From Bacteroidota bacterium (GTDB lineage Bacteria > Bacteroidota > Ignavibacteria > Kryptoniales > JAKASW01): DNA of 64,000 nucleotides. Where the stretch lies: NCBI GenBank assembly GCA_021825585.1, contig JAKAGT010000020.1, forward strand, positions 1 to 64,000, read 5' to 3'. This document shows positions 1 to 64,000 of this stretch, piece by piece. A model generated the notes under the pieces. It had not been told where the DNA came from and did no database searches. It saw only the letters and a list, made by a program, of their open reading frames with translations. The position numbers and the translations under genes are program-made. Numbering within the stretch: position 1 is the first letter of the stretch; every line of letters starts with the position of its first letter.

Positions 1-1
1 C

Positions 2-199
2 GCCAACGTCGTAGCCTGGCCCGTAGGTTGGTATGCCGCGCATAAGTGGCTCCAGAGTTTTGCATACAGGATCGACTTAAGCCCATGGATTTTCTTGCTC
101 GCTGCCGGTTTGGCTTTCGCGATCTCTCTACTCACGATTGCTTCCAGGACAATCAAAGCCGCGACAGCAAATCCTGTCGAGTCCTTACGTTATGAATAA
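2..199 (+). CDS. C-terminal end of a MacB/FtsX-type ABC transporter permease (partial)
   Basis: The frame is open from the window edge and ends at the TAA at 197-199. The 65 visible residues match the C-terminus of the five complete permeases that follow: a VVAWP segment, the W-L-Q-x-F-A-Y-R-I motif before the last membrane span, that span itself, and the terminal NPVESLRYE. It is therefore the last membrane helix of another member of the same array, whose start lies outside the window. In this family the large permeases work as pairs with a separate LolD/MacB-like ATPase at the inner membrane; none is next to it here. Confidence 0.9.
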   Translation, partial: ANVVAWPVGWYAAHKWLQSFAYRIDLSPWIFLLAAGLAFAISLLTIASRTIKAATANPVESLRYE

Positions 200-209
200 A
201 AATGACGAG

Positions 210-248
210 ATGCCGCACAGCGGCATTGAGAGCTTACGATATGAGTGA
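210..248 (+). repeat. Palindrome plus duplicated C-terminal coda, copy A
   Basis: Ten bases after the stop of the partial permease is a 7-bp palindrome, ATGCCGC-aca-GCGGCAT (210-226). It is followed at once by codons that again spell ESLRYE and a stop (228-248), a second copy of the gene's own C-terminal end. The same arrangement recurs at 7960-7998 and 16822-16860. The third stem base pair is G-C here and C-G in the other two, so the stem is preserved by compensating changes. Confidence 0.8.
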
Positions 249-265
249 AAAGGAGGCAGGAGATG

Positions 266-312
266 GTGTGGAACAATGGAATAATGGAATGGTGGAATTA
301 TGGAATAGTGGC
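266..312 (+). repeat. GGAAT-rich tandem repeat (TGGAATnnTGGAAT type)
   Basis: A run of imperfect repeats built on TGGAAT with 2-3 base spacers lies in the spacer between the partial permease and the next one. The reverse complement of the same pattern occurs at about 59804-59845, between two ABC exporter genes. No coding role is apparent; the short frames across it look like chance. Confidence 0.6.
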
Positions 313-375
313 TGCCTACCGAAGTGTTTTGTGCAAAGGTGGGGATTGTTGGAGTATTGGGATTGTGGCGAAGAC

Positions 376-446
376 AAGTGCCGTAGGCACGACATGTTTG
401 TAGTATTAGAGAAAGATAATATGAAGCCCCGTAGGGGCGACATATG
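376..446 (+). repeat. Two tandem palindromic units with a CCGTAGG core
   Basis: Two units start 48 bases apart. Each is AAG-palindrome-GACAT: GTGCC-gta-GGCAC at 378-390 and GCCCC-gta-GGGGC at 426-438, both followed by GACAT. The palindrome arms differ but stay self-complementary, which points to selection on structure. They lie just upstream of the permease start at 474. Confidence 0.65.
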
Positions 447-473
447 CTGGTCATTGAGAATTGGAGGAAAGGT

Positions 474-2834
474 ATGCTGAAAAATTATTTGAAGACAGCG
501 TTCAGAGTTCTTCGAAGAGCAAGAGTATATTCAGCGGTCAATATTGTCGGTCTGGCGCTCGGGTTGGCAACCGCTATCCTTATTGCCCTCTGGGTGCAAA
601 ATGAATTTAGCTACGACAGATATAACGTGAACGCCGATCGCATATATCGGGTTACTTCCCACTGGGTTTACGGAAACGGCGATTACACCATGCCGTGGAC
701 TGCCGGTCCTCTCGCAAACGCCTTAAGCCAACTGTCGCAAGTGAAGTGCGCCGCGCGTCTGAGCATGCCCGTAAACAATGTGGTGATGAAATATGGCGAT
801 GAGATGTTCAACATGAGCGACTTCTTCTACACTGATCCCGATTTCTTCAGGATGTTCACTTTCAAGATGCTTGAAGGGAATCCTCAAACGGCGCTCTCCG
901 CTCCGTACTCTATCGTCTTGACAAAATCTGTTGCCGGCCGGCTATTCGGGAATGAGGAGCCGATTGGTAAGCTCGTCGATGTCAAAGCCGAAGATGTGAG
1001 CCATGATTTTCTCGTGACTGGTGTGGTCGAAGATATTCCTCAGAATTCCCAATTCCACCCGAAGTGCCTCGCATCGTACTCATCCGTCGAGAAACACGAT
1101 CCCTATTTAGCAAGTTGGTACTCAGTCGGCCTGTATACGTATTTCATGCTTCACCGCAACTCAAGCGTACAGTCAGTGCAACATGAGCTGCCGCTTATCG
1201 TCAAACAGTACCTGGGAAAATGGGGAGAAGCACAAAAGTGGTCTCTTGGGCTGCAGAAGTTGACCGACATACATCTACATTCGCATCTCATCGGAGAAAT
1301 CGAGCCTAACGGGAGCATTGAGAGTGTTTTCATCTTGAGCGTGATAGGATTCTTCATTCTCTTGGTCTCTGTAATCAATTTTATCTCCCTTTCGGTCGCG
1401 CGCTTCTCAGATCGAGCTAAGGAGGTGGCTGTGAGGAAAGTTGTCGGCGCAGGCCGGAAGGAAGTGATTGCACAATTCATCTCTGAGGGGATTGTCCTGA
1501 CCTTCACTGCGGGTGTCCTTTCTATTTCACTGTGCGAGCTCTTGCTGCCATACTTCAATCAATTAACCGGGGAGGCGCTTTCACTTAGTCTTACCGACCT
1601 GGCGATTGCGGTTACGGCAGTTCTTGTACTTGGCGTGGTGGCGGGGATCTATCCTGCCTTGTTTCTCTCTTCATTCAGGCCGACTTCAATTTTCCGCAGG
1701 GACCCTTTGCTTAATCCATCCGGCGTGCCGCTGAGGAAAGGGTTGGTGGTGTTACAGTTTGCTATCGCCGTTGGGATCATTGCATCGACGATTGTTGCCG
1801 CAGAGCAGCTTCATTATGTGCAGAACAAAAATCTTGGATTCAACAAGAAGAACTTGGTTGTATTTTCCTCAGATCCTAAAGATTTGAAAGGCAGTTTCAG
1901 CGCGTTCCGGTCGGAGTTGGAGAGCGATCCTCAGATTGCCGGAGTCTGCGGGGCGCAATTCCTTCCCGCAGCGGAATCGAGGGCTGTCGGCCTGTTTAAG
2001 GACAAGCTGGACCCATCCAGGAGCGGCACATTCGAATTCATGAGTGTCGATCGTGGTTTCATTGAGACGATGGGAATGAAAATGGCCGAAGGCAAGACCT
2101 TTTCTGAAGTAACTCCCGAAGAATCTAAAGACGCCGTCATACTGAACCAGACTGCGGTTCGGGCTTTCAATATAAAGAATCCTTTGTCGCAGCAGTTCAA
2201 CGGCGAAAGGATTATCGGGGTCGTCGGAGACTTCAATTTACATTCGCTTCGTGAAAAGGTGCCGCCGGTTGTTATCTCGTGCAATGCAGATTACGTCAAT
2301 GAGGTTGCGGTCAGGGTGCGGAGCTCAAAGGATACTCGGAAAGTGATAAGCTTCGTAGAGGCTGAGTCGAAAAGATTCAATGGCGGGAGGCCGATGGAAT
2401 ATCAATCTTTCGGCGACCGACTGAAAGACATGTACGGCAGCGACTACAAGTTCGCGGACATGATCGGGTATTTCACGGGGCTTGCAATCTTCGTGGCGTG
2501 CCTCGGACTTTTCGGTGTATCGCTCTTTGCTGCGGAAAGAAGAGTGAAAGAGATTGGAATAAGAAAAGTCGTGGGAGCGTCATCGAGTAACATTGTCGGA
2601 CTTCTCACGAAGGAGTTTGTAGTTTTATCGTTGATTTCTGCGGCCATATCGATGCCGGTTATGGTCTATATCATGGAAGATTGGCTTCGTAATTATGCTT
2701 ATCATGTCAACTTCAATGTTTATTCCGCGGTTCTCACGCTTGTTGCCGCACTTGTGATTGTCTCCCTGACTGTTGGGTACCGGGCTGTCAGAACGGCGAC
2801 GGCAAATCCGGTGGAGAGTTTACGATATGAATAA
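474..2834 (+). CDS. Large MacB/FtsX-type ABC transporter permease 1
   Basis: A 786-residue inner-membrane permease of the tandem MacB_PCD-FtsX class common in Bacteroidota. It has an N-terminal span (about residues 20-42, after the motif MLKNYLKTAFRVLRRAR), a first periplasmic domain, a three-helix FtsX block around 290-420 with the coupling motif KEVAVRKVVGAG, a second periplasmic domain, and a final FtsX block with KEIGIRKVVGAS. It ends NPVESLRYE. The ATG at 474 is preferred to one ten codons upstream because GGAGGAAAGG precedes it and all paralogues start ML(K/R)NY. No ATPase gene adjoins it. The C-terminal half is very close to permease 4 (YGSDYKFADMIGYFTGLAIF is shared), implying recent duplication. 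Family function is mechanotransmission for export or lipoprotein handling; the substrate is unknown. Confidence 0.93.
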   Translation: MLKNYLKTAFRVLRRARVYSAVNIVGLALGLATAILIALWVQNEFSYDRYNVNADRIYRVTSHWVYGNGDYTMPWTAGPLANALSQLSQVKCAARLSMPVNNVVMKYGDEMFNMSDFFYTDPDFFRMFTFKMLEGNPQTALSAPYSIVLTKSVAGRLFGNEEPIGKLVDVKAEDVSHDFLVTGVVEDIPQNSQFHPKCLASYSSVEKHDPYLASWYSVGLYTYFMLHRNSSVQSVQHELPLIVKQYLGKWGEAQKWSLGLQKLTDIHLHSHLIGEIEPNGSIESVFILSVIGFFILLVSVINFISLSVARFSDRAKEVAVRKVVGAGRKEVIAQFISEGIVLTFTAGVLSISLCELLLPYFNQLTGEALSLSLTDLAIAVTAVLVLGVVAGIYPALFLSSFRPTSIFRRDPLLNPSGVPLRKGLVVLQFAIAVGIIASTIVAAEQLHYVQNKNLGFNKKNLVVFSSDPKDLKGSFSAFRSELESDPQIAGVCGAQFLPAAESRAVGLFKDKLDPSRSGTFEFMSVDRGFIETMGMKMAEGKTFSEVTPEESKDAVILNQTAVRAFNIKNPLSQQFNGERIIGVVGDFNLHSLREKVPPVVISCNADYVNEVAVRVRSSKDTRKVISFVEAESKRFNGGRPMEYQSFGDRLKDMYGSDYKFADMIGYFTGLAIFVACLGLFGVSLFAAERRVKEIGIRKVVGASSSNIVGLLTKEFVVLSLISAAISMPVMVYIMEDWLRNYAYHVNFNVYSAVLTLVAALVIVSLTVGYRAVRTATANPVESLRYE

Positions 2835-2896
2835 GTGGAGCAAGGAGACAGGAGGAAGGAGAAAGGATGAAACGGGGAAATGGAGGAAGGAAGAAC

Positions 2897-2967
2897 GGAA
2901 CAAGTCCGAAGGACCCCTTCGGGGGGAACAGGGAACGCGGATTCCGTTTTCCTTGTTCCGTGTTCCC
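2897..2967 (+). repeat. Imperfect inverted repeat with two alternative folds in a permease spacer
   Basis: The 151-base spacer holds GGAACAAG (2897-2904) opposite CTTGTTCC (2952-2959), an inner stem CCGAAGG/CCTTCGG (2906-2922), and a competing 11-bp pairing of 2931-2941 with 2957-2967. The two outer pairings share bases 2957-2959, so they exclude each other. The next spacer (5400-5509) carries a related element, and both share GGATTCCGTT(T/C)TCC. Confidence 0.65.
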
Positions 2968-2985
2968 ATCAAAAAGGAGTGTACC

Positions 2986-5364
2986 ATGCTACGTAATTAC
3001 CTGAAGTCCACGTTCCGGAACCTGCGGCGATTCAAACTTTATTCGGTGATCAACATTGCAGGCTTGGCAGTAGGCATGGCGGTGTTCATTGTGATAATGC
3101 ACTTTGTGCAATTCCAGATGAGCTTTGACGACTTCAACAAGAAGGCCGACAGGATTTACAGGGTCGTTTTCAAAGGACTGACTGCTGGTGGAAGCCAACA
3201 GGCGGCCATCACCCCCGAATTGTTGGCTCCGGCTCTCAAAGAGGAGTTCCCACAAATTGAGTCTGCGGTGAGAATTGAGAAGGACTATCCGGCACCACTC
3301 GTATCCTACGGAGCAAAGCGGTTCTACGAAGACAAGTTCCTTCTCGCTGATTCGACTTTTTTTAGAGTCTTCAATTTCAAGTTTCTCCAAGGCGACGGGC
3401 AAAACGCTCTCACGAGCTTGAACTCTGTGGTGATAACCCACTCCGTTGCTGAGAAGTACTTCGGGTTGGAAGATCCGATAGGAAAAATCATAACCGTCGA
3501 CAATGGATTTCAGAAGAGGGAGCTGACCGTCACCGGAGTAATAGAGGATGTACCGCCCAACTCCTCCATTCAGTTCGACTTTCTCGCCTCATTAATGCCC
3601 AGTCGAGACACGTACTGGTTCATGATGAGGGCTTACACTTACATCCTTCTCAAGAAGGGATACTCAATTAAGGACTTGACTAAAGAATTCCCGGCATTCA
3701 TAGACAAGTATGTCCACTCTCCTTTCCTGAAAGGGCCGGCTTCGAAGACGTATGTTCTCCAATTACAACCCCTCCTATCAATTCACTTGAACTCGGATTT
3801 TACTTCTGAATTGCAACCACCTGGTGACATCAGGTACGTGGAGATATTCTCCATAATCGGGTTACTCATACTTCTGATTGCGTGCGTGAATTATACAAAT
3901 CTGTCTACTTCCCGATACCTTCGGAAAATTACCGAAATGGGAGTAAGGAAATCGATTGGTGCCGGGAGGCGAACGTTGATTCTCCAAATATTGGTTGAGT
4001 CCGTCGTCTTCTCCTTCATCTCGCTCCTGGTTTCGCTGGTCCTCGTCGAGCTCCTGTCGAGACTTCTAATTGGATACTTTCCTGGCATCCAGATGCCAGC
4101 TCTGACTTATGGAGATGATTACCTGCTATTTGCTTTTTTGTTCGTTCTCGCGGTCATTACGGGTATTCTGTCAGGTGGTTATCCTGCCTTTTACTTGTCG
4201 AGGCTCCAGCCAACGCAGATGTTGAGGAGATCAGTTAACCGACTGCCGGTCACTTTCAACATGAGGAGAATACTTATCGTCTTCCAGTTTGTGATCGCCA
4301 CAGTTGCTGTGCTGGCAGTTATCGTTCTCTTCGATCAACTGCGTTTCATAGAAAACACGAGATTGGGATTCAACAAGGAAAATGTGATCGTCGTACATGA
4401 CAACTCTTTCGCCTTGTCAAGGAACTATGATGCATTCAAGAATTCTCTGCTTGAGAGTCCTTACGTAGTGTCCGTCTCCTCTGGAGACGTGCCTGGTGTA
4501 CCGGGAAGTCTACTTTATCCTATAAAACACGACGGAGAACTTGTCAGACTGCGAGTCGTAGATGCGGATTTTGATTATCTGAAAACACTCGGCGTCCGGA
4601 TAGAAGAAGGCCGAGGCTTCACATCGCTGGTTGATACGTCGAGTGTTCTGATAAATGAAACCTGTGCCAGAGCACTAGGCCTGAAAAATCCAATTGGGGC
4701 TGACTTCGGAAAATACTCCAGCAAATACATGCCATTCGGCCGTGTAGTTGGCGTCGTGCGTGACTTTCACATCACCTCACTTCGCGAAACCATTCCACCT
4801 ATTTTGATAAGACTCAAACCCGGCGAGCACGCGAACGTTATGATCAGAGTCAGGGCTAATAGTGTTCCACAGGCGCTGGCGGTGATCAAGGCGGATTGGA
4901 ACACTTCTGTAAACAGCCGTCCAATCCAGTATTCCTTTCTTAGTGATGACCTGAATCAGCTTTACACCAGCGACCAGAAGCTCGCAGGTTTGTTTAGTAT
5001 CTTCGCGTTCGTCGGCATCTTCATCGCTTGCCTCGGATTGTTCGGACTGTCTGCACTTGTGGCGGAGCAAAGGACAAAGGAAGTCGGGATTCGAAAGGCG
5101 CTTGGTGCCTCGGTTTCGAACATAGTCTCACTGCTGTCAAAAGAATTCTTATCGCTGGTTCTAATTTCAAATCTCTCTGCCTGGCCGATTGCCTACATTG
5201 CCTTGAACAGGTGGCTTCAAGGATTTGCATACAGAGTGAATCTTGGCGTTTGGCTTTTCGTATTAGCAGGAGTGATGGTTCTTGTAGTCTCAATGGCCAC
5301 AGTCAGCCACCAAGCGATTAGAGCAGCTGTGGCAAACCCGGTTGAGTCTCTGAGATATGAGTAA
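2986..5364 (+). CDS. Large MacB/FtsX-type ABC transporter permease 2
   Basis: A 792-residue member of the array with the same order of parts: N-terminal span after MLRNYLKSTFRNLRRFK, periplasmic domain, FtsX block with EMGVRKSIGAGRR, a second span (about 430), second periplasmic domain, and a C-terminal FtsX block with KEVGIRKALGAS, ending NPVESLRYE. The frame runs open far upstream, but the start is set at 2986 because an AAAAGGAG ribosome site and the family N-terminus begin there. The upstream part is low-complexity repeat. The leader and site AAAAGGAGTGTACCATGCT is identical to that of permease 3. It is probably cotranscribed with its neighbours. Substrate unknown. Confidence 0.92.
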   Translation: MLRNYLKSTFRNLRRFKLYSVINIAGLAVGMAVFIVIMHFVQFQMSFDDFNKKADRIYRVVFKGLTAGGSQQAAITPELLAPALKEEFPQIESAVRIEKDYPAPLVSYGAKRFYEDKFLLADSTFFRVFNFKFLQGDGQNALTSLNSVVITHSVAEKYFGLEDPIGKIITVDNGFQKRELTVTGVIEDVPPNSSIQFDFLASLMPSRDTYWFMMRAYTYILLKKGYSIKDLTKEFPAFIDKYVHSPFLKGPASKTYVLQLQPLLSIHLNSDFTSELQPPGDIRYVEIFSIIGLLILLIACVNYTNLSTSRYLRKITEMGVRKSIGAGRRTLILQILVESVVFSFISLLVSLVLVELLSRLLIGYFPGIQMPALTYGDDYLLFAFLFVLAVITGILSGGYPAFYLSRLQPTQMLRRSVNRLPVTFNMRRILIVFQFVIATVAVLAVIVLFDQLRFIENTRLGFNKENVIVVHDNSFALSRNYDAFKNSLLESPYVVSVSSGDVPGVPGSLLYPIKHDGELVRLRVVDADFDYLKTLGVRIEEGRGFTSLVDTSSVLINETCARALGLKNPIGADFGKYSSKYMPFGRVVGVVRDFHITSLRETIPPILIRLKPGEHANVMIRVRANSVPQALAVIKADWNTSVNSRPIQYSFLSDDLNQLYTSDQKLAGLFSIFAFVGIFIACLGLFGLSALVAEQRTKEVGIRKALGASVSNIVSLLSKEFLSLVLISNLSAWPIAYIALNRWLQGFAYRVNLGVWLFVLAGVMVLVVSMATVSHQAIRAAVANPVESLRYE

Positions 5365-5399
5365 ATTTCATGAAGGGGAGAAACGGTTAATGGGAGAGA

Positions 5400-5509
5400 G
5401 GAACACGGATCAAGGAACAGGGAACATGCCTCCGTGCCGAAACTGTCTCGGCAAACACTTCGGCGTGCAGGCACGGATTCCGTTCTCCGTCCTGCGTGTT
5501 CCGTGCTCC
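5400..5509 (+). repeat. Long imperfect inverted repeat in a permease spacer
   Basis: GGAACACGGA (5400-5409) can pair with TCCGTGCTCC (5500-5509) with one mismatch. Inside it CCGTGCC (5432-5438) pairs with GGCACGG (5470-5476), and GCCGAA/TTCGGC form another stem. This is a ~110-base, largely self-complementary spacer, related to the one at 2897-2967. Confidence 0.65.
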
Positions 5510-5528
5510 TCCCGAAAAGGAGTGTACC

Positions 5529-7952
5529 ATGCTTAAGAACAGTCTGACGATGGCATTAAGAAATATCACAAGAAACAAGCTTTACTGTTCCGTAAGCGTC
5601 CTCGGACTCGCGCTTGGCTTGGGGATCTGTCTTCTTGCACTGCGCTTCTTGCTGTATGAGCTGAGCTTCGACAACTTGCCGGATAAGAGTCGGATTTACG
5701 AGGTGGTGCTGGATCAGAGATTCGGCGGAGTAACAAATAAGTATGCGATCACGCCTCCGCACCTTGATAATGAGATGAAGAATTATTTCCCGGGTATCGA
5801 ATCGGCAGCTACATTTAGGTTTATGGAAGAGTCCACACGCCAAAGTAGCGGCTTGGAAAGGACTTACTCTTTTGCCATAGCCGATTCAAATATCTTCGGA
5901 ATATTAGACCTTCATCTTCTTCATGGGAATCCGCGGACTTGCCTGACAGACCCTCACTCAGTAGTTGTTACTGAACGGTTCGCAAAAGACTACTTCGGAA
6001 ATGAGAATGTCTTCGGCAAAACAGTAAGGGTCTTCCAGTATAATGGTTGGCACGATTTCACCGTCACGGGTCTAATCAGGAATCTTCCCGGAAACTCCAG
6101 TATCTCATTTGCGGCTATCCTTTCCAGCGAAAGTGACCCGATGATGAAGAGCACTTATCAGTGGTCGAGCTGGCACACATTCGGAGTCTATTGCTTCTTG
6201 AAGCTGAGAAGTGCGGCTGATCTCAGACTATTGACCACCCAGTTTTCCGCATTCGTCAAATCGACCGGCGGAGACCCGGCAAGCACCGCGATGAAGCTCG
6301 TACCAATGAGTCACATCCATTTTATGACGGACATCCATACGGCATTCCACACTGTTGAATCGAAGTATTTATTTATCCTTTCAGGTATTGCATTGCTTAT
6401 CCTTACCGTGTCGATATTCAATTTCATCGGCCTGAGCATCACTCTTCTCACGAGAAAGACAAAGGAAATCGGGATAAGGAAAGTGGCAGGTGCGTCTCAT
6501 GGGAACATTATGGCCCAGTTCCTGGTCGAGAACGGTATGCTGGTAGTGATTTCACTCGTCGGCGCGATTTGTGTTTCGGAGCTGTTGCTTCCACTGTTCA
6601 ACTCAATGCTGGACGTCCAACTTAAAGCTGATTTTCTGCGTGGGGATATGGCTCTAATCGTGCTTCTTGGAGTCATCGCAGTTATCGATGTGGCCATCGG
6701 TTTCTTTTCAACTCACTTCTTTGCTTCACTGGATGCACAGTCACTGATTAGAGGACAGCTTATGAGATTGAATCCGAGACAGAACCTGAGAAAAGTTCTG
6801 ATCGGCTTTCAATTCGCCATCGCCGCGTTTCTTATTTGCTGTACCGTGGTTGTTATCGATCAACTGAATTATATCGGACACAAGGATCTTGGGTTTGACA
6901 GGAACAATTTTCTCATAATTGATCGCTTTAGCAGCGGGAGTCGGATCGATGTGTTGAAGACAGAGCTTCGCAGGGATCCGTACATAACTGATGTTACGGA
7001 AGGCAGCGAATTTCCAACGTTGGGAACCGGAGGGACCATGTCCGGTGGTTATGACAATGGCAAGAAATCGGTCACGTTGAACATGATAAGCGTTGACGAG
7101 CATTTCATTTCGGCTCTCGGTATGCATTTAATCGAAGGACGAAACTTCAACCCTGAGTTCGCTCTGGATTCGAATCGCGTTACAGTTAATCCGAAATATT
7201 GGGCCGGAAGTTCGATCAATTTTCGGGTGTATGCAGGGGCGGTAATACTGAATCAAGAGGCATTGAAAGAACTGACTCTGGCGGGGGCAATTTCTTCCGA
7301 CAGCGTTCATTTCGTCGGGAATAACTGGAAATTGATCGGGGTAGTCAAAGACTTCAACTATTCTTCACTACGAAATTCGGTTGAACCGTTGGTCCTTCAA
7401 TTTGACAATTCTCCGTTTGATTATCTCGGCATAAAATATCAGCCGGGAAAAACACGAGAGGTCTTGAGCTACGTGCGCGAACTGTGGAAGAAGCTGAATC
7501 CCGATCGTGTGCTGCAGTATACCTTTCTCGATGACGATGTGGGAAAAATGTATGCGAGCGAAGACAGAACATTTGCCGCAACGTTGTCCGGCTCGGCCAC
7601 AGCAATTCTCATTGCGCTCATGGGCGTCTTCGCACTTTCCTCTTTCCTCGTTGAGACAAAGACAAAAGAAATAGCGGTAAGAAAAACACTTGGGTCATCG
7701 ATTTCAGGAATCATCCGCCTCGTCGCAAGCGATTTCTTGAAGCTCGTTGTGATTGCAAATGTAATAGCGTGGCCCGCGGCATATTTGATCATGCGGAACT
7801 GGTTGGAGAACTATGCATACAGGATCACGATAGACTTGTTTATCTTTCCAGTGATCGGAGCCGCGATGATGGTACTTGCGTTCGTGACAGTTCTCTCACG
7901 TGCGTCGAGTGCAGCGACGGCGAACCCGGTTGAGAGTTTACGATATGAGTAA
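5529..7952 (+). CDS. Large MacB/FtsX-type ABC transporter permease 3
   Basis: An 807-residue paralogue. It opens MLKNSLTMALRNITRNK with a first span at about 20-42, then a periplasmic domain, an FtsX block carrying KEIGIRKVAGAS, a span near 430 after LRKVLIGFQFAIA, a second periplasmic domain, and a last FtsX block with KEIAVRKTLGSS, ending NPVESLRYE. The ATG at 5529 follows AAAAGGAGTGTACC. Permease 3 is the most divergent of the first three in its C-terminal block (FLVETKTKEIAV). It is followed by a palindrome-plus-coda repeat and then by the opposite-strand redox cassette, whose membrane protein ends at 8160. Confidence 0.92.
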   Translation: MLKNSLTMALRNITRNKLYCSVSVLGLALGLGICLLALRFLLYELSFDNLPDKSRIYEVVLDQRFGGVTNKYAITPPHLDNEMKNYFPGIESAATFRFMEESTRQSSGLERTYSFAIADSNIFGILDLHLLHGNPRTCLTDPHSVVVTERFAKDYFGNENVFGKTVRVFQYNGWHDFTVTGLIRNLPGNSSISFAAILSSESDPMMKSTYQWSSWHTFGVYCFLKLRSAADLRLLTTQFSAFVKSTGGDPASTAMKLVPMSHIHFMTDIHTAFHTVESKYLFILSGIALLILTVSIFNFIGLSITLLTRKTKEIGIRKVAGASHGNIMAQFLVENGMLVVISLVGAICVSELLLPLFNSMLDVQLKADFLRGDMALIVLLGVIAVIDVAIGFFSTHFFASLDAQSLIRGQLMRLNPRQNLRKVLIGFQFAIAAFLICCTVVVIDQLNYIGHKDLGFDRNNFLIIDRFSSGSRIDVLKTELRRDPYITDVTEGSEFPTLGTGGTMSGGYDNGKKSVTLNMISVDEHFISALGMHLIEGRNFNPEFALDSNRVTVNPKYWAGSSINFRVYAGAVILNQEALKELTLAGAISSDSVHFVGNNWKLIGVVKDFNYSSLRNSVEPLVLQFDNSPFDYLGIKYQPGKTREVLSYVRELWKKLNPDRVLQYTFLDDDVGKMYASEDRTFAATLSGSATAILIALMGVFALSSFLVETKTKEIAVRKTLGSSISGIIRLVASDFLKLVVIANVIAWPAAYLIMRNWLENYAYRITIDLFIFPVIGAAMMVLAFVTVLSRASSAATANPVESLRYE

Positions 7953-7959
7953 ACTCGAA

Positions 7960-7998
7960 ATCCCGCAAAGCGGGATCGAGAGCCTCCGGTATGAATAA
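7960..7998 (+). repeat. Palindrome plus duplicated C-terminal coda, copy B
   Basis: Seven bases after the permease stop lies ATCCCGC-aaa-GCGGGAT (7960-7976), followed in frame by a second ESLRYE and TAA (7978-7998). The element ends 46 bases after the gene's own stop, exactly as in copy C. Confidence 0.8.
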
Positions 7999-8000
7999 GC

Positions 8001-8078
8001 TTGCAAGGCGCATAGCGCAAAGCGCAGAAGGACTCGCGCCATGCCCCATGCACTTTGCGCTACCCGAAGAAATGAAAA
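8001..8078 (+). repeat. GCGCATAGCGC-type palindromic repeat
   Basis: A GC-rich repeat beginning AAGGCGCATAGCGC, with AGCGCAAAGCGC near its start and GCACTTTGCGCT near its end, able to fold into a ~12-bp hairpin. Related sequences occur after permease 4 (14255-14335) and at 59733-59780. No gene overlaps it. Confidence 0.6.
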
Positions 8079-8159
8079 GACTCAGCTATGCGAAACCATT
8101 ACTCCTACGGTGTCACAAGGTCAACGAGAGTCTTAACTTCCTTCAACCAACCTTTGTCA

Positions 8160-8615
8160 TTAGGGTATTCTGTTTTGCGTTTCTCGCTCGCGGTTCCACA
8201 ATCCCTCGGCTGCGCTGAGGTCGCTGATCCAATCAGACATTGTAAGGCGTAGCAAGAAACAGTACGAGTAGAAAGTCAGAAGAGGAAGGAAATGAAGTGC
8301 AGTCTGTGCGACGATGTCGTGCACGGGAATGAATGCCAGTACGGTGGGGATGCCGACGACCAGCCCGAAGGCAAGGAGCCACCCGCGCTTACCGTTTCTG
8401 TATAAAACGAAAATGACGTACGGGCCAAATGCAATTGCAAGAACCACCAGAAGCATGTAGAGTGGAACAAATGGGATAAAGAAAAACCCACCGTAGGTAA
8501 AGATAGTGTATCGATTATAAGAAAGGAAATAATGCAAGCGCTGAAGCTGCGCGACATCCATATTGGAAACGGCACTCTTGTGCATATTCTTCATCCGTCG
8601 GATATCTTTTATCAA
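8160..8615 (-). CDS. Small integral membrane protein of unknown function
   Basis: A 151-residue protein with a polar N-terminus and about four hydrophobic segments (roughly residues 35-70 as two helices, 78-98, 105-130). I recognise no family motif. The start is taken as a TTG at 8615, because AGAGGT lies 8 bases before it and it follows the thioredoxin-like gene by only 14 bases; an internal ATG at 8594 is the alternative. As the last gene of the minus-strand redox/peptide cassette it is probably cotranscribed, so an envelope role is a reasonable inference, but nothing in the sequence names one. Confidence 0.7.
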   Translation of the reverse strand: MIKDIRRMKNMHKSAVSNMDVAQLQRLHYFLSYNRYTIFTYGGFFFIPFVPLYMLLVVLAIAFGPYVIFVLYRNGKRGWLLAFGLVVGIPTVLAFIPVHDIVAQTALHFLPLLTFYSYCFLLRLTMSDWISDLSAAEGLWNRERETQNRIP

Positions 8616-8629
8616 GAATGTTGACCTCT

Positions 8630-9247
8630 TTATTCATTTAGCCACTTAATAGCTGCCCGAATATAAAGTGGATTTAACTCCGCGACTGCGTGATTGAATA
8701 TTAACGAATTTACCACTATCCCGTCCTTATCGACCATCAGTAATGCAGGCAGGTTGGCATCTCGCAGGGGCTCGATAAGTGTGTCTTGTTTATCCCATAA
8801 CAACGGGAACTTCAGATTTTCAATCCGTGCAAATCTTCTTACATAATCAATGTTTGAAGACTGCGCAAGCCCAATAACCATCTCGTTATCCTTCTTAGCG
8901 CCTACCAGCCTGTTGCAGCTCGTAAGGAGAGTGTCGACGCACTGATTGCATGATATCTCGGAATAAACAAGTAATATGGTCTTCCTGTTCTTGAATGTTA
9001 CAGTAGTATCCCTCCCCTCAAGATTAGTGAGAAACAATCTTGGCACTCGTCTCCCGTTGATGAGGTAAGAGTTTTGGAGCGATATTAGTAATGAAGTAAG
9101 CGATGCTGACGATACGAATCCCTGACTGGAATCACGCGAGTCATAGAATGAGACTTGCTCTATGAGAACGACCACCAATATTCCCAACGAAACAACAAAG
9201 AGTCCTTTGTCTTTCAAAAAGCGAAAGATTCGATTATTCGGCTGCAT
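8630..9247 (-). CDS. Membrane-anchored thioredoxin-like protein with a CNQC site
   Basis: 205 residues. An uncleaved anchor (about residues 13-31) leads into an extracytoplasmic redoxin domain. The redox motif is C-N-Q-C in YSEISCNQC (about residues 92-100), and a cis-proline candidate lies in NLPALLMVD. This is the AhpC/TlpA-like fold as judged by the pattern L-L-V-Y-S...C-x-x-C and the late P-A-L-x-x-V-D strand. The ATG at 9247 has GGAGA upstream. It likely reduces or shuffles disulfides outside the inner membrane. With a MauE-like protein and a six-cysteine peptide in the same cassette, that peptide is the obvious candidate substrate (inference). Confidence 0.8.
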   Translation of the reverse strand: MQPNNRIFRFLKDKGLFVVSLGILVVVLIEQVSFYDSRDSSQGFVSSASLTSLLISLQNSYLINGRRVPRLFLTNLEGRDTTVTFKNRKTILLVYSEISCNQCVDTLLTSCNRLVGAKKDNEMVIGLAQSSNIDYVRRFARIENLKFPLLWDKQDTLIEPLRDANLPALLMVDKDGIVVNSLIFNHAVAELNPLYIRAAIKWLNE

Positions 9248-9332
9248 GGCGACGTCTCCAAATGTTCGTGAATGGAAAAAACAAGAAGATGTATAATCCT
9301 AATTTGTCTCGCCAGACTATCATCCGTTTACT

Positions 9333-10439
9333 CTACTTTCTTATTTGGTAAATTAATAATGAAGGATTTGGAACTGATACGCCAGTTATCTTGCTTTTCC
9401 TTGTGGTGCTGAAGATCATTCCGTCTGTATAAAAATGGTAGCCGGAAGCGTCATCATCGCCTTCGAATCCTGACGGTAGCTTAATTGGGTGGATGGGCAG
9501 ACTTCTCCTAATGATCTGTCCAGAACTATTCAAAATTGAAAATGCGTATTGGCGCCTTACGAATAGCAGGTTATCCACGACTGCGAGCATATTTACTTCG
9601 TCCATCTGTTTGAAATGCTGCAACAAGCTACCCACATTGGAGTATTTTGTTACATCGGTTAAGGGACCAAGGGAAGCAAATACTGATGATCTCCCATTTT
9701 TTATTTGATAAATGTTCCCATCGAACACGTGGGAATAGACTATTCTATTATCGAAGACCACTATACCACCACCTGACCAATGCATAGTTTTCTCCCCTTG
9801 GCCATAATCACGGTCGAAGTCCACATAATTAGTAAGACGAAAAACATCATGTTTGTTCCCATGCAATCCAGTGTCATAGTCTTCATTATAATCGAAGGCA
9901 TAAAGATTTCCATTCCGTATGCAGATTTTCGAAAGGTCGAATGTCCACCCCCTTGCGGAGAGCGAGACCTCCTTGATAAATCTTCCGTTAAGCTTGTACC
10001 ACAGAACCTTTCGGTATTTGGTCACAATCGCTAACTTGCCGTCCTCATACGCAATTGCCGTGGGGTTTCTATAATCTCCCACCCCGTCTCCTGTGCTGCC
10101 AATCCGTCGGATGAACTTGCCGTCAGCATCGAAAACCAGGACCGTCTTGGCCACTTGCGAATCCAAGATTATTATTCGATGCCTGTTCGGAAGATAGATT
10201 ACGTCCTGAATCAAACCAATAAGGCACTCCGGTGACATCTGCAAGTCAATGACCCGTTTCAGGGTAAACAGCTCAAAGAAAGAGTCACCTTTCTTAACAA
10301 GGCTGACCGTTTCTGAATCCGGTTCGGGTCGTTCTCCATTAAGGGCATCCCGGCACATGTAAGAGCTGAGCTGAGTTTTTTTCTGGGCGCAGCCGCAAAA
10401 GCACACAAGCAATAGAAGGATGAACATCTTTGTTTTCAT
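9333..10439 (-). CDS. Six-bladed beta-propeller lipoprotein
   Basis: 368 residues with a lipoprotein signal: MKTKMFILLLLVCFCGC, the lipid-accepting Cys being the last of these. The mature part contains repeated propeller strands: IYLPNRHRIIILDSQ, VLVFDADGKFIRRIGSTGDG, PTAIAYEDGKLAIV, then LNGRFIKEV. These match the NHL/6-bladed propeller lipoproteins typical of Bacteroidota. The start is the ATG at 10439 because AAAGGAGGTCCCTT precedes it; an upstream in-frame codon is less likely. It sits 307 bases downstream of the small cysteine-rich peptide gene on the same strand. Members of this class are thought to be surface or periplasmic binding scaffolds; the ligand is unknown. Confidence 0.85.
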   Translation of the reverse strand: MKTKMFILLLLVCFCGCAQKKTQLSSYMCRDALNGERPEPDSETVSLVKKGDSFFELFTLKRVIDLQMSPECLIGLIQDVIYLPNRHRIIILDSQVAKTVLVFDADGKFIRRIGSTGDGVGDYRNPTAIAYEDGKLAIVTKYRKVLWYKLNGRFIKEVSLSARGWTFDLSKICIRNGNLYAFDYNEDYDTGLHGNKHDVFRLTNYVDFDRDYGQGEKTMHWSGGGIVVFDNRIVYSHVFDGNIYQIKNGRSSVFASLGPLTDVTKYSNVGSLLQHFKQMDEVNMLAVVDNLLFVRRQYAFSILNSSGQIIRRSLPIHPIKLPSGFEGDDDASGYHFYTDGMIFSTTRKSKITGVSVPNPSLLIYQIRK

Positions 10440-10746
10440 AAGGGACCTCCTTTGATCGCCTAGCTGCACAACCCGTCTTTTAACGAGTTGACATGCGATT
10501 ATGAGCTAGCATCGTATACATTGTACCCACCCACAGAGTTCATTCACGGAGGCTCAGTCTAGAATAACCGAGACTTCTGCGGTCTTCCGCCTGACGAGAG
10601 ATCTTTGTATCCGATCTTTTCGGTGCTCGGTGGCTTCGCTGCATCCGCTTTTCGAGAAGTCACTAACCCGTACTGCCACGAACAGACCGTTTCAAGCATT
10701 GAGTCTGGGCAGCAATGAGGATGAACCGTGGTCTACCTAGGCAACA
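10440..10746. other. Spacer without a recognisable gene
   Basis: 307 bases between the peptide gene and the propeller lipoprotein gene, both on the minus strand. The only feature I can support is a small stem, GCGG-aaga-CCGC on the minus strand, near 10578-10590. I see no second peptide gene and no clear terminator. Confidence 0.5.
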
Positions 10747-11028
10747 TCAGCAAGGACAGTCCTGAGTAGTACACAAATTGGAATTGGAATCGTCGCAAGT
10801 GACGCTGTAACCACAGAGGACGCCATCGCTGTTGTAGCAATCCGCCATTCCCATGTTTCCGTGCGGAGGCGTCTTTGTCGCGAATGCCGCTGGCACGTCG
10901 GCCCGTACAGAAATAAGAGGCGAACTTGGTCCCCTATGGAAAGCAATCTGCAAATTCAGCGTCATTAAGACCGCAAAGATCAACCCGAAACTGACGCGAA
11001 GTGCCCATTTTTTTAAGTTAGCTTTCAT
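10747..11028 (-). CDS. Small exported six-cysteine peptide (NVEALA-like architecture)
   Basis: 93 residues: a Lys-rich start, one hydrophobic export segment (about 9-28), a linker, then a C-terminal domain with all six cysteines, spaced D-C-Y, L-C-G, T-C-D, L-C-T, D-C-P-C and ending in Cys. Six cysteines would allow three disulfides. The layout resembles the NVEALA peptides of Bacteroidota, but the NVEALA motif itself is absent, so the family call is tentative. The ATG overlaps the TGA of the upstream MauE-like gene by four bases (11025-11028), and its ribosome site GGAGGAG lies inside that gene, so the two are translationally coupled. Function unknown; a secreted or surface disulfide peptide is the inference. 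Confidence 0.8.
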   Translation of the reverse strand: MKANLKKWALRVSFGLIFAVLMTLNLQIAFHRGPSSPLISVRADVPAAFATKTPPHGNMGMADCYNSDGVLCGYSVTCDDSNSNLCTTQDCPC

Positions 11029-11453
11029 TGGTACGTCTCCTCCGAAGGGTTTCTTCGGTTTTGTTCTGTTTTAAGTAGCGTGAAAGACAGTGCGACGATG
11101 ATCACGGCGTTTTCCGCGAAGAATGCCGCGCTTAATTTCCTCGGCACAACACTTCCGAAGCAACCGCAATCGCCCGTGCCTCCAGCATAGTACTTCAAGG
11201 CGGAAATGGCAGTAAACGCCAAAAGCATTGCTATAAGGGAAGCGCTCGCAACGCGAGCCCGTACGTTCAGCAACAGCATCAACCCCAAAGCGACTTCGAG
11301 CGTAGGAACAACGACGGAAAGTGGTACCACGAGGAAATGTGGAATGTAAGGGTAAGTGGACAGGGTCGTTACGAATGAATATAAGTCAAATGCCTTTGCT
11401 AGACCTGAGAATACGAATAAGATACCGATTATCCCTCTGATGCCTGCGCGCAT
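11025..11453 (-). CDS. MauE/DoxX-family redox-associated membrane protein
   Basis: 142 residues with four membrane helices and the family signature G-T-G-D-C-G-C-F-G between helices 3 and 4 (about residues 93-101). The two cysteines of DCGC are the presumed redox pair. MauE-type proteins support disulfide formation in exported proteins, as in methylamine dehydrogenase maturation. The start MRAGIRGI at 11453 places the first helix where the family has it. A longer frame from a TTG at 11543 adds a Lys-rich leader containing a run of 12 A and is less likely. It overlaps the six-cysteine peptide gene by four bases, which ties the two functions together. Confidence 0.85.
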   Translation of the reverse strand: MRAGIRGIIGILFVFSGLAKAFDLYSFVTTLSTYPYIPHFLVVPLSVVVPTLEVALGLMLLLNVRARVASASLIAMLLAFTAISALKYYAGGTGDCGCFGSVVPRKLSAAFFAENAVIIVALSFTLLKTEQNRRNPSEETYQ

Positions 11454-11839
11454 GTAGTACCTGCCGACACCTGACCCCCATCTCTCTTTATAGTGCTTCG
11501 CGATCACGAGCAAAATATACTTTTTTTTTTTTCTTGATGTCAAGTATTTTCATTTGGATTTTCACACGCACACGCCGTACCTAATCGCTTGCCCAGGTGT
11601 GTTCCTGTGGCATTTCAATTCGGCCTACAGTCGGTGCAGGACAACAGAACCGAAGGACCTGGCTTCACATTCTGCCTGGGTCGACCGGAGAGAAGATCAA
11701 CCTGAGTGGGACGGTGTAGCTAAGTAATTGAATTCACTATGAGGTCATCCTATACATTCTCTGCTAAAAGGGCGGTTGACTTCACTCATCAATTTGCCCT
11801 GCCGATCCCCTTATTTGTCATCGCAGAAAGGACCACGCC
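11454..11839. other. Divergent spacer between the redox cassette and permease 4
   Basis: 386 bases holding the promoters of two divergent units. It contains a 12-base T run at 11521-11532 (A run on the minus strand, close upstream of the MauE-like gene). I could not assign -35/-10 elements with confidence and see no RNA gene. Confidence 0.5.
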
Positions 11840-14254
11840 TTGCTTAATAGCTATTTCAAAACAGCTTTCCGAAGTCTATTTCGGAATAAGACCTATGCTC
11901 TTATAAATATTCTCGGATTGTCAGTCGGCCTCGCTTCTTGCTTCATTGTTCTACTCTACTCCGTTCATGAGTCAAGCTACGATGACTACAACAGGAAACT
12001 AAATAGAATCTACATGGTTACGATGGACTTTGGATTCATGGCACGCAGTGGATGGACGCAACCGCTGGTCCCTTTCCCAACGGGTCCGTCCCTGAAATCG
12101 GAATATCCCGAAGTGCAGGCGTTTGCGAGATGGAGCCTCGGACAATGTGAGATCAAATATGGAAGCAAGATATTCGACGGGATCCGATGTGTTTCAGCTG
12201 ACTCCAGTGTTTTCAATATACTAACGCTGCCGTTTGTTCAGGGTAATTCCAAAGTGGCATTTACCCAGCGCGACTATGCTGTAATAAGTCGCGGGCTGGC
12301 AGAGAAGTTATTCGGGAGTCGCGATGCGATAGGAAAGGTCATCGATGTAGATTGGCTGGGCCAACGAAGTTATTTCACTGTCACCGCAGTCATGCGGAAT
12401 ATCCCTTCAACTTCAACTTTCCAGGCTGATTGCATCTTACCAATCATTCCCGAAGAGGAATCAATTCAAAAACGCAATCCGACGAATCCAGATGTTCTCC
12501 ATGCTTGGATGCCGGGAGTAATAAATACTTATCTTCTCTTGTCAAATAGAAATTCGGCCAAAGAACTGGAGAAAAAGCTTGTTGAGTTCTCGAAACAGCA
12601 TTCCACCATTCCATCATGGCCGCTGGTACTCCATCTTTTCTCGCTGAAAGATATGTACTTTCGACCTGCGACGATGGTGAACACTTACTCGATGATCCCA
12701 ATGGGAAATCTATCCGACGTGGAGATCTATTCTGCGATAGCGCTTCTTACACTTCTTCTTGCCTGTGTAAATTTTGTGATGCTTAGTACTGCACGTGCGA
12801 GTGCGAGGACGAAGGAAATTGGCGTACGAAAGGTTATCGGTGCATCTAGACTTGATGTTGTAAAGCAGACGATGATTGAGTCACTTGTGGTTGCAGCGAT
12901 CTCGCTTCCGGCTGCGCTGCTCCTCGTCGAGCTCTTCATGCCTTCTTTGACAGATCTCCTTGGAAAGAGACTGCCCGCAGAGTACAGCCGGAGTCTCCAG
13001 TCGATAATGCTGTACATTGGCATAACGCTTCTTGCAGGAATTGTGTCCGGTAGTTATGTGTCAATTTATCTATCACGTTTCCACCCGGCTGAAATCCTGA
13101 GGATCAAGTTCAGCCAGGGAAACGAGAGAGTAAGCCTGCGGCGGGCTTTGATCGGAATCCAGATGGTCATTTTCGTGGGACTCATACTGGCGTCGGTAAC
13201 CATCTACAGACAGATACGATATCTGCATACAAAGAACATGGGATTTAACGATAAGAACCTGGTCATATTCTCAAGATTCACCAGCGACGATGCTGATACA
13301 GTTCTTGGTGATAGTTACGCGGCTCTTGAATCGAATATTGAGACGATCTCGAACGTGGTCTCAGTTGCATGTGGATCAGTATTGCCCGGAACTCAGGCAG
13401 CGGCCATGCAACAGGCCCCCAATCTGTCTGATCCGCAGAAACTCATCACGTTTGAAGTCTACTGGGTAAGCCGTGATTTCTTTGATGCAATGGGAATAAA
13501 AATGGTCTACGGAAAGACATTCTCACAGGCGTCGCCAGAAGAATCAAAAGATGCTGTCATGATGAATCAAGAAGCAGTCAAAGATTTTGGTATTACCAGC
13601 CCATCAGAGCAGTTATTCCAGGGACACCGCATACTCGGAGTTGTGAAGGATTTCAACTTCCATTCTCTTCACAAGAAGATTGTTCCCACTGTCTTCTACG
13701 ATAACTCGAAACGCATGCAGGAAATCGCGGTCAGGTTGAAGCACATGAACGGTGCTCAAGGGACTATTGCCACAATCGAGAAGGAGGTTGAGAAATTCGA
13801 TGGAGGCAGGCGGTTTGGCTATCAATTTTTCGACGACAGGTTGAGTGCGATGTACGGGAGCGACTATAAGTTCGCAGACATGATTGGTTACTTCACCGGT
13901 CTGGCGATTTTCATTGCATGTCTCGGACTGTTCGGAATGTCGCTTCTCGTGATCCAACGCCGTGTGAAAGAGATAGGCGTAAGAAAGGTGCTCGGCGCCT
14001 CGGTGACGAGTATCCTCCTTTCGACGGTAAAAGAATTTGTGATACTACTTCTCATTTCAACGATTTTGTCGTTGCCGATAAGCTTTTATTTCATAGATAA
14101 ATGGCTGAACGAATATGCCTATCACATTAACATTAGCGTGGTGTCCGTCCTGCTTGCTTTCCTGGCGGGCCTTGTCATCGTTCTTTTAACGATAAGCTAC
14201 CAGGCGTTGAGGGCGGCGACGGCGAACCCGGTCGAAGCACTGAGGTATGAATGA
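11840..14254 (+). CDS. Large MacB/FtsX-type ABC transporter permease 4
   Basis: 804 residues, with the same two-module structure: N-terminal span after MLNSYFKTAFRSLFRNK, periplasmic domain, FtsX block with KEIGVRKVIGAS, mid-protein span, second periplasmic domain, and C-terminal block with KEIGVRKVLGAS, ending NPVEALRYE. It starts with TTG at 11840, which is unusual in this array, after AGAAAGGA. The paralogues' N-terminal motif fixes that start, since no ATG is nearby. It is the closest relative of permease 1: both contain MYGSDYKFADMIGYFTGLAI and near-identical second halves, although the redox cassette lies between them. It runs divergently from that cassette. Confidence 0.9.
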   Translation: MLNSYFKTAFRSLFRNKTYALINILGLSVGLASCFIVLLYSVHESSYDDYNRKLNRIYMVTMDFGFMARSGWTQPLVPFPTGPSLKSEYPEVQAFARWSLGQCEIKYGSKIFDGIRCVSADSSVFNILTLPFVQGNSKVAFTQRDYAVISRGLAEKLFGSRDAIGKVIDVDWLGQRSYFTVTAVMRNIPSTSTFQADCILPIIPEEESIQKRNPTNPDVLHAWMPGVINTYLLLSNRNSAKELEKKLVEFSKQHSTIPSWPLVLHLFSLKDMYFRPATMVNTYSMIPMGNLSDVEIYSAIALLTLLLACVNFVMLSTARASARTKEIGVRKVIGASRLDVVKQTMIESLVVAAISLPAALLLVELFMPSLTDLLGKRLPAEYSRSLQSIMLYIGITLLAGIVSGSYVSIYLSRFHPAEILRIKFSQGNERVSLRRALIGIQMVIFVGLILASVTIYRQIRYLHTKNMGFNDKNLVIFSRFTSDDADTVLGDSYAALESNIETISNVVSVACGSVLPGTQAAAMQQAPNLSDPQKLITFEVYWVSRDFFDAMGIKMVYGKTFSQASPEESKDAVMMNQEAVKDFGITSPSEQLFQGHRILGVVKDFNFHSLHKKIVPTVFYDNSKRMQEIAVRLKHMNGAQGTIATIEKEVEKFDGGRRFGYQFFDDRLSAMYGSDYKFADMIGYFTGLAIFIACLGLFGMSLLVIQRRVKEIGVRKVLGASVTSILLSTVKEFVILLLISTILSLPISFYFIDKWLNEYAYHINISVVSVLLAFLAGLVIVLLTISYQALRAATANPVEALRYE

Positions 14255-14335
14255 TGACGCGAAGTGCTTAGCGCTAAGGGCGGAAGGTCATAGTGAATAC
14301 ACGCCATGCGCTCTGCCCTATGCGCCTTAAAACTG
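14255..14335 (+). repeat. GCGC-rich palindromic repeat after permease 4
   Basis: Starts right after the permease stop. It contains a perfect 12-base palindrome CTTAGCGCTAAG (14267-14278) and, further on, GCGCTCTGCCCTATGCGCC, which can pair back with the AAGGGCGG region. It is related to the elements at 8001-8078 and 59733-59780. Confidence 0.55.
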
Positions 14336-14345
14336 GGAGTAAGTA

Positions 14346-16814
14346 ATGCTAAAGAACTATTTAAAATCTGCCATTAGAAACATGATGAGGCGAAAACTCC
14401 TTTCAGGAACAATGATTGCGGGACTCGCCCTCGGGATACTGTCGAGTTTCCTCCTTCTGACATACGTGATCGATCAATTCAGCTATGACCGCTATCTCCC
14501 GGATTCCGAGCGGATATACCGGATCACGAGCGATTACCACGGAATGGAGAATAACTTTGCGAGCGAACAAATAGCCCGATGTTATTACAACTGGATTCGC
14601 CAGATCAAGAACGATTATCCTCAAGTGGCTCAGCTGGTCAAGTTCTACAACGGGCCAATTACCGCCGCCACTGCGAACAATAAGACGTTCCTGCCGAATA
14701 ATTTCTATACGGCAGATTCCACTTTCTTCGATGTGTTCAGATTCAAATTCATACGGGGAAGTCGTGCAAGCGCACTTGAGTCTCCGATGTCGGTTGTGCT
14801 GAGCGAGAAAGTGGCTCAGAAATATTTCGGTAACGCGGATCCGGTCGGGAAAACTCTGAAGATCCGTGACCAGTGGTCCAACTCTTACGAGTACCACATC
14901 ACCGGCGAAATGGAGAATGTGCCCGCCAACTCGCATTTTCATCCCGAGTTTGTAGCAAGGTGGCCCAACAAGTACGCCGGCGAAAATATGGGGTACTACT
15001 ACATACTCCTCAAGCCCGGGGCAAGCGTAAAGAATCTGGAGGCAAAGTTAGGTCAGTTTGTGTCGGCGCATTTGCCGCCGAATGAAGCTTCCGGTTTTTC
15101 TCTCCGACTTCAGCGACTGACAAGCATACACCTCTATTCACATTTACAGAGAGAACTGGAAGTGAACGGCAGCGCCACCCAGGTGTATGCGCTGTTGATC
15201 GTCGCTCTGCTCATCATCGCGATAACCTGCATAAACTATGTCAACCTGGCGATCGCGCGGAAGACGGCTTCGTCGAAGGACGTCGGTGTCAGAAGGGTGC
15301 TTGGGGCAAGTACCGGCGGGTTGTTTGCTCAGAATATCGTCGACTCAGCGATGTATGTCCTTTTTTCACTGATCCTCGTGATGCTCCTTTACGAGCCTTC
15401 TGTCTCTATGCTCGGCGGCCTTCTGAATTTGAAAATAAGTGTTCAGGCATCTACGCTACCATACGTGCTGGGTTCGTTCGCCGCAGAGGTTGCTTTGGTC
15501 ATCCTGATTTCAGGCGGATATCCCGCACTCATCGTAAGACATTTGTCATCTGCTTCCATCCTTGCATCGCGTAATCAATCGTCGGGGCCTTCGGCGGCAA
15601 AAGTGCATGGAATGCTTTCCCGCAGAGTGCTGCTGATCGTGCAATTCTCCATGGCCATAATTCTCATTTCTGCTGTCATCATCGTCTATGAGCAGATGAA
15701 GTATATTGAGAACGTCGATATGGGATATAATATGGCGCATCTTTTAGCCATTCCTAATATGCCGATCTCAGCAAGGGAAAAATATGCAGTGCTGAAAAAG
15801 GAAATAACCGGGCAGAGCGGAGTCGTCGGGATGACATCGGCTTTGGAAATTCCTTCGGAGAAGATTGTCGACAACTGCCAGGTATTCACAGGCGGCAGCT
15901 GGGGCAGTAAGAGCCCGCCCTCTTGTGAAGTATTGCCGGTCGACAGAGATTTCATAGGGGTAATGAGAATGAAGCTCCTCGCCGGAGGTTCGTTCAGGAA
16001 ATTCGTTCCTGCCGACCTGGATGCAAGACAGCTAAACAGCGAGAAGGATTTCGAGAAATATTTCGAGACAACGGGGAGGGTTTACATTATCAATCAGGCT
16101 GCTCTGAAAGCCATAGGCTTCAAGACACCGAACCAGGCAGTCGGAGAGCCGATCGGGATCCGCCTCAATGGAATCAATTTCAAGTACGGACCGATTGTCG
16201 GTGTCGTCAAAGATTTTCATTTCACTTCGTTGCACAACAGAATAGAACCGATTGTTATGTTTGTCGAGCCGTTATGGTTCGCCAATGCCCTTATCAGGGT
16301 ACGCACGAAAGACTTGCGGAATACGCTCGGCAAGATCAGGAAAGTGTGGAACAAAGTGAACCCCGGGTATCCATTCGATTATGAGTTCGTAAACCGGGAT
16401 TTTGCTGACAAGTACGTTGTCGACAATCAGTTTAAAGTAGTTATAGGACTGTTCTCATCGATTGCCATCATCATCGCCTGCATCGGCTTATTTGCGGTTT
16501 CCTTGTTTACTGCCGAGCGCCGTATCAAGGAAATCGGGATACGGAAGGTGCTGGGTGCATCCGTTCCTGAGATTGCTGCACTGTTGACCGTAGATCTTGC
16601 GAGGTGGATCCTTCTGGCGAACCTCGTCGCGTGGCCGCTTGCATACTACGGCATGACCCGCTGGCTGCAGGGATTTGCATATCACATTACCATCGACATC
16701 CGGGTCTTTCTCGCGGCGGGTCTTTTCGTCCTGGTCGTGGCTGTGCTGACCGTCGGCATCGAGGCTGCGAGAGCTGCCTCGGCAAGTCCGGTGGAGGCAT
16801 TACGATACGAGTAA
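14346..16814 (+). CDS. Large MacB/FtsX-type ABC transporter permease 5
   Basis: 822 residues, the longest of the array. It has MLKNYLKSAIRNMMRRK before the first span, a periplasmic domain, an FtsX block with KDVGVRRVLGAS, a span near 430, a second periplasmic domain longer than in its paralogues (an extra stretch around 560-600), and a terminal block with KEIGIRKVLGAS, ending SPVEALRYE. GGGAGTAAGT precedes the ATG. It probably forms a heteromeric pair with permease 4, the gene just upstream, but this cannot be read from the sequence. A coda repeat follows. Confidence 0.92.
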   Translation: MLKNYLKSAIRNMMRRKLLSGTMIAGLALGILSSFLLLTYVIDQFSYDRYLPDSERIYRITSDYHGMENNFASEQIARCYYNWIRQIKNDYPQVAQLVKFYNGPITAATANNKTFLPNNFYTADSTFFDVFRFKFIRGSRASALESPMSVVLSEKVAQKYFGNADPVGKTLKIRDQWSNSYEYHITGEMENVPANSHFHPEFVARWPNKYAGENMGYYYILLKPGASVKNLEAKLGQFVSAHLPPNEASGFSLRLQRLTSIHLYSHLQRELEVNGSATQVYALLIVALLIIAITCINYVNLAIARKTASSKDVGVRRVLGASTGGLFAQNIVDSAMYVLFSLILVMLLYEPSVSMLGGLLNLKISVQASTLPYVLGSFAAEVALVILISGGYPALIVRHLSSASILASRNQSSGPSAAKVHGMLSRRVLLIVQFSMAIILISAVIIVYEQMKYIENVDMGYNMAHLLAIPNMPISAREKYAVLKKEITGQSGVVGMTSALEIPSEKIVDNCQVFTGGSWGSKSPPSCEVLPVDRDFIGVMRMKLLAGGSFRKFVPADLDARQLNSEKDFEKYFETTGRVYIINQAALKAIGFKTPNQAVGEPIGIRLNGINFKYGPIVGVVKDFHFTSLHNRIEPIVMFVEPLWFANALIRVRTKDLRNTLGKIRKVWNKVNPGYPFDYEFVNRDFADKYVVDNQFKVVIGLFSSIAIIIACIGLFAVSLFTAERRIKEIGIRKVLGASVPEIAALLTVDLARWILLANLVAWPLAYYGMTRWLQGFAYHITIDIRVFLAAGLFVLVVAVLTVGIEAARAASASPVEALRYE

Positions 16815-16821
16815 TGCAGAC

Positions 16822-16860
16822 ATCCCGCCTTGCGGGATGGAGAGTCTACGATATGAATGA
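16822..16860 (+). repeat. Palindrome plus duplicated C-terminal coda, copy C
   Basis: ATCCCGC-ctt-GCGGGAT (16822-16838), then in-frame codons for ESLRYE and TGA (16840-16860), ending 46 bases past the permease stop. Stem and coda match copies A and B while the loop is different (CTT against ACA and AAA). Confidence 0.8.
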
Positions 16861-17009
16861 ATTCAATTAACAATGCTCAATGTTCAATGATCACTGGAGG
16901 TGTTTCCGTTGTCCCGTGTTTCACAAACTGTCAAGCAACTCCGGATGGACAACTACTCACCGCTGTCCAAGAATGGAACCTTAACCCAAAACCAAAAGGA
17001 GGTAACACA

Positions 17010-17369
17010 GTGGACAAACATCTGAATCTGCTCGGCATGCTTTATATCGTGCTTGGGCTGTTCCATATTGTCTCGCTTTCCATCGCCGCTCTTTTCTTGT
17101 TCGGATTCGATCGGTTCAGTTTTCCCATCGAGGCGGGGTTTGTAAGAGTCGTCATAGCCCTCGTTTTCGGATTCATAATCGTGGTTTCTCTCGTGGGAAT
17201 CGTGGCTGGGATTGGCCTGATGAAAGGTCAAAAATGGGCGGAGGGAGTTGCGTTGGTCCTGGGATTCATCTTGTTGATCAATGTTCCCCTAGGGACACTT
17301 CTCGGGTTGTATACGATATGGGTCCTCATGCTCCGGGACAAGCCGCCGGCGCAGGGGAATGCGGCGTAA
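17010..17369 (+). CDS. Small four-helix membrane protein, unknown function
   Basis: 119 residues with about four hydrophobic segments (roughly 5-30, 40-68, 76-92, 95-110) and a short polar tail. The start is a GTG at 17010 with a strong AAAAGGAGG site 8 bases before it. The frame continues upstream to 16857, but that part is repeat-derived and polar. No family motif is recognised. It follows permease 5 on the same strand at a distance of 195 bases, so a shared transcript is possible but not shown. Confidence 0.7.
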   Translation: MDKHLNLLGMLYIVLGLFHIVSLSIAALFLFGFDRFSFPIEAGFVRVVIALVFGFIIVVSLVGIVAGIGLMKGQKWAEGVALVLGFILLINVPLGTLLGLYTIWVLMLRDKPPAQGNAA

Positions 17370-17579
17370 ACACTGCTTGTGCACACCCCTAAGTCGGCGA
17401 GCACAAATACCGCGAACCTCTGAGGCATGTGTAATCCCGTAGACTTGAAGCGTGAAACCGGAGACCTGAGAAAGTGAGTAGGTGTATTTGTAACGCAAGA
17501 AAAAATATCGAAACCAAAGCTGTGTTCTTCGTGATCCAATCTGAGTGCTCGTGCTGTAACTGAAGACTGAATAAGCAGA

Positions 17580-17645
17580 ATGCTAAAGAACTATTTCCGT
17601 TCCGCCTTCCGAAGCATCGCCCGGCAAAAAGGAAATTCCATCTAC
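17580..17645 (+). pseudogene. N-terminal stub of a sixth large permease
   Basis: The ATG at 17580 opens with MLKNYFRSAFRSIARQKGNS, an unmistakable match to the N-termini of permeases 1-5. The similarity ends after about 20 codons and the frame closes at 17757-17759 without any membrane span. The remainder has been deleted, and the 3' end of the convergent porin gene now occupies the place. It marks the right-hand end of the array. Confidence 0.75.
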
Positions 17646-17698
17646 GGACTTTGGGAAGTTCGCCGAACGCTGACAGCTGATCGCCCACTGCCGTCCTC

Positions 17699-19012
17699 TC
17701 ACATCGTCACATGTGCTCTGACACCGAAAACATCTACCGGTCCGCGGTCACGGTTGTAAGCGGGGTTGAGAATAAACTGGTAGTCGGCAGTAAGGGCGAG
17801 CATCTTGTCTACCCGAAATGAATAGAATGTCTCAAGTATGCTCTCCAATCCGTAATGAGGAAGCTTTCCATCTCCTAAAATGAAGCCATAGCCGCCGCTT
17901 GCCAGGTAAGCCCGATGGGCGTTTGACAAACCGTCAACAGCAACTGCCAACCCGAATGTGTCGTGTCTTCGCCCGCAAATGTGCGGCCATGTCAATACTC
18001 CGGCAGATATCGTACGGTCAATTTCCGTATAAGACCATGTCTCATTCTGACCGTCGTCCCAGCCGATCCTTGCGAATACTCCCGCATCTTTGCAGAGGCT
18101 TTGCTGGAAATTGATGCCAAAGCCGATCTTGGTCCTTCCATACTGTCTTGTCAGAATAATATTATGGTTGTAAATGGGATTATTGGTTGCTTCGTTGAAA
18201 TTGCCGAAATGCCCCGTGTTGTAGTAGAGAAGCAGGCGGATTTTTCCTGGTTGTCTGCCAAGCTTGTACCCGTAGCCCCCCTGGATTGCGAAACTGTGGG
18301 CTTTCGCAACGTTCGGGTCGAACCTGGGACCGTTGGCTGAGCTTGTCTGCATTGTCGCGGCGACGCGCAGAGTGAAAATCGGGCTCAAGTACTCCGCGAC
18401 GAAGCCGGGGATGTAGCCGCGCGTGTCTGCGGGGTAATCCCATGCGCCGTTGTTCATCAGCGCCCAGCTCATGAATTGCGTCCTCGCGTCGTTGCTGTAG
18501 GCGTTCCTGTCGAAGAAATCCACGATACTGAATTTCCCGAGTATGAATCTCAGGCTGGCGGCGTCGTCTGCAGAGCCCGTTCCGGAGATGCTGAATGATT
18601 TCCGAAGATACAATTCGCCCGAAGACAATTGCGGTGTCGGTTTGCCTATCCGGAATGCGTCGCCATTCGGGAACCCTGCAATCCCGAGCGCTCCACTGAG
18701 CGCCTTGCCGCCACTTAGCTCCGGGTTGAAGGTGATTCTAAAACTGTCCGGCAGATGGACATTGAGGAAAAAGTTTGATGTGATGGACAAGGCCGGCGGC
18801 TCCTTCGAGAGAAAGCTGTTCCGTCCCGCATAGGGCGATGGGAAATTATTATTTGCCTGCATTATGAGAGTCTGTTGGAAATGCAGGCTTGCGCTGACCT
18901 TGTTTTCGGATGTCTGGGAAAATGCGGAGGCGTACATGCTCAGAGTCAGAAGGAAAGCGGAAGCAATTATCATCTTAAGGTTCTTGGAGCGGTGCCTCGT
19001 TTGCGAGGACAT
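17699..19012 (-). CDS. Carbohydrate-selective porin, OprB-like
   Basis: 437 residues with an N-terminal signal peptide (hydrophobic stretch before SAFSQ, about residue 33) and alternating beta-strand sequence throughout, ending in an aromatic-rich strand RAHVTM. OprB-type landmarks are the internal G-V-F-A-R-I-G-W-D-D-G-Q-N-E-T-W-S-Y-T-E-I-D block and a late S-F-R-V-D-K-M strand. It would form an outer-membrane beta-barrel for sugar or small-solute uptake. GGAGG is spaced well before the ATG at 19012. Its 3' end overlaps the dead permease stub's residual frame. No sugar-use genes adjoin it. Confidence 0.8.
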   Translation of the reverse strand: MSSQTRHRSKNLKMIIASAFLLTLSMYASAFSQTSENKVSASLHFQQTLIMQANNNFPSPYAGRNSFLSKEPPALSITSNFFLNVHLPDSFRITFNPELSGGKALSGALGIAGFPNGDAFRIGKPTPQLSSGELYLRKSFSISGTGSADDAASLRFILGKFSIVDFFDRNAYSNDARTQFMSWALMNNGAWDYPADTRGYIPGFVAEYLSPIFTLRVAATMQTSSANGPRFDPNVAKAHSFAIQGGYGYKLGRQPGKIRLLLYYNTGHFGNFNEATNNPIYNHNIILTRQYGRTKIGFGINFQQSLCKDAGVFARIGWDDGQNETWSYTEIDRTISAGVLTWPHICGRRHDTFGLAVAVDGLSNAHRAYLASGGYGFILGDGKLPHYGLESILETFYSFRVDKMLALTADYQFILNPAYNRDRGPVDVFGVRAHVTM

Positions 19013-19516
19013 AGATAGTACCTCCTTACGTCAAGCGTTCGTATGGTATATAATGACACTCAATGTCATCCAGGAGAGCATGACCGCTCCAACCCATTAT
19101 GTAATCTGAAACGGAAAAGTGTGCTTTATGGTTCCGGCGGTGTTATATCCACGTCGCGTGTAGGTTTCGGCTCACCCCATCTTTGACCCGCTATACCATC
19201 CATAGCGCATGATTGACGACCTTGAGAGTCTCAGAAACTCTGCACACCCCTCGCTGCGGCAAGCGAGTTCTTCGTCGGTGCGCCAGCATAAACCGGCTTT
19301 GGTTTTGCACAGGGCCTGGCGTCCCCCGCCTGGGGGAGTACTATCGCGCCGACTTGCAGGCGAGATTAAATGATTCCATTGCCTCGGCAGTATTACCTTT
19401 TCTAAGACCATCACGTCGGAGGCTCTTGAAGATTGGGCTCGGCTCCTGTCAGTTCTCTATCCGAACTAGGGCTAGTTCTTCTTCTCGCTCTGTCATTCCC
19501 ATCCTTGCAATCATCA
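19013..19516. other. 504-base stretch without a recognisable gene
   Basis: Lies upstream of the porin and downstream of the toxin gene. Short frames exist (for example minus strand 19172-19414), but their translations are Arg/Ser-rich, match nothing I know and lack a ribosome site. It may contain decayed coding sequence. The porin promoter should be in the left part; I cannot assign it. Confidence 0.5.
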
Positions 19517-19858
19517 TTACCTGCCGCCAATTATTTCATTGAGGCCTTCGATGACAAGATCCAACTCCTCCTCTTTCAAGTGCCCAATTTTCTCTCCTAA
19601 CCTGATGGTCGATAGAGTTCTGATTTGGCTGATTTTCACCCACGACCTTTTGGGTAGGCGCTCGGAGTCGATCTCGATAGTCAGAGGGAACCCTGCTTTT
19701 TGGTCCTTACTAGTCAGAGCTACCGCGATCACGGTTCCGGAATTCTCGTTGAAGATATCTTGACTCAGGACTACGACCGGACGCTTCCCGGATTGCTCCC
19801 TACCGACCGCGGGATCAAGATTTGCCCAGACTATATCGCCCCTTAGTATTCGGGCCAC
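19517..19858 (-). CDS. MazF/PemK-family endoribonuclease toxin
   Basis: 113 residues, the usual length for the family. The N-terminal R-G-D-I-V-W-A-N-L-D-P and K-R-P-V-V-V-L-S-Q-D strands and the central T-S-K-D loop are the MazF/PemK fold landmarks, and the catalytic Arg is expected in the G-x-x-x-S-G-K-R-P segment. Toxins of this family cleave RNA at short sequence sites and arrest growth. The gene overlaps the end of the antitoxin gene by 16 bases, the standard antitoxin-first operon order with translational coupling. Confidence 0.9.
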   Translation of the reverse strand: MARILRGDIVWANLDPAVGREQSGKRPVVVLSQDIFNENSGTVIAVALTSKDQKAGFPLTIEIDSERLPKRSWVKISQIRTLSTIRLGEKIGHLKEEELDLVIEGLNEIIGGR

Positions 19859-20085
19859 TCAGAAAAGTCTCCTGGCAATCCTTCTTCCGACATGCTTTGT
19901 TCCTCAGATTTCCTGAGCTTTGCCGATTCCCTCGAGAGGCGAGACTTATCCATTTTTATAATTTTCTCTTCGACAGCTGACTGAATAGCTTTACTTCTGT
20001 TCGGAAAGATTCTCTTTTGCACGAGCCTGTCAACCTTGTCTAATAACTTGGAATCCATTGAAATTGCAATTTTCGTTACTGCCAT
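19843..20085 (-). CDS. Ribbon-helix-helix antitoxin partner of the MazF-like toxin
   Basis: 80 residues. The N-terminal T-K-I-A-I-S-M-D strand followed by two helices with F-P-N-R-S-K-A-I-Q is a ribbon-helix-helix DNA-binding domain. The acidic C-terminal tail (EEGLPGDFSEWPEY) is the expected toxin-binding part. The start at 20085 is chosen because GGAGG lies just upstream; the frame extends seven codons further but without a site. A palindrome GGTATTACC (20096-20104) sits next to the ribosome site, with further GGTAAT motifs upstream, which could be its autoregulatory operator (inference). Confidence 0.87.
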   Translation of the reverse strand: MAVTKIAISMDSKLLDKVDRLVQKRIFPNRSKAIQSAVEEKIIKMDKSRLSRESAKLRKSEEQSMSEEGLPGDFSEWPEY

Positions 20086-20200
20086 ATAAACCTCCGGTAT
20101 TACCAAAGGTCATACTACTAAAATGCGGTACGGTAATCAAGACTGCCATGCGACTTGGGGTAGCGACGATGATGCTTGGAGTTGAAAGGGAAATTTGATC

Positions 20201-22432
20201 CTATTCTTTCCCGGCTGGTTCCGTCAGTTCTCTTATCCCAAGGTTATATGCCATGAACGAAAGCACATCCGCTGCCTGCGCGATTCTTTTATCGGTCGGC
20301 ATGTAGTTGTGGCTTGTCTTTGTTTCGACGCGGATGAGTATCGGATTGTCCTGTCCTAATCTGTTTATATGTCGGGATGGCGCAAGGCGCTCATCGCATG
20401 TCTGGTCGTGCTGCATTGCGGCGGCAAACTTATAAGAATGGCTTGGAACCACACGATCGTCGTGGTCTGCGGTCGTGATGATCGTCGGGGGATAGCATGT
20501 ACCCGGCCTGACGTTCTGGACGGGTGAATATTTGATGAGCCACTGGAAAGCAGTTGAGTCGTCCGATGAGCCGTATTCCGGCACCCAGCCGACACCGGCC
20601 GAGAATTTCTGGTATCGCAACATGTCCATTACTCCTGCACCGGCATACACGGCTCCGAAAAGGTCCGGCCTCTCGGTTTCGCAGGCGCCCATAAGCAATC
20701 CGCCGTTCGAATACCCTTCAATGCCAAGTCTGGGAGTCGATGTATACTTCTCCCTGACGAGGTATCCCGCAGCTGCGATGAAGTCATCGAACACATTTTG
20801 TTTCTTTCCGAGCATGCCCGCATGGTGCCAGGCCTCGCCATATTCGCCTCCGCCGCGAATATTTGCCACGGCATAAATTCCTCCCATCTCGAGCCAGACA
20901 GCAGTAGTGGAGCTGAAGGACGGCGTAATACTGATGTTGAATCCGCCGTAGGCATAGAGGAGCGTTGGGTTGTCGCCGTTGAGTTTGGTACCTTTCTTCA
21001 TCGTGATGAACATCGGGATGAGGGTACCGTCTTTAGAGTGATAGAAAACCTGTTTGGTCACAAACCCTGCCGGTTTAAAGTCGACGTGAGGCGCGCGGAA
21101 GGTCGAGGTCTTTCCGCTGTCGAAATTGTAATGAAAAACCGTCGTCGGATACAGAAAGGAGGTGAACGCATAATATAATTCCGGCGAATCCTCGCGCCCG
21201 CTCATCTCGCCCACGGTTCCGATGCCGGGCAGCTTCAGATTGCCGGTGTGTTTTCCACTCAGCGAATAGAATGCCACCCCACTTTTCGCATCGACCAGGT
21301 AGTTCACCACGACATGACCGCCTGCAATCATCGACCCTTCGATGACATTCCTCGTCTCCGGAACAACTGACTTCCAGTATTCAGGCTGCGGCTTGTTGAT
21401 GTCGAAAGAGACTATCCGTCTGTTTGGGGCATCCAAAGTCGTCTGCAGGTAAATCGTCGTCCCCACGTTTCCGATAGTGTAGTATTCGGCATTGTCTTCG
21501 GCAAAAAGAGGAACGATGGGAGACGAGATGTCCGGGTGCTTAGGGTCTTTCAGGTCAACATAGTAAATCTTGTTCCGCGACTCGGTCCCCTTGTTAAGCA
21601 CGATGAAGAGATAACGGCCATCGTCGCTGACAGTTCCGCCTACATACCATCCGGGATAGTCTCTTAGATTATAGAGAAGTTTGTCTTCGCTTTGCGGGGT
21701 ACCGATCTTGTGGTAGAATAGTTCCTGACCCACCGCTTTGGACATGAGGGCTTCGCCCTTCTTCGGCTCAGGGAAACGCGAATAGAAAAATCCCCGATTG
21801 TCATTTGTCCAGGCAATTCCGGAAAACTTCACCCAATGGACTGTGTCTGGCAGGTCTTTGCCCGTCACAAGGTTCCTAACATGGAGTTCTTCCCAATCCG
21901 ATCCGCCTTGTGAAAGGCCATAACAAAGAAATTTGCCGTCTGGCGAAGCTTGATAGTCGAGGAGGGCAATGGAGCCATTCGGGGAGAGCTTGTTCGGGTC
22001 GAGAATCATTTTGGCCCTTCCCGCAGCGGCCTTCTGCAAATAAACCGGGCTCTGATTCTGCAGTCCGCTGTTCCTGCTGTAGATGAGCATCCGTTCGTGC
22101 CGCGAGACCATTTGTGTCTGGAACGGCACTCCGACCTTCTCGTAATTCCATAGTTTCGTGATTCTCCCGTTTATCCATTTCCTAATCGGAATCTTGTCGA
22201 GATAATCGAAGGTGACTTTGTTTTCTGCCTCCACCCAGGCTTCGACCTTCGGGCTGTTCTGCTCCTCCATCCACTGATACGGAGCCGGCACCTTCGTACC
22301 GAAGTAATCGTCCACGATCGTGTCGCGGAATGTGTCCGGGTATTTGAGGGCCTGTGCATTTGCTTCAAAAGGAATTGTAATCATGGCAACAATAACCAAC
22401 AGTCCTAATTTGGTAATGAATTTTGTCATCAT
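20201..22432 (-). CDS. Exported prolyl oligopeptidase (S9A family)
   Basis: 743 residues: a signal peptide (cleavage likely after FEANA, about residue 26), the family N-terminal stretch D-Y-F-G-T-K-V-P-A-P-Y-Q-W-M-E, a beta-propeller (about 90-430) and an alpha/beta-hydrolase domain. The catalytic Ser is in G-Y-S-N-G-G (usually GGSNGG) and the Asp in D-H-D-D-R-V-V-P. The His must be the one in T-S-H-N-Y, where the family normally has GHG. It hydrolyses peptides after proline, here in the periplasm. The oxyanion-loop motif N-I-R-G-G-G-E-Y-G is intact. It stands alone, with about 115 bases to the toxin-antitoxin pair downstream. Confidence 0.92.
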   Translation of the reverse strand: MMTKFITKLGLLVIVAMITIPFEANAQALKYPDTFRDTIVDDYFGTKVPAPYQWMEEQNSPKVEAWVEAENKVTFDYLDKIPIRKWINGRITKLWNYEKVGVPFQTQMVSRHERMLIYSRNSGLQNQSPVYLQKAAAGRAKMILDPNKLSPNGSIALLDYQASPDGKFLCYGLSQGGSDWEELHVRNLVTGKDLPDTVHWVKFSGIAWTNDNRGFFYSRFPEPKKGEALMSKAVGQELFYHKIGTPQSEDKLLYNLRDYPGWYVGGTVSDDGRYLFIVLNKGTESRNKIYYVDLKDPKHPDISSPIVPLFAEDNAEYYTIGNVGTTIYLQTTLDAPNRRIVSFDINKPQPEYWKSVVPETRNVIEGSMIAGGHVVVNYLVDAKSGVAFYSLSGKHTGNLKLPGIGTVGEMSGREDSPELYYAFTSFLYPTTVFHYNFDSGKTSTFRAPHVDFKPAGFVTKQVFYHSKDGTLIPMFITMKKGTKLNGDNPTLLYAYGGFNISITPSFSSTTAVWLEMGGIYAVANIRGGGEYGEAWHHAGMLGKKQNVFDDFIAAAGYLVREKYTSTPRLGIEGYSNGGLLMGACETERPDLFGAVYAGAGVMDMLRYQKFSAGVGWVPEYGSSDDSTAFQWLIKYSPVQNVRPGTCYPPTIITTADHDDRVVPSHSYKFAAAMQHDQTCDERLAPSRHINRLGQDNPILIRVETKTSHNYMPTDKRIAQAADVLSFMAYNLGIRELTEPAGKE

Positions 22433-22697
22433 TGGATTCCCCCTTTTCTTTGTGAATCGCTTGTCGTTCGTAATAGTCAGTAGGTTTGTCGGTTCCGATT
22501 ATTGAAAGGACGCACACGTACTCACATTATCTCCAGGGTTCCTGTTCTTCAGCTGACCTCTGGTTAAATATCGCATCAACAGGGCGAGGTTGCAACCGAA
22601 ACCTTCCTGGAACAAAGTGGCACACTACAAACGTTATACATGCAAATCGAGACAATGTTCAGGACGACGAAATGGTCAACATCTTAGGAGGAGTATC

Positions 22698-23342
22698 TTG
22701 AATATCGTAGTATTTGCGGCCAGCGGTAACATCGGGCGAAGGATCTTGCGTGAAGCGCTCGGTCGCGGGCATGTGGTTACGGCCGTCGTGCGAAATCCCG
22801 CCAAACTGACGATATACGACGCGCACCTGATGGTCGAAAAAGGGGATGTCCTGAAGGAAGAAGATGTCGTACTCTTTGCGGCTGGAAACGACGTTGCCGT
22901 CAGCGCGTACGGCCCCGGGCTCGGTGATCCTGCGGATTATCCACTCTTCTCCAGGGTGACCCTATCCTTGATTAAGGGCACGAAGGATGCGGGAGTAAGC
23001 CGTTTCATAAACGTCGGCGGGGCCGGCAGTCTGTTCATTTCACCCGGCGTGCAACTGGTCGATTCTCCCGAATTTCCCGAAGAGCTGAGAGCGTACGCAT
23101 CGGCACAGCGAGAAACGCTCAGGCTTTTTGAGAACGAGAAGGAACTCGAATGGACATTTTTCTGCCCGGCAATTCTTACTGAGCCGGGACTCCGCACGGC
23201 GAAATTCCGGCTCGGTAAGGACGAGCCCGTGTTTGATTCGTCGGGCGAGAGCAGGATATCAATGGAAGACTACGCCGTTGCCCTTGTCGATGAAATAGAA
23301 CATCCGCACTTTGTTCGTAAACGGTTCACAATCGGCTATTGA
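22698..23342 (+). CDS. NAD(P)-binding Rossmann-fold protein (NmrA/YwnB-like)
   Basis: 214 residues. N-terminal I-V-V-F-A-A-S-G-N-I-G is the dinucleotide-binding loop, followed by G-H-x-V-T-A-V-V-R-N-P-A-K, then F-I-N-V-G-G-A-G-S and W-T-F-F-C-P-A. This is the atypical SDR type that binds NAD(P)H and acts as reductase or redox sensor. The start is a TTG at 22698, preceded by AGGAGGAGT; the open frame further upstream has no family similarity. It is 29 bases before a DoxX-family gene, a frequent pairing. A related C-terminus is found at the right edge of the window. Confidence 0.85.
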   Translation: MNIVVFAASGNIGRRILREALGRGHVVTAVVRNPAKLTIYDAHLMVEKGDVLKEEDVVLFAAGNDVAVSAYGPGLGDPADYPLFSRVTLSLIKGTKDAGVSRFINVGGAGSLFISPGVQLVDSPEFPEELRAYASAQRETLRLFENEKELEWTFFCPAILTEPGLRTAKFRLGKDEPVFDSSGESRISMEDYAVALVDEIEHPHFVRKRFTIGY

Positions 23343-23371
23343 CAACCAACAACGAAAGCTGGAGATAAGAC

Positions 23372-23779
23372 ATGACAGAATTCGGACAAGAAGCAGGTAA
23401 GCTGGTCCTGAGAGTCGCGGTGGGCGGCTTATTGTTGTTTCACGGTATCTCGAAGATTATGCACGGCGTGGCCTGGATGCATGGCCCATTGAGCGCATAC
23501 CATTTGCCCTTCTTCATAGCCTACGGCGTGTATGTCGGCGAAGTTGTTGCACCGGTCTTAGTCATTCTCGGAGTATGGACGAGAGCGGCCGGACTCGTAA
23601 TTTCCTTCGATATCCTGATGGCATTTGTCCTTGTGTCGCACGTGAGATTCTTCACCTTGAGCATGGCGGGTGGATGGGCTTTGGAGCCGGATGCTTTCTT
23701 CTTCTTAACCGGACTTGCCATATTTTTCCTTGGGGCGGGAAAATTGAGTCTGGCGGGCACCAAGGGGAAGTGGAATTGA
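23372..23779 (+). CDS. DoxX-family membrane protein
   Basis: 135 residues with four membrane helices. The first carries the family motif L-R-V-A-V-G-G-L-L-L-F-H-G-I-S-K; later segments have Y-V-G-E-V-V-A-P-V-L-V-I-L-G and W-T-R-A-A-G. GGAGATAAG precedes the ATG. DoxX proteins are linked to thiol redox and respiratory quinone functions, but the exact role is not defined. It is translated from the same transcript as the NAD(P)-binding protein, as judged by the 29-base gap. Confidence 0.88.
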   Translation: MTEFGQEAGKLVLRVAVGGLLLFHGISKIMHGVAWMHGPLSAYHLPFFIAYGVYVGEVVAPVLVILGVWTRAAGLVISFDILMAFVLVSHVRFFTLSMAGGWALEPDAFFFLTGLAIFFLGAGKLSLAGTKGKWN

Positions 23780-24202
23780 GAGGCTGCCGGGATACCCCGG
23801 AGATTCTCTGGCACAATATGCGGTTTATCTGAACTGGCCATGGCTAAGTTGTGTTCTGACTAAGCCTCTTTATTAGTCTTCGGAGTCTCCCCTCATCAAT
23901 CCTGTGCGGGCCGGCAGCGGTTGGACAGGTTGACACTGTCCCAAATTGGGGGTAAATTACCCGTGTTGAGGCTCATGACATGACGCCATTGATCTGAGAT
24001 CACCGTTCTGAACGGTTGAGTGGGATGCACCGCGAAGAACCGCGGAGTACGTCGCTGGAGCTTCACTCAATTCACGTTTCCTCATTTCTCACGTCAAAAG
24101 GACTGACGTTTTCCATAAGCACCTCCTGAGAAGATTAATCTGAATCCTGTCAACAGGAGATTAAAAGAATCTTCGCCTATACGCAAAACTAAGGAGGTAA
24201 TC
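23780..24202. other. Spacer with a palindrome and a short minus-strand frame
   Basis: 423 bases. GGGTAAATTACCC (about 23951-23963) lies in a context that could be the remains of an insertion-sequence end, but I cannot identify an element. On the minus strand an excellent ribosome site, AGGAGGTGCTT, precedes an ATG at about 24115 whose frame stops after 14 codons. This may be a broken gene start. The plus-strand end supplies the promoter region for the YbaK gene. Confidence 0.4.
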
Positions 24203-24667
24203 ATGACACTCGAGAAATTAAAAGAGTACCTCGACAACCACGGGGTCAAATACGTAGTCATCAGTCATTCGCTCGCGTACACGACTGCGGAGATTGCTCA
24301 TTCCGCTCACATCCCAACAAAACAAATGGCTAAGACTGTAATTGTGAGGATTGACGGGAAGTTCTGTATGGCGGTTCTCCCTGCATCGTATAAGGTGGAT
24401 TTGCATCTGCTCCGCGACATTACCGGTGCGAGGAAAGTGGAACTTGCGGCAGAGGACGAATTTGCCTCCATGTTCCACGGCTGCGAACTGGGCGCGATGC
24501 CGCCGTTCGGAAACATCTACGGGATGGATGTCTACGTATCCGATCATTTGACGGCCGAGGAAGAAATTGCATTCAATGCCTGCTCGCACCGCGAACTGAT
24601 AAAAATGTCCTACAAGGACTTCGAGACTCTCGTGCAGCCAAAAGTCATGGAGTTTTCGGAAAGCTGA
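24203..24667 (+). CDS. YbaK/prolyl-tRNA editing-domain deacylase
   Basis: 154 residues, a single-domain protein of the YbaK/ProX family, which hydrolyses mischarged aminoacyl-tRNAs. Family marks are the early H-S-x-A-Y-T-T-A-E-I-A-H, the central K-T-V-I-V (with the conserved substrate-contacting Lys), A-S-Y-K-V-D, and G-A-M-P-P-F-G. AAGGAGGTAATC precedes the ATG. The specificity (Cys- or Ala-tRNA-Pro, or another) cannot be read from the sequence. It appears monocistronic. Confidence 0.88.
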   Translation: MTLEKLKEYLDNHGVKYVVISHSLAYTTAEIAHSAHIPTKQMAKTVIVRIDGKFCMAVLPASYKVDLHLLRDITGARKVELAAEDEFASMFHGCELGAMPPFGNIYGMDVYVSDHLTAEEEIAFNACSHRELIKMSYKDFETLVQPKVMEFSES

Positions 24668-24699
24668 CGAAGTAATTCGTTTGCCTTGGCTTGATACCG

Positions 24700-25070
24700 A
24701 TGAGCAGGTTGTTGGAAGAGTGAGTTGCTGCAGCGCTGCGAGGCAATGCAAAGAGATCGACGGGCCGACTAGAGGTCCTTCTGCTGAGTCTATGTATGTG
24801 TAGAAGTGCAAACGGGAAAGGGGCACGGAAGCGAATGTAACCGACCCGGCATAAGGGTTGTTGAACTGCGCAGAGACGTCGGTTGCGCGCAAGGGTGGAC
24901 ATGAATGCGTCCTACGCGGGGTGGTAGACGCCCAGAACTACCTATTTACGTGCCAGACTATTAACTTCCGTGGTACCAGATGCCTTGGGAGCCGGATAGC
25001 ATCCGGTTTGCTTCTGGCGTAGCGAAGATGTTTTATAGCCGGCCCCGCTCCAGGCGTGCAGAGGCGGCAG
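24700..25070 (+). ncRNA. Probable degenerate group II intron without its reverse-transcriptase ORF
   Basis: The stretch lacks any credible ORF. Its first part (about 24790-24890, ...ACGGAAGCGAATGTAACCG and CCCGGCATAAGG...) has the look of bacterial group II intron domain I. Further on, GAGCCGGAT (24989-24997) pairs with ATCCGGTTT (25001-25009), the exact lower-stem signature of domain V, including the AGC triad facing GUU. The loop is only AGC, so the bulge and GAAA-capped upper stem of a working domain V are missing. If correct it is a dead, ORF-less intron on the + strand. The call rests on pattern memory and the boundaries are approximate. Confidence 0.4.
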
Positions 25071-25103
25071 CATAATGCCCAACAACTTATGGAAGCATCT
25101 GAA

Positions 25104-25883
25104 ATGAAAATTCCAATCTATCAAATCGACGCTTTTGCGGAGGAAAGATTTAGAGGTAATCCGGCCGCAGTTTGCATGCTTCAAGAGTGGCTGCCGGACG
25201 AGACTCTGCAGCAAATAGCCGCAGAGAATAATCTCTCGGAGACGGCATTCGTCGTTGAAAAGAACAATAGTTATGAGCTGAGGTGGTTCACTCCGAAGGT
25301 TGAAGTCGACTTGTGTGGACATGCGACACTTGCGACGGCCTACGCTTACAAGGAGCACCTCGGCTACAAGCCTGACGAGATAGCTTTCAGGACCCAGAGC
25401 GGTCTATTGAAAGTCGAATACGGAGGGAACCTCGTGTCGCTTGTTTTTCCTAAGAGAGAAGCGGAACCCTGCGCCGCCCCCGATACTTTTCTCAGAGCAC
25501 TCAATGTGCAGCCCATCGAAGTACTGAAGTCGAGGGATTATTTGGTAGTTCTCAGGAGTGAGGACGAAGTCAGAGCCGTTGAGCCGGACTTCCGGCAACT
25601 GAAACAGGTTGACTGTCTGGGAGTCATAATAACCGCGCAAGGGAAGGACGCAGATTTCGTATCGCGCTTCTTTGCACCGCAAGCCGGAATCGATGAAGAT
25701 CCGGTCACCGGGTCGGCACACACCACGCTGATTCCATACTGGTCGGCGAAGCTTCGAAAGAAGAGCATGATTGCCCTGCAGGTATCGGAAAGGGGAGGGA
25801 AGCTCTACTGTGACGATCTGAGCGACAAAGTGAGAATCTCCGGCAAGGCGGTGACTTATCTGGTCGGACAGATTACGGTCTAG
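25104..25883 (+). CDS. PhzF-family isomerase/epimerase
   Basis: 259 residues. The N-terminal D-A-F-A-E-E-R-F-R-G-N-P-A-A-V-C and the Glu in N-N-L-S-E-T-A-F (catalytic glutamate position) are hallmark motifs. D-E-D-P-V-T-G-S-A-H-T near residue 207 is the second active-site motif, and F-T-P-K-V-E-V-D-L-C-G-H-A-T-L is also present. The protein is a two-fold DapF-like enzyme. Substrates of stand-alone members are mostly unknown, and no phenazine genes are present, so this should not be taken as phenazine synthesis. MKIPIYQ at 25104 is preferred over an upstream in-frame start. Confidence 0.9.
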   Translation: MKIPIYQIDAFAEERFRGNPAAVCMLQEWLPDETLQQIAAENNLSETAFVVEKNNSYELRWFTPKVEVDLCGHATLATAYAYKEHLGYKPDEIAFRTQSGLLKVEYGGNLVSLVFPKREAEPCAAPDTFLRALNVQPIEVLKSRDYLVVLRSEDEVRAVEPDFRQLKQVDCLGVIITAQGKDADFVSRFFAPQAGIDEDPVTGSAHTTLIPYWSAKLRKKSMIALQVSERGGKLYCDDLSDKVRISGKAVTYLVGQITV

Positions 25884-26056
25884 CTCCTGTGTCGTCTCCG
25901 ATTACCTTTAGTCATTCCGGCTTTCGCGTGTCGGAAACTGTTCACGGATCAACGTGAGGATTAAACTGCAGGCAAAGAACTGGGGTCAAATAAAAGTGAG
26001 TTGACAAAAAACGAGAAGTTCGGGCCATGCTTAACGAAGGGAGGTTTGACAAAAAG

Positions 26057-26629
26057 ATGAAGAACAAGATCATGAGAAATGTTCGTCTCACAGTATTGAT
26101 TACTGCCGCGGCTTTTTTCTCATCTGTTTTCGCTGCCGGTGCTTTTGCGCAGAGAGCACGCGTCCCTGAGTCAAGACAGGCGGCGCCTCATATGTTCAGA
26201 ATGCCCCCTAATCACACGAGAATAGTCATTGGCGGGCGGCCCTATTTCTTCCATAACGGCTACTTCTACAGGGGATGGCGCGGAAGATATATCATGTTTC
26301 ATCCTCCGCTCGGCGCAAGATTGCCGTTTCTTCCTTACGGTTTCTGGAGCTTTCGCATCGGACCAGCCATGTATTTCTATGGCGGCGGAGCGTATTTCCA
26401 GTACATTCCAAACGAGAATGTGTATGTCGTAGTGCCCAAGCCGAGTCAGACTCCACCTTCCACCAGCGGAAACGACGACGTCATGTATCTTACAGATGGG
26501 ACGACTATGACAGGAGTCTTTGCAGGGGCGACGGCAGACAGCATACAGTTTCAGGTTAACAACGAGATTCGGTCTGTTCCAATCACACAGGTGAAGTCGA
26601 TAAGCTTCGCACCTTCTACGTTCAAGTAG
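26057..26629 (+). CDS. Exported protein, DUF6515-like
   Basis: 190 residues with a clear signal peptide (about 1-32, cleavage after AGAFA). The next 90 residues are aromatic- and Gly-rich, with H-T-R-I-V-I-G-G-R-P-Y-F-F-H-N-G-Y-F-Y, a pattern I associate with DUF6515 proteins of Bacteroidota. The C-terminal 60 residues form a separate small beta domain (VMYLTDGTTMTGVFAGATAD...ITQVKSISF). Function is unknown; a periplasmic or surface location is likely. GGAGGT is found about 12 bases before the chosen ATG. Confidence 0.75.
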   Translation: MKNKIMRNVRLTVLITAAAFFSSVFAAGAFAQRARVPESRQAAPHMFRMPPNHTRIVIGGRPYFFHNGYFYRGWRGRYIMFHPPLGARLPFLPYGFWSFRIGPAMYFYGGGAYFQYIPNENVYVVVPKPSQTPPSTSGNDDVMYLTDGTTMTGVFAGATADSIQFQVNNEIRSVPITQVKSISFAPSTFK

Positions 26630-26748
26630 GATGGACCGGCACGTCGCCGAACTCAGTGATTTGGTTGGAACAAGTTAATCGGTCCTTTCGTATTGACAGT
26701 TAAGATATCCAAGCAGGGATACGAACAAGAAAATCGAGAGGACCAACA

Positions 26749-26949
26749 ATGTTATACATACTCGCATTTTTTCTTCCGCCTATTGCCGTCCTGTTAAGCG
26801 GCAGGCCTATTCAAGCCCTGGTAAATTTCTTCCTCTGTTTCCTCTTCTGGATTCCGGCAGTTGTGCACGCCCTCCTGATCGCAAGGGATTACTATGACGA
26901 CAGGCGTGCCCGTCGAATCATGAAGGCAATCAGGACTTCTGGTGTATGA
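26749..26949 (+). CDS. Pmp3/YqaE-family small membrane protein
   Basis: 66 residues with two membrane helices. F-F-L-P-P-I-A-V-L-L-S-G and F-W-I-P-A-V-V-H-A-L match the conserved F-L-P-P and G-W-I-P-G-I-x-H-A motifs of the Pmp3/YqaE proteolipids, which affect membrane potential and stress tolerance. The extended basic C-terminus (RRARRIMKAIR) is longer than in the shortest members. AGAGGACC precedes the ATG. It stands upstream of the efflux locus but is separated by that locus's promoter. Confidence 0.88.
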   Translation: MLYILAFFLPPIAVLLSGRPIQALVNFFLCFLFWIPAVVHALLIARDYYDDRRARRIMKAIRTSGV

Positions 26950-27024
26950 CAGAGAAGGAACTGCCGGGGCTCTCATCACGGAAATGAGTCTCGGGAGTTC
27001 GATTGAGAGGGGCAAAATTATTTC

Positions 27025-27053
27025 TTGACAAGCCGTGATTGTTGTGTTATCTT
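27025..27053 (+). promoter_or_regulatory. Promoter of the TetR-RND operon
   Basis: TTGACA (27025-27030), a 17-base spacer and TATCTT (27048-27053) form a near-consensus housekeeping promoter. It abuts the first operator at 27054 directly, so a bound repressor would block it. Confidence 0.65.
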
Positions 27054-27081
27054 GGAAACGTTCTAAACAAAATTCGTTTCC
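27054..27081 (+). promoter_or_regulatory. TetR-type operator 1
   Basis: GGAAACG, 14 bases, CGTTTCC: a perfect 7-bp inverted repeat directly at the promoter's -10. The same arms and the same 14-base gap recur 83 bases further on. Confidence 0.75.
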
Positions 27082-27136
27082 GCAAATGGAAATTGCCGAA
27101 AATTGCAGTCACCGGCTGCTTTTTTTAGTGTTTCAG

Positions 27137-27164
27137 GGAAACGTTAAATACGAGTATCGTTTCC
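27137..27164 (+). promoter_or_regulatory. TetR-type operator 2
   Basis: GGAAACG, 14 bases, CGTTTCC again, ending 21 bases before the TetR start codon. The centre-to-centre distance from operator 1 is 83 bases, close to eight helical turns, so both would face the same side of the DNA. Confidence 0.75.
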
Positions 27165-27185
27165 TCTGAAATTCAGGAGCTACAT

Positions 27186-27812
27186 ATGACAGATATCGAA
27201 GCCAAGGCTAAAATTCTCAAGGGGGCAGAAGAGATGTTCATGCAGCACGGCTATTCCAAAGTCACGATGGAAGAGATAGCAGCAGGCCTGGGGATAAGCA
27301 AGAAGACACTATACAAGTTCTTTCCGAACAAGAAGGAGCTGCTGCGCGAACTGATGACCGAAAGACAATGCGAATTCATGGAGCACATCGAGGAAATTTG
27401 GAAAAGGGAGGACATCGATTTTGTCGGGAAGTTCAGGAGCACTCTCGACTTTGTCGGCGAACGTTCATCGAAGATGAACAAGTTCCAGGACATACAAAGG
27501 ATCGCCCCGGAAATATGGAAAGAGATTCATGACTTCAAGAAAGAGAAGATATTTGAAAAAGTGAGGCGGCTGTTCGAGGCAGGATTCGAAACGGGTATTT
27601 TCAGGAACGACATCGACAGGGACATAGTCATCCTCGTTTACACCAATGCAGTTGAGTCGATAGTCAATCCTGAAGTCCTGTCGGAACTTCCCTGTACCGC
27701 CGGTCAGGCTTTCGAAGCGATATCGAAGATTATTTTTGAGGGAATTCTTACTGAAGAAGGGAGATCAAAATACATCTTTCACAAGCCTGTTGCGGCTCCG
27801 TCAGGTAATTAA
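27186..27812 (+). CDS. TetR/AcrR-family repressor of the downstream RND pump
   Basis: 208 residues. The N-terminal helix-turn-helix domain reads K-A-K-I-L-K-G-A-E-E-M-F-M-Q-H-G-Y-S-K-V-T-M-E-E-I-A-A-G-L-G-I-S-K-K-T-L-Y-K-F-F, a textbook TetR DNA-binding domain. The rest is the helical ligand-binding and dimer domain, with no clear ligand signature. It lies 50 bases upstream of the adaptor gene in the same direction and downstream of two matching inverted repeats, so autoregulation and control of the whole efflux operon are well supported by position. Confidence 0.92.
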   Translation: MTDIEAKAKILKGAEEMFMQHGYSKVTMEEIAAGLGISKKTLYKFFPNKKELLRELMTERQCEFMEHIEEIWKREDIDFVGKFRSTLDFVGERSSKMNKFQDIQRIAPEIWKEIHDFKKEKIFEKVRRLFEAGFETGIFRNDIDRDIVILVYTNAVESIVNPEVLSELPCTAGQAFEAISKIIFEGILTEEGRSKYIFHKPVAAPSGN

Positions 27813-27862
27813 CACTTTTAATTCAAATCGAATGCAAAGAAGCTGAAAGATAGAGGCAGTTT

Positions 27863-28912
27863 ATGAAGAAGCTGAAGGTCCTTTTGTTGGTGATCGGTTT
27901 ATTCGCGGTGATCGTAGCGGTTCTTTTGCGGAACCGGGCACAGATAAAAGCTGAGACGAGAGACCTCCACATCGACAACTATGCGGTTTCCGTTGCGGAG
28001 GTAGCGAAGAAGAGCATCACGGACAATCTGAATCTTGTGGGAACCATCAACGCGGAAAATGATGTGCATGTGATTTCAGAATCGTCGGGAAAGGTCACGA
28101 AGGTACTGGCGAGGGTTGGAGATTACGAACCTGCCGGCGCCGTGCTGTTTCAGCTTGACGATAAACTGCAGGCCGCCGCTCTCGAACTTGCGAAGGTAAA
28201 CCTCGACAAAGCGAAAAAAGATTACGAGAGATACCGGCAGTTGTACGGCGAACATTCAGTCACGGATGCGCAGCTCGAGAACGCGCAGCTCGCATACGAG
28301 TCCGCAAACGATCAGTTCGTGGTTGCCCACCGGCAGTTCGACAACACGAGGATAACCAGCCCGATTTCGGGAATCGTAACCTCGCGCGATGTCAATATCG
28401 GCGCGTACGTCAATCCGGGCATGCCCGTCGCAGAAGTCGTGGACATTTCCAGACTCAAAGTGACGGTGAACGTAGGCGAGCGGGATATCATGGATTTCAG
28501 GCCCGGGGACATGGTTTCCGTTTCCACCGATGTCTACCCCGGCGTACAATTCACGGGTCGCATCAAAACCATCAGCTCGAAGGCGGACGCGGACCATACT
28601 TATCCGGTGGAAGTCGAATTCCCGAACAGCCGCGCCCATCCGCTTAAAGCCGGGATGTTCGCGAACGTCCATTTTATCGTGAGACCTTCCGGAGGCCTGC
28701 TCGTCATTCCCAGGCAATCACTGCTCGGGAGCATCGAAAATCCTCAGGTTTTTGTCGTGAAGGACGGTGTTGCCAGGCTCACGAACATCGTAGTCGGGAC
28801 GACGTATAATAATTACCTGGAGGTCCTCGGAGGCCTGAATGAGGGTGAAACGGTCGTGACCAGCGGACAAGACAATTTAGAGGACGGATATAAAGTGCAT
28901 GTCGTCGAGTGA
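27863..28912 (+). CDS. RND efflux periplasmic adaptor (membrane fusion protein)
   Basis: 349 residues: N-terminal membrane anchor (about 4-23), then the barrel/lipoyl half-motif G-T-I-N-A-E-N-D-V-H-V-I-S-E, an alpha-helical hairpin (about 100-150), the second lipoyl half S-P-I-S-G-I-V-T-S-R-D-V-N-I-G-A-Y-V, a beta-barrel domain and a membrane-proximal domain. It bridges the inner-membrane pump and an outer-membrane channel. It is 31 bases before the pump gene. No TolC-type channel gene is present in the locus, so the channel must be encoded elsewhere. Confidence 0.93.
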   Translation: MKKLKVLLLVIGLFAVIVAVLLRNRAQIKAETRDLHIDNYAVSVAEVAKKSITDNLNLVGTINAENDVHVISESSGKVTKVLARVGDYEPAGAVLFQLDDKLQAAALELAKVNLDKAKKDYERYRQLYGEHSVTDAQLENAQLAYESANDQFVVAHRQFDNTRITSPISGIVTSRDVNIGAYVNPGMPVAEVVDISRLKVTVNVGERDIMDFRPGDMVSVSTDVYPGVQFTGRIKTISSKADADHTYPVEVEFPNSRAHPLKAGMFANVHFIVRPSGGLLVIPRQSLLGSIENPQVFVVKDGVARLTNIVVGTTYNNYLEVLGGLNEGETVVTSGQDNLEDGYKVHVVE

Positions 28913-28943
28913 CATGCCCAGAAATTGAAAAGGACCTCTTGAA

Positions 28944-31900
28944 ATGACTATTACAGAATTAGCTATAAAAAGACCTACCCTTGTAGTGGTGGTGTTCGGG
29001 GCGCTTACACTTCTCGGAGTATATAGCCTGATAAACCTGAACTACGAACTGATCCCGAAGATCACACCGCCCGTTCTCTCTGTTACGACGATCTATCCAG
29101 GCGCGTCTCCGAACGAAGTTGAGAGTTCGGTCACGAAGCCGATTGAAGATGCACTCTCATCTCTGGACCAGGTCAACAGCATGACTTCGACATCGAACGA
29201 AGGGGTGTCGTTCGTCATGGTGCAGTTCGACCAGTCGGCCGACATCAACACGGAAATGCAGAGCGCCCAGCAGAAGGTCGACCAGATAATCAGCAGCTTC
29301 CCGGTGGGAGTAAAGACTCCTTCTCTCTCCAAGCTGGATCTCGAGGCTATTCCCGTTTTGAGGCTTGGCGTCACCAGTTCAATGCCGGCGACAGCGTTCT
29401 ACCAGTTTGTCATCGATAAGATACAGCCCAGGTTGTCGGAGATACCCGGCGTCGGGCTGGTCACGCTGGTCGGCGGTCTTCAGAGGGAGATCAGGGTCAG
29501 CCTTGACGAGGCAAGGCTGCAGGCCTACGGGATATCTGTCCTACAGGTATTGAACGCCGTACAAATGTCAAACATCGATTACCCGACGGGCAAGCTGGAA
29601 GGCGACGGACATCAATTGATCGTCAGGGTTGCGGGCAAGTTCAAGTCCGTGGATGCGATCCGCAACCTCATCATAAAAAGGTCCAAAGATGGCGGGGAAG
29701 TGCGCCTCTCGGACGTTGCCGACGTAGAGGACGGGCACAAGGATTATCAGACGATCACACGCATAAACGGCGTGACATCGATAGGCATCCTTGTGCAGAA
29801 ACAAACCGATGCGAACACTGTCGATGTGAGCAGGCTCGTCCGCGCAGAGCTGAAGAAAATTCAGAGCGACTATAAGGCGGAAAATGTGAAGTTCGTCATT
29901 GCCCAGGACGGATCGAGGTTTACCATTCAGGCTGTCAACGGCGTCAAGTTTGACCTGCTGTTAGCAGTCGTCCTGGTCGCAGTAGTCATGCTTTTGTTCC
30001 TGCACAGCATCCGCAACTCTTTCATAGTCATGCTTGCGATTCCAGCGTCCATCCTTTCCACGTTTATCGTTATGTACATGCTCGGATTCAGCCTGAACCT
30101 GATGACGTTATTGGGGCTGTCGCTTGTCGTGGGAATACTCGTTGACGACTCCATCGTAGTCATCGAGAATATACACCACCACCTTGAGATGGGAGAGAAA
30201 CCCAGGACGGCCGCCATAAAAGGAAGGAATGAAATAGGCTTTGCGGCGCTTTCGATAACCATGGTCGACGTTGTCATCTACGTCCCTCTCGCCCTGACGG
30301 GAGGGCTGATCGGCAATATCGTTCGCGAGTTCGCGATGGTAGTTGTAATCTCGACGCTGATGAGCCTATTCGTGTCATTCACTGTTACCCCGCTGCTGGC
30401 TTCCAGAATCAGCAGACTCGAGAGAATGACGGACGGCACTCTGATAGGCAAGTTTGCCATCGCCTTCGAGAAGTATTTCCACAAAGTCGTTGCCGAGTAC
30501 ATCTCGCTGTTGAAGTGGAGCCTTCAAAACAGGTGGAAGGTTATAGCCGTCTCGGTATTCTTGTTCATCGCTTCGCTTATGCTTGCCCCGCTCGGGTTCA
30601 TAGGCGCCGAATTTATTCCCCAGACTGACATGGGTGAATTTGCGGTGACTCTGGACATGCCTCCGAACTATACGGTGAGACATACCAACCTCGTGACTGA
30701 GAAAGTTGAAAGATATGTCAACAGCCTTCCTGATGTGGAAAAAGACTTCGTGCAGGTCGGCGTATCGAACGAAGGCCTCATCGGCCAGTCGTCAAACCAT
30801 AGTTCCGAGCTCGATGTCGAGCTTGTGCCCAAACAGCAAAGAAAACTGACGACCGACCAGATCGGCGAGATAATCAAGAAGTTCGCGCTCGACATACCTG
30901 GCGTAAGGGCACGCGTAGATCCCATCGGACTCTTCGGTACTGCAAACCAGACACCAATACAGTTGATAGTCAGCGGCCCGAGCCGTTCCGACGTCCTGAA
31001 ATCGGCTCAGATACTCGAAGACGTCGTGAGGAGTATCCGCGGCACAGCCGACGTGCGCCTGTCCGCCGACACAGGAAATCCGGAGATGCGCATCGAGATC
31101 GACCGACAGAAGCTCGCCGATTTCGGACTCTCCATCCAGGAGGTCGGTGCGGCGCTGCAGGTTGCAATGCAGGGGAATGACGACGCGAAATTCAGACAAG
31201 GTGAAGACGACTACGACATACTCGTCTCACTCGACAGGTCGGATAAATCGAATATCTCCGATCTGAAGCATTTGGCCTTCATGAACAACAAAGGGCAGCA
31301 AATCCAGCTCCAGCAGTTTGCAAACGTGTACCAGTCCACGGCTCCTTCTGTTCTTCAGAGGTTCGATCGGATAAGTGCGGTAACTGTATATTCTCAGGTT
31401 ATTGGACGGCCGGTCGGAACCGTAGGGGCGGATATCAAGAACGCAATGGCGAAGAAAACCCTTCCGGCAGGTGTGGACATAACTTATTGGGGCGATCTGA
31501 AGAACCAGGCCGATGCGTTCAGCAGCCTTGGGCTGGCCCTTGTCGCAGCCATCATATTCGTTTACCTCGTCCTGGTCGCCCTTTATGACTCGTACCTTGA
31601 TCCGTTTGTCATACTCTTCTCGATACCTGTGGCGATGGTTGGAGCATTCCTCGCGCTGGCGCTTACAATGAATTCTCTCAACATTTTCTCGATACTTGGA
31701 ATCATCATGCTGATCGGTCTCGTTGGCAAAAACGCCATACTTCTTGTCGACCGCACAAATCAGAAGAAGAAAGAGGAAGGACTCTCGACATTCGATGCTC
31801 TGATCGAAGCCGGAGAAAGCAGGATCAGGCCGATCATGATGACCACGACGGCTATGGTCATCGGTATGCTTCCGCTCGCTTTTTCCCACGATGCCGGTTC

Positions 31901-32087
31901 TGAGTGGAAATCCGGTCTCGCTTGGGCCATTATTGGCGGACTCCTAAGCTCGATGTTCCTCACTCTAGTTCTCGTGCCGGTGGTTTACGAAATGTTTGAG
32001 AAGGTGCAGTTGAGGGCGAAGGCCTTTTTAGCCAGAAGGAAGAAAGCAGAAGGCACAGAAGTTCTGCCGGAGACGGCCGCAAATTGA
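28944..32087 (+). CDS. RND-family efflux pump (HAE-1/AcrB type)
   Basis: 1047 residues, the full family length. It begins I-T-E-L-A-I-K-R-P-T-L, has twelve membrane helices in two halves, and two large periplasmic loops. The proton-relay pair is in helix 4: L-V-V-G-I-L-V-D-D-S-I-V-V-I-E-N-I (two Asp); helix 10-11 has G-I-I-M-L-I-G-L-V-G-K-N-A-I-L-L-V-D. It exports small hydrophobic molecules by proton antiport. It forms an operon with the TetR regulator and adaptor. The C-terminus is short and basic, with nothing unusual. Confidence 0.95.
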   Translation: MTITELAIKRPTLVVVVFGALTLLGVYSLINLNYELIPKITPPVLSVTTIYPGASPNEVESSVTKPIEDALSSLDQVNSMTSTSNEGVSFVMVQFDQSADINTEMQSAQQKVDQIISSFPVGVKTPSLSKLDLEAIPVLRLGVTSSMPATAFYQFVIDKIQPRLSEIPGVGLVTLVGGLQREIRVSLDEARLQAYGISVLQVLNAVQMSNIDYPTGKLEGDGHQLIVRVAGKFKSVDAIRNLIIKRSKDGGEVRLSDVADVEDGHKDYQTITRINGVTSIGILVQKQTDANTVDVSRLVRAELKKIQSDYKAENVKFVIAQDGSRFTIQAVNGVKFDLLLAVVLVAVVMLLFLHSIRNSFIVMLAIPASILSTFIVMYMLGFSLNLMTLLGLSLVVGILVDDSIVVIENIHHHLEMGEKPRTAAIKGRNEIGFAALSITMVDVVIYVPLALTGGLIGNIVREFAMVVVISTLMSLFVSFTVTPLLASRISRLERMTDGTLIGKFAIAFEKYFHKVVAEYISLLKWSLQNRWKVIAVSVFLFIASLMLAPLGFIGAEFIPQTDMGEFAVTLDMPPNYTVRHTNLVTEKVERYVNSLPDVEKDFVQVGVSNEGLIGQSSNHSSELDVELVPKQQRKLTTDQIGEIIKKFALDIPGVRARVDPIGLFGTANQTPIQLIVSGPSRSDVLKSAQILEDVVRSIRGTADVRLSADTGNPEMRIEIDRQKLADFGLSIQEVGAALQVAMQGNDDAKFRQGEDDYDILVSLDRSDKSNISDLKHLAFMNNKGQQIQLQQFANVYQSTAPSVLQRFDRISAVTVYSQVIGRPVGTVGADIKNAMAKKTLPAGVDITYWGDLKNQADAFSSLGLALVAAIIFVYLVLVALYDSYLDPFVILFSIPVAMVGAFLALALTMNSLNIFSILGIIMLIGLVGKNAILLVDRTNQKKKEEGLSTFDALIEAGESRIRPIMMTTTAMVIGMLPLAFSHDAGSEWKSGLAWAIIGGLLSSMFLTLVLVPVVYEMFEKVQLRAKAFLARRKKAEGTEVLPETAAN

Positions 32088-32249
32088 CTTATGACCTAAT
32101 CGCCTGACGTGATCACATAATTGTGGAACGCCGTTCCGGAAATAGAAGCGGGGGAATGAGCCATCGATTCTATACCGTATCTGCCAGAATAACTCCGGAC
32201 TGGACTCATTGTTCTGAAACAACAAAGGAAAAGAATGTTTCCAGGGAAA

Positions 32250-32577
32250 GCGCTCGCCGCAAACTCGGGGCACGAGAGACTCCTGAAGGTGTACCTGTCG
32301 CCTACTGCCTACAAGATTGGCGAAGTCATCGTGACTGCCGATTCGTTTTCACTGGCAGAGAGGACATTCAACCGGCCAATCTCCACGCTCGAATTGAACC
32401 AGAAACAAGTAAATGCGATTCCGCAGTTCATTGAGCCGGACCTTCTGCGTGCGCTTCAGAGCCTGCTTGGCATTACGCCGATTTCCGATTTCTCGTCCGC
32501 GTTGTACGTCCGAGGCGGAACATCCGACCAGAACCTTTACCTGATTGACGGCACGGAAATTTACAACCCGGAGCATG
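32250..32577 (+). pseudogene. Internal fragment of a TonB-dependent receptor (plug region)
   Basis: In frame with an ATG at 32235 but lacking a signal peptide. The translation runs from the end of a carboxypeptidase-like domain (L-K-V-Y-L-S-P-T-A-Y-K-I-G-E-V-I-V-T-A-D) into the plug domain (A-L-Y-V-R-G-G-T-S-D-Q-N-L-Y-L-I-D-G-T-E-I-Y-N-P-E-H) and then breaks. About 110 residues survive of a protein normally 700-1000 long. From 32578, in another frame, follows the C-terminal piece of a different, unidentified protein (about 38 residues, containing L-Y-C-G-E-T-V-S-N, stop at 32692-32694). Two unrelated gene scraps are thus joined between the efflux and biotin operons. Confidence 0.75.
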
Positions 32578-32689
32578 CGTGTGGAAGGTTACCTGTACTG
32601 CGGAGAGACGGTCAGCAACATAAGACTCATGAGAAACTTCCCGATAGGCGCTCAGGTTGACGCAAACGAGCTCAACCTGGCTTCATACC

Positions 32690-32721
32690 TTTGAGAAGTT
32701 CTCCCCGGCGGTTATATTTTG
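32690..32721 (+). promoter_or_regulatory. Possible Bacteroidota-type promoter of the biotin operon
   Basis: TTTG (32690-32693), 19 bases, then TATATTTTG (32713-32721), close to the TTTG / TAnnTTTG pattern of Bacteroidota, 53 bases before the bioB start. It overlaps the stop of the preceding gene scrap. The match to the -7 element has one extra base, so this is weak. No BirA-type operator was found. Confidence 0.3.
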
Positions 32722-32773
32722 GTGAGAGAGTTTTCAACGAGCGAAATATCTATCCACACCAACAGAGTAGACA

Positions 32774-33808
32774 ATGACAATGACGAATGAGATTCCAGCG
32801 CCGATCCGTCACGATTGGACCAAGGAAGAAATCGCCGAAATATACAACCTTCCACTTCTTGACCTGGTTTTTAAGGCTGCTTCTGTCCACCGGGAGTTTC
32901 ACGACACATCCGAAATCCAGGTTTGTTCGCTTCTATCTATCAAAACCGGCGGATGTCCGGAAGACTGCGGATACTGTCCGCAATCAGCTCACTATGAAAC
33001 CGGCGTTAAGGTGGAGCCCCTTCTGGCGTTCGATGACGTGGTGGAGAAGGCCGCGGCGGCGAAGGAAGCAGGCGCGACACGGTTTTGTATGGGCGCTGCG
33101 TGGAGGGAGGTGCGCGACAACAGAGACTTCGATCGTGTGCTCAAGATCGTGGGTGCGGTAAATGACCTCGGACTCGAAGTCTGTGCCACGCTGGGAATGC
33201 TTACCGAAGAGCAGGCAAGGAAACTGAAAGAGGCCGGACTTTACGCATACAATCACAACGTCGACACGTCGGAAGGATATTACAAGAGCATAATCACGAC
33301 GCGCAGCTATCAGGACCGGCTGGACACAATAAAGAATACGCGCAAGGCGGATATTACCGTGTGCAGCGGTGGTATCATCGGGATGGGAGAATCCGACGAC
33401 GACAGGATGGAAATGCTCATGACGCTCGCGAATCTTGATCCGCATCCGGAGTCGGTACCGATAAATGCATTGGTCCCGGTCGAGGGGACGCCGCTTCAGG
33501 GCCGTCCGCCTGTCGACGGATTGGAATTTGCGCGGATGATCGCAACCGCCAGGATCCTGATGCCGAAATCGATGGTGAGGCTTTCCGCAGGAAGGCTTCA
33601 GCTCTCAAGGGAGGCGCAGGCGTTCTGCTTCCTGGCGGGAGCAAATTCCATCTTTGCCGGCGACAAGCTGTTGACGACGCCGAACCCGGATGTCGGTGAT
33701 GACAGGGAATTGTTTGCAGCGCTGGGATTAAGACCGAGGAAGGCCTTCAAAGAAGATGGCGTCCCATCTTATACGGGGGTTCCTCAGCAAAATGCCCCGG
33801 ACAATTAG
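32774..33808 (+). CDS. bioB: Biotin synthase BioB
   Basis: 344 residues. It is a radical-SAM enzyme that inserts sulfur into dethiobiotin, the last step of biotin synthesis. The radical-SAM cluster motif is [12 protein letters not shown] (Cys-x3-Cys-x2-Cys, about residues 55-62). Further family motifs include G-A-A-W-R, C-A-T-L-G-M-L and Y-N-H-N-V-D-T-S, and the conserved Arg of the auxiliary 2Fe-2S site in V-R-L-S-A-G-R. It is first in a compact bioB-F-D-A run and is followed by bioF after 9 bases. Two ATGs lie two codons apart at the start (32774 used). Confidence 0.97.
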
Positions 33809-33817
33809 CCGCTAATA

Positions 33818-34978
33818 ATGCTCGAAGCAGAGGTTAGACTCCGACGTTCGCTTGAAGAAAGAAGTGCCGCAGAATCGCTGAGGAGCCTAAGCGTAGGGCG
33901 GAATCTCATTGACTTCTGTTCCAACGACTACCTCGGGTTCTCCCGTTCAAAGATCCTCAAAGACAGGATACGGGAGGAAGAACTCCGCCACGTCGAACAG
34001 TACATCGGTTCAACTGGATCGAGGCTCATCTCGGGCAACAGTGACTATTACGAAAGCCTCGAAAGAAGTATAGCTGCTTTCCATAGTGCCGCAAGCGGGC
34101 TCATTTTCAACTCGGGCTACGACGCGAACCTCGGCGTTTTTTCATCAGTTCCACAAAGAAACGACATCATCCTATACGACCAGCTGGTTCATGCCTCCAT
34201 AAGGGACGGCATACGCCTCAGCCACGCACGCGCGTTTTCTTTCGACCATAATAACTCTGAAGCCCTCGAGCGGAGACTTAAGCTGCAGATCGATGAAGGC
34301 AGTCCTTCGGACGCAGAGCGAAGCGTTTATGTAGCGGTTGAGTCAGTGTATTCCATGGACGGTGATTGTGCGCCTTTAGCTGAAATGGTGGAAGTGTGTC
34401 GAAGATACGGAGCTAACCTGATCGTAGATGAAGCACATGCCACCGGAGTTTTCGGCACGAGAGGAGAGGGAATGGTTGTCGAACTTGGATTGGAGAATGA
34501 AATCTTCGCGCGTGTACACACATTCGGCAAGGCGCTCGGGTCTCATGGGGCGATCGTCCTCGGCTCCGCGACTCTGCGATCTTACCTCATTAATTTCGCC
34601 CGCTCGTTCATATATACGACCGCGCTTCCGTTTCACAGCCTGGCCGCCATCCGCTCAGGGTACGAACTTCTGAAGGAAAGCGGCGAATTTGTCCAAGCTC
34701 TGCGAGCAAATATCTCGTCGTTCAAGAGCCGGCTCGGGAGGGACATCATGGGGAGAATAATACCGAGCATAAGTGCGATCCAGTGCATAATTGTCCCGGG
34801 CAACCCGAAAGTGAAGGCGGCTTCGCGCGAACTAAAGGATGCGGGCTTCGATGTCAGACCCATCATGCACCCAACGGTGCCGGGCGGCTCGGAGCGTATC
34901 CGCATCTGCCTGCACGCATTCAACACCGAAAAAGAAATAGAAGACTTAACAAACAAACTGAAGGTCTTACAGCTATGA
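33818..34978 (+). CDS. bioF: 8-amino-7-oxononanoate synthase BioF
   Basis: 386 residues. A PLP enzyme condensing pimeloyl-ACP (or -CoA) with alanine, the first committed ring-building step. Landmarks are D-F-C-S-N-D-Y-L-G-F near the N-terminus, I-V-D-E-A-H-A-T-G-V-F-G (PLP-contacting Asp and His), and T-F-G-K-A-L-G-S-H-G with the Schiff-base Lys (about residue 236). Its TGA overlaps the bioD ATG by four bases (ATGA at 34975-34978), so translation of the two is coupled. Confidence 0.96.
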   Translation: MLEAEVRLRRSLEERSAAESLRSLSVGRNLIDFCSNDYLGFSRSKILKDRIREEELRHVEQYIGSTGSRLISGNSDYYESLERSIAAFHSAASGLIFNSGYDANLGVFSSVPQRNDIILYDQLVHASIRDGIRLSHARAFSFDHNNSEALERRLKLQIDEGSPSDAERSVYVAVESVYSMDGDCAPLAEMVEVCRRYGANLIVDEAHATGVFGTRGEGMVVELGLENEIFARVHTFGKALGSHGAIVLGSATLRSYLINFARSFIYTTALPFHSLAAIRSGYELLKESGEFVQALRANISSFKSRLGRDIMGRIIPSISAIQCIIVPGNPKVKAASRELKDAGFDVRPIMHPTVPGGSERIRICLHAFNTEKEIEDLTNKLKVLQL

Positions 34979-35601
34979 AGAAAATTTTTGTTACCGGTAT
35001 CGACACGGACATAGGCAAGACCATCGTGTCTGCTATTTTGACGGAAGCGCTGGAAGCGGATTACTGGAAGCCGATACAGGCCGGCAACCTGGAAAAGTCT
35101 GATACCGACACAGTCCGCGAGCTGTTATCCAACTCTAAATCCGTGCTGCATAAGGAAACTTACCGGCTCACGCAGCCTCTGTCGCCTCACGCCGCCGCCG
35201 CGGCAGACGGCGTCAAGATCGACATGGATCTAATCAGAGATTCGATGCCGTCGACCGGAGGCCGCGACCTCATAATCGAAGGTGTGGGCGGCGTAATGTC
35301 GCCGGTCAACGACTTATTTGTCGTCATGGACCTCATAAAGAGCCTGGATGCGGAGCCTGTGATAGTCTCCAAACACTATCTCGGGAGCATCAACCACACG
35401 CTCCTTACCATCGATGCGATGAGAAGAAAAGGACTTCCAGTGGTCGGCGTGTTTTTCAACGGGAAGCCGGTACAATCCTCCGTGGATTTCATCATTCGCT
35501 ATTCGGGCATTAAACCTCTTGGCTTCATAGATGAAGAAAAGAAGCTCGACAAGGAAGTCGTGAAGAAGTACGCGCGGCTTTTCAGAAAAGAATTTCGCTG
35601 A
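34975..35601 (+). CDS. bioD: Dethiobiotin synthetase BioD
   Basis: 208 residues. An ATP-dependent carboxylase that closes the ureido ring. The P-loop is T-G-I-D-T-D-I-G-K-T at the N-terminus; W-K-P-I-Q-A-G and the later E-G-V-G-G-V-M-S-P are the other substrate and metal loops. The open frame extends far upstream inside bioF, but the start at 34975 is fixed by the P-loop position and the four-base overlap with bioF. Its stop shares one base with the bioA start. Confidence 0.96.
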   Translation: MKKIFVTGIDTDIGKTIVSAILTEALEADYWKPIQAGNLEKSDTDTVRELLSNSKSVLHKETYRLTQPLSPHAAAAADGVKIDMDLIRDSMPSTGGRDLIIEGVGGVMSPVNDLFVVMDLIKSLDAEPVIVSKHYLGSINHTLLTIDAMRRKGLPVVGVFFNGKPVQSSVDFIIRYSGIKPLGFIDEEKKLDKEVVKKYARLFRKEFR

Positions 35602-36881
35602 TGAACCTGGCCGAGCGGGACAGCAGGGTAATCTGGCATCCGTATACTCAAATGCGGAATGCCGGGCTTCCTGTCGCGATTGTGCGGGGCGAGGGCGCGC
35701 GGCTCTACGACGAGGCCGGAAACGAGTACATCGACGCCATTTCTTCATGGTGGGTTAACGTTCATGGGCATGCACATCCATACATAGCGAAGAAGGTTGC
35801 CGAGCAGCTGGCAACGCTCGAGCACGTGATATTTGCAGGCTTTACCCACGAGCCCGCCGTGCAGCTCGCCGAACGGCTGCTGAAAATCCTTCCGGAGAAC
35901 CAGGGGAAGATATTCTATTCGGACAATGGTTCGACCGCCGTTGAAGTCGGCCTCAAGATGGCGCTTCAGTACTGGTATAACCGCGGTAAAAAGAGACAGA
36001 AGGTGGTTGTCCTGAGCAACTCATATCACGGCGATACATTCGGTGCGATGTCCGCCAGCGTGCGGGATTTGTTCACCGAGCCGTTCTGGGACCTCCTCTT
36101 CGACGTCGTGTGCATCGACTCGCCGACTGAGCGTAAGGAGAAGAATTCGATCGGGCAGTTGTCCGAGGCCCTGGAGCAAAATGATATTGCCGCATTTATT
36201 TTCGAGCCATTGCTGCAGGGGGCAGGCGGAATGATAGTGTATGATTCCGGGCCGCTCGATCAGATGATACGACTTTGCAGACAAAAGGGAGTCCCGACGA
36301 TCGCGGATGAGGTGCTGACCGGCTTCGGCCGCACAGGTAAGTTCTTTGCCTCCGATTATCTGGTGAATAAGCCCGATATCATTTGCATGTCGAAAGGGCT
36401 GACCGGCGGGACGATGGCTTTGGGTGCAACTTCATGCACGAATGAAATTTACCGTGGCTTCCTGTCCGACGACAGGCGGAAAAGCTTCTTCCATGGGCAT
36501 TCGTATACGGGAAACCCGATAGCGTGTGCGGCTGCGCTGGCCAGCCTTGATCTGTTCGACAGACGGGAGACCTGGGAGAATGTCAGGCGAATTGAGAGTC
36601 AGCACAGGGCATTCCTGAACCGCATCAAGGGACACCCACGCGTGAAAAATTCACGCCAGATCGGGACGATACTTGCCTTTGACGTCGTGAATGAAGGGGA
36701 GACTAACTACCTCAACGAGCTGAGGGACTGGATGAACGATTACTGCGTAAGCCGCCGCATCATCATCCGGCCGCTTGGGAACGTGATGTATCTCATTCCC
36801 CCATATTGTATTACCGCAGAAGATCTCGATAAAGTGTACTCGACACTATTTTCCATGCTCGATGACATCGGGACGCAATGA
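35601..36881 (+). CDS. bioA: Adenosylmethionine-8-amino-7-oxononanoate aminotransferase BioA
   Basis: 426 residues. A PLP aminotransferase that converts KAPA to DAPA using SAM as amino donor. Markers are W-H-P-Y-T-Q-M near the N-terminus, S-S-W-W-V-N-V-H-G-H-A-H-P, Y-S-D-N-G-S-T-A-V-E, the Asp in D-E-V-L-T-G-F-G-R-T-G, and the Schiff-base Lys in M-S-K-G-L-T-G-G. It is fourth in the operon, with a one-base overlap with bioD. A 103-base gap separates it from the ketoacyl synthase. Confidence 0.96.
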   Translation: MNLAERDSRVIWHPYTQMRNAGLPVAIVRGEGARLYDEAGNEYIDAISSWWVNVHGHAHPYIAKKVAEQLATLEHVIFAGFTHEPAVQLAERLLKILPENQGKIFYSDNGSTAVEVGLKMALQYWYNRGKKRQKVVVLSNSYHGDTFGAMSASVRDLFTEPFWDLLFDVVCIDSPTERKEKNSIGQLSEALEQNDIAAFIFEPLLQGAGGMIVYDSGPLDQMIRLCRQKGVPTIADEVLTGFGRTGKFFASDYLVNKPDIICMSKGLTGGTMALGATSCTNEIYRGFLSDDRRKSFFHGHSYTGNPIACAAALASLDLFDRRETWENVRRIESQHRAFLNRIKGHPRVKNSRQIGTILAFDVVNEGETNYLNELRDWMNDYCVSRRIIIRPLGNVMYLIPPYCITAEDLDKVYSTLFSMLDDIGTQ

Positions 36882-36984
36882 CCGCGCGCGGTCGTCGGCG
36901 GAAGATATCCGGACATGCAGAGGTTGTGTCCATAGTTGCTCCTTACCGAAACAATGGATACTTTAAAGACAGCTTGGTTCATAT

Positions 36985-38208
36985 TTGGTGCTTAAGAACA
37001 ATTATCATATTACCATAACCGGCATGGGGTCCATATCCTCGCTCGGATACAGTTCCGACGAAGTATGGCAGGCATACCTCCTGAGAGAATCCTTTCTGAA
37101 ATCCGAGCCGTTCGACAACGAGAACTTCTCAGTCGCACGGCTATCTAAGGCATCCGAAGATATTCTCAAGGCTCTTCGGATAGAAGAAGCCGCCCACCGC
37201 TACCTCGACAGGACAGTGTTGATGGCGATGCATTGTGCGAGAGAGGCGGTCGAGCAGGCGGGCTGGACGCGCTCAGACATCGGCTATAGAACAGGGGTGA
37301 ACATCGGCTCCTCGAGAGGCGCAACGGCGCTCCTCGAGGAACTCCACGCGGCATATCTTCGGAATCCTTCGAATCGGATTTTCCCGCTTACATCTCCGAT
37401 GACAACGCTCGGCAATATTTCAAGCAGTGTGGCGAGGGATATCGGCGCCGCGGGTCCGGAGATCAGCCACTCGGTCACTTGCAGCACTGCGCTCCATGCG
37501 GTATTCAACGGGATCGCCTGGATGAAGGCTGGTTTCGCCGACCGTTTTATCGTTGGAGGCGCGGAGGCTCCGCTCACCGGGTTCACTGTAGCGCAAATGA
37601 AGGCACTCCGCATTTATACTAACGATTCCGATGCCGAGTATCCTTCGCGTCCCTGTTCGTCCGAGAGGCCACCTGTCTCGACAATGGCGCTGGGCGAGGG
37701 AGCGGCGCTCTTTGCCATGGAAAAAATAACGGACGAGGAACTCGGTGATAGTAAAGATCGGGTTCTCGGAATCGTTGATTCCTTCGGATACGGACTCGAG
37801 GCTCCGGAAACTGCAACTTCCATATCCGAGGAGGGCGCAGCACTTGCAAGCGCGATGAACATGGCGTTAGACAACATGGCGTCCCATAATCCTGTAGACC
37901 TTGTTATTCTGCATGCGCCCGGTACGATCAAAGGAGACTGCAGTGAGCTTAACGCAATCAAATCTGTATTTGGGAGCGAGCTGCCGATTCTCGCATCCAA
38001 CAAATGGTTCATCGGCCACACATTCGGGGCCTCTGCAGCATTGAGCCTGGAATATGCGCTGCTGATGCTGGATAATGACGATTACGCAGAATTCCCTTAT
38101 CCCGTCGTGTTCAAGAACAGCCGCAGGCCTATTAGGAAGATAATGATCAATGCGGCGGGATTCGGCGGAAATGCCGCAAGTCTGATAGTCTCGAAACCGG
38201 CCGGCTGA
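36985..38208 (+). CDS. Beta-ketoacyl-ACP synthase (FabF-like) following the biotin operon
   Basis: 407 residues of thiolase fold. The active-site Cys is in H-S-V-T-C-S-T-A-L-H-A; the two histidines are in L-H-A-P-G-T (usually HGTGT) and F-I-G-H-T-F-G-A-S-A-A; a Lys lies in S-N-K-W. So the Cys-His-His triad of condensing KAS enzymes is complete. The start is a TTG at 36985 or the adjoining GTG at 36988; no ATG fits, and the ribosome site is weak. It sits behind bioB-F-D-A in the same direction with no acyl carrier protein or other fatty-acid gene nearby, so a part in making the pimeloyl precursor is possible. A general fatty-acid role cannot be excluded. Confidence 0.85.
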   Translation: MVLKNNYHITITGMGSISSLGYSSDEVWQAYLLRESFLKSEPFDNENFSVARLSKASEDILKALRIEEAAHRYLDRTVLMAMHCAREAVEQAGWTRSDIGYRTGVNIGSSRGATALLEELHAAYLRNPSNRIFPLTSPMTTLGNISSSVARDIGAAGPEISHSVTCSTALHAVFNGIAWMKAGFADRFIVGGAEAPLTGFTVAQMKALRIYTNDSDAEYPSRPCSSERPPVSTMALGEGAALFAMEKITDEELGDSKDRVLGIVDSFGYGLEAPETATSISEEGAALASAMNMALDNMASHNPVDLVILHAPGTIKGDCSELNAIKSVFGSELPILASNKWFIGHTFGASAALSLEYALLMLDNDDYAEFPYPVVFKNSRRPIRKIMINAAGFGGNAASLIVSKPAG

Positions 38209-38228
38209 TCGATTGTCGAGAGACTGAA

Positions 38229-39260
38229 ATGGCATCGAGGATAACCATTTACGAGATTGCGAGGGCCGCCGGTGTCGGAATCGGTACGGTATCCCGTGTT
38301 CTGAACAATCATCCGAGCGTGACTCCCGAGACTCGGCAGAAGGTCAGAGACGTGATGAGAAGAATGCGGTATCAGCCTCACACTTACGCACAGCGCCTCG
38401 CGCGACATCATTCGGAGACTATTTGTGCCGTGATACCGTTCTTTACAAACTATTTCTTCGCCGAAATCCTGCGCGGGGTCCAGGAGGGAATTGGCCGGCT
38501 CGGATACGATCTTGTCCTCTTCGGTGTCAATGATGTTAGTCAGGCCGAATCGAGTATTGCGCGGGCGCTCCAGCGCGGCAGGGTGGACGGCATGCTATTC
38601 TTCTCAATGAGACTTCCTGAAAAAGTCGTGCCGAGGCTTAGAGAGGCCAGATTGCCGATTGTCCTGGTGGACAGCTACCATCCTGATTTCGATTCCGTCA
38701 GCGTGGCAAACGCCAATGGCGCGTACGACGCGACGGAGCATCTTTTAAGTCTCGGACACTGCAGGATAGGAATGATCACCGCATCTCAGTTGAGTATCTC
38801 CGCCGGGGAACGACTGGACGGGTACAAGCGTGCTCTTGAGAAAAACGGCATCAGGTATTCGAAGGAGCTTGTAAAAGCGGGTGCTAACACGAAAGAGCAC
38901 GGATTCAACAGAGAAGCAGGCTGCGAGGCGATGTCGGATTTCGTCAGGATGGGATCGGAAATGCCGAGCGCATTTTTCGTGTCATCGGACATACAGGCTA
39001 TCGGTGCACTCGCAGCGCTGTCGGAACATAGCTTAAGAGTGCCGGACGATGTGTCGATCGTCGGCTTCGACGATATCGAACTGGCTGAGCATCTCAGGCT
39101 GACGACGATGCGACAGCCGATGTACGAGATGGGCGAGACGGCGGTCGAACGACTGAGAGCAAGGATGGAAGACCCGGATATGGATGTCTTGCACAGGACG
39201 TTCTCTCCACAACTCATAGTGAGAGATACATGCGGTCCATTTATTGTGAAAGGAAGGTAG
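38229..39260 (+). CDS. LacI-family transcriptional regulator
   Basis: 343 residues. The N-terminal helix-turn-helix I-T-I-Y-E-I-A-R-A-A-G-V-G-I-G-T-V-S-R-V-L-N-N-H-P-S-V and hinge are typical LacI. A periplasmic-binding-protein-like effector domain follows (I-C-A-V-I-P-F-F-T-N-Y-F-F-A-E, V-D-G-M-L-F-F, S-I-V-G-F-D-D-I-E-L-A). Such regulators usually sense sugars or nucleotides. It is 20 bases after the ketoacyl synthase, so probably cotranscribed with it, but no sugar genes are near and the ligand is unknown. A strong hairpin follows at 39305. Confidence 0.9.
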   Translation: MASRITIYEIARAAGVGIGTVSRVLNNHPSVTPETRQKVRDVMRRMRYQPHTYAQRLARHHSETICAVIPFFTNYFFAEILRGVQEGIGRLGYDLVLFGVNDVSQAESSIARALQRGRVDGMLFFSMRLPEKVVPRLREARLPIVLVDSYHPDFDSVSVANANGAYDATEHLLSLGHCRIGMITASQLSISAGERLDGYKRALEKNGIRYSKELVKAGANTKEHGFNREAGCEAMSDFVRMGSEMPSAFFVSSDIQAIGALAALSEHSLRVPDDVSIVGFDDIELAEHLRLTTMRQPMYEMGETAVERLRARMEDPDMDVLHRTFSPQLIVRDTCGPFIVKGR

Positions 39261-39304
39261 GACAGAAGAGATGGCTCCTTTCACAGCCTCCTACTAAATA
39301 ACAA

Positions 39305-39343
39305 AAGCCGGATGAGTGCGCTTCCGCACGAACCATCCGGCTT
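39305..39343 (-). terminator. Intrinsic terminator between convergent genes
   Basis: Arms AAGCCGGAT / ATCCGGCTT (39305-39313, 39335-39343) enclose an inner stem GTGCG-cttc-CGCAC. On the minus strand the hairpin is followed by TTTTGTTATTT, a proper U-tract, so it terminates the large Asp-box gene. It may also stop the LacI transcript from the other side, though no U-tract follows there. Confidence 0.85.
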
Positions 39344-39369
39344 CGTTGGTATTAAAGAATATCCAGAAA

Positions 39370-42300
39370 CTACATGCTGCCCTTGGGTGCCGTAGCTTCT
39401 ATTTTATGCCAACGGGCAAGCAGCACATCAAGCTGTTTCCTCAGGTGATTGTAGACTTCTGTCTCACCCTGGGTGGGTGCTGCATCCACGCCTTGTATTG
39501 CGGTCACTACGCTCGCCAGATCTTCACCTATTCCGACCAGATTGGGTTTGCCTTTTTGTGCTATCTCCTCAATGGAAGCGACAGTTGAAGCTGGCAATGA
39601 ATTTTTCTTGTTGCTTAGCAAATCAGTCGCGGTTTTGTGCGCTGAGACAGTCTGGTCTAAAGCTGCATCTATTGATTTCTCTAGGCTCAGCTGGATGCCC
39701 AGATCTTTCGTCGTGACTTTCACTCTCGGGTCCATCTTGACTTCAAACGGCTCCGTGTAACTTTTACCATTAACCGTCAGAGTTACGGTATACTTTCCCG
39801 GGAGCACAAGGGGACCTTCCGGATCGAGCGGAGTCCCGCCGTCATCGTCCCACACCGCAGAAATCGAGTAATGATACGTGAAGGCGGAAGGGCGGGGATA
39901 TCGGAGGTCCCAGACGAACCGGTGTTCGCCTGCTGTGGCCGAAGGGATTTCCACTGGCTTGACCCATTCCTTCTGGAAATACCGGTGAGAGGGCAGCTTC
40001 GCGGCGGCTTCGTCGCTCGAATATTTGTTGATGATATTCCCCTTCGCGTCGCGGATAGTCAGGACAACGGGGCCCTGCACATTGTCCTTCAGCCAGTAGT
40101 CGATAATCGCTCCGGTCGGAGGATTCTGTCCGAGAGCCGTCTCCGGGGGCCAGGGTGTATCCTTGTTCTCATCTGCCCGGACGCGAATGGCAACGGACGG
40201 GTGGAACAGGTGGACTGGCTGTGAAGCTAACTTCGAGCTGATTTCGCGCAAAGGCTCGACGTCATCCAGAATCCAGATACCTCTTCCTTGAGTGCCCGCG
40301 ACCAGATCGTTACCATGTACGACGAGGTCGTTGACGCAAACCGTTGGGAAGTTGAGCGTCAAAGGCTGCCAGTGTGCTCCGTCATTGAATGAGACATATA
40401 CGCTGCGATTAGTCGCCGCGTAAAGCAGCCCTGGTTTAACGTCGTCACACCGAACTGAATTGGTGAACTCGTCGGCGGGAAGCCCGTCGGTAATGGTCTG
40501 CCAGGTTTTACCGCCGTCAGTTGTTTTAAGTATGAGCGGTTTCATATAACCGAGGCGCTGGATGTTGACGGCAGCGTATGCTACTTTTGTGGAGAAGTAC
40601 GACGGATCGATCGCGTCTATTCTTGCCCAGAGCGGTACGGAAGGTGGAGTCACATTTTTCCAGTGGAGGCCGCCGTCGGTAGTTACCTGAATCAGCCCAT
40701 CATCGGTACCAACCCATATGACATTTTGCGCTATCGGCGATGGTGCAATGCAGAAAATGACTCCGTATCCCGCGTCCCGCGCCTGCGTCCGGTCGGGATT
40801 GAAGTAGTCCTTCGCTCCGGCTTCCTTCCCGGTAAGATCGGGGCTGATTTGTTTCCAGCTATTGCCATTGTCAGTCGATCTGAAAAGGTACTGGTTCGCC
40901 ACGTACAAAGCGTGGTCTCCTGCGTGCGAAAAGACAAGCGGTGTGATCCATGTGTATCTGTACTTGACGGTCGATTCGCGCGCGCCGTATGTAGACAACG
41001 GCCAGGGAGAAATTTCTTGGACCTGTCGTGTGGTATTGTTGAATCGGGAGAAATGTCCTCCGAGTCCGCTTCCGAACACCAGGTTTGGATCGCCCGGCTT
41101 AGGTACGTCGTAGTCACGTTCATCTCCGCCGACCGGGTGCCAATCGCGCAGGCCGATGACGCCGTACGGTCCGCGGCTGAGTATTCCGACGGTGCCGTTG
41201 TCCTGCTGCCCTCCGTAAATTTTATAAGGGAACTGGTCGTCGACCGCAATATGATAGAATTGTCCGGTCGGCTGGTTGTACCAGCTTGACCATGTATTTC
41301 CGCTATCGACGCTGACGGCGCACCCCTGGTCGGAGCAGGCCATCATATACTGCGTGTTTGCAGGATTGATCCAGAGGAAGTGATAGTCATCACCGCCCGG
41401 CGAGCCTCTGAAAATCATGAAATGTTTCCCGCCGTCGGTGGACTTGTGAATCGAGCGGTCCATGACATACACCGTGTTCGGATTCTTCGGATCTACGATG
41501 ACTCGGCTGAAGTAGTTGTTGGCGAGCCCGGGATCATGGTTAACCCAGTCCCAGGTCGCTCCGCCGTCGCTCGATCTGTACAGACCATTATGTCCATCGG
41601 ATGAGATGATTGTGGCGTACACAATTTGTCCGTCGCTGCCAGGCGCAACTGCAAGTCCAATGCGGCCATAGTCACCCGCAGGGAGGCCGCCGCCCGTGAG
41701 TTTCGCCCAATGCTCTCCGCCGTCAGTGCTCTTGTAGATTCCCGAGCCTGGTCCGGTTTGCGGCATGAAGTAGTCGAGCCACGGATGAGCCTGCATTTGC
41801 CAGAGCGCCGCGTAGACGGTTGCAGGATGATCGGGATCAAATGAAAGATCAACTGCACCCGTGCTGTCGTCGACAAACAGTACTTTCTGCCATCTCTGTC
41901 CGCCATTTGTCGTCAGGAATACTCCTCGTTCAGAATTGGGTGCAAAGACATTTCCCAGTGCCGCCACAAGCACGCGGTTCGGATCTTTAGGATCGATGAG
42001 GATACGGCCGATATGAAGTGTCTTGTCGAGTCCGACGTTTTTCCACGTCTTTCCGCCGTCGCTGGAGCGGTAAACTCCGTCACCTGCAAGCATATCGTAC
42101 CTGAAGGCGACCTGGCCGGTTCCGACATATATGACGTTCGGGTTAGAGAGGGAAACGTCTATTGCGCCGACGGTTGAAGCGCCCTGGTGCTGCATCAGAG
42201 GCTGCCAGGTTCGCCCGGCATCTACGGTTTTCCAGACACCGCCTCCAGCGGCGCCAAAATAGAATGTGTTGGGCTCATTCGGAATTCCGGCGCCCATAGT

Positions 42301-42507
42301 AGCCCAGCCGGCGCGGTACGGGCCGACGAAGCGCCAGCGCAATCCCGCATAAGTTTGTTCACTTACTCCCTGTGCCATGATTATCTGCGGCATGATCAGA
42401 AGCAGCATTGCTGCCGAAGAAAGTACAATTGTGAAGAGAAGGGTCCGGTTGGACTCGCGGCTTCGGTCAGAACGCGATGGAAGGAGAAGTGATACTCGTT
42501 TTTTCAT
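39370..42507 (-). CDS. Large exported Asp-box (BNR/VPS10-like) beta-propeller protein
   Basis: 1045 residues. An N-terminal hydrophobic export segment (about 22-45, ending MAQG) precedes tandem propellers with at least ten Asp-box repeats of the form S-x-D-x-G-x-T-W (KTVDAGRTWQ, RSSDGGKTWK, KSTDGGEHWA, RSSDGGATWD, RSTDNGNSWK, KTTDGGKTWQ and others). The last 300 residues hold a fibronectin-like stretch (T-G-A-I-I-D-Y-W-L; P-G-K-Y-T-V-T-L-T-V-N-G) and a helical tail. This family is often labelled glycosyl hydrolase or sortilin-like, but Asp-boxes are structural and no catalytic sialidase residues can be identified, so an enzyme call is not justified. AAGGATG precedes the ATG. Confidence 0.85.
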   Translation of the reverse strand: MKKRVSLLLPSRSDRSRESNRTLLFTIVLSSAAMLLLIMPQIIMAQGVSEQTYAGLRWRFVGPYRAGWATMGAGIPNEPNTFYFGAAGGGVWKTVDAGRTWQPLMQHQGASTVGAIDVSLSNPNVIYVGTGQVAFRYDMLAGDGVYRSSDGGKTWKNVGLDKTLHIGRILIDPKDPNRVLVAALGNVFAPNSERGVFLTTNGGQRWQKVLFVDDSTGAVDLSFDPDHPATVYAALWQMQAHPWLDYFMPQTGPGSGIYKSTDGGEHWAKLTGGGLPAGDYGRIGLAVAPGSDGQIVYATIISSDGHNGLYRSSDGGATWDWVNHDPGLANNYFSRVIVDPKNPNTVYVMDRSIHKSTDGGKHFMIFRGSPGGDDYHFLWINPANTQYMMACSDQGCAVSVDSGNTWSSWYNQPTGQFYHIAVDDQFPYKIYGGQQDNGTVGILSRGPYGVIGLRDWHPVGGDERDYDVPKPGDPNLVFGSGLGGHFSRFNNTTRQVQEISPWPLSTYGARESTVKYRYTWITPLVFSHAGDHALYVANQYLFRSTDNGNSWKQISPDLTGKEAGAKDYFNPDRTQARDAGYGVIFCIAPSPIAQNVIWVGTDDGLIQVTTDGGLHWKNVTPPSVPLWARIDAIDPSYFSTKVAYAAVNIQRLGYMKPLILKTTDGGKTWQTITDGLPADEFTNSVRCDDVKPGLLYAATNRSVYVSFNDGAHWQPLTLNFPTVCVNDLVVHGNDLVAGTQGRGIWILDDVEPLREISSKLASQPVHLFHPSVAIRVRADENKDTPWPPETALGQNPPTGAIIDYWLKDNVQGPVVLTIRDAKGNIINKYSSDEAAAKLPSHRYFQKEWVKPVEIPSATAGEHRFVWDLRYPRPSAFTYHYSISAVWDDDGGTPLDPEGPLVLPGKYTVTLTVNGKSYTEPFEVKMDPRVKVTTKDLGIQLSLEKSIDAALDQTVSAHKTATDLLSNKKNSLPASTVASIEEIAQKGKPNLVGIGEDLASVVTAIQGVDAAPTQGETEVYNHLRKQLDVLLARWHKIEATAPKGSM

Positions 42508-42917
42508 AATGACATCCTTCGCTGTTTAATGGTATTTGATGTAAAAACATATATGGTTAAGGGCTGGTTCCGCTACGGTAAGGTAAGACAAGAGGTTGGG
42601 AGCAAGTGGAATAAAGTATCGTGGCTGGTATCTTGGCATCTCTTCTTTCATCTGCTGTGGCAGGAATACCCGACAAGTTAAAAGGGGGCAATAATTTTTG
42701 CAACATTGATCGCTCGCCCCCTTGACTTTACAAATGGAAGAAAAATCATGTAAGACCCGAGAGGTTCTGCTGAATAGTTACAAATCAGGAAAGGGATACA
42801 AAGCGGATCCCTACGGCAGCTGGGTTCAATTAGCCCCGAACCCACTTCTCTCGTTTCTGTGTCACGGGACATAGCAGAATGCGGCAGAAGGTGGGAAGGA
42901 AAAGATTTGTAACCCAG
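42508..42917. other. Spacer upstream of the Asp-box gene, with a 13-base copy of tRNA sequence
   Basis: 410 bases without a gene. It should contain the Asp-box gene promoter, which I could not assign. CCCCGAACCCACT at 42834-42846 is an exact copy of the T-arm/variable-loop region of the neighbouring tRNA gene (42938-42950). Confidence 0.5.
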
Positions 42918-42990
42918 TGCGTCACCGGGGACTCGAACCCCGAACCCACTGATTAAGAGTCAGTTGCTCTACCAGTTGAGCTAGTGACGC
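42918..42990 (-). tRNA. tRNA-Lys (anticodon CTT)
   Basis: A complete 73-nt cloverleaf: acceptor GCGTCAC/GTGACGC, D-stem GCTC/GAGC, anticodon stem ACTGA/TCAGT with loop CTCTTAA (anticodon CTT), five-base variable loop, T-stem CGGGG/CCCCG with TTCGAGT loop, discriminator A. The CCA end is not encoded. Confidence 0.96.
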
Positions 42991-43285
42991 GTGGCAATTA
43001 ATATAAATACCGGAGGCAGGAAAATCAATGTGAAAATCGAGTTTTGGTCGTCTGACTGTGCGTTTACCATCGCACGTAGAAGCACGGTTAACGGAAAGAC
43101 TGATATATCATCCGAGACGGTGCGGGTTGGATTGATTTTTCTTCGAAGGATAGAGAGATTGTGTCATGATAGCGCGCGATTTGTGTCACAAGTCTGGGCA
43201 CCAGCTCCTATCATATCAATTCTATTGTGTGGTCTCGTTCCGAATCTGCCGTTACAGCGGCGGACATTCAGAAGAGTATAGTAAT

Positions 43286-43317
43286 CTTCTCGGCATTGTG
43301 CTGAGAAGTCTGATTTT
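43286..43317 (+). promoter_or_regulatory. Terminator-like hairpin in the leader of the sulfur amino acid gene
   Basis: CTTCTCGGC (43286-43294) pairs with GCTGAGAAG (43300-43308, one G-U), with a five-base loop and then TCTGATTTTT. It lies about 30 bases before the start codon, and the region 42991-43285 upstream holds no gene on this strand, so it may be an attenuator or simply an end signal for an unseen transcript. I saw no recognised SAM riboswitch in the leader. Confidence 0.4.
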
Positions 43318-43347
43318 TCAATCGACAACCCCAAAAGGAGTACTCGT

Positions 43348-44688
43348 ATGAAACAGACCAAGGCAAAACCGAAAGTCAACAGGAAAGAACTCCTCGTCTC
43401 AAACGATTACAGCACAGAGACACACCTTATCTACGGAAAAGCTTATACAGAAAAGTGGGACTACTCGCACCATCTCGTCCCGCCCATCACCGCCAGCGCA
43501 ACATTCAGACTTGAGTCTGCCGAGCGGGGAGCACAGGGCTTCGTAGAGTTTGCACACACGGTCGAAGGAAAAGAAGTCTCGAAGCAGGCGCCCATTTACA
43601 TTTACGACCGGCTCGGCGAGCCGAACAAGGATTTACTCGAAGATAATCTGGCCCTGGCTGAATCGGCTGATGCGTGCGTCACTTTCAGCAGCGGAATGGG
43701 GGCGATAGCCGCGGCGCTGGGAATCCTCACCGCGCCCGGCAATCAGATAGTGTCCCACAAGACACTTTACGGATGTACATATGAATTGCTGACGCTCTGG
43801 TACCCGCGGTATCAGATCGACGTGAAGTTTGTAGACCTGCTGAACCTGAACAGTCTGAAGAAAGCAATTACTCCTGCCACGCGGGTCGTCTATTTTGAGA
43901 CTCCGGTGAATCCCACCCTTGATCTGATAGACATCGGAGCTATATCGGAGATAGTAAAAGCTGAGAACGAGAAGAGGAAGAAGGACAACCGCGTCAGCGT
44001 CGTTGTAGACAATACCTTCGCAACTCCATTCTGCCAGCGCCCGATAGAACTGGGAGCGGATTTTGTGGTGCATTCCCTGACCAAGAATATCGGTGGATTC
44101 GGGACGGATGTCGGCGGGGCCGTGGCCGGGCCGCTCTGGAGCAGAGACAGGCTTCTCTTATACAGAAAAGATTTCGGCGCCGTTTTGGGCACTAAGAACG
44201 CATGGGATGCTTTAGTATACGGCCTCCCTACTCTCGCCACGCGGCTAAGGAGGCAACAGGAGACAGCCATTGAGATAGCCAGGTTCCTTGCGGGACATCC
44301 TAAAGTTGAGATGGTCAATTACCCCGGACTGGAAGGCTTCAAACAGCATGTGCTGGCGAAGAAACAGATGCGTGACTTCGATGGGAACTTTGCGCCCGGT
44401 TCTATGATTTACTTTATAATGAAGGGTAGGACGCCGGAAGAAAGCCGGTGTCATGCTGAGAAACTGATCAACTCGCTCGCCAAGAATGCATATACGATAA
44501 CATTGGCGGTAAGCCTGGGCAACATCCGGACCCTTGTTGAACATCCCGGAAGCATGACACATGCGGCAATCCCCGCTTCCGAGCAGGTTAAGAAGGGACT
44601 CGACCCGGGAGGGATGAGGCTTTCGATCGGGCTAGAAAAAGTCGAAGACATTATAAGAGATTTGCGAGAGGCGCTGAACAAAATTTGA
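43348..44688 (+). CDS. PLP-dependent trans-sulfuration-family enzyme (methionine gamma-lyase/cystathionine gamma-synthase type)
   Basis: 446 residues, longer than the usual ~400 because of an N-terminal extension and a C-terminal insertion. F-S-S-G-M-G-A-I-A-A-A-L binds the PLP phosphate; Y-G-C-T-Y-E-L-L, V-V-V-D-N-T-F-A-T-P (PLP Asp) and H-S-L-T-K-N-I-G-G (Schiff-base Lys) are the other family motifs. The family includes methionine gamma-lyase, cystathionine gamma-lyase/synthase and O-acylhomoserine sulfhydrylase; the reaction cannot be chosen from the motifs. AAAAGGAG precedes the ATG. Its TGA overlaps the TTG start of the next gene by four bases. Confidence 0.88.
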   Translation: MKQTKAKPKVNRKELLVSNDYSTETHLIYGKAYTEKWDYSHHLVPPITASATFRLESAERGAQGFVEFAHTVEGKEVSKQAPIYIYDRLGEPNKDLLEDNLALAESADACVTFSSGMGAIAAALGILTAPGNQIVSHKTLYGCTYELLTLWYPRYQIDVKFVDLLNLNSLKKAITPATRVVYFETPVNPTLDLIDIGAISEIVKAENEKRKKDNRVSVVVDNTFATPFCQRPIELGADFVVHSLTKNIGGFGTDVGGAVAGPLWSRDRLLLYRKDFGAVLGTKNAWDALVYGLPTLATRLRRQQETAIEIARFLAGHPKVEMVNYPGLEGFKQHVLAKKQMRDFDGNFAPGSMIYFIMKGRTPEESRCHAEKLINSLAKNAYTITLAVSLGNIRTLVEHPGSMTHAAIPASEQVKKGLDPGGMRLSIGLEKVEDIIRDLREALNKI

Positions 44689-45410
44689 AAAGGACATTCA
44701 TTCAATCTGAGCTTCTCCTGGATGCCGGTGCGGTGAACGCCGTCAGCCTCAGGGTCGAGGGCAAACCGCACCAGTTCAGCATGAGGTTGAACGGGACGGC
44801 AACTGCAGTCGAATCGGAAAACCGCAGGGAGTTTTTCGAGGCTCTTGGCTTCAGCGAAAACAGTGTCGCGGCCGGTGCTCAGGTTCACGGCGACAATATC
44901 GAGCTGGTCGAATCGCCTGGACGCCGTCCTTCGACGGACGCTCTAATGACCCGGAATACTGGATTGTTCCTTGCCATTTCAGTCGCTGACTGCGTTCCGA
45001 TACTGATGTTCGACAAGAAGACCAGGTCGGCCGCTGCGGTTCACGCCGGCTGGCGAGGTACCGTCAGGAGTATCGTGTCTAAGACGGCGACGCTAATGGA
45101 TGAGAAATGTGGTTCGAGTCCCGAGGACATCGTCGCGTTCATCGGACCTTGCGCGGGTTCCTGCTGCTATGAAGTCGGGCAGGAAGTAGTAGATAATTTC
45201 CATGGAAAATTCTTCGCACCTGGAGTCACTGCAGGCAAGTACATGCTCGACCTTAAGTCAGCAAACGCCGATCAGCTGGTCCGGTTTGGAATCCCGCGCG
45301 ACAATATCGAGATAAGCGAGTATTGTACGATCTGCAATACTGACTTTCATTCATATCGCAGGGAAGGGGAATCGAGCGGAAGGATGCTTGCGGTAATCGG
45401 AATAATATAG
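44685..45410 (+). CDS. pgeF: Peptidoglycan editing factor PgeF (YfiH/DUF152 family)
   Basis: 241 residues. Conserved metal-site motifs are Q-V-H-G-D, A-D-C-V-P-I-L, H-A-G-W-R-G and I-G-P-C-A-G-S-C-C-Y-E-V-G, with a late Y-C-T-I-C-N-T. These are the purine nucleoside phosphorylase/laccase-like LACC1-YfiH proteins, which purge wrong residues from cell-wall precursors or act on nucleosides. The start is a TTG at 44685 within the stop of the PLP enzyme gene (ATTTGA overlap), so it is translationally coupled. It is 11 bases before glmS, another cell-wall precursor gene, which fits the PgeF role. Confidence 0.87.
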   Translation: MKRTFIQSELLLDAGAVNAVSLRVEGKPHQFSMRLNGTATAVESENRREFFEALGFSENSVAAGAQVHGDNIELVESPGRRPSTDALMTRNTGLFLAISVADCVPILMFDKKTRSAAAVHAGWRGTVRSIVSKTATLMDEKCGSSPEDIVAFIGPCAGSCCYEVGQEVVDNFHGKFFAPGVTAGKYMLDLKSANADQLVRFGIPRDNIEISEYCTICNTDFHSYRREGESSGRMLAVIGII

Positions 45411-45421
45411 GAGGAGAGAAT

Positions 45422-47254
45422 ATGTGCGGAATAGTAGGTTATATCGGAGAGAGGGATGCGAGGGGGATTCTCGTCGAAGGGCTGAAGATGCTCGAGTACC
45501 GCGGTTACGATTCCGCCGGGATAGCGCTTCTCGTTGATCACCACATCGATATACTGAAGACGCCTGGTAAAGTGTCGAAGCTGGACGCAATGGTCGGAGA
45601 CTCCCAGCCTGCCTCGATAGGCATCGGACATACCCGCTGGGCAACTCACGGCGAACCTAACGAGGTAAACGCGCACCCTCACAAGGATTGCAGCGGAAAC
45701 ATCGCGATAATTCACAACGGCATCATCGAGAATTACTTGGCATTGAAGATCAAACTGGCTTCTATGGGACATCGGTTTGAAAGCCAAACCGATACCGAAG
45801 TGCTCGCACATCTGATCGAGGAGTTTTATCGCCACCAGGGGAATCTGGAGATTGCGGTCAGGACCGCTCTCAAAGAAATCGACGGCACGTTCGGCGTAGT
45901 TGTGATGGCTTCCGATCAGCCGGACATTCTCATTGCAGCCAGGAGAGGGAGTCCTCTCGTAATCGGGCTCGGCGATTCTGAAAACCTGATAGCATCAGAT
46001 GCATCGGCGCTGGTGAAGCACACCCGCAAGGTAGTCTATCTGCAGGATAATGAAATCGCTCTGCTGACTAAGGACAGCGTGTCTCTCAAGAGTCTGGATG
46101 ACAAGCTGATCGAGAGGGAGGCGGAGCAGTTGACGTTCGACGTCGAGCAGATTGAGAAGGGCGGTTATGCTCATTTTATGCTGAAGGAGATTCATGAGCA
46201 GCCCGAGACGGTGCTGAACGCGATGCGGGGGAGGCTGCTTGAAGGAGAGGGAGTCTCCAAAATGGGCGGCCTGCAGGATGTTGCGGATAATATTTTTAAT
46301 GCTAAACGGTTTGTCATTACCGCGTGCGGTACATCGTGGCACGCCGCCCTGGTCGGAAAGTATATTATCGAACAATGTGCGAGGATCCCCGTAGAGGTCG
46401 ATTACGCCTCGGAGTTCCGTTACCGCGATGCAGTCCTGCTGGAAAACGACATCGTATGGGCAATCAGCCAGAGCGGCGAGACCGCAGATACGCTGGCCGC
46501 TGTTCGGGAGGCGAGAAAGAAAGGCGCACCTGCATATGGAATTGTCAACGTGGTCGGATCCACGATCGCCCGGGAAAGCAACGCGGGCGTGTATATTCAC
46601 GCGGGGCCGGAGATCGGCGTCGCATCGACTAAGGCGTTCACATCCCAGCTTGTGGTTTTGAACCTTATCAATCTACTTGTCGCCCGCGGGAAGGGGGTGT
46701 TGAGCGCGGACAAGGGACGGGAAATTGTTGCGGAGATGCAAAGGCTTCCGGAAAAAATTAAACAGATTCTCGACACTGCCGGGAACATGGAGCGGATTGC
46801 CGAGGAATTCAAAGATTCTAAGAACTTCATGTACCTCGGCCGGGGCGTCAATTTCCCGGTCGCCCTCGAAGGTGCATTGAAGCTGAAGGAGATCTCATAT
46901 ATTCACGCCGAAGGATACCCGGCGGCTGAGATGAAGCACGGTCCTATCGCGCTCATCGACCAGAATATGCCGGCCGTGTTTATCGCACTTCGCGACTCGA
47001 CTTACGACAAAGTTCTCAGTAACATACAGGAGGTCCGCGCGCGACGGGGGAGAGTGATAGCCGTGGCCAACGAGGTTGACGACCATCTCAGGGGAATGGT
47101 CGATTACATAATTGAGATTCCTAAGACTCTCGAAATGCTCAGTCCCATCTTGTCTGTAATTCCGTTGCAGCTCCTTGCATACTATATCGCGGTGAAGCGA
47201 GGCTGCAACGTCGATCAGCCGAGGAACCTGGCGAAGAGCGTAACGGTAGAATAG
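45422..47254 (+). CDS. glmS: Glutamine-fructose-6-phosphate aminotransferase GlmS
   Basis: 610 residues. The N-terminal nucleophile is Cys after the initiator Met (M-C-G-I-V-G-Y-I-G), followed by the glutaminase domain (G-H-T-R-W-A-T-H-G; H-N-G-I-I-E-N-Y) to about residue 240. Two SIS sugar-isomerase domains follow (A-C-G-T-S-W-H-A-A; S-Q-S-G-E-T-A-D-T), ending N-L-A-K-S-V-T-V-E. It makes glucosamine-6-phosphate for peptidoglycan and LPS. AGGAGGAGAG precedes the ATG. No glmS ribozyme is seen: the gap to pgeF is only 11 bases. It is probably in one transcript with the two genes before it. Confidence 0.98.
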   Translation: MCGIVGYIGERDARGILVEGLKMLEYRGYDSAGIALLVDHHIDILKTPGKVSKLDAMVGDSQPASIGIGHTRWATHGEPNEVNAHPHKDCSGNIAIIHNGIIENYLALKIKLASMGHRFESQTDTEVLAHLIEEFYRHQGNLEIAVRTALKEIDGTFGVVVMASDQPDILIAARRGSPLVIGLGDSENLIASDASALVKHTRKVVYLQDNEIALLTKDSVSLKSLDDKLIEREAEQLTFDVEQIEKGGYAHFMLKEIHEQPETVLNAMRGRLLEGEGVSKMGGLQDVADNIFNAKRFVITACGTSWHAALVGKYIIEQCARIPVEVDYASEFRYRDAVLLENDIVWAISQSGETADTLAAVREARKKGAPAYGIVNVVGSTIARESNAGVYIHAGPEIGVASTKAFTSQLVVLNLINLLVARGKGVLSADKGREIVAEMQRLPEKIKQILDTAGNMERIAEEFKDSKNFMYLGRGVNFPVALEGALKLKEISYIHAEGYPAAEMKHGPIALIDQNMPAVFIALRDSTYDKVLSNIQEVRARRGRVIAVANEVDDHLRGMVDYIIEIPKTLEMLSPILSVIPLQLLAYYIAVKRGCNVDQPRNLAKSVTVE

Positions 47255-47303
47255 CCGGTTTTACATAAACTTATTTCACCGGAGTTGTGTTGCATCTGGT
47301 AGA

Positions 47304-47894
47304 ATGAGATCGCCAGCGAAAATAGTTTCACTCTCGGCGGCCCTCGTGATGTTCTCGGCAACCCTATCTGTGAGTGCATCACGTGCTGTAATCCTGGTTA
47401 GGCGTGCTGATGCGATAACGAAGTCACTCCCGGCTGCCGCGAATTTTTTCGTGAGAAAAGTGGCCATAGGAGAGGCTGATATTGCCAAAGTAGAGGCGAG
47501 AGGCAACTTCAGACCGGACGTTTCTCAATTGAAATTCTTCTATGGACGTGACAAATCTGGCCGTTTTGTCGGTACCATGCTGTTCTATGTCATGGATTCA
47601 GAGTATGGTACTCTTCAGGTCGGCGTAGCGTTCAGTCCCGCGGGAAGCGTGACGAATGTAGTCGTGACTAAAGCCAATTCGGCAACAAAACCATGGGTCG
47701 AGTCGCTTATATCCTCGGGCTGGCTGAAAGTTTACGACGGTATGAGTGGAAACTCGATGTTCAACCCACTCACGCGGATTTCTCCCAGTACAGCGGGCAC
47801 CAAGCCGTACCTGATGGCTCAGGCAATTACGACCGCGGTGGTAAGATGCATCGTCTATTACGACATGCTTTTTCAGCCGAACTTGCCTCGATGA
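47304..47894 (+). CDS. Exported protein, possibly FMN-binding-domain-like
   Basis: 196 residues with a signal peptide (about 1-27). The body has alternating beta-strands, F-Y-G-R-D-K-S-G-R-F-V-G-T-M-L-F-Y-V-M-D-S-E-Y-G-T-L-Q-V-G-V-A-F-S-P-A-G-S-V-T-N-V-V-V-T, followed by P-W-V-E-S-L. This resembles the FMN_bind domain of RnfG/NqrC-type proteins, but the S-G-A-T flavinylation motif is absent. It could bind a cofactor non-covalently or be unrelated. It begins 50 bases after glmS. No redox partner genes are next to it. Confidence 0.6.
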   Translation: MRSPAKIVSLSAALVMFSATLSVSASRAVILVRRADAITKSLPAAANFFVRKVAIGEADIAKVEARGNFRPDVSQLKFFYGRDKSGRFVGTMLFYVMDSEYGTLQVGVAFSPAGSVTNVVVTKANSATKPWVESLISSGWLKVYDGMSGNSMFNPLTRISPSTAGTKPYLMAQAITTAVVRCIVYYDMLFQPNLPR

Positions 47895-48172
47895 GGAGGT
47901 GAGTGCAGCCGGGGCTCTCACCCTCGCTTGGATGAGCGGCAAATTCGCCACACCACTAAATCCTGTTATGCTTTTCACACCCGGCGGGGACACTCCTGCT
48001 GAGGTTGGATCTCCCCTCCTCTTTGCGTTAGACTATGTCGGCTCCCGCCGCAGTTTCGGCCGCGTGCCCACATCTGCATAATCCTTACCCCGGAGTTGGC
48101 TCAATCGGAAACATCCTGTATATTGAGCGGAGTGTTGATTCGATATTCCCAACATTAAGAGGAGATGGATCC

Positions 48173-49831
48173 ATGTCTGCCAGGAAAAAATCCACTGAGC
48201 AAAACACCGATCTAAGCCGTAGACGCCTGTTGAAAACGGCACTCGCAGGAGGAGCGGTCGCAGCAGTTTTCCCGTCTTTTGCAAAGGCCGAAGTGCCACA
48301 TATCATCAGTCACCCGATAAAGCCGTCCGAGCTCGACGAGATCACGGTAGCGGAGCTTCAGGAGGGATTGAGGACAGGAAAATACACCGCCCGTTCGCTC
48401 ACGGAGGAGTATTTGGCCCGTATCGATAAAATCGACAAGAGTGGGCCGTCGGTGAACAGTATCATAGAATTGAACCCAGACGCTTTGAAGATTGCGGATG
48501 AACTCGACAGGGAGAGGAAAGAGAAGGGACCGCGCGGGCCAATGCATGGCATCCCGGCTGTGATTAAAGACAACATAGCCACGGCAGACAGGATGATGAC
48601 CACTGCAGGCTCCCTGGCGCTCGTCGGATCGAAGCCGCCCGAGGATTCGTTCGTCGTCCAGCAGATGCGTAAAGCAGGAGTCGTCCTAATCGGAAAAACA
48701 AACCTGAGCGAGTGGGCCAACATAAGGTCCACGCACTCCACGAGCGGATGGAGCGGGCGCGGTGGCTTGACGAAGAATCCGTATGCACTCGACCGAAATA
48801 CCTCAGGCTCGAGTTCCGGATCCGGCGCTGCCGTCACCGCGAATCTTTCAGCAGTAGCGGTCGGAACCGAGACCGACGGCTCAATCGTGAGCCCTTCGTC
48901 TCTCAACGGCATAGTGGGAATAAAGCCTACAGTCGGACTCGTAAGCCGGACCGGCATTATCCCGATCTCGCACTCGCAGGACACTGCCGGCCCGATGGCA
49001 CGAACTGTCGGCGACGCGGCGGCTTTGCTCGGAGCCATGGTGGGGGTCGATCAGAAAGACAAGGCGAGCAGGGCCAGCAAAGGAAAATTCCACACCGACT
49101 ATACGAAATTTCTGGACGCATCGGGACTTAAGGGCGCGCGACTCGGAGTCGTCCGGGGGTATTTCGGTTTTCTCCCGCAGGTGGACGATGTAATGGATCA
49201 TGCGATCGAGGTAATGAAGAGCAAAGGCGCTGTCATCGTGGATCCTGCGGAGTTCAAGACGCTTGGCAAATGGGGGGACGCCGAGGAAATCGTCCTCGAT
49301 TACGAGCTGAAAGCGGATATGAAGAAATACCTCGACTGGCTCGGTTCCAGTACGACCATGCATTCTCTGGCGGACCTGATCAAGTTTAACGATGAGCACA
49401 GGAAGACCGAGATGCCTTATTTCGGCCAGGAAACCTTCCTCAGGGCCGAGAAGATGGGACCCCTTACGGACAAGAAGTATCTGGATGCGAGGGCAAAATG
49501 CATCAGGCTGACTCGCACGGAGGGAATCGACGCGGTGATGAATAAATACAAGCTCGACGCACTCGTTGCACCAACAGACAGCCCGGCATGGATGACAGAC
49601 CTTGTCGACGGCGATCATTTTCTTGGCGGGAGTTCGAGCGCCGCTGCGGTCGCCGGTTACCCGGATGTCACGGTCCCCGCCGGATTCGTGTTCGGCCTGC
49701 CAATAGGGATCTCCTTCTTCGGGCGCGCCTGGAGCGAGCCGATGCTTATCAAGATCGCATATTCATTCGAGCAGGCAACGAAGGTAAGAAAATCCCCTCA
49801 ATTTCTGCCGACTGCCGACTTGAACGTTTAG
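48173..49831 (+). CDS. Tat-exported amidase (amidase-signature family)
   Basis: 552 residues. The N-terminus has a twin-arginine signal, S-R-R-R-L-L-K-T, before a hydrophobic stretch that ends FAKA (about residue 39). The amidase signature follows: catalytic Lys in V-I-K-D-N-I, cis-Ser in S-G-S-S-S-G-S-G-A-A and nucleophile Ser in T-E-T-D-G-S-I-V-S-P-S-S. The complete Ser-cisSer-Lys triad suggests an active periplasmic amide hydrolase rather than GatA. GGAGATGGATCC precedes the ATG at 48173; the open frame upstream lacks the signal. It converges with the MEMO-like gene, with 8 bases between stops. Confidence 0.92.
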   Translation: MSARKKSTEQNTDLSRRRLLKTALAGGAVAAVFPSFAKAEVPHIISHPIKPSELDEITVAELQEGLRTGKYTARSLTEEYLARIDKIDKSGPSVNSIIELNPDALKIADELDRERKEKGPRGPMHGIPAVIKDNIATADRMMTTAGSLALVGSKPPEDSFVVQQMRKAGVVLIGKTNLSEWANIRSTHSTSGWSGRGGLTKNPYALDRNTSGSSSGSGAAVTANLSAVAVGTETDGSIVSPSSLNGIVGIKPTVGLVSRTGIIPISHSQDTAGPMARTVGDAAALLGAMVGVDQKDKASRASKGKFHTDYTKFLDASGLKGARLGVVRGYFGFLPQVDDVMDHAIEVMKSKGAVIVDPAEFKTLGKWGDAEEIVLDYELKADMKKYLDWLGSSTTMHSLADLIKFNDEHRKTEMPYFGQETFLRAEKMGPLTDKKYLDARAKCIRLTRTEGIDAVMNKYKLDALVAPTDSPAWMTDLVDGDHFLGGSSSAAAVAGYPDVTVPAGFVFGLPIGISFFGRAWSEPMLIKIAYSFEQATKVRKSPQFLPTADLNV

Positions 49832-49839
49832 GCGGCGGC

Positions 49840-50877
49840 TCAGTGTTTCAAATAGTAAGCTGCTGACAGCCAGCCGCACCAGTGCTTGTAAGATGCCGGT
49901 GCGGTTGTGCCCATTCCTGTGCCTTTGAGCGGAAGCACGCCCTCGGTGTACGAATCTGAGTATCGCAGCAACTTTCCTGTAAGCTGTTCGCCGGTCACCT
50001 TGCTTATTATCTTCTCCGATGTCAGCAAGCCGAACGGTATCGAAAACTTTCCGCACCAGACAATATCTTTCAACTGAACCGTCAGGTCACGCACCTTGTC
50101 CGGGCTCACAACTCCTTCCAGATCCTCGTGCGCTATCCTCCTGTCGTTTGCCGTGGCTTTTTCATGAGCCCTGGCATCTTCGCCGTAAGGAGAGTTGTTG
50201 AAATCATCTCCATAATGATCGGCATCGGAAGAGATGAGGAAGGCGATATCTTTTCCGATTACAAGGTGATTTTCATCTGCGTATTTCGCGATTACAGCGG
50301 ACAACTTGCCGGAAATTTCGTCCATCCTTGCGAAAGGCATCTGCGTCACCATGATCGGCGTAATCTCTATATTCGGATTGAAATACTGCAGGAAAGGGAG
50401 GAGTGCTTCGATGGAGTGCTCCAACGCATGAGCTTTGTCGCTAACGATAAAAGTGGATGTATCGAGATGAGCTTTGATGTAATCTCTGAGCGGAGATATC
50501 CCGACAGCATGTCCCAGGCCTGGCCAATCTGCGTAGTGATCCATTATCAGTATGTTGCGGGGGTCACCGATTTGTTTTCTAACATCGCTGTGCGTGACTC
50601 CGAAGATCACGACCTGTTTTGCCCGGAGAACGCGATAAAGTGGATAATAGACCCTTGCTGCATACATGTAATCGTCATGCGGCGAAATCGCGGCGACAAT
50701 ACCGGACGGGGCTGCCGGAGCCTTCTCATTTTTCTTCAGATAGTTGACAAACCGTTCCATCTGGTGTTTGTCCCAACAGAAGCCGATATTATCCCGGACT
50801 GGTTTCGTCCCCTGAGCGAGAAGACCGGCGGCGCTTAAGAAAACGAATAGACCTACCGCAGCTATGGCACGATTCAT
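49840..50877 (-). CDS. Exported MEMO-family protein
   Basis: 345 residues with an N-terminal signal peptide (about 1-22, ending GLLAQ). The MEMO fold is shown by I-S-P-H-D-D-Y-M-Y (usual P-H-A-G-Y-x-Y), H-A-L-E-H-S-I-E-A-L-L-P-F-L-Q, and I-S-S-D-A-D-H-Y-G (usual S-S-D-x-S-H-Y). The metal-site histidines are kept but neighbouring residues differ. MEMO proteins are normally cytoplasmic and, in bacteria, part of the AmmeMemoRadiSam set with AMMECR1 and a radical-SAM protein; here neither partner is present and the protein is exported. GGAGGGTAT precedes the ATG at 50877. It runs divergently from the cysteine leader. Confidence 0.8.
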   Translation of the reverse strand: MNRAIAAVGLFVFLSAAGLLAQGTKPVRDNIGFCWDKHQMERFVNYLKKNEKAPAAPSGIVAAISPHDDYMYAARVYYPLYRVLRAKQVVIFGVTHSDVRKQIGDPRNILIMDHYADWPGLGHAVGISPLRDYIKAHLDTSTFIVSDKAHALEHSIEALLPFLQYFNPNIEITPIMVTQMPFARMDEISGKLSAVIAKYADENHLVIGKDIAFLISSDADHYGDDFNNSPYGEDARAHEKATANDRRIAHEDLEGVVSPDKVRDLTVQLKDIVWCGKFSIPFGLLTSEKIISKVTGEQLTGKLLRYSDSYTEGVLPLKGTGMGTTAPASYKHWCGWLSAAYYLKH

Positions 50878-51014
50878 ATACCCTCCGATATTTCGATAAA
50901 TGTACAATAGGCAGCTGTAATTTGAAACTCTGCAACCGAGGCCGGTGAGGAAGCGGTTGTTTAGGTTGATTGCACAAATCGCCGGCCTTCGACCAAAACC
51001 ACGGGGATTACGCT

Positions 51015-51179
51015 ATGGTGAAACTTGATATGGTGGGGCCACGTTACTATCTTTTAAACGAGATGATGGAAGCAGAGCCCCTTACGCAGAACGAGAAGAC
51101 GATTGTCTGCAGGTTTTGTTGTTGTACCTGTGCCGATGGATCCGCGCGGTTTTCGCGAAGGGACGAATGTATCGGTTAG
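51015..51179 (+). CDS. Cysteine-rich leader peptide upstream of cysE-cysK
   Basis: 54 codons, ending TAG at 51177-51179. Codons 32-39 read C-R-F-C-C-C-T-C (51108-51131), that is five Cys in eight codons, with a sixth Cys near the end. No domain is recognisable. It is followed 29 bases later by an intrinsic terminator and then by cysE. This is the layout of a leader peptide in translation-controlled attenuation, with cysteine as the amino acid sensed. Start choice: ATG at 51015 after ACGGGGATT; a TTG at 50970 in the same frame is an alternative and would not alter the Cys cluster. A genuine small Cys-rich protein is the other possibility. Confidence 0.65.
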   Translation: MVKLDMVGPRYYLLNEMMEAEPLTQNEKTIVCRFCCCTCADGSARFSRRDECIG

Positions 51180-51240
51180 ATTGATACCTAACAGAAAGAA
51201 TTTCGGAGGCCCTTCGTTGAGAACCAGCGAAGGGCTTTTT
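51145..51240 (+). terminator. Attenuator: competing arm and intrinsic terminator before cysE
   Basis: Terminator: GCCCTTCG (51209-51216) pairs with CGAAGGGC (51228-51235), extended by TTG/CAG to 11 bp with a five-base loop, then TTTTTGTTT. Competing arm: CGAAGGG (51156-51162), inside the leader's last codons, is an identical copy of the 3' arm and can pair with CCCTTCG (51210-51216), which would destroy the terminator. A small stem, CGCG/CGCG (51145-51148, 51154-51157), overlaps that arm. A ribosome stalled at the Cys codons would leave the arm free; one at the stop codon would cover it. Confidence 0.7.
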
Positions 51241-51301
51241 GTTTGAATGGACAGAATGAAAGATCGTGTCTCAAGGATGTAAAGAATAGAAAGTCTGTAA
51301 A

Positions 51302-52162
51302 ATGAACCAAAGCATTACTGACGAAGGGATCGCGCAGTTGGCCGAGGCCCTGCTGCTGAAGCATGAAACTCACGGATTTACACTCCCGATCAAGGCGGAG
51401 ACTCAGCGCTTTGCTGACGAGATCATCAAGTGTCTTTTTCCGTCGCTTTCCGAGGAGACTTATTTCACACAGGAGGAGATACGCGCGAGGCTATCGCTGC
51501 TCCAGCGCAATGTCAAGGCTATCCTTCGCCTGCTCCCGCTGAAATCAGGAGCTTCCGCAGACGAGACCGCGGAGGAGTTTTTTTGCAAGCTCCCGGAGAT
51601 TCACAGGAAGCTCTGGATGGATGCGGAGGCTATCAATCGCGGGGACCCTGCTTCGGAAAGTGTCGAGGAGGTGGTACTGGCATATCCCGGTTTTCTTGCG
51701 ATTGCCATCTACCGCATAGCACATGAGTTCTATCTTCTCGGTGTTCCGATTCTGCCGAGGCTGCTGACAGAATATGCCCATCAGCTCACAGGGATAGACA
51801 TTCATCCCGGCGCTCGGATCGGGACTCCGTTTTTCATCGACCACGGCACCGGTATAGTTATCGGGGAGACGACGGTCATCGGCGACAATGTGAAGTTGTA
51901 TCAGGGAGTCACTCTCGGTGCACTGAGCGTCGACAAGTCTCTTGCAAACACCAAGCGGCATCCGACCATAGAAGATAATGTAATTATCTACGCCCAGGCT
52001 GTGATACTTGGCGGTGATACCGTAGTCGGTCACAATAGTATCATAGGTGGCAACTCCTGGCTGACGAAATCCGTCCCACCTTATTCTTTCGTGTATCACG
52101 AGACGAAAGTTAATGTCCGGACGCCGGACGAAACTAACGGCGGAATAGACTATGTCATTTGA
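51302..52162 (+). CDS. cysE: Serine O-acetyltransferase CysE
   Basis: 286 residues. It forms O-acetylserine from serine and acetyl-CoA, the rate-setting step of cysteine synthesis. The N-terminal 150 residues are helical. The C-terminal part is a left-handed beta-helix of hexapeptide repeats: I-D-I-H-P-G-A-R-I-G-T-P-F-F-I-D-H-G-T-G-I-V-I-G-E-T-T-V-I-G-D-N-V, with the catalytic Asp and His in F-I-D-H-G-T-G. It is the first structural gene after the cysteine leader and attenuator, 35 bases before cysK. The length fits the longer SAT class with an extended N-terminus. Confidence 0.95.
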   Translation: MNQSITDEGIAQLAEALLLKHETHGFTLPIKAETQRFADEIIKCLFPSLSEETYFTQEEIRARLSLLQRNVKAILRLLPLKSGASADETAEEFFCKLPEIHRKLWMDAEAINRGDPASESVEEVVLAYPGFLAIAIYRIAHEFYLLGVPILPRLLTEYAHQLTGIDIHPGARIGTPFFIDHGTGIVIGETTVIGDNVKLYQGVTLGALSVDKSLANTKRHPTIEDNVIIYAQAVILGGDTVVGHNSIIGGNSWLTKSVPPYSFVYHETKVNVRTPDETNGGIDYVI

Positions 52163-52197
52163 AATTTACCGCATAACAATAGAGAGGAGTATATGCC

Positions 52198-53112
52198 ATG
52201 AAGTTTAATTCCATCCTGGAAACAGTCGGCAACACGCCGCACGTCAAGATTAACCGCTTATATCCGTCGGGCGTCAACGTCTGGATGAAATTAGAGCGGG
52301 CAAACCCTGGAGGGAGCATCAAAGACAGAATAGCCCTGACGATGATAGAAGATGCTGAACGGCGAGGCGTTCTAAAGTCGAACAGCGTGATTATTGAGCC
52401 GACGTCAGGAAATACCGGCATCGGGCTCGCGATGGTTGCGGCAGTGAAGGGGTACAAACTGATACTCGTGATGCCGGAATCAATGTCGATGGAAAGGCGG
52501 AGGATACTTTCGGCATATGGGGCGAAGCTGGAGCTTACACCCAGAGAGAAGGGGATGAAGGGTGCTATTGAGCGTGCCGAGGAGCTCGTCAAGAAAACGC
52601 CGCACGCGTGGATTCCTCAACAATTCGAAAACCCCTCGAACATCGAAGCTCATGAGCGGACTACCGCCCAGGAGATCTTTAGTGATTTTCCCGATGGAGT
52701 CGATTATCTCGTCACGGGGGTCGGAACGGGCGGCCACATTACCGGGTGCGCGAACGTCTTGAAGAAGAAATTCCCGAGGACAAAGGTCTTCGCGGTCGAG
52801 CCTGCGTTGTCGCCGGTGATAAGCGGTGGCGCTCCGGGGCCTCATCCGCTCCAGGGAATCGGCGCAGGCTTTGTGCCGAAGAACCTTCACACTGATGTGC
52901 TCGACGGAGTAATACAGGTTTCAAACGAAGAGGCATTTGAGTATGCCGTTCGTGCAGCAAAGGAGGAAGGAATACTTGTCGGCATTTCGTCCGGAGCGTC
53001 GCTGGCGGCGGTCGCGAAGAAACTTCCCGAAATACCGGCCGGGAGCACGGTACTCACTTTCTGCTACGATACCGGCGAGCGGTACCTATCGGTCGAAGGA
53101 CTATTTAAATAG
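52198..53112 (+). CDS. cysK: Cysteine synthase CysK (O-acetylserine sulfhydrylase)
   Basis: 304 residues. A PLP enzyme that replaces the acetyl group of O-acetylserine with sulfide. The Schiff-base Lys is in [22 protein letters not shown] is the substrate loop, and [10 protein letters not shown] binds the PLP phosphate. G-A-G-F-V-P marks the conserved later segment. AGAGGAG precedes the ATG. It works directly with CysE from the same transcript. The gene converges with the M1 peptidase gene; no terminator is evident in the 22-base gap. Confidence 0.96.
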
Positions 53113-53134
53113 GAAAAGTCTGTGACCGGAGCCC

Positions 53135-54847
53135 TCAAGGTAGCTTAATATCACTGTTCGGATCGATATAGAACCTTAACACGTTCACTTTACAGAAGAA
53201 CCTGTCTTCGTCTACCTTGAAGTCCCGGGGGTCGAAGTTCTTCAATCGTATAGTCTGCCAATGCTCGGTGGGATGGACGAACCCGAAGTGATTTTTCGAC
53301 AGGGTAACTCTGATGGGCATTTGGAATTCACTGGCATCTGCTTTCCACCTGTAGCGCAGGACGGTCTCGTTACCTTTCTTTGTTGCAATTGCAGTGAACT
53401 CCGGAAGGTCCGGGTAACGCAGGTATTGATCAAAGAAGTAATCGTAATTTGTGGCGGTCCTCTCGTTTATATAGTTCGTAATGTCGTCCGCGTCAACGGT
53501 CTTACAGGCGAATTTCTCCTGCAAGCCTTTCAGGATTGAGAACCACAGCGGGTCGTTGTTTATGACGTCGCGAAGCGTGTTCAGGACGAGCTGTCCCTTG
53601 TCGTACATATCGCCGGAACCCTCCTGATTCACATTGTACGGTCCGATGATGGGCTTGTCGTTCCGCACATTCTGCTTCTTCGCATTGATGTATTCCAGCG
53701 CAGCCTTGTGCCCCCAGTTGTATTCTACATAAAGCGCTTCCGCATAAGCGCCGAAACTCTCATGTATCCACATGTCGGCGATATCTTTGGATGTCATGCT
53801 GTTTCCCCACCATTCGTGGGCGCTCTCGTGTATGATGATGAAATCGAATCTCAGCCCGACTGCGGAACTTGCCCTTCCTTCGTAGCCGAGTCTGTAGTGA
53901 TTTCCATAAGCGACCGCGCTCTGGTGCTCCATGCCGTTATGCGACGATTCAATGAGCTTGTAACCGTCACGGTAAAACGGGTACTTTCCGAAATATTTCT
54001 CGTAGCACGCCAGCATGGTCTCTACTTCCCTGAAATGAGTTTTCGCCTCATTCAGATTTTCAGGCATAACGTAGTAATCGAGCGTCAGTTTGCTGCCGTC
54101 GCGGCTCCGGTAAATGTCGCTGAAGTGCGAATATCTGCCGATGTTTATCGTGACGTCGTAATTGTTTATGGGGTAGCTGATATACCAGTTGTACTGAGTC
54201 ATGCCGCCGGGCAGATACAGCTTGCTCCTCAGCCTGCCGTTGGAAATATCCTCAAGACTATTCGGGACGGTTACGCTGAGAAGCATGCTGTCTGGCTCGT
54301 CGGATTGGTGGTCCTTGTTCGGCCACCAAAGGCTGGCGCCGGTGCCCTGGCACGTGACCATAATCCACGGATTCCCTTGCTTGTCCCTTTTCCAAACGAA
54401 TCCGCCGTCCCATGGCGGGTTGATCGCGACCTGGGGTTTCCCGGAATAATAAAATATGATGTGGTGTGACGTCCCCGGGGAAAGCTCTCGTGACATATCG
54501 ACGAAGACAGCGCCGTATTCACGCGAGAAAGTCAATGCGCTGCCGTCCTCGAAGAGGATGCTGTCCACGTGCATGTTTGCGAAAAGATCGACCTGCATTT
54601 TGCTGAACGGTGACACGACATTGAACACTATGGTGTTTGATCCGCTGATCGAGTGAGAAGTTGTGTCCACCGCGATGGAAAGATGGTAGTAAGTGACATC
54701 GTAGCATGTTCGAAGAGTGGAGAGGAAGCCTCGCAGAGAATCGGCCTTTGTGAAAGGTCCCCAGTTAAAATGAGAAGGTTCCTGTCCAAAACCGCCGCGG
54801 CTTATTAGCATAGCGGCAAGCAGAGTTAATAGTACCGGCCTTTTCAT
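53135..54847 (-). CDS. Exported M1-family zinc metallopeptidase
   Basis: 570 residues with a signal peptide (about 1-21). The N-terminal beta domain is followed by the thermolysin-like catalytic domain, with zinc motif H-E-S-A-H-E-W-W-G and, 18 residues on, the third ligand in W-I-H-E-S-F-G. The exopeptidase motif is N-G-M-E-H-Q in place of GAMEN. The protein lacks the large C-terminal helical domain of aminopeptidase N, as usual for the shorter bacterial members. It cleaves N-terminal residues from peptides in the periplasm. The start at 54847 is an ATG with a weak ribosome site; a GTG three codons upstream is possible. Confidence 0.92.
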   Translation of the reverse strand: MKRPVLLTLLAAMLISRGGFGQEPSHFNWGPFTKADSLRGFLSTLRTCYDVTYYHLSIAVDTTSHSISGSNTIVFNVVSPFSKMQVDLFANMHVDSILFEDGSALTFSREYGAVFVDMSRELSPGTSHHIIFYYSGKPQVAINPPWDGGFVWKRDKQGNPWIMVTCQGTGASLWWPNKDHQSDEPDSMLLSVTVPNSLEDISNGRLRSKLYLPGGMTQYNWYISYPINNYDVTINIGRYSHFSDIYRSRDGSKLTLDYYVMPENLNEAKTHFREVETMLACYEKYFGKYPFYRDGYKLIESSHNGMEHQSAVAYGNHYRLGYEGRASSAVGLRFDFIIIHESAHEWWGNSMTSKDIADMWIHESFGAYAEALYVEYNWGHKAALEYINAKKQNVRNDKPIIGPYNVNQEGSGDMYDKGQLVLNTLRDVINNDPLWFSILKGLQEKFACKTVDADDITNYINERTATNYDYFFDQYLRYPDLPEFTAIATKKGNETVLRYRWKADASEFQMPIRVTLSKNHFGFVHPTEHWQTIRLKNFDPRDFKVDEDRFFCKVNVLRFYIDPNSDIKLP

Positions 54848-54960
54848 TGCATACACCGTCTTTGGTTTGGTGGGAGTTTAATGGCACAATTTAATATGAT
54901 GTGCTCCATCGTGCAATGTCGGCAGGAGATCAGCTGTAATGCCTCACTGAAAGGGTTATT

Positions 54961-55039
54961 TCTCTCGCAAAGGCGCCAAGAACGCAAAGAAATGTTGACG
55001 AGCGGTTCGCTTTGCGAGCTTTGCGGCTTGGCGAGAAAC
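54961..55039. repeat. CTCGCAAAGGCGC-type imperfect inverted repeat
   Basis: The left half reads TCTCGCAAAGGCGCCAAGAA and the right half CTTTGCGGCTTGGCGAGAAA, with CGCAAAG / CTTTGCG in between, giving a ~79-base, largely self-complementary element between two minus-strand peptidase genes. It is a different family from the repeats of the permease array. Confidence 0.65.
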
Positions 55040-55132
55040 CATAAGTGAGGGGTTACGATCAGCTCAGAAGACGGGAATGTTGGGTTGACGCGGAGTCCGT
55101 TAAGGGAAAAATGTGACTGTTTCTGCGCCCTA

Positions 55133-57454
55133 TTAGAATTCGTAAGTCTTCATGACAAGGGACGCATCGGTCGTAACGAATGGACGGCGCATTATCGAGG
55201 CAGGACGCGGAAACGCAGAGATGCCCCCAATCTTGGGAAGGCAGGCAACCGTTTCTACCGTATTGAGCCTGAGCTTTTCTCCGGCGGGTATGACAAGGGT
55301 GACAGTGGCTCCGCTGTCGGGCAGGCCGAAATAATAGAGTACCCACTTTTTCTGCCTACCGACAGGAAAGATGGCGACGGAATCGGGAATGGACTGGCCG
55401 TCAACCGAGGCCGAAATAACGTGTGTGTCCGTCGATAGTTCTACCGGACTACCCATCTCAGGTGACCTAACAAGCAGATCAACAAATTGTGCACCCCGGG
55501 AAGCGGTATCACTTAGCAGCTTCACTAAAACAGGAGCGATGCTTACGGGAGCCGCCTTCGCAGCCATGCCTGGTTTAGCACGACCCGCGAAGAAATCAGG
55601 AATGGAATCCGTCGTTATCCGCTGCCGGAAAAAATGTGAAGTCCACTCGTCAGTTGAGTCGTCAAAGGAAATCCAGTATGCGGTTGAGTCATCCGTGTCG
55701 ATTGCATAATCGACGCTGTCGGTCCGTGGGTGGTGGGCGTCGATACGGTGAGAGAGGATTGCGACAGCTGCCAGAATCAGTGCGGCTGCACAGAAGGCGA
55801 TGGGAAGAAACCATTTCTGGTAAGATGAAATTATTGCCAGCTGAGGGAGAAGCGTCAAGATTCCGAGAATGACGAGAACGACAATAGCCGTGACGACTCC
55901 GGGAGGTATCATGGTCATGTAAAGGAAATAAATGGTCTGCGAAACCAGGTAGATTCCGGGGGCAGCCAGGATGAGCATCATTATCATGATGACGGGTGAC
56001 CTGAAGTCCGAATTCGTCGCCAGAAAAAAAAGGATAAGCGCCAGCGAGCTGGAGATAAAAGGCCATTGGAAGATGTATGCGCCGTGCGGAACGTAAGCCG
56101 TCGATGCGATCGTCAGGATCAGCCACCATAAGAGTGCGCCAATCGCCATTTCTGACGACCTGAAGAATTTCCTGAGGAAGGTGTAATATCCTGTCGTGAC
56201 GGCTGCGGCAAGAAAGACGAGGACACAGAGGAATATTCCGTCGTGATAGAACGTGCCGAAAAGAAAATGGCTTGATTCCGGATAGGAACTCTGCAGAGCC
56301 TTCCACAAGAAGAACGCTCCCGTACCCAGCACAAGTAATGGGGGAAAAGGGAGAAGGAATCCTACCACAGCTTTGGAGAGTTTTATGGTTCTTCGCTTCA
56401 TACCGACGAATGCCATGAAAACAAACAGGAATCCCGCGACGACCGTCAGGGAAGTTACAAGCGAAGTGTGATAAAATACAATGGAAGGCCAGATAAAATT
56501 GAAATAGATATCGTTCGGAGACTTCGGGCCAGGCAGCGGGATGTTCCCGAAATGTTTTGTGAGTGCAAGCGCATAAGTGCCGTCATGCTGGATGCTGCTC
56601 TCGTTTATGTTGGAATAGTCGTCCAGTTCGCTGTGGTAATGTTCAATGTCTCCAATGAAGGCGAAATTCAGCCCATCGACCCCTTTGGCCTTCAGCCACG
56701 TGAAATCAGTATTGTTGGGGAGATGTTTGTACATGTCGTATGCCAGCGACGTGGCTACCGGGTCGGGTGAAGCTTCTGTAAATTGTCTGATGAGCCAGCC
56801 GTTTCCTTCGCTTGTCTCGAACATCAGCGAAGGGCCGCTGGTGCCGCGCGCCTCGAAGTTCATCGCGACTCCGATTTGTTTCAACAGCGAATCGTTTTCA
56901 GCGAGCGCCTGTCCGCCCATCATTCCCTGTTCCTCGCCGTCGGTGAAGACGGCCATGACATTATTCCTGAGTGGGTGAGATGATTTCAGTGCACGCATTG
57001 TCTCTAGTAATGTCGCTACGCCCGATCCGTCATCACTGGCGCCGGGACCGGTTGGGACAGAGTCGTAATGCGCCATCAGCATGACTGCTTTCGAGTTGGC
57101 AATTCCCGGTAGTACCGCAACTATATTTACAACGGAAGCTGCATAATGAATCCCGTCATAAGAGCCGGTGACGATCGACGTGTCGAGCTGCGGGCTTAGC
57201 CCGATAGCTTTGAGTTGTCCTGCTATGTACGCACGCACCTCCAGGTTGGCCTCTGAGCCAAGTGGGTGAGGCGTGCGTGCAATTTCTTTTATGTATCCTG
57301 CCGCCCTGTCGGCGGAGAAGAGAGAATCCGGTGCAGTTGCAGGAAGCGGAGCGGGAGGTTGGAGAGAATAAACTGAGTAGAAGATAGCGGCTGCTATAAA
57401 GAGTGATGTAATCAATGCGGCCGTTAACGGCCTGAAGTCATTCATGCTCGACAT
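55133..57454 (-). CDS. Membrane-bound M28-family metallopeptidase (ERMP1/Fxna-like)
   Basis: 773 residues. One N-terminal membrane anchor (about 10-30) leads into an M28 catalytic domain whose zinc ligands are visible in order: A-H-Y-D-S-V-P, G-A-S-D-D-G-S-G, D-G-E-E-Q-G-M-M-G, F-E-A-R-G, and H-Y-H-S-E-L-D-D (His). About eight membrane helices follow (roughly 320-570), then a C-terminal extracytoplasmic beta-rich domain. This order matches the eukaryotic-like ERMP1 peptidases also found in Bacteroidota. It is an aminopeptidase facing the periplasm. It lies 59 bases after the Nudix gene on the same strand. Confidence 0.9.
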   Translation of the reverse strand: MSSMNDFRPLTAALITSLFIAAAIFYSVYSLQPPAPLPATAPDSLFSADRAAGYIKEIARTPHPLGSEANLEVRAYIAGQLKAIGLSPQLDTSIVTGSYDGIHYAASVVNIVAVLPGIANSKAVMLMAHYDSVPTGPGASDDGSGVATLLETMRALKSSHPLRNNVMAVFTDGEEQGMMGGQALAENDSLLKQIGVAMNFEARGTSGPSLMFETSEGNGWLIRQFTEASPDPVATSLAYDMYKHLPNNTDFTWLKAKGVDGLNFAFIGDIEHYHSELDDYSNINESSIQHDGTYALALTKHFGNIPLPGPKSPNDIYFNFIWPSIVFYHTSLVTSLTVVAGFLFVFMAFVGMKRRTIKLSKAVVGFLLPFPPLLVLGTGAFFLWKALQSSYPESSHFLFGTFYHDGIFLCVLVFLAAAVTTGYYTFLRKFFRSSEMAIGALLWWLILTIASTAYVPHGAYIFQWPFISSSLALILFFLATNSDFRSPVIMIMMLILAAPGIYLVSQTIYFLYMTMIPPGVVTAIVVLVILGILTLLPQLAIISSYQKWFLPIAFCAAALILAAVAILSHRIDAHHPRTDSVDYAIDTDDSTAYWISFDDSTDEWTSHFFRQRITTDSIPDFFAGRAKPGMAAKAAPVSIAPVLVKLLSDTASRGAQFVDLLVRSPEMGSPVELSTDTHVISASVDGQSIPDSVAIFPVGRQKKWVLYYFGLPDSGATVTLVIPAGEKLRLNTVETVACLPKIGGISAFPRPASIMRRPFVTTDASLVMKTYEF

Positions 57455-57513
57455 ATTATAACCGCATCATTTTAGCAAAATCGGGCATGATTTCACAAGA
57501 CTTTCTCCAGACC

Positions 57514-58134
57514 TCAATCGAAGTCGGCAGGGAGTTCGGGATCGCGGAGATGCTTGAAGAACCTACTCAGCTGCGAAGCCGTCGTGCGTGCCGCCGACAG
57601 CTCCGGTATTTCGTCTTCTCCGAAGAAATCCACGTCGTCCGTTTCATGACTCGTCGTCTTCTTTCCTCCCTCGATATCACAAAGAAAGAACAGTTTGTAG
57701 ACATGGTACGGGAAGGGAGGCGTGTGCCCCTGCTTCGCACGATCGAGTACGGCCAGGACCTTCACAGCCCTGACCAGGAATCCGGATTCCTCCAGTACTT
57801 CACGTTCGACCGATTGCGACGGTGTCTCATTCGGGTCGGCCCAGCCACCGGGAAGTGTCCAACCGCCGTCCATCCTTTCTTTGACGAGAAGTACTTTGTT
57901 GTTCTCAAACACGACTCCTCTAACATCGACGCGCGGCGTCATGTAACCTTCGACATCTTCGAACAAATTCTTGACGTACGTGAAGTCCGTATCGGAATTT
58001 GAGGCCATCATCTCGGCGGCAATCTCCAGGATATGCTCGTACCTTTCCCTCTCGAACTCACTCTGCGTGTATGTCAATCCGTTTTGGGCTTCAGCCTGCA
58101 GGCCCTTCGCCCATTCCAGCCATTTGGGTTCCAA
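57514..58134 (-). CDS. Nudix hydrolase with N-terminal Nudix_N-type domain
   Basis: 206 residues. The Nudix box is G-W-A-D-P-N-E-T-P-S-Q-S-V-E-R-E-V-L-E-E-S-G (pattern G-x5-E-x7-R-E-x-x-E-E-x-G, about residues 97-119), complete in its catalytic glutamates. The preceding 65 residues form a helical domain (W-A-K-G-L-Q-A-E-A-Q-N-G-L-T-Y) seen in ADP-ribose/NADH-type Nudix enzymes. The substrate is a nucleoside diphosphate derivative, not further defined. It is probably expressed with the M28 gene after it. Confidence 0.9.
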   Translation of the reverse strand: MEPKWLEWAKGLQAEAQNGLTYTQSEFERERYEHILEIAAEMMASNSDTDFTYVKNLFEDVEGYMTPRVDVRGVVFENNKVLLVKERMDGGWTLPGGWADPNETPSQSVEREVLEESGFLVRAVKVLAVLDRAKQGHTPPFPYHVYKLFFLCDIEGGKKTTSHETDDVDFFGEDEIPELSAARTTASQLSRFFKHLRDPELPADFD

Positions 58135-58239
58135 TTGAACTCCTACTCTCTTTCGTTTAACATCGTTCGATATGAACTCCGGTTCCGCTTCATTGCCGGA
58201 TGAATTTCGTGCAATAACGGCGTGAATTCAAGATTCGCC

Positions 58240-58818
58240 CTACCAGACGAACGGTATGAGGGCCTTCGTTTTCTTTTTGTATGCGGCATATGCCTCGGGA
58301 AATGTTTGCATCATCATATTATCCTCCACGTGCACGCGGTAAATGAATGTGACAATCATGACGATGAGAAGATAGAACCACACGGGCGAGAAGGTGGCCA
58401 GCAGGGAACCGAGAAGCCCGGTGAGCATTCCTGTGTAGATCGGGTGCCGCAGGAAGCGGTAGGGTCCCGATGTAACCAGTTGATGATCTTCTTTCAACGA
58501 CGGATTGAGACTCCAGTTCGTACCCAAATGTCTCCGTGCCCAAATAGCAAAAGCGACCCCCGATACGGAGAGGGATACGCCCGCTACATTCATCGGGAGG
58601 CCTCTCGACGCGGTAATCAAAGTGCAAAATATGCGGCGGACACCCCCCGGGTAAAGATACGCCAGGAGTGCAACGATGGCGATCCGCGCGACGCTGTACA
58701 AGCGGCCTTTCCACCGTTCGCCCGGCCCGATATCTCGTCTTACGTTTGAGGCTGAGATTACCCAATAGAAAATGAAAACGACCCACGAAGCGATGACAAT
58801 ATCATTGAAAACCGTCAT
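58240..58818 (-). CDS. Isoprenylcysteine methyltransferase-like membrane protein
   Basis: 192 residues with about five membrane helices. The C-terminal R-H-P-I-Y-T-G-M-L-T-G-L and late E-D-N-M-M-x-x-x-F-P-E-A-Y-A-A-Y-K are the signature of the ICMT/phospholipid-methyltransferase family, which uses SAM at the membrane. Bacterial substrates are mostly unknown. The start MTVFND at 58818 is chosen; a GTG 15 codons upstream is possible. It lies downstream of the exporter permease, 113 bases apart, on the same strand. Confidence 0.82.
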   Translation of the reverse strand: MTVFNDIVIASWVVFIFYWVISASNVRRDIGPGERWKGRLYSVARIAIVALLAYLYPGGVRRIFCTLITASRGLPMNVAGVSLSVSGVAFAIWARRHLGTNWSLNPSLKEDHQLVTSGPYRFLRHPIYTGMLTGLLGSLLATFSPVWFYLLIVMIVTFIYRVHVEDNMMMQTFPEAYAAYKKKTKALIPFVW

Positions 58819-58931
58819 TTGGCTTTTAATCCATACGATCGTTCCGACTTTCTCCCGTGTCACGTCTGCGCGCAGGAGCGCCTTGGTGTGATAGTGCGAG
58901 ACTCAGCCGCCGCCCGACACTGTTCGCGTAG

Positions 58932-59681
58932 TCACGCCTGGATCCTCTCGAAAAGCCGGCTTCCTATCGTGAGCAGGAAACCTGTCAGGACTACCAGGAC
59001 CGTCAGGTCGGTTGTCATTCCGAAGACCGATTGTGATCCGAGGAAAGAGAACCTCAGCCCGTCCACGCCATATGTGAGAGGATCGAGCGATGCGATAATG
59101 TCCATCGCCTTTGGCAGGCCCTCGAGAGGGAAGAGCGCTCCGGAAAGGAAGAAGATCGGCATGACCAGGAAGTTCATGATGAGCTGGAACCCCTGCATGT
59201 CCTCCATCGTAGATGCGAGCGCGATGCCGAGCGAAGTGAACAATATCGCAACGAGAAAAACCACAACGGCGCCGACAGGGAGGAGGATAAGGTCGTGCGG
59301 CCTGAATCCGACCAGAAGTGTGAGGATGAAAACTATTATTCCCTGTATTGAGGCGACGGTTGCGCCGCCGAGGGTCTTGCCGAGCATGATCTGGAACCTC
59401 GACACGGGTGCTACCATGGTTTCCTTGAGGAAGCCGAACTGCCTGTCCCATATCAGGTCTATCCCGGAGAAGATCGCCGTGAAGAGGACGCTCATGAGAA
59501 TGATGCCCGGCGCGAGAAACTGCATATAATTTCCGGCGCCGGCTTTCTTGAAGATTGCGCCGAAACCGAATCCGAACGCCAGTAGAAATAGGAGCGGCTG
59601 GCCTAACGATCCTATGATCCTTGATTTCGATCTGAAGTATTTTTTCAATTGTCTCAACCACATTATATAGATTACATTCAC
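58932..59681 (-). CDS. ABC-2-type exporter permease (DrrB-like)
   Basis: 249 residues with six membrane helices. The ABC-2 signature R-F-Q-I-M-L-G-K-T-L-G-G follows the second helix, and F-F-L-S-G-A-L-F-P-L-E-G-L-P, then L-D-P-L-T-Y-G-V-D-G-L-R, are the conserved late motifs. With the DrrA-like ATPase encoded 165 bases upstream it forms a drug- or lipid-type exporter of the DrrAB/NodIJ class. The spacer between the two genes is filled by repeats. Substrate unknown. Confidence 0.9.
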   Translation of the reverse strand: MNVIYIMWLRQLKKYFRSKSRIIGSLGQPLLFLLAFGFGFGAIFKKAGAGNYMQFLAPGIILMSVLFTAIFSGIDLIWDRQFGFLKETMVAPVSRFQIMLGKTLGGATVASIQGIIVFILTLLVGFRPHDLILLPVGAVVVFLVAILFTSLGIALASTMEDMQGFQLIMNFLVMPIFFLSGALFPLEGLPKAMDIIASLDPLTYGVDGLRFSFLGSQSVFGMTTDLTVLVVLTGFLLTIGSRLFERIQA

Positions 59682-59732
59682 TTCTGTTTTACCAACCTCT
59701 CTGAAGCTTTTGAGTATCCGATGTGTTTAAGT

Positions 59733-59845
59733 CAAAGCGCATAGCGCATGGTGCATAGAGCATGGCACGAAGGGCATAGCACACACCGCTACCGAATGCC
59801 CGACAATCCATCATTCCGATATTCCATAACTCCATCATTCCCTTC
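59733..59845. repeat. Composite of two repeat families within the exporter operon
   Basis: First AAAGCGCATAGCGCATGGTG and further GCATAG/GCATGG units (related to the repeats at 8001 and 14255), then the reverse complement of the TGGAAT repeat seen at 266-312 (CATTCCGATATTCCATAACTCC). They separate the DrrA- and DrrB-type genes, which are usually adjacent. Confidence 0.6.
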
Positions 59846-59846
59846 G

Positions 59847-60668
59847 TTACCTCCTTCGCCCCGCCCACAGTCGTCCCATCCTTCTCATGCGATCCAGACT
59901 GCTTGCCTCTTCCTCGCGTATCTTGTGACCGGTCAAACTCAGGAATGCGTCTTCAAGCGTGTCCGCTCCTGTTTGGGTCTTGAGCTCCCCTCCGGTTCCC
60001 ATCGCGATGATCTTGCCGTGATCTATGACCGCTATGCGATCCGCGACCCTGTCGGCTTCTTCCATATAATGCGTGGTGAAGAAGACCGTCATGCCTTCCT
60101 TCTGGTTAATGTCCTTCACGTAGCTCCACATATGGTTCCTCGTCTGCGGATCGAGTCCGAGCGTCGGCTCGTCGAGAAAAAGGATTGTCGGGTGGTGCAG
60201 CAGGCCTCTGGCGATTTCCAGCCGGCGTTTCATTCCGCCGGAGAATGTTTTCACGAGGTCATTTTTCCTGTCCCAGATCTCGACAAAATTCAGAAGATCT
60301 TCGATGAGTGTGCCTCTGATATCTTTCGGGACTTTATAGCAGATGGCGTGGAACTCCATGTTCTCGTACGCAGTCAGGTCGTCGTCGAGGCTCGGGTCCT
60401 GAAACACTATACCGATAGATTTCCTGACACCGTCTTTGTTTAGCGCCGGGTTGCTGCCGTTCAGGATGATTTGTCCGCCCGTCGGGTGGAGGAGCGTGGT
60501 CAGCATTTTTATCGTTGTCGACTTGCCTGCGCCGTTCGGTCCGAGGAACGCGAATATCTCGCCCTTTTTCACTTCGAACGAAATATTGTCTACGGCGGTG
60601 AAGTCGTTGAATTTCTTGACCAGTCCTGTTACGGTGATTATATCTGTGCTTTCCTGAATAACGGGCAA
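59847..60668 (-). CDS. ABC exporter ATPase (DrrA-like)
   Basis: 273 residues. Walker A is G-P-N-G-A-G-K-S-T-T, signature T-F-S-G-G-M-K-R-R-L-E-I-A, Walker B I-L-F-L-D-E-P-T-L-G-L-D-P, and switch His in T-T-H-Y-M-E-E-A. The C-terminal 30 residues (EEASSLDRMRRMGRL) are basic and variable. The start is a TTG at 60668, chosen because CAGGAG lies 6 bases before it; another TTG six codons upstream is possible, and there is no ATG. It pairs with the ABC-2 permease gene after it. Confidence 0.92.
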   Translation of the reverse strand: MPVIQESTDIITVTGLVKKFNDFTAVDNISFEVKKGEIFAFLGPNGAGKSTTIKMLTTLLHPTGGQIILNGSNPALNKDGVRKSIGIVFQDPSLDDDLTAYENMEFHAICYKVPKDIRGTLIEDLLNFVEIWDRKNDLVKTFSGGMKRRLEIARGLLHHPTILFLDEPTLGLDPQTRNHMWSYVKDINQKEGMTVFFTTHYMEEADRVADRIAVIDHGKIIAMGTGGELKTQTGADTLEDAFLSLTGHKIREEEASSLDRMRRMGRLWAGRRR

Positions 60669-60728
60669 TTTGTTCTCCTGCTTCAAGTTAATTCAAAATT
60701 GAGAATTCAGAATTCAGAAATTGGAGAG

Positions 60729-61901
60729 CTATCCTCCTCGCAGTGCGTTCACGATGTTCAGTCTGGCCGCGCGGGCGGAGGGTAAGAAACCGCCGACGAA
60801 GCCCATGATAATCGCGAAGATTATAGACGCCTGCACGGTCGATGGGTTCAAGGCAAACGAGAACGTCAGCTCGGAAAAGCTTCCGTAGTTCATTGTTGAG
60901 ATGGAGATGAGCTGCAGGAACGAAGCGAACGCGAGTCCTATTACTCCGCCGATGAGCGAAATCAGGATCGCTTCGAGCAGAAAAACCGTGAGCACGCTTC
61001 TTCTTCCGAAGCCGAGCGCGCGCAGCGTACCTATTTCCACTGTCCGGTTGGCAACTTCCGCATACATTGTGATCATGGCGCCAATAGCAGCGCCGATGCT
61101 GAAGATTACCGTGACAAAAATTCCAAGCACTCTAATAAAAGTGGTGAGCGACTGGGATTGTTCCGCGAAGTACTCGGGTTCAGGCTTCGCTTCGAATTCG
61201 CTCAGCCTTTTGTCCATGGAAAATGCTTCCTTGAATTTGTTGAAGTCGGATTGACTGTCCAATTTCAAAGTGATCGAGGAGACATAATCGCCGCGGCGAA
61301 AGTCGTCCTGAACCTGCCTGTAGTCACCCCAGATTTCCGAGTCGAAGCCGCTCCCGTGCGCATCGAAGATGCCCACCACTTTCCAGTAATCGCCGGCTAA
61401 TTTAATAGAGCTGCCGATTCGGGTCTGCGGATATCTCTTTGCCACGGCCTGTCCCACGATCACTTCACGGAGCGAAGGATTGAACATCCGTCCCTGGACG
61501 ATCTCTACGTTCGGATGCAGCTCGAATATCGTTTGTGCATTTACGCCGCGCAGCGTGACGTTGTTCATGGCTCCGTCGGGTGTGTTGAGATTGATCACCA
61601 CTACCGGCTGGTCGGAGATGATCGGCGTTCCGGCAGAATCCCTGGCGATGTAGGGAAGCGTCGCAACAACATCCTGAGTCTCTCCACTGATGATGCTCGA
61701 TATTTCTCCGTTCGATCCTTTCCTGACGACCACAACGTTGTCGCGCGATCCTGTCGACACGAGAGTCTTTCTGACTCCGTCTGCAAGCATGAGCACAGCG
61801 GTGAACACGAAGATCACCAGTGCGATCCCTATGACAGTTATGACAGTGGAAAGTTTTCTGTTCTTGAAGTTTTTTATCATGTACTTAAAAGGCACTTTCA
61901 T
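60729..61901 (-). CDS. MacB/LolC-type ABC permease, downstream copy
   Basis: 390 residues with one MacB module: N-terminal span (about 15-40), a periplasmic domain (I-S-G-E-T-Q-D-V-V-A-T-L-P), then three membrane helices with the coupling motif R-T-V-E-I-G-T-L-R-A-L-G-F-G. Half the size of the permeases at the left end of the window and not of their subfamily. It follows its sister permease by 11 bases and both follow the LolD-like ATPase, so they form a heterodimeric transporter. The substrate may be a lipoprotein, peptide or drug; it is not determined. Confidence 0.92.
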   Translation of the reverse strand: MKVPFKYMIKNFKNRKLSTVITVIGIALVIFVFTAVLMLADGVRKTLVSTGSRDNVVVVRKGSNGEISSIISGETQDVVATLPYIARDSAGTPIISDQPVVVINLNTPDGAMNNVTLRGVNAQTIFELHPNVEIVQGRMFNPSLREVIVGQAVAKRYPQTRIGSSIKLAGDYWKVVGIFDAHGSGFDSEIWGDYRQVQDDFRRGDYVSSITLKLDSQSDFNKFKEAFSMDKRLSEFEAKPEPEYFAEQSQSLTTFIRVLGIFVTVIFSIGAAIGAMITMYAEVANRTVEIGTLRALGFGRRSVLTVFLLEAILISLIGGVIGLAFASFLQLISISTMNYGSFSELTFSFALNPSTVQASIIFAIIMGFVGGFLPSARAARLNIVNALRGG

Positions 61902-61912
61902 AACCGGGTCTC

Positions 61913-63070
61913 CTATCCTGCAAACCTGATTCCATCTGCGATTTTTGTATTCATGGTACGCTGTATTGGGAAGAGAGCGGCAGCGATACCGACGAAGACA
62001 ACCGCTGCAAATGCCGTTAAGAGCGTGGCCGATTGCACGAAGAGGTCCGCACCCAGGAAGCTCGCGAAACTCGCAAACGACTCCACGACCGGATACGTCA
62101 GGAATATTCCTAGCGCTCCGCCGAGGAGGGACACGAGGAGAGATTCGCCAAGTATCATCTCGATGAGATGACGTCCTGAAAATCCGATTGCCTTGAGTAC
62201 GGCGTATTCTCTCGTTCGTTCGCGCGCCGACATTATCATGGTGTTTGCAAGGACCAGCATGATTATTCCGACGATCACGAACGACACATAATTCATTGCG
62301 GAAATAATCGCGCCTGCTGACGCGAGGAATCCCTGCTGGAACTGCCGCTCGGATTCGGTCTTTGTCTCCGCCGGAGAGTTTGCAAAAAGGGCATCGATTC
62401 TCCTGCCAATGTCTCCCGAGTTAGCCCCGGCGTCGATCTGCTCGACGTACCATCCAACTCCATCGGCTCTGCCGGGAAAGTCCTGCTTGACTTTCTCGTT
62501 CAGGTAATTCCAGTTCAGGAACATTGCCATGGCGTCGGTGCTTTTGAACTTCGGCTTATAGATCCCGGCCACCTGGAACTCCCATGTGCCCGGATATATA
62601 TCGCCGTCTATAGTTATGACATCTCCGACCTTGAAATTGTATCGCTGTGCCAGCGCACTTCCAACAATGCAGTCGTTCGGCTGGTTCCGGAAGGCTGCAA
62701 GAGTTTTGCTGCCAACCAGGTATTCGGGATACACCGAGAAAAATGTGCCGGGATCGACGGCATACCTTGCAAAAAAATGGCTCTGGTCGATGTATGTTCC
62801 ACCGAACCAATTCATGTATGTGACCTCCCTGACGCCCGAAACCTGCTTTATCTGGTTGTAGTACGACAAAGGGAGCGGGTTGATGATCGTAACCGCATCT
62901 CTTGTCACGAGCCTGTCCGCCGAGGAAGCTGCGACTCCCGATCCCCAGGCACCCACCACAGTGCGGAGTAGTCCGAACGCCATCACGGCTACTGCGATTC
63001 CGAGTATCGTAAGTACTGTGCGCAACTTATGCCGGAAGACATTTCTGAATATCATCTTTAGAAGTTTCAT
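61913..63070 (-). CDS. MacB/LolC-type ABC permease, upstream copy
   Basis: 385 residues with the same single-module layout: M-K-L-L-K-M-I-F-R-N-V-F-R-H-K, the first span (about 18-40), a periplasmic domain, and a C-terminal three-helix FtsX domain with R-T-R-E-Y-A-V-L-K-A-I-G-F-S. It lies 14 bases after the ATPase gene and 11 before the second permease, in one operon. Confidence 0.92.
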   Translation of the reverse strand: MKLLKMIFRNVFRHKLRTVLTILGIAVAVMAFGLLRTVVGAWGSGVAASSADRLVTRDAVTIINPLPLSYYNQIKQVSGVREVTYMNWFGGTYIDQSHFFARYAVDPGTFFSVYPEYLVGSKTLAAFRNQPNDCIVGSALAQRYNFKVGDVITIDGDIYPGTWEFQVAGIYKPKFKSTDAMAMFLNWNYLNEKVKQDFPGRADGVGWYVEQIDAGANSGDIGRRIDALFANSPAETKTESERQFQQGFLASAGAIISAMNYVSFVIVGIIMLVLANTMIMSARERTREYAVLKAIGFSGRHLIEMILGESLLVSLLGGALGIFLTYPVVESFASFASFLGADLFVQSATLLTAFAAVVFVGIAAALFPIQRTMNTKIADGIRFAG

Positions 63071-63084
63071 CGGAGTCTCCGCTC

Positions 63085-63777
63085 TTAGTTTGTTTGTACG
63101 TCTTCGGGGAGGAGATCTCCCTTTTCGAGATGACGCAATACACTGGCCTTCGAAGCGGTGTGTGAATCGTGCGTGACCATCACGATAGTCTTCTTGAATT
63201 CGGAATTCAGCCTCTGCATCAGCGTCATGATCTCTTGCGCTGAAGTTTTGTCGAGATCACCCGTCGGCTCATCGGCGATGAGTATGAGAGGGTCTGTCAC
63301 TATCGCGCGGGCAATGGCAACCCTCTGTTCCTGTCCGCCGGACAACTGCTTCGGGTAATAGTTCAGCCTGTCAGATAGGCCGACAATCGTCAGTGCGGTC
63401 TCCACATGCTTTTTCCGTTCCGACTTTGAGAGCTTAGTCAGAAGCAGCGGCAGCTCGACGTTCTCGAACGCGGTGAGAACCGGTATGAGGTTGTAAAACT
63501 GGAAAACGAATCCGACGTTGGACGCCCTCCACTTGGCGAGGGCGGATTCGCTCATCCTGGCGATGTCCGTATCGCCGACTCTTATCTGGCCGGACGTGGG
63601 CTTGTCGATTCCGGCAATCATGTTGAGCAGTGTCGTCTTCCCGGAGCCTGAGGGCCCCATGAGTGCAAGGAACTCACCATGTTCCACGTTCAGGTTTATT
63701 CCACTTAATACCGGCGTTTCTATGCTATCGCGACGGTACACTTTCGACACATCTCTTATCTCAATTAGAGCTGACAT
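63085..63777 (-). CDS. LolD/MacB-type ABC ATPase
   Basis: 230 residues. Walker A G-P-S-G-S-G-K-T-T-L, signature L-S-G-G-Q-E-Q-R-V-A-I-A-R-A, Walker B L-I-L-I-A-D-E-P-T-G-D-L-D, and switch H in V-T-H-D-S. The L-A-x-W-R-A-S-N-V-G-F-V-F-Q-F-Y-N-L-I-P segment is the usual Q-loop of the LolD group. It serves the two permeases encoded directly after it. It is also the only LolD-type ATPase in the window, so it could in principle power the orphan large permeases, although they lie 46 kb away and belong to another subfamily. Confidence 0.94.
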   Translation of the reverse strand: MSALIEIRDVSKVYRRDSIETPVLSGINLNVEHGEFLALMGPSGSGKTTLLNMIAGIDKPTSGQIRVGDTDIARMSESALAKWRASNVGFVFQFYNLIPVLTAFENVELPLLLTKLSKSERKKHVETALTIVGLSDRLNYYPKQLSGGQEQRVAIARAIVTDPLILIADEPTGDLDKTSAQEIMTLMQRLNSEFKKTIVMVTHDSHTASKASVLRHLEKGDLLPEDVQTN

Positions 63778-63808
63778 CTTTTCTCCTTGTCTGTAGTAAG
63801 CAAAAGAC

Positions 63809-64000
63809 TCATGAAGTAATCATCGCAATTTGCCGCACATAATTATTCTGATGGAGTTCATCGACGATGAACTGTGCTACATCATACTTGCTGATCTGGT
63901 AGGTGAGGCCGTCGTGGTAACTGTTGACGGCGAAGTTGCCCGATTCAGGAGTAGCTACAATTTCTGTCGGTCTGACTATGGTCCATGACAGGCTGCTCGC
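63809..64000 (-). CDS. C-terminal part of an NAD(P)-binding (NmrA/YwnB-like) protein, partial
   Basis: The minus-strand frame is open to the window edge and stops at 63809-63811. The 63 visible residues, beginning S-S-L-S-W-T-I-V-R-P-T-E-I and continuing Y-Q-I-S-K-Y-D-V-A-Q-F-I-V-D-E-L, are the W-T-I-V-R-P segment and final helix of atypical short-chain dehydrogenases, similar in place to W-T-F-F-C-P-A in the protein at 22698-23342. The gap to the ATPase gene is 31 bases, so it may head the same transcript. Confidence 0.8.
   Translation of the reverse strand, partial: ASSLSWTIVRPTEIVATPESGNFAVNSYHDGLTYQISKYDVAQFIVDELHQNNYVRQIAMITS

Follow-up and report, generated by a model that had tools for sequence, protein, structure and literature searches.

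How the two cysteine-making genes cysE and cysK are switched on, and whether the Cys-rich reading frame and the hairpin lying just before them are parts of the switch, is the question raised by positions 51015-51240 of the window, as we call here the whole stretch of 64,000 nucleotides that was analysed, from an uncultured bacterium of the Ignavibacteria. The sequence-only reading had taken these parts for a trp/his-style attenuator, a view now supported by further copies of the element, by its conservation, by covariation of its arms and by the genes with which it is associated. We consider it very probable (roughly 0.88) that the element acts on cysE-cysK as a ribosome-mediated transcription attenuator responsive to cysteine.

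Anatomy of the leader and its alternative folds

All parts of the element lie on the forward strand, upstream of two genes for which family models agree with their early assignment to cysteine synthesis. The product of cysE (51302-52162, serine O-acetyltransferase) scores above the cut-off of NCBIfam NF041874 and matches TIGR01172 with an E value of 4e-49, yet below that model's cut-off, and that of cysK (52198-53112, cysteine synthase A) reaches 410 bits with TIGR01139, above its cut-off. The upstream neighbour (49840-50907) is divergent, and therefore a forward-strand terminator in this position serves only a transcript begun within the intergenic region and not that gene. A scan of 50800-51400 against all 4227 families of Rfam gave no match near the gathering score.

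The frame originally described, 54 codons from an ATG at 51015 to the stop at 51177-51179, is present in the sequence and in the list of open reading frames, with five Cys codons in eight at 51108-51131. Its start was not upheld, as the ATG at 51015 lies upstream of the conserved position of the promoter. Sequence scanning and comparison with related loci place a putative promoter at 51025-51053 (-35 TTGATA at 51025-51030, 17-nt spacer, -10 TATCTT at 51048-51053). Related loci mostly carry TTGACA-17-TATCTT (or TAACTT), with the -10 box ending 8-13 nt short of the leader ATG; 86% of 36 loci reach a promoter score of at least 10 of 12, in comparison with 7.5% of shuffles. Since the promoter of the window fits this pattern (its -35 box and its arm 2 depart slightly from the family) and ends 9 nt before the ATG at 51063, the translated leader probably starts there, or at 51066. 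The resulting ORF would be almost leaderless, with 38 codons (51063-51179, MMEAEPLTQNEKTIVCRFCCCTCADGSARFSRRDECIG and the stop), within the range of 22-47 amino acids found across 37 related loci, and the run CRFCCCTC, the predicted sensor, would occupy its codons 16-23. Some 20-45 nt ahead of the leader promoter, several loci share a further conserved string, TTGACAATTTAGAATTTT, which could be a protein-binding site (L002 and L003, reverse strand about 1290-1315; L061; L246).

Downstream of the leader, the hairpin at 51209-51240 was found as first described: GCCCTTCGTTG-agaac-CAGCGAAGGGC, an 11-bp stem (51209-51219 with 51225-51235) closed by the loop AGAAC and followed by TTTTT at 51236-51240, with a folding energy of -18.8 kcal/mol and the features of an intrinsic terminator. 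A simple terminator scan missed it, and every other analysis shows it. The competing arm, arm 2 (GGTTTTCGCGAAGGG, 51148-51162), lies inside the leader ORF and ends 14 nt before its stop; it includes the CGAAGGG of 51156-51162, which together with the CCCTTCG of 51210-51216 had already been read as a pair. In that reading the competing helix, of 7-8 bp against 11 bp for the terminator, was the weak point. The helix is actually longer: arm 2 is predicted to pair with 51210-51225 (arm 3), which comprises the loop of the terminator besides its 5' arm, in a duplex of 15 bp with one bulge and -23.9 kcal/mol, unmatched by any of 200 shuffles. Forced folds of 51144-51235 gave -32.7 kcal/mol for the antiterminator and -31.3 kcal/mol for the terminator, and with the two being about equally stable the weak point falls away. 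In a transcript reaching only 51226, where arm 4 has not yet been made, the antiterminator is the only possible fold (-28.5 kcal/mol), whereas inclusion of the U-run lets the terminator (-35.5 kcal/mol) beat the antiterminator (-32.7 kcal/mol). These energies are equilibrium values, and the near-balance that they show is what would be expected if the switch depended on which event comes first. Between both arms, the fold of the window sequence alone shows an intermediate stem (51164-51205) that includes the small hairpin at 51175-51192, stacked within the antiterminator as had been suggested.

According to the proposed mechanism, transcription would begin beside the ATG at 51063, and a ribosome would translate the 38-codon leader close behind the RNA polymerase. 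A shortage of Cys-tRNA would stall this ribosome in the Cys run at 51108-51131, leaving arm 2 free to pair with 51210-51225, terminator loop included, once this segment has emerged, so that no terminator would form and cysE-cysK would be transcribed. With ample Cys-tRNA, the ribosome would go on to the stop codon at 51177-51179 and cover or pass arm 2 in its 3' part, and formation of the terminator at 51209-51240 would follow. By its standard footprint, a ribosome halted at the stop codon reaches no more than about 3 nt into the 3' end of arm 2 (which ends -1 to 16 nt before the stop across the 37 loci), and full masking thus needs either a protector hairpin or a moving ribosome. In this regard, folding of 51144-51240 reveals a possible protector, CGCG-GUUUU-CGCG at 51145-51157, in which a portion of arm 2 would be hidden, and either this hairpin or the passage of the ribosome may contribute to the off state.

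Copies, relatives and re-coded versions

A search of the genome's own assembly with 51000-51280 returned two more sites, both holding the whole element, with leaders MITSTSSRTNKACAACACCCCICMMGSLCFREGVGP and MNKFTLLRKPGIQMTCACCCCICMMTASVSRRCESLG, each ending at a stop. In the alignments, both paralogs have TTTCGCGAAGG in common, as well as a terminator of the form CCCTTCGTTGAAAACC(A/G)ACGAAGGGCTTTT. One precedes an operon of sir (a gene of the sulfite/nitrite reductase family), cysH, an unassigned gene, a fused cysC/sat, cysG and cysM; the other precedes sir, cysG, cysM and a moeB/moeZ-type gene. The three copies thus place three operons for cysteine synthesis or sulfate assimilation under one kind of leader. 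A fourth and weaker candidate (L303, G000:C48:7716-7852), whose leader ends in ATCCRPCMRITCSHSEDYS before the stop, precedes an OsmC-family gene.

A model built from the genome's three copies (R1) matched at full length in 9 of the genus's 13 genomes and, beyond the genus, in several further families of the class. In the genome collection these relatives bear the names Ignavibacteria and Melioribacteraceae, and most of what is known of the lineage comes from metagenome assemblies. The genus has nine closely related sir genes, spread over eight genomes, and the element immediately precedes every one of them; in the four genomes of the genus that lack the element, a sir of this kind is missing too. 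The cysE of genome G005, the closest relative of the window cysE (81% identical), lacks the element, which is present there before sir. When loci were read one by one, Cys leaders were found to precede sir, cysE, cysK and cysH, also in other families. The sequence-only reading had pointed to recurrence of the Cys cluster and the CGAAGGG arm in relatives as a check, and both the Cys run and a CGAAGG arm do recur in the two paralogs and in relatives, where they precede cysteine or sulfur-assimilation genes. The Cys codons, CACCCC(I/T)C, occupy the same place in the leaders of both paralogs and of relatives, the distance from sensor to arm is nearly constant, and 25-39 nt separate the leader stop from the terminator in 37 loci. 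The leaders differ by indels, and therefore the frame of the conserved string TTTTCGCGAAGG varies, being read as CFREG, VSRR or FSRR by locus, and the peptide after the Cys run is not conserved; as these are also the frames of arm 2, selection is on the RNA and not on the peptide. A second model (R2) was run over the phylum, but its matches outside the class were mostly generic terminators, with real elements told by their uORFs and not by their scores, and for this reason no count is claimed from it.

An unbiased view came from the cysE upstream regions of the class, gathered by protein search only, where a uORF counted as Cys-rich if it had four or more Cys among eight codons and lay no further than about 500 nt upstream. 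Such a uORF precedes 25 of 84 cysE genes; dinucleotide shuffles gave 2 of 1,680 and the reverse strands 1 of 84. Of 70 cysE regions taken from named genomes, some in the class and some not, 18 have one (5 of 1,400 shuffles, no reverse strand), the next-best residue reaching 6 regions. Terminators were seen by eye outside Ignavibacteria as well, in the Bacteroidota loci L108, L138, L147 and L163 and in the Chloroflexota-labelled L109, L115 and L118. The cysE genes of the latter three have a leader beginning MLAVHVCCICCSDGTC and a strong GGGGCAAAG/CTTTGCCCC terminator, and these are probably an independent Cys attenuator. Many other cysE genes of the class (L228, L229, L187, L177, L195 and others) have poly-Cys leaders in which the run ends at or near the stop codon, as in NCCCCLCCCCSFQA; cysE follows 70-100 nt later without a terminator being obvious in between, and these leaders are possibly a second type in the class, under translational or Rho-dependent control.

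The same layout is found with other codons. Leaders of metY (O-acetylhomoserine sulfhydrylase) have Met together with Cys codons, such as SMMMCMM or CCCCMMM, and leaders of trpE have Trp codons (NWAWWWY). That the codons match the pathway in each case (Cys, Met/Cys, Trp) argues strongly for the codon run as the sensor. The metY loci L076, L077, L081, L083, L086, L254 and L261, with Met or Met/Cys runs (for example MKFFVKNNIFLKNLHSMMMCMMLFISKG) and a similar terminator, are probable methionine/cysteine attenuators, and the trpE loci L080, L244, L245, L247, L253, L255 and L259, with NWAWWWYIY and variants followed by terminators, are probable trp attenuators of Ignavibacteria. Just downstream of three metY Met/Cys leaders there is a SAM (S-box) riboswitch, Rfam RF00162 (L250:376-503, L257:351-469, L083:1673-1798), which would put two sensors in series; L288, L293 and L301, outside the class, look alike by eye. 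Tandem attenuators before a single gene (metY or cysH) were observed in L304, L305 and L306 and also in G355:C39 (L246, L072), and in other families of the phylum Met/Cys or Cys leaders (L298, L299, L284) precede a metN-like ABC transporter gene and cysK-like genes.

The chances are about even that a single scaffold, namely a nearly leaderless ORF with sensor codons, an arm pairing with both stem and loop of the terminator and a AAGCCCTTC-type terminator, has been repeatedly re-coded within Ignavibacteria and in other Bacteroidota to Cys, Met/Cys or Trp, and used singly, as a tandem or coupled in series to a SAM riboswitch, which would make codon-sensing attenuation a main control of sulfur amino-acid synthesis in the phylum. 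As the sensor is legible in the sequence, it predicts the specificity (Cys, Met or Trp) of the genes under its control and marks sulfur-assimilation operons in uncultured genomes. Moreover, re-coded copies of the scaffold offer a natural test of how an attenuator changes its specificity, and the tandem or riboswitch-coupled versions allow the study of the logic between charged tRNA and SAM.

Covariation of the arms and other explanations

Pairing between the arms was analysed in 37 loci of the Cys, Met/Cys and Trp types (30 Cys and Met/Cys, 7 Trp), leaving out L246, the second element of G355, for its degenerate leader frame. In 28 of the 37, the upstream arm pairs with the terminator arm better than in 95% of dinucleotide shuffles (p<0.05). 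For the 30 Cys and Met/Cys loci, the true pairs of arms 2 and 3 sum to -504 kcal/mol, in comparison with -424 (sd 11) when arms are swapped between loci; none of 20,000 permutations was as good, and again none of 20,000 after thinning to 21 loci, although shared ancestry is only partly removed in this test, as in the pair counts below. The seven Trp loci alone, which are similar to one another, gave no swap signal. In 16 loci of the Cys type, 8 of the 15 antiterminator pairs are changed on both sides, a number found in 2 of 500 shuffles and the best among all slides, and six of these eight fall in the part of the helix that uses the terminator loop. In the terminator stem of the same 16 loci, 95.5% of cells are paired, with both-side changes in 10 cells where 4.0 were expected (0 of 500 shuffles). 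A permutation restricted to the apical arm does not count here as main evidence, since the native pairing had served to choose its anchor. The arms therefore covary in relatives, as the initial attenuator proposal had asked to be checked.

These data bear directly on the other ways in which the locus can be explained. The Cys leader could act, in the way proposed for the Cys uORFs of mycobacteria, on the translation of what lies downstream or on termination by Rho, with the hairpin being a constitutive or unrelated terminator. The many poly-Cys leaders before cysE in which no terminator is obvious indicate that a terminator-free mode probably exists in the class. In the window and its homologs, however, the terminator is kept at a fixed distance and covaries, loop included, with the upstream arm, and the divergent upstream gene leaves it no other transcript to end, making this explanation improbable for the element under study. 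It is very improbable that the terminated leader is a trans-acting small RNA, either alone or besides attenuation: leader peptides such as peTrpL can act in trans (PMC7298713), and three near-identical terminators in one genome could have common targets, but the covariation of the arms is accounted for by attenuation in cis.

More improbable still is a functional Cys-rich peptide, for example one binding metal or thiols, with the RNA structure being incidental. Five clustered Cys could bind a metal and the run is conserved in position, but nothing is conserved beyond it, the downstream part lies in differing frames by locus, and Met or Trp replaces Cys according to the pathway in leaders that are always upstream of the pathway genes. 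A chance juxtaposition of a Cys-rich frame and an ordinary terminator comes close to being negligible: the phylum has many terminators of the AAGCCCTTC...GAAGGGCTTTT type, as weak matches indicate, but chance does not fit with three copies in the genome, with the enrichment of Cys-rich uORFs before cysE or with the covariation of the arms.

Comparison with known attenuators

In the trp and his attenuators of enterobacteria, a leader ORF with codons for the product of the pathway and mutually exclusive antiterminator and terminator hairpins stand directly before the biosynthetic operon. The present element resembles them in its product-codon leader, its exclusive hairpins and its position, whereas it differs in its Cys codons, in an antiterminator arm within the leader ORF, in a nearly leaderless start and in that copies of one scaffold stand before several distinct operons in a single genome. 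For mycobacteria, Canestrari et al. reportedly described Cys-rich uORFs before cys operons in 2020. The early remark that mycobacteria have such uORFs agrees with the prediction of uORFs of this kind before their cys genes (PMC4633059); in Actinobacteria they were predicted before cys genes with no conserved terminators (PMC1262725), and in M. smegmatis the regulation was described as translation attenuation (PMC13236596). These uORFs are like the window leader in being leaderless or nearly so, with clustered Cys and a position before cysteine genes, but they have no conserved terminator, whereas the family of the window keeps both terminator and antiterminator and for this reason does not belong to the mycobacterial type.

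In the same phylum, attenuation by leader peptides has been suggested before amino-acid operons of Flavobacterium psychrophilum, with structured 5' elements upstream of, for instance, pheA and hisG, and the main text of that work names no cysteine case (PMC9723704). Attenuator-like short ORFs have likewise been suggested in Bacteroides thetaiotaomicron (PMC7366714). The sequence-only reading, which knew of no such attenuator in the FCB group, does not hold for attenuation in general, given what has been suggested for F. psychrophilum (PMC9723704), whereas it stands for cysteine: in the open-access literature we found neither a description of Cys attenuators upstream of the sulfate-assimilation genes of Ignavibacteria or Bacteroidota nor any gene-regulation study of codon-sensing attenuation in Ignavibacteria.

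Very few attenuators are known that sense cysteine and have a conserved terminator. The uORFC-8-2 motif, found before cysS of Rhodobacterales, is predicted to be a ribosome-mediated attenuator with Cys codons and a U-run terminator (PMC8632094), and by its description it is like the element of the window. It differs in preceding a tRNA synthetase gene, in having two tandem Cys codons near positions 14-15 and in being confined to Alphaproteobacteria (PMC8632094), whereas the window element lies before cysE-cysK with five Cys codons at positions 16-23. Altogether, the predicted mechanism is of a known kind, and the family of Cys attenuators, as a regulon of sulfate assimilation in Ignavibacteria and Bacteroidota, appears to be new.
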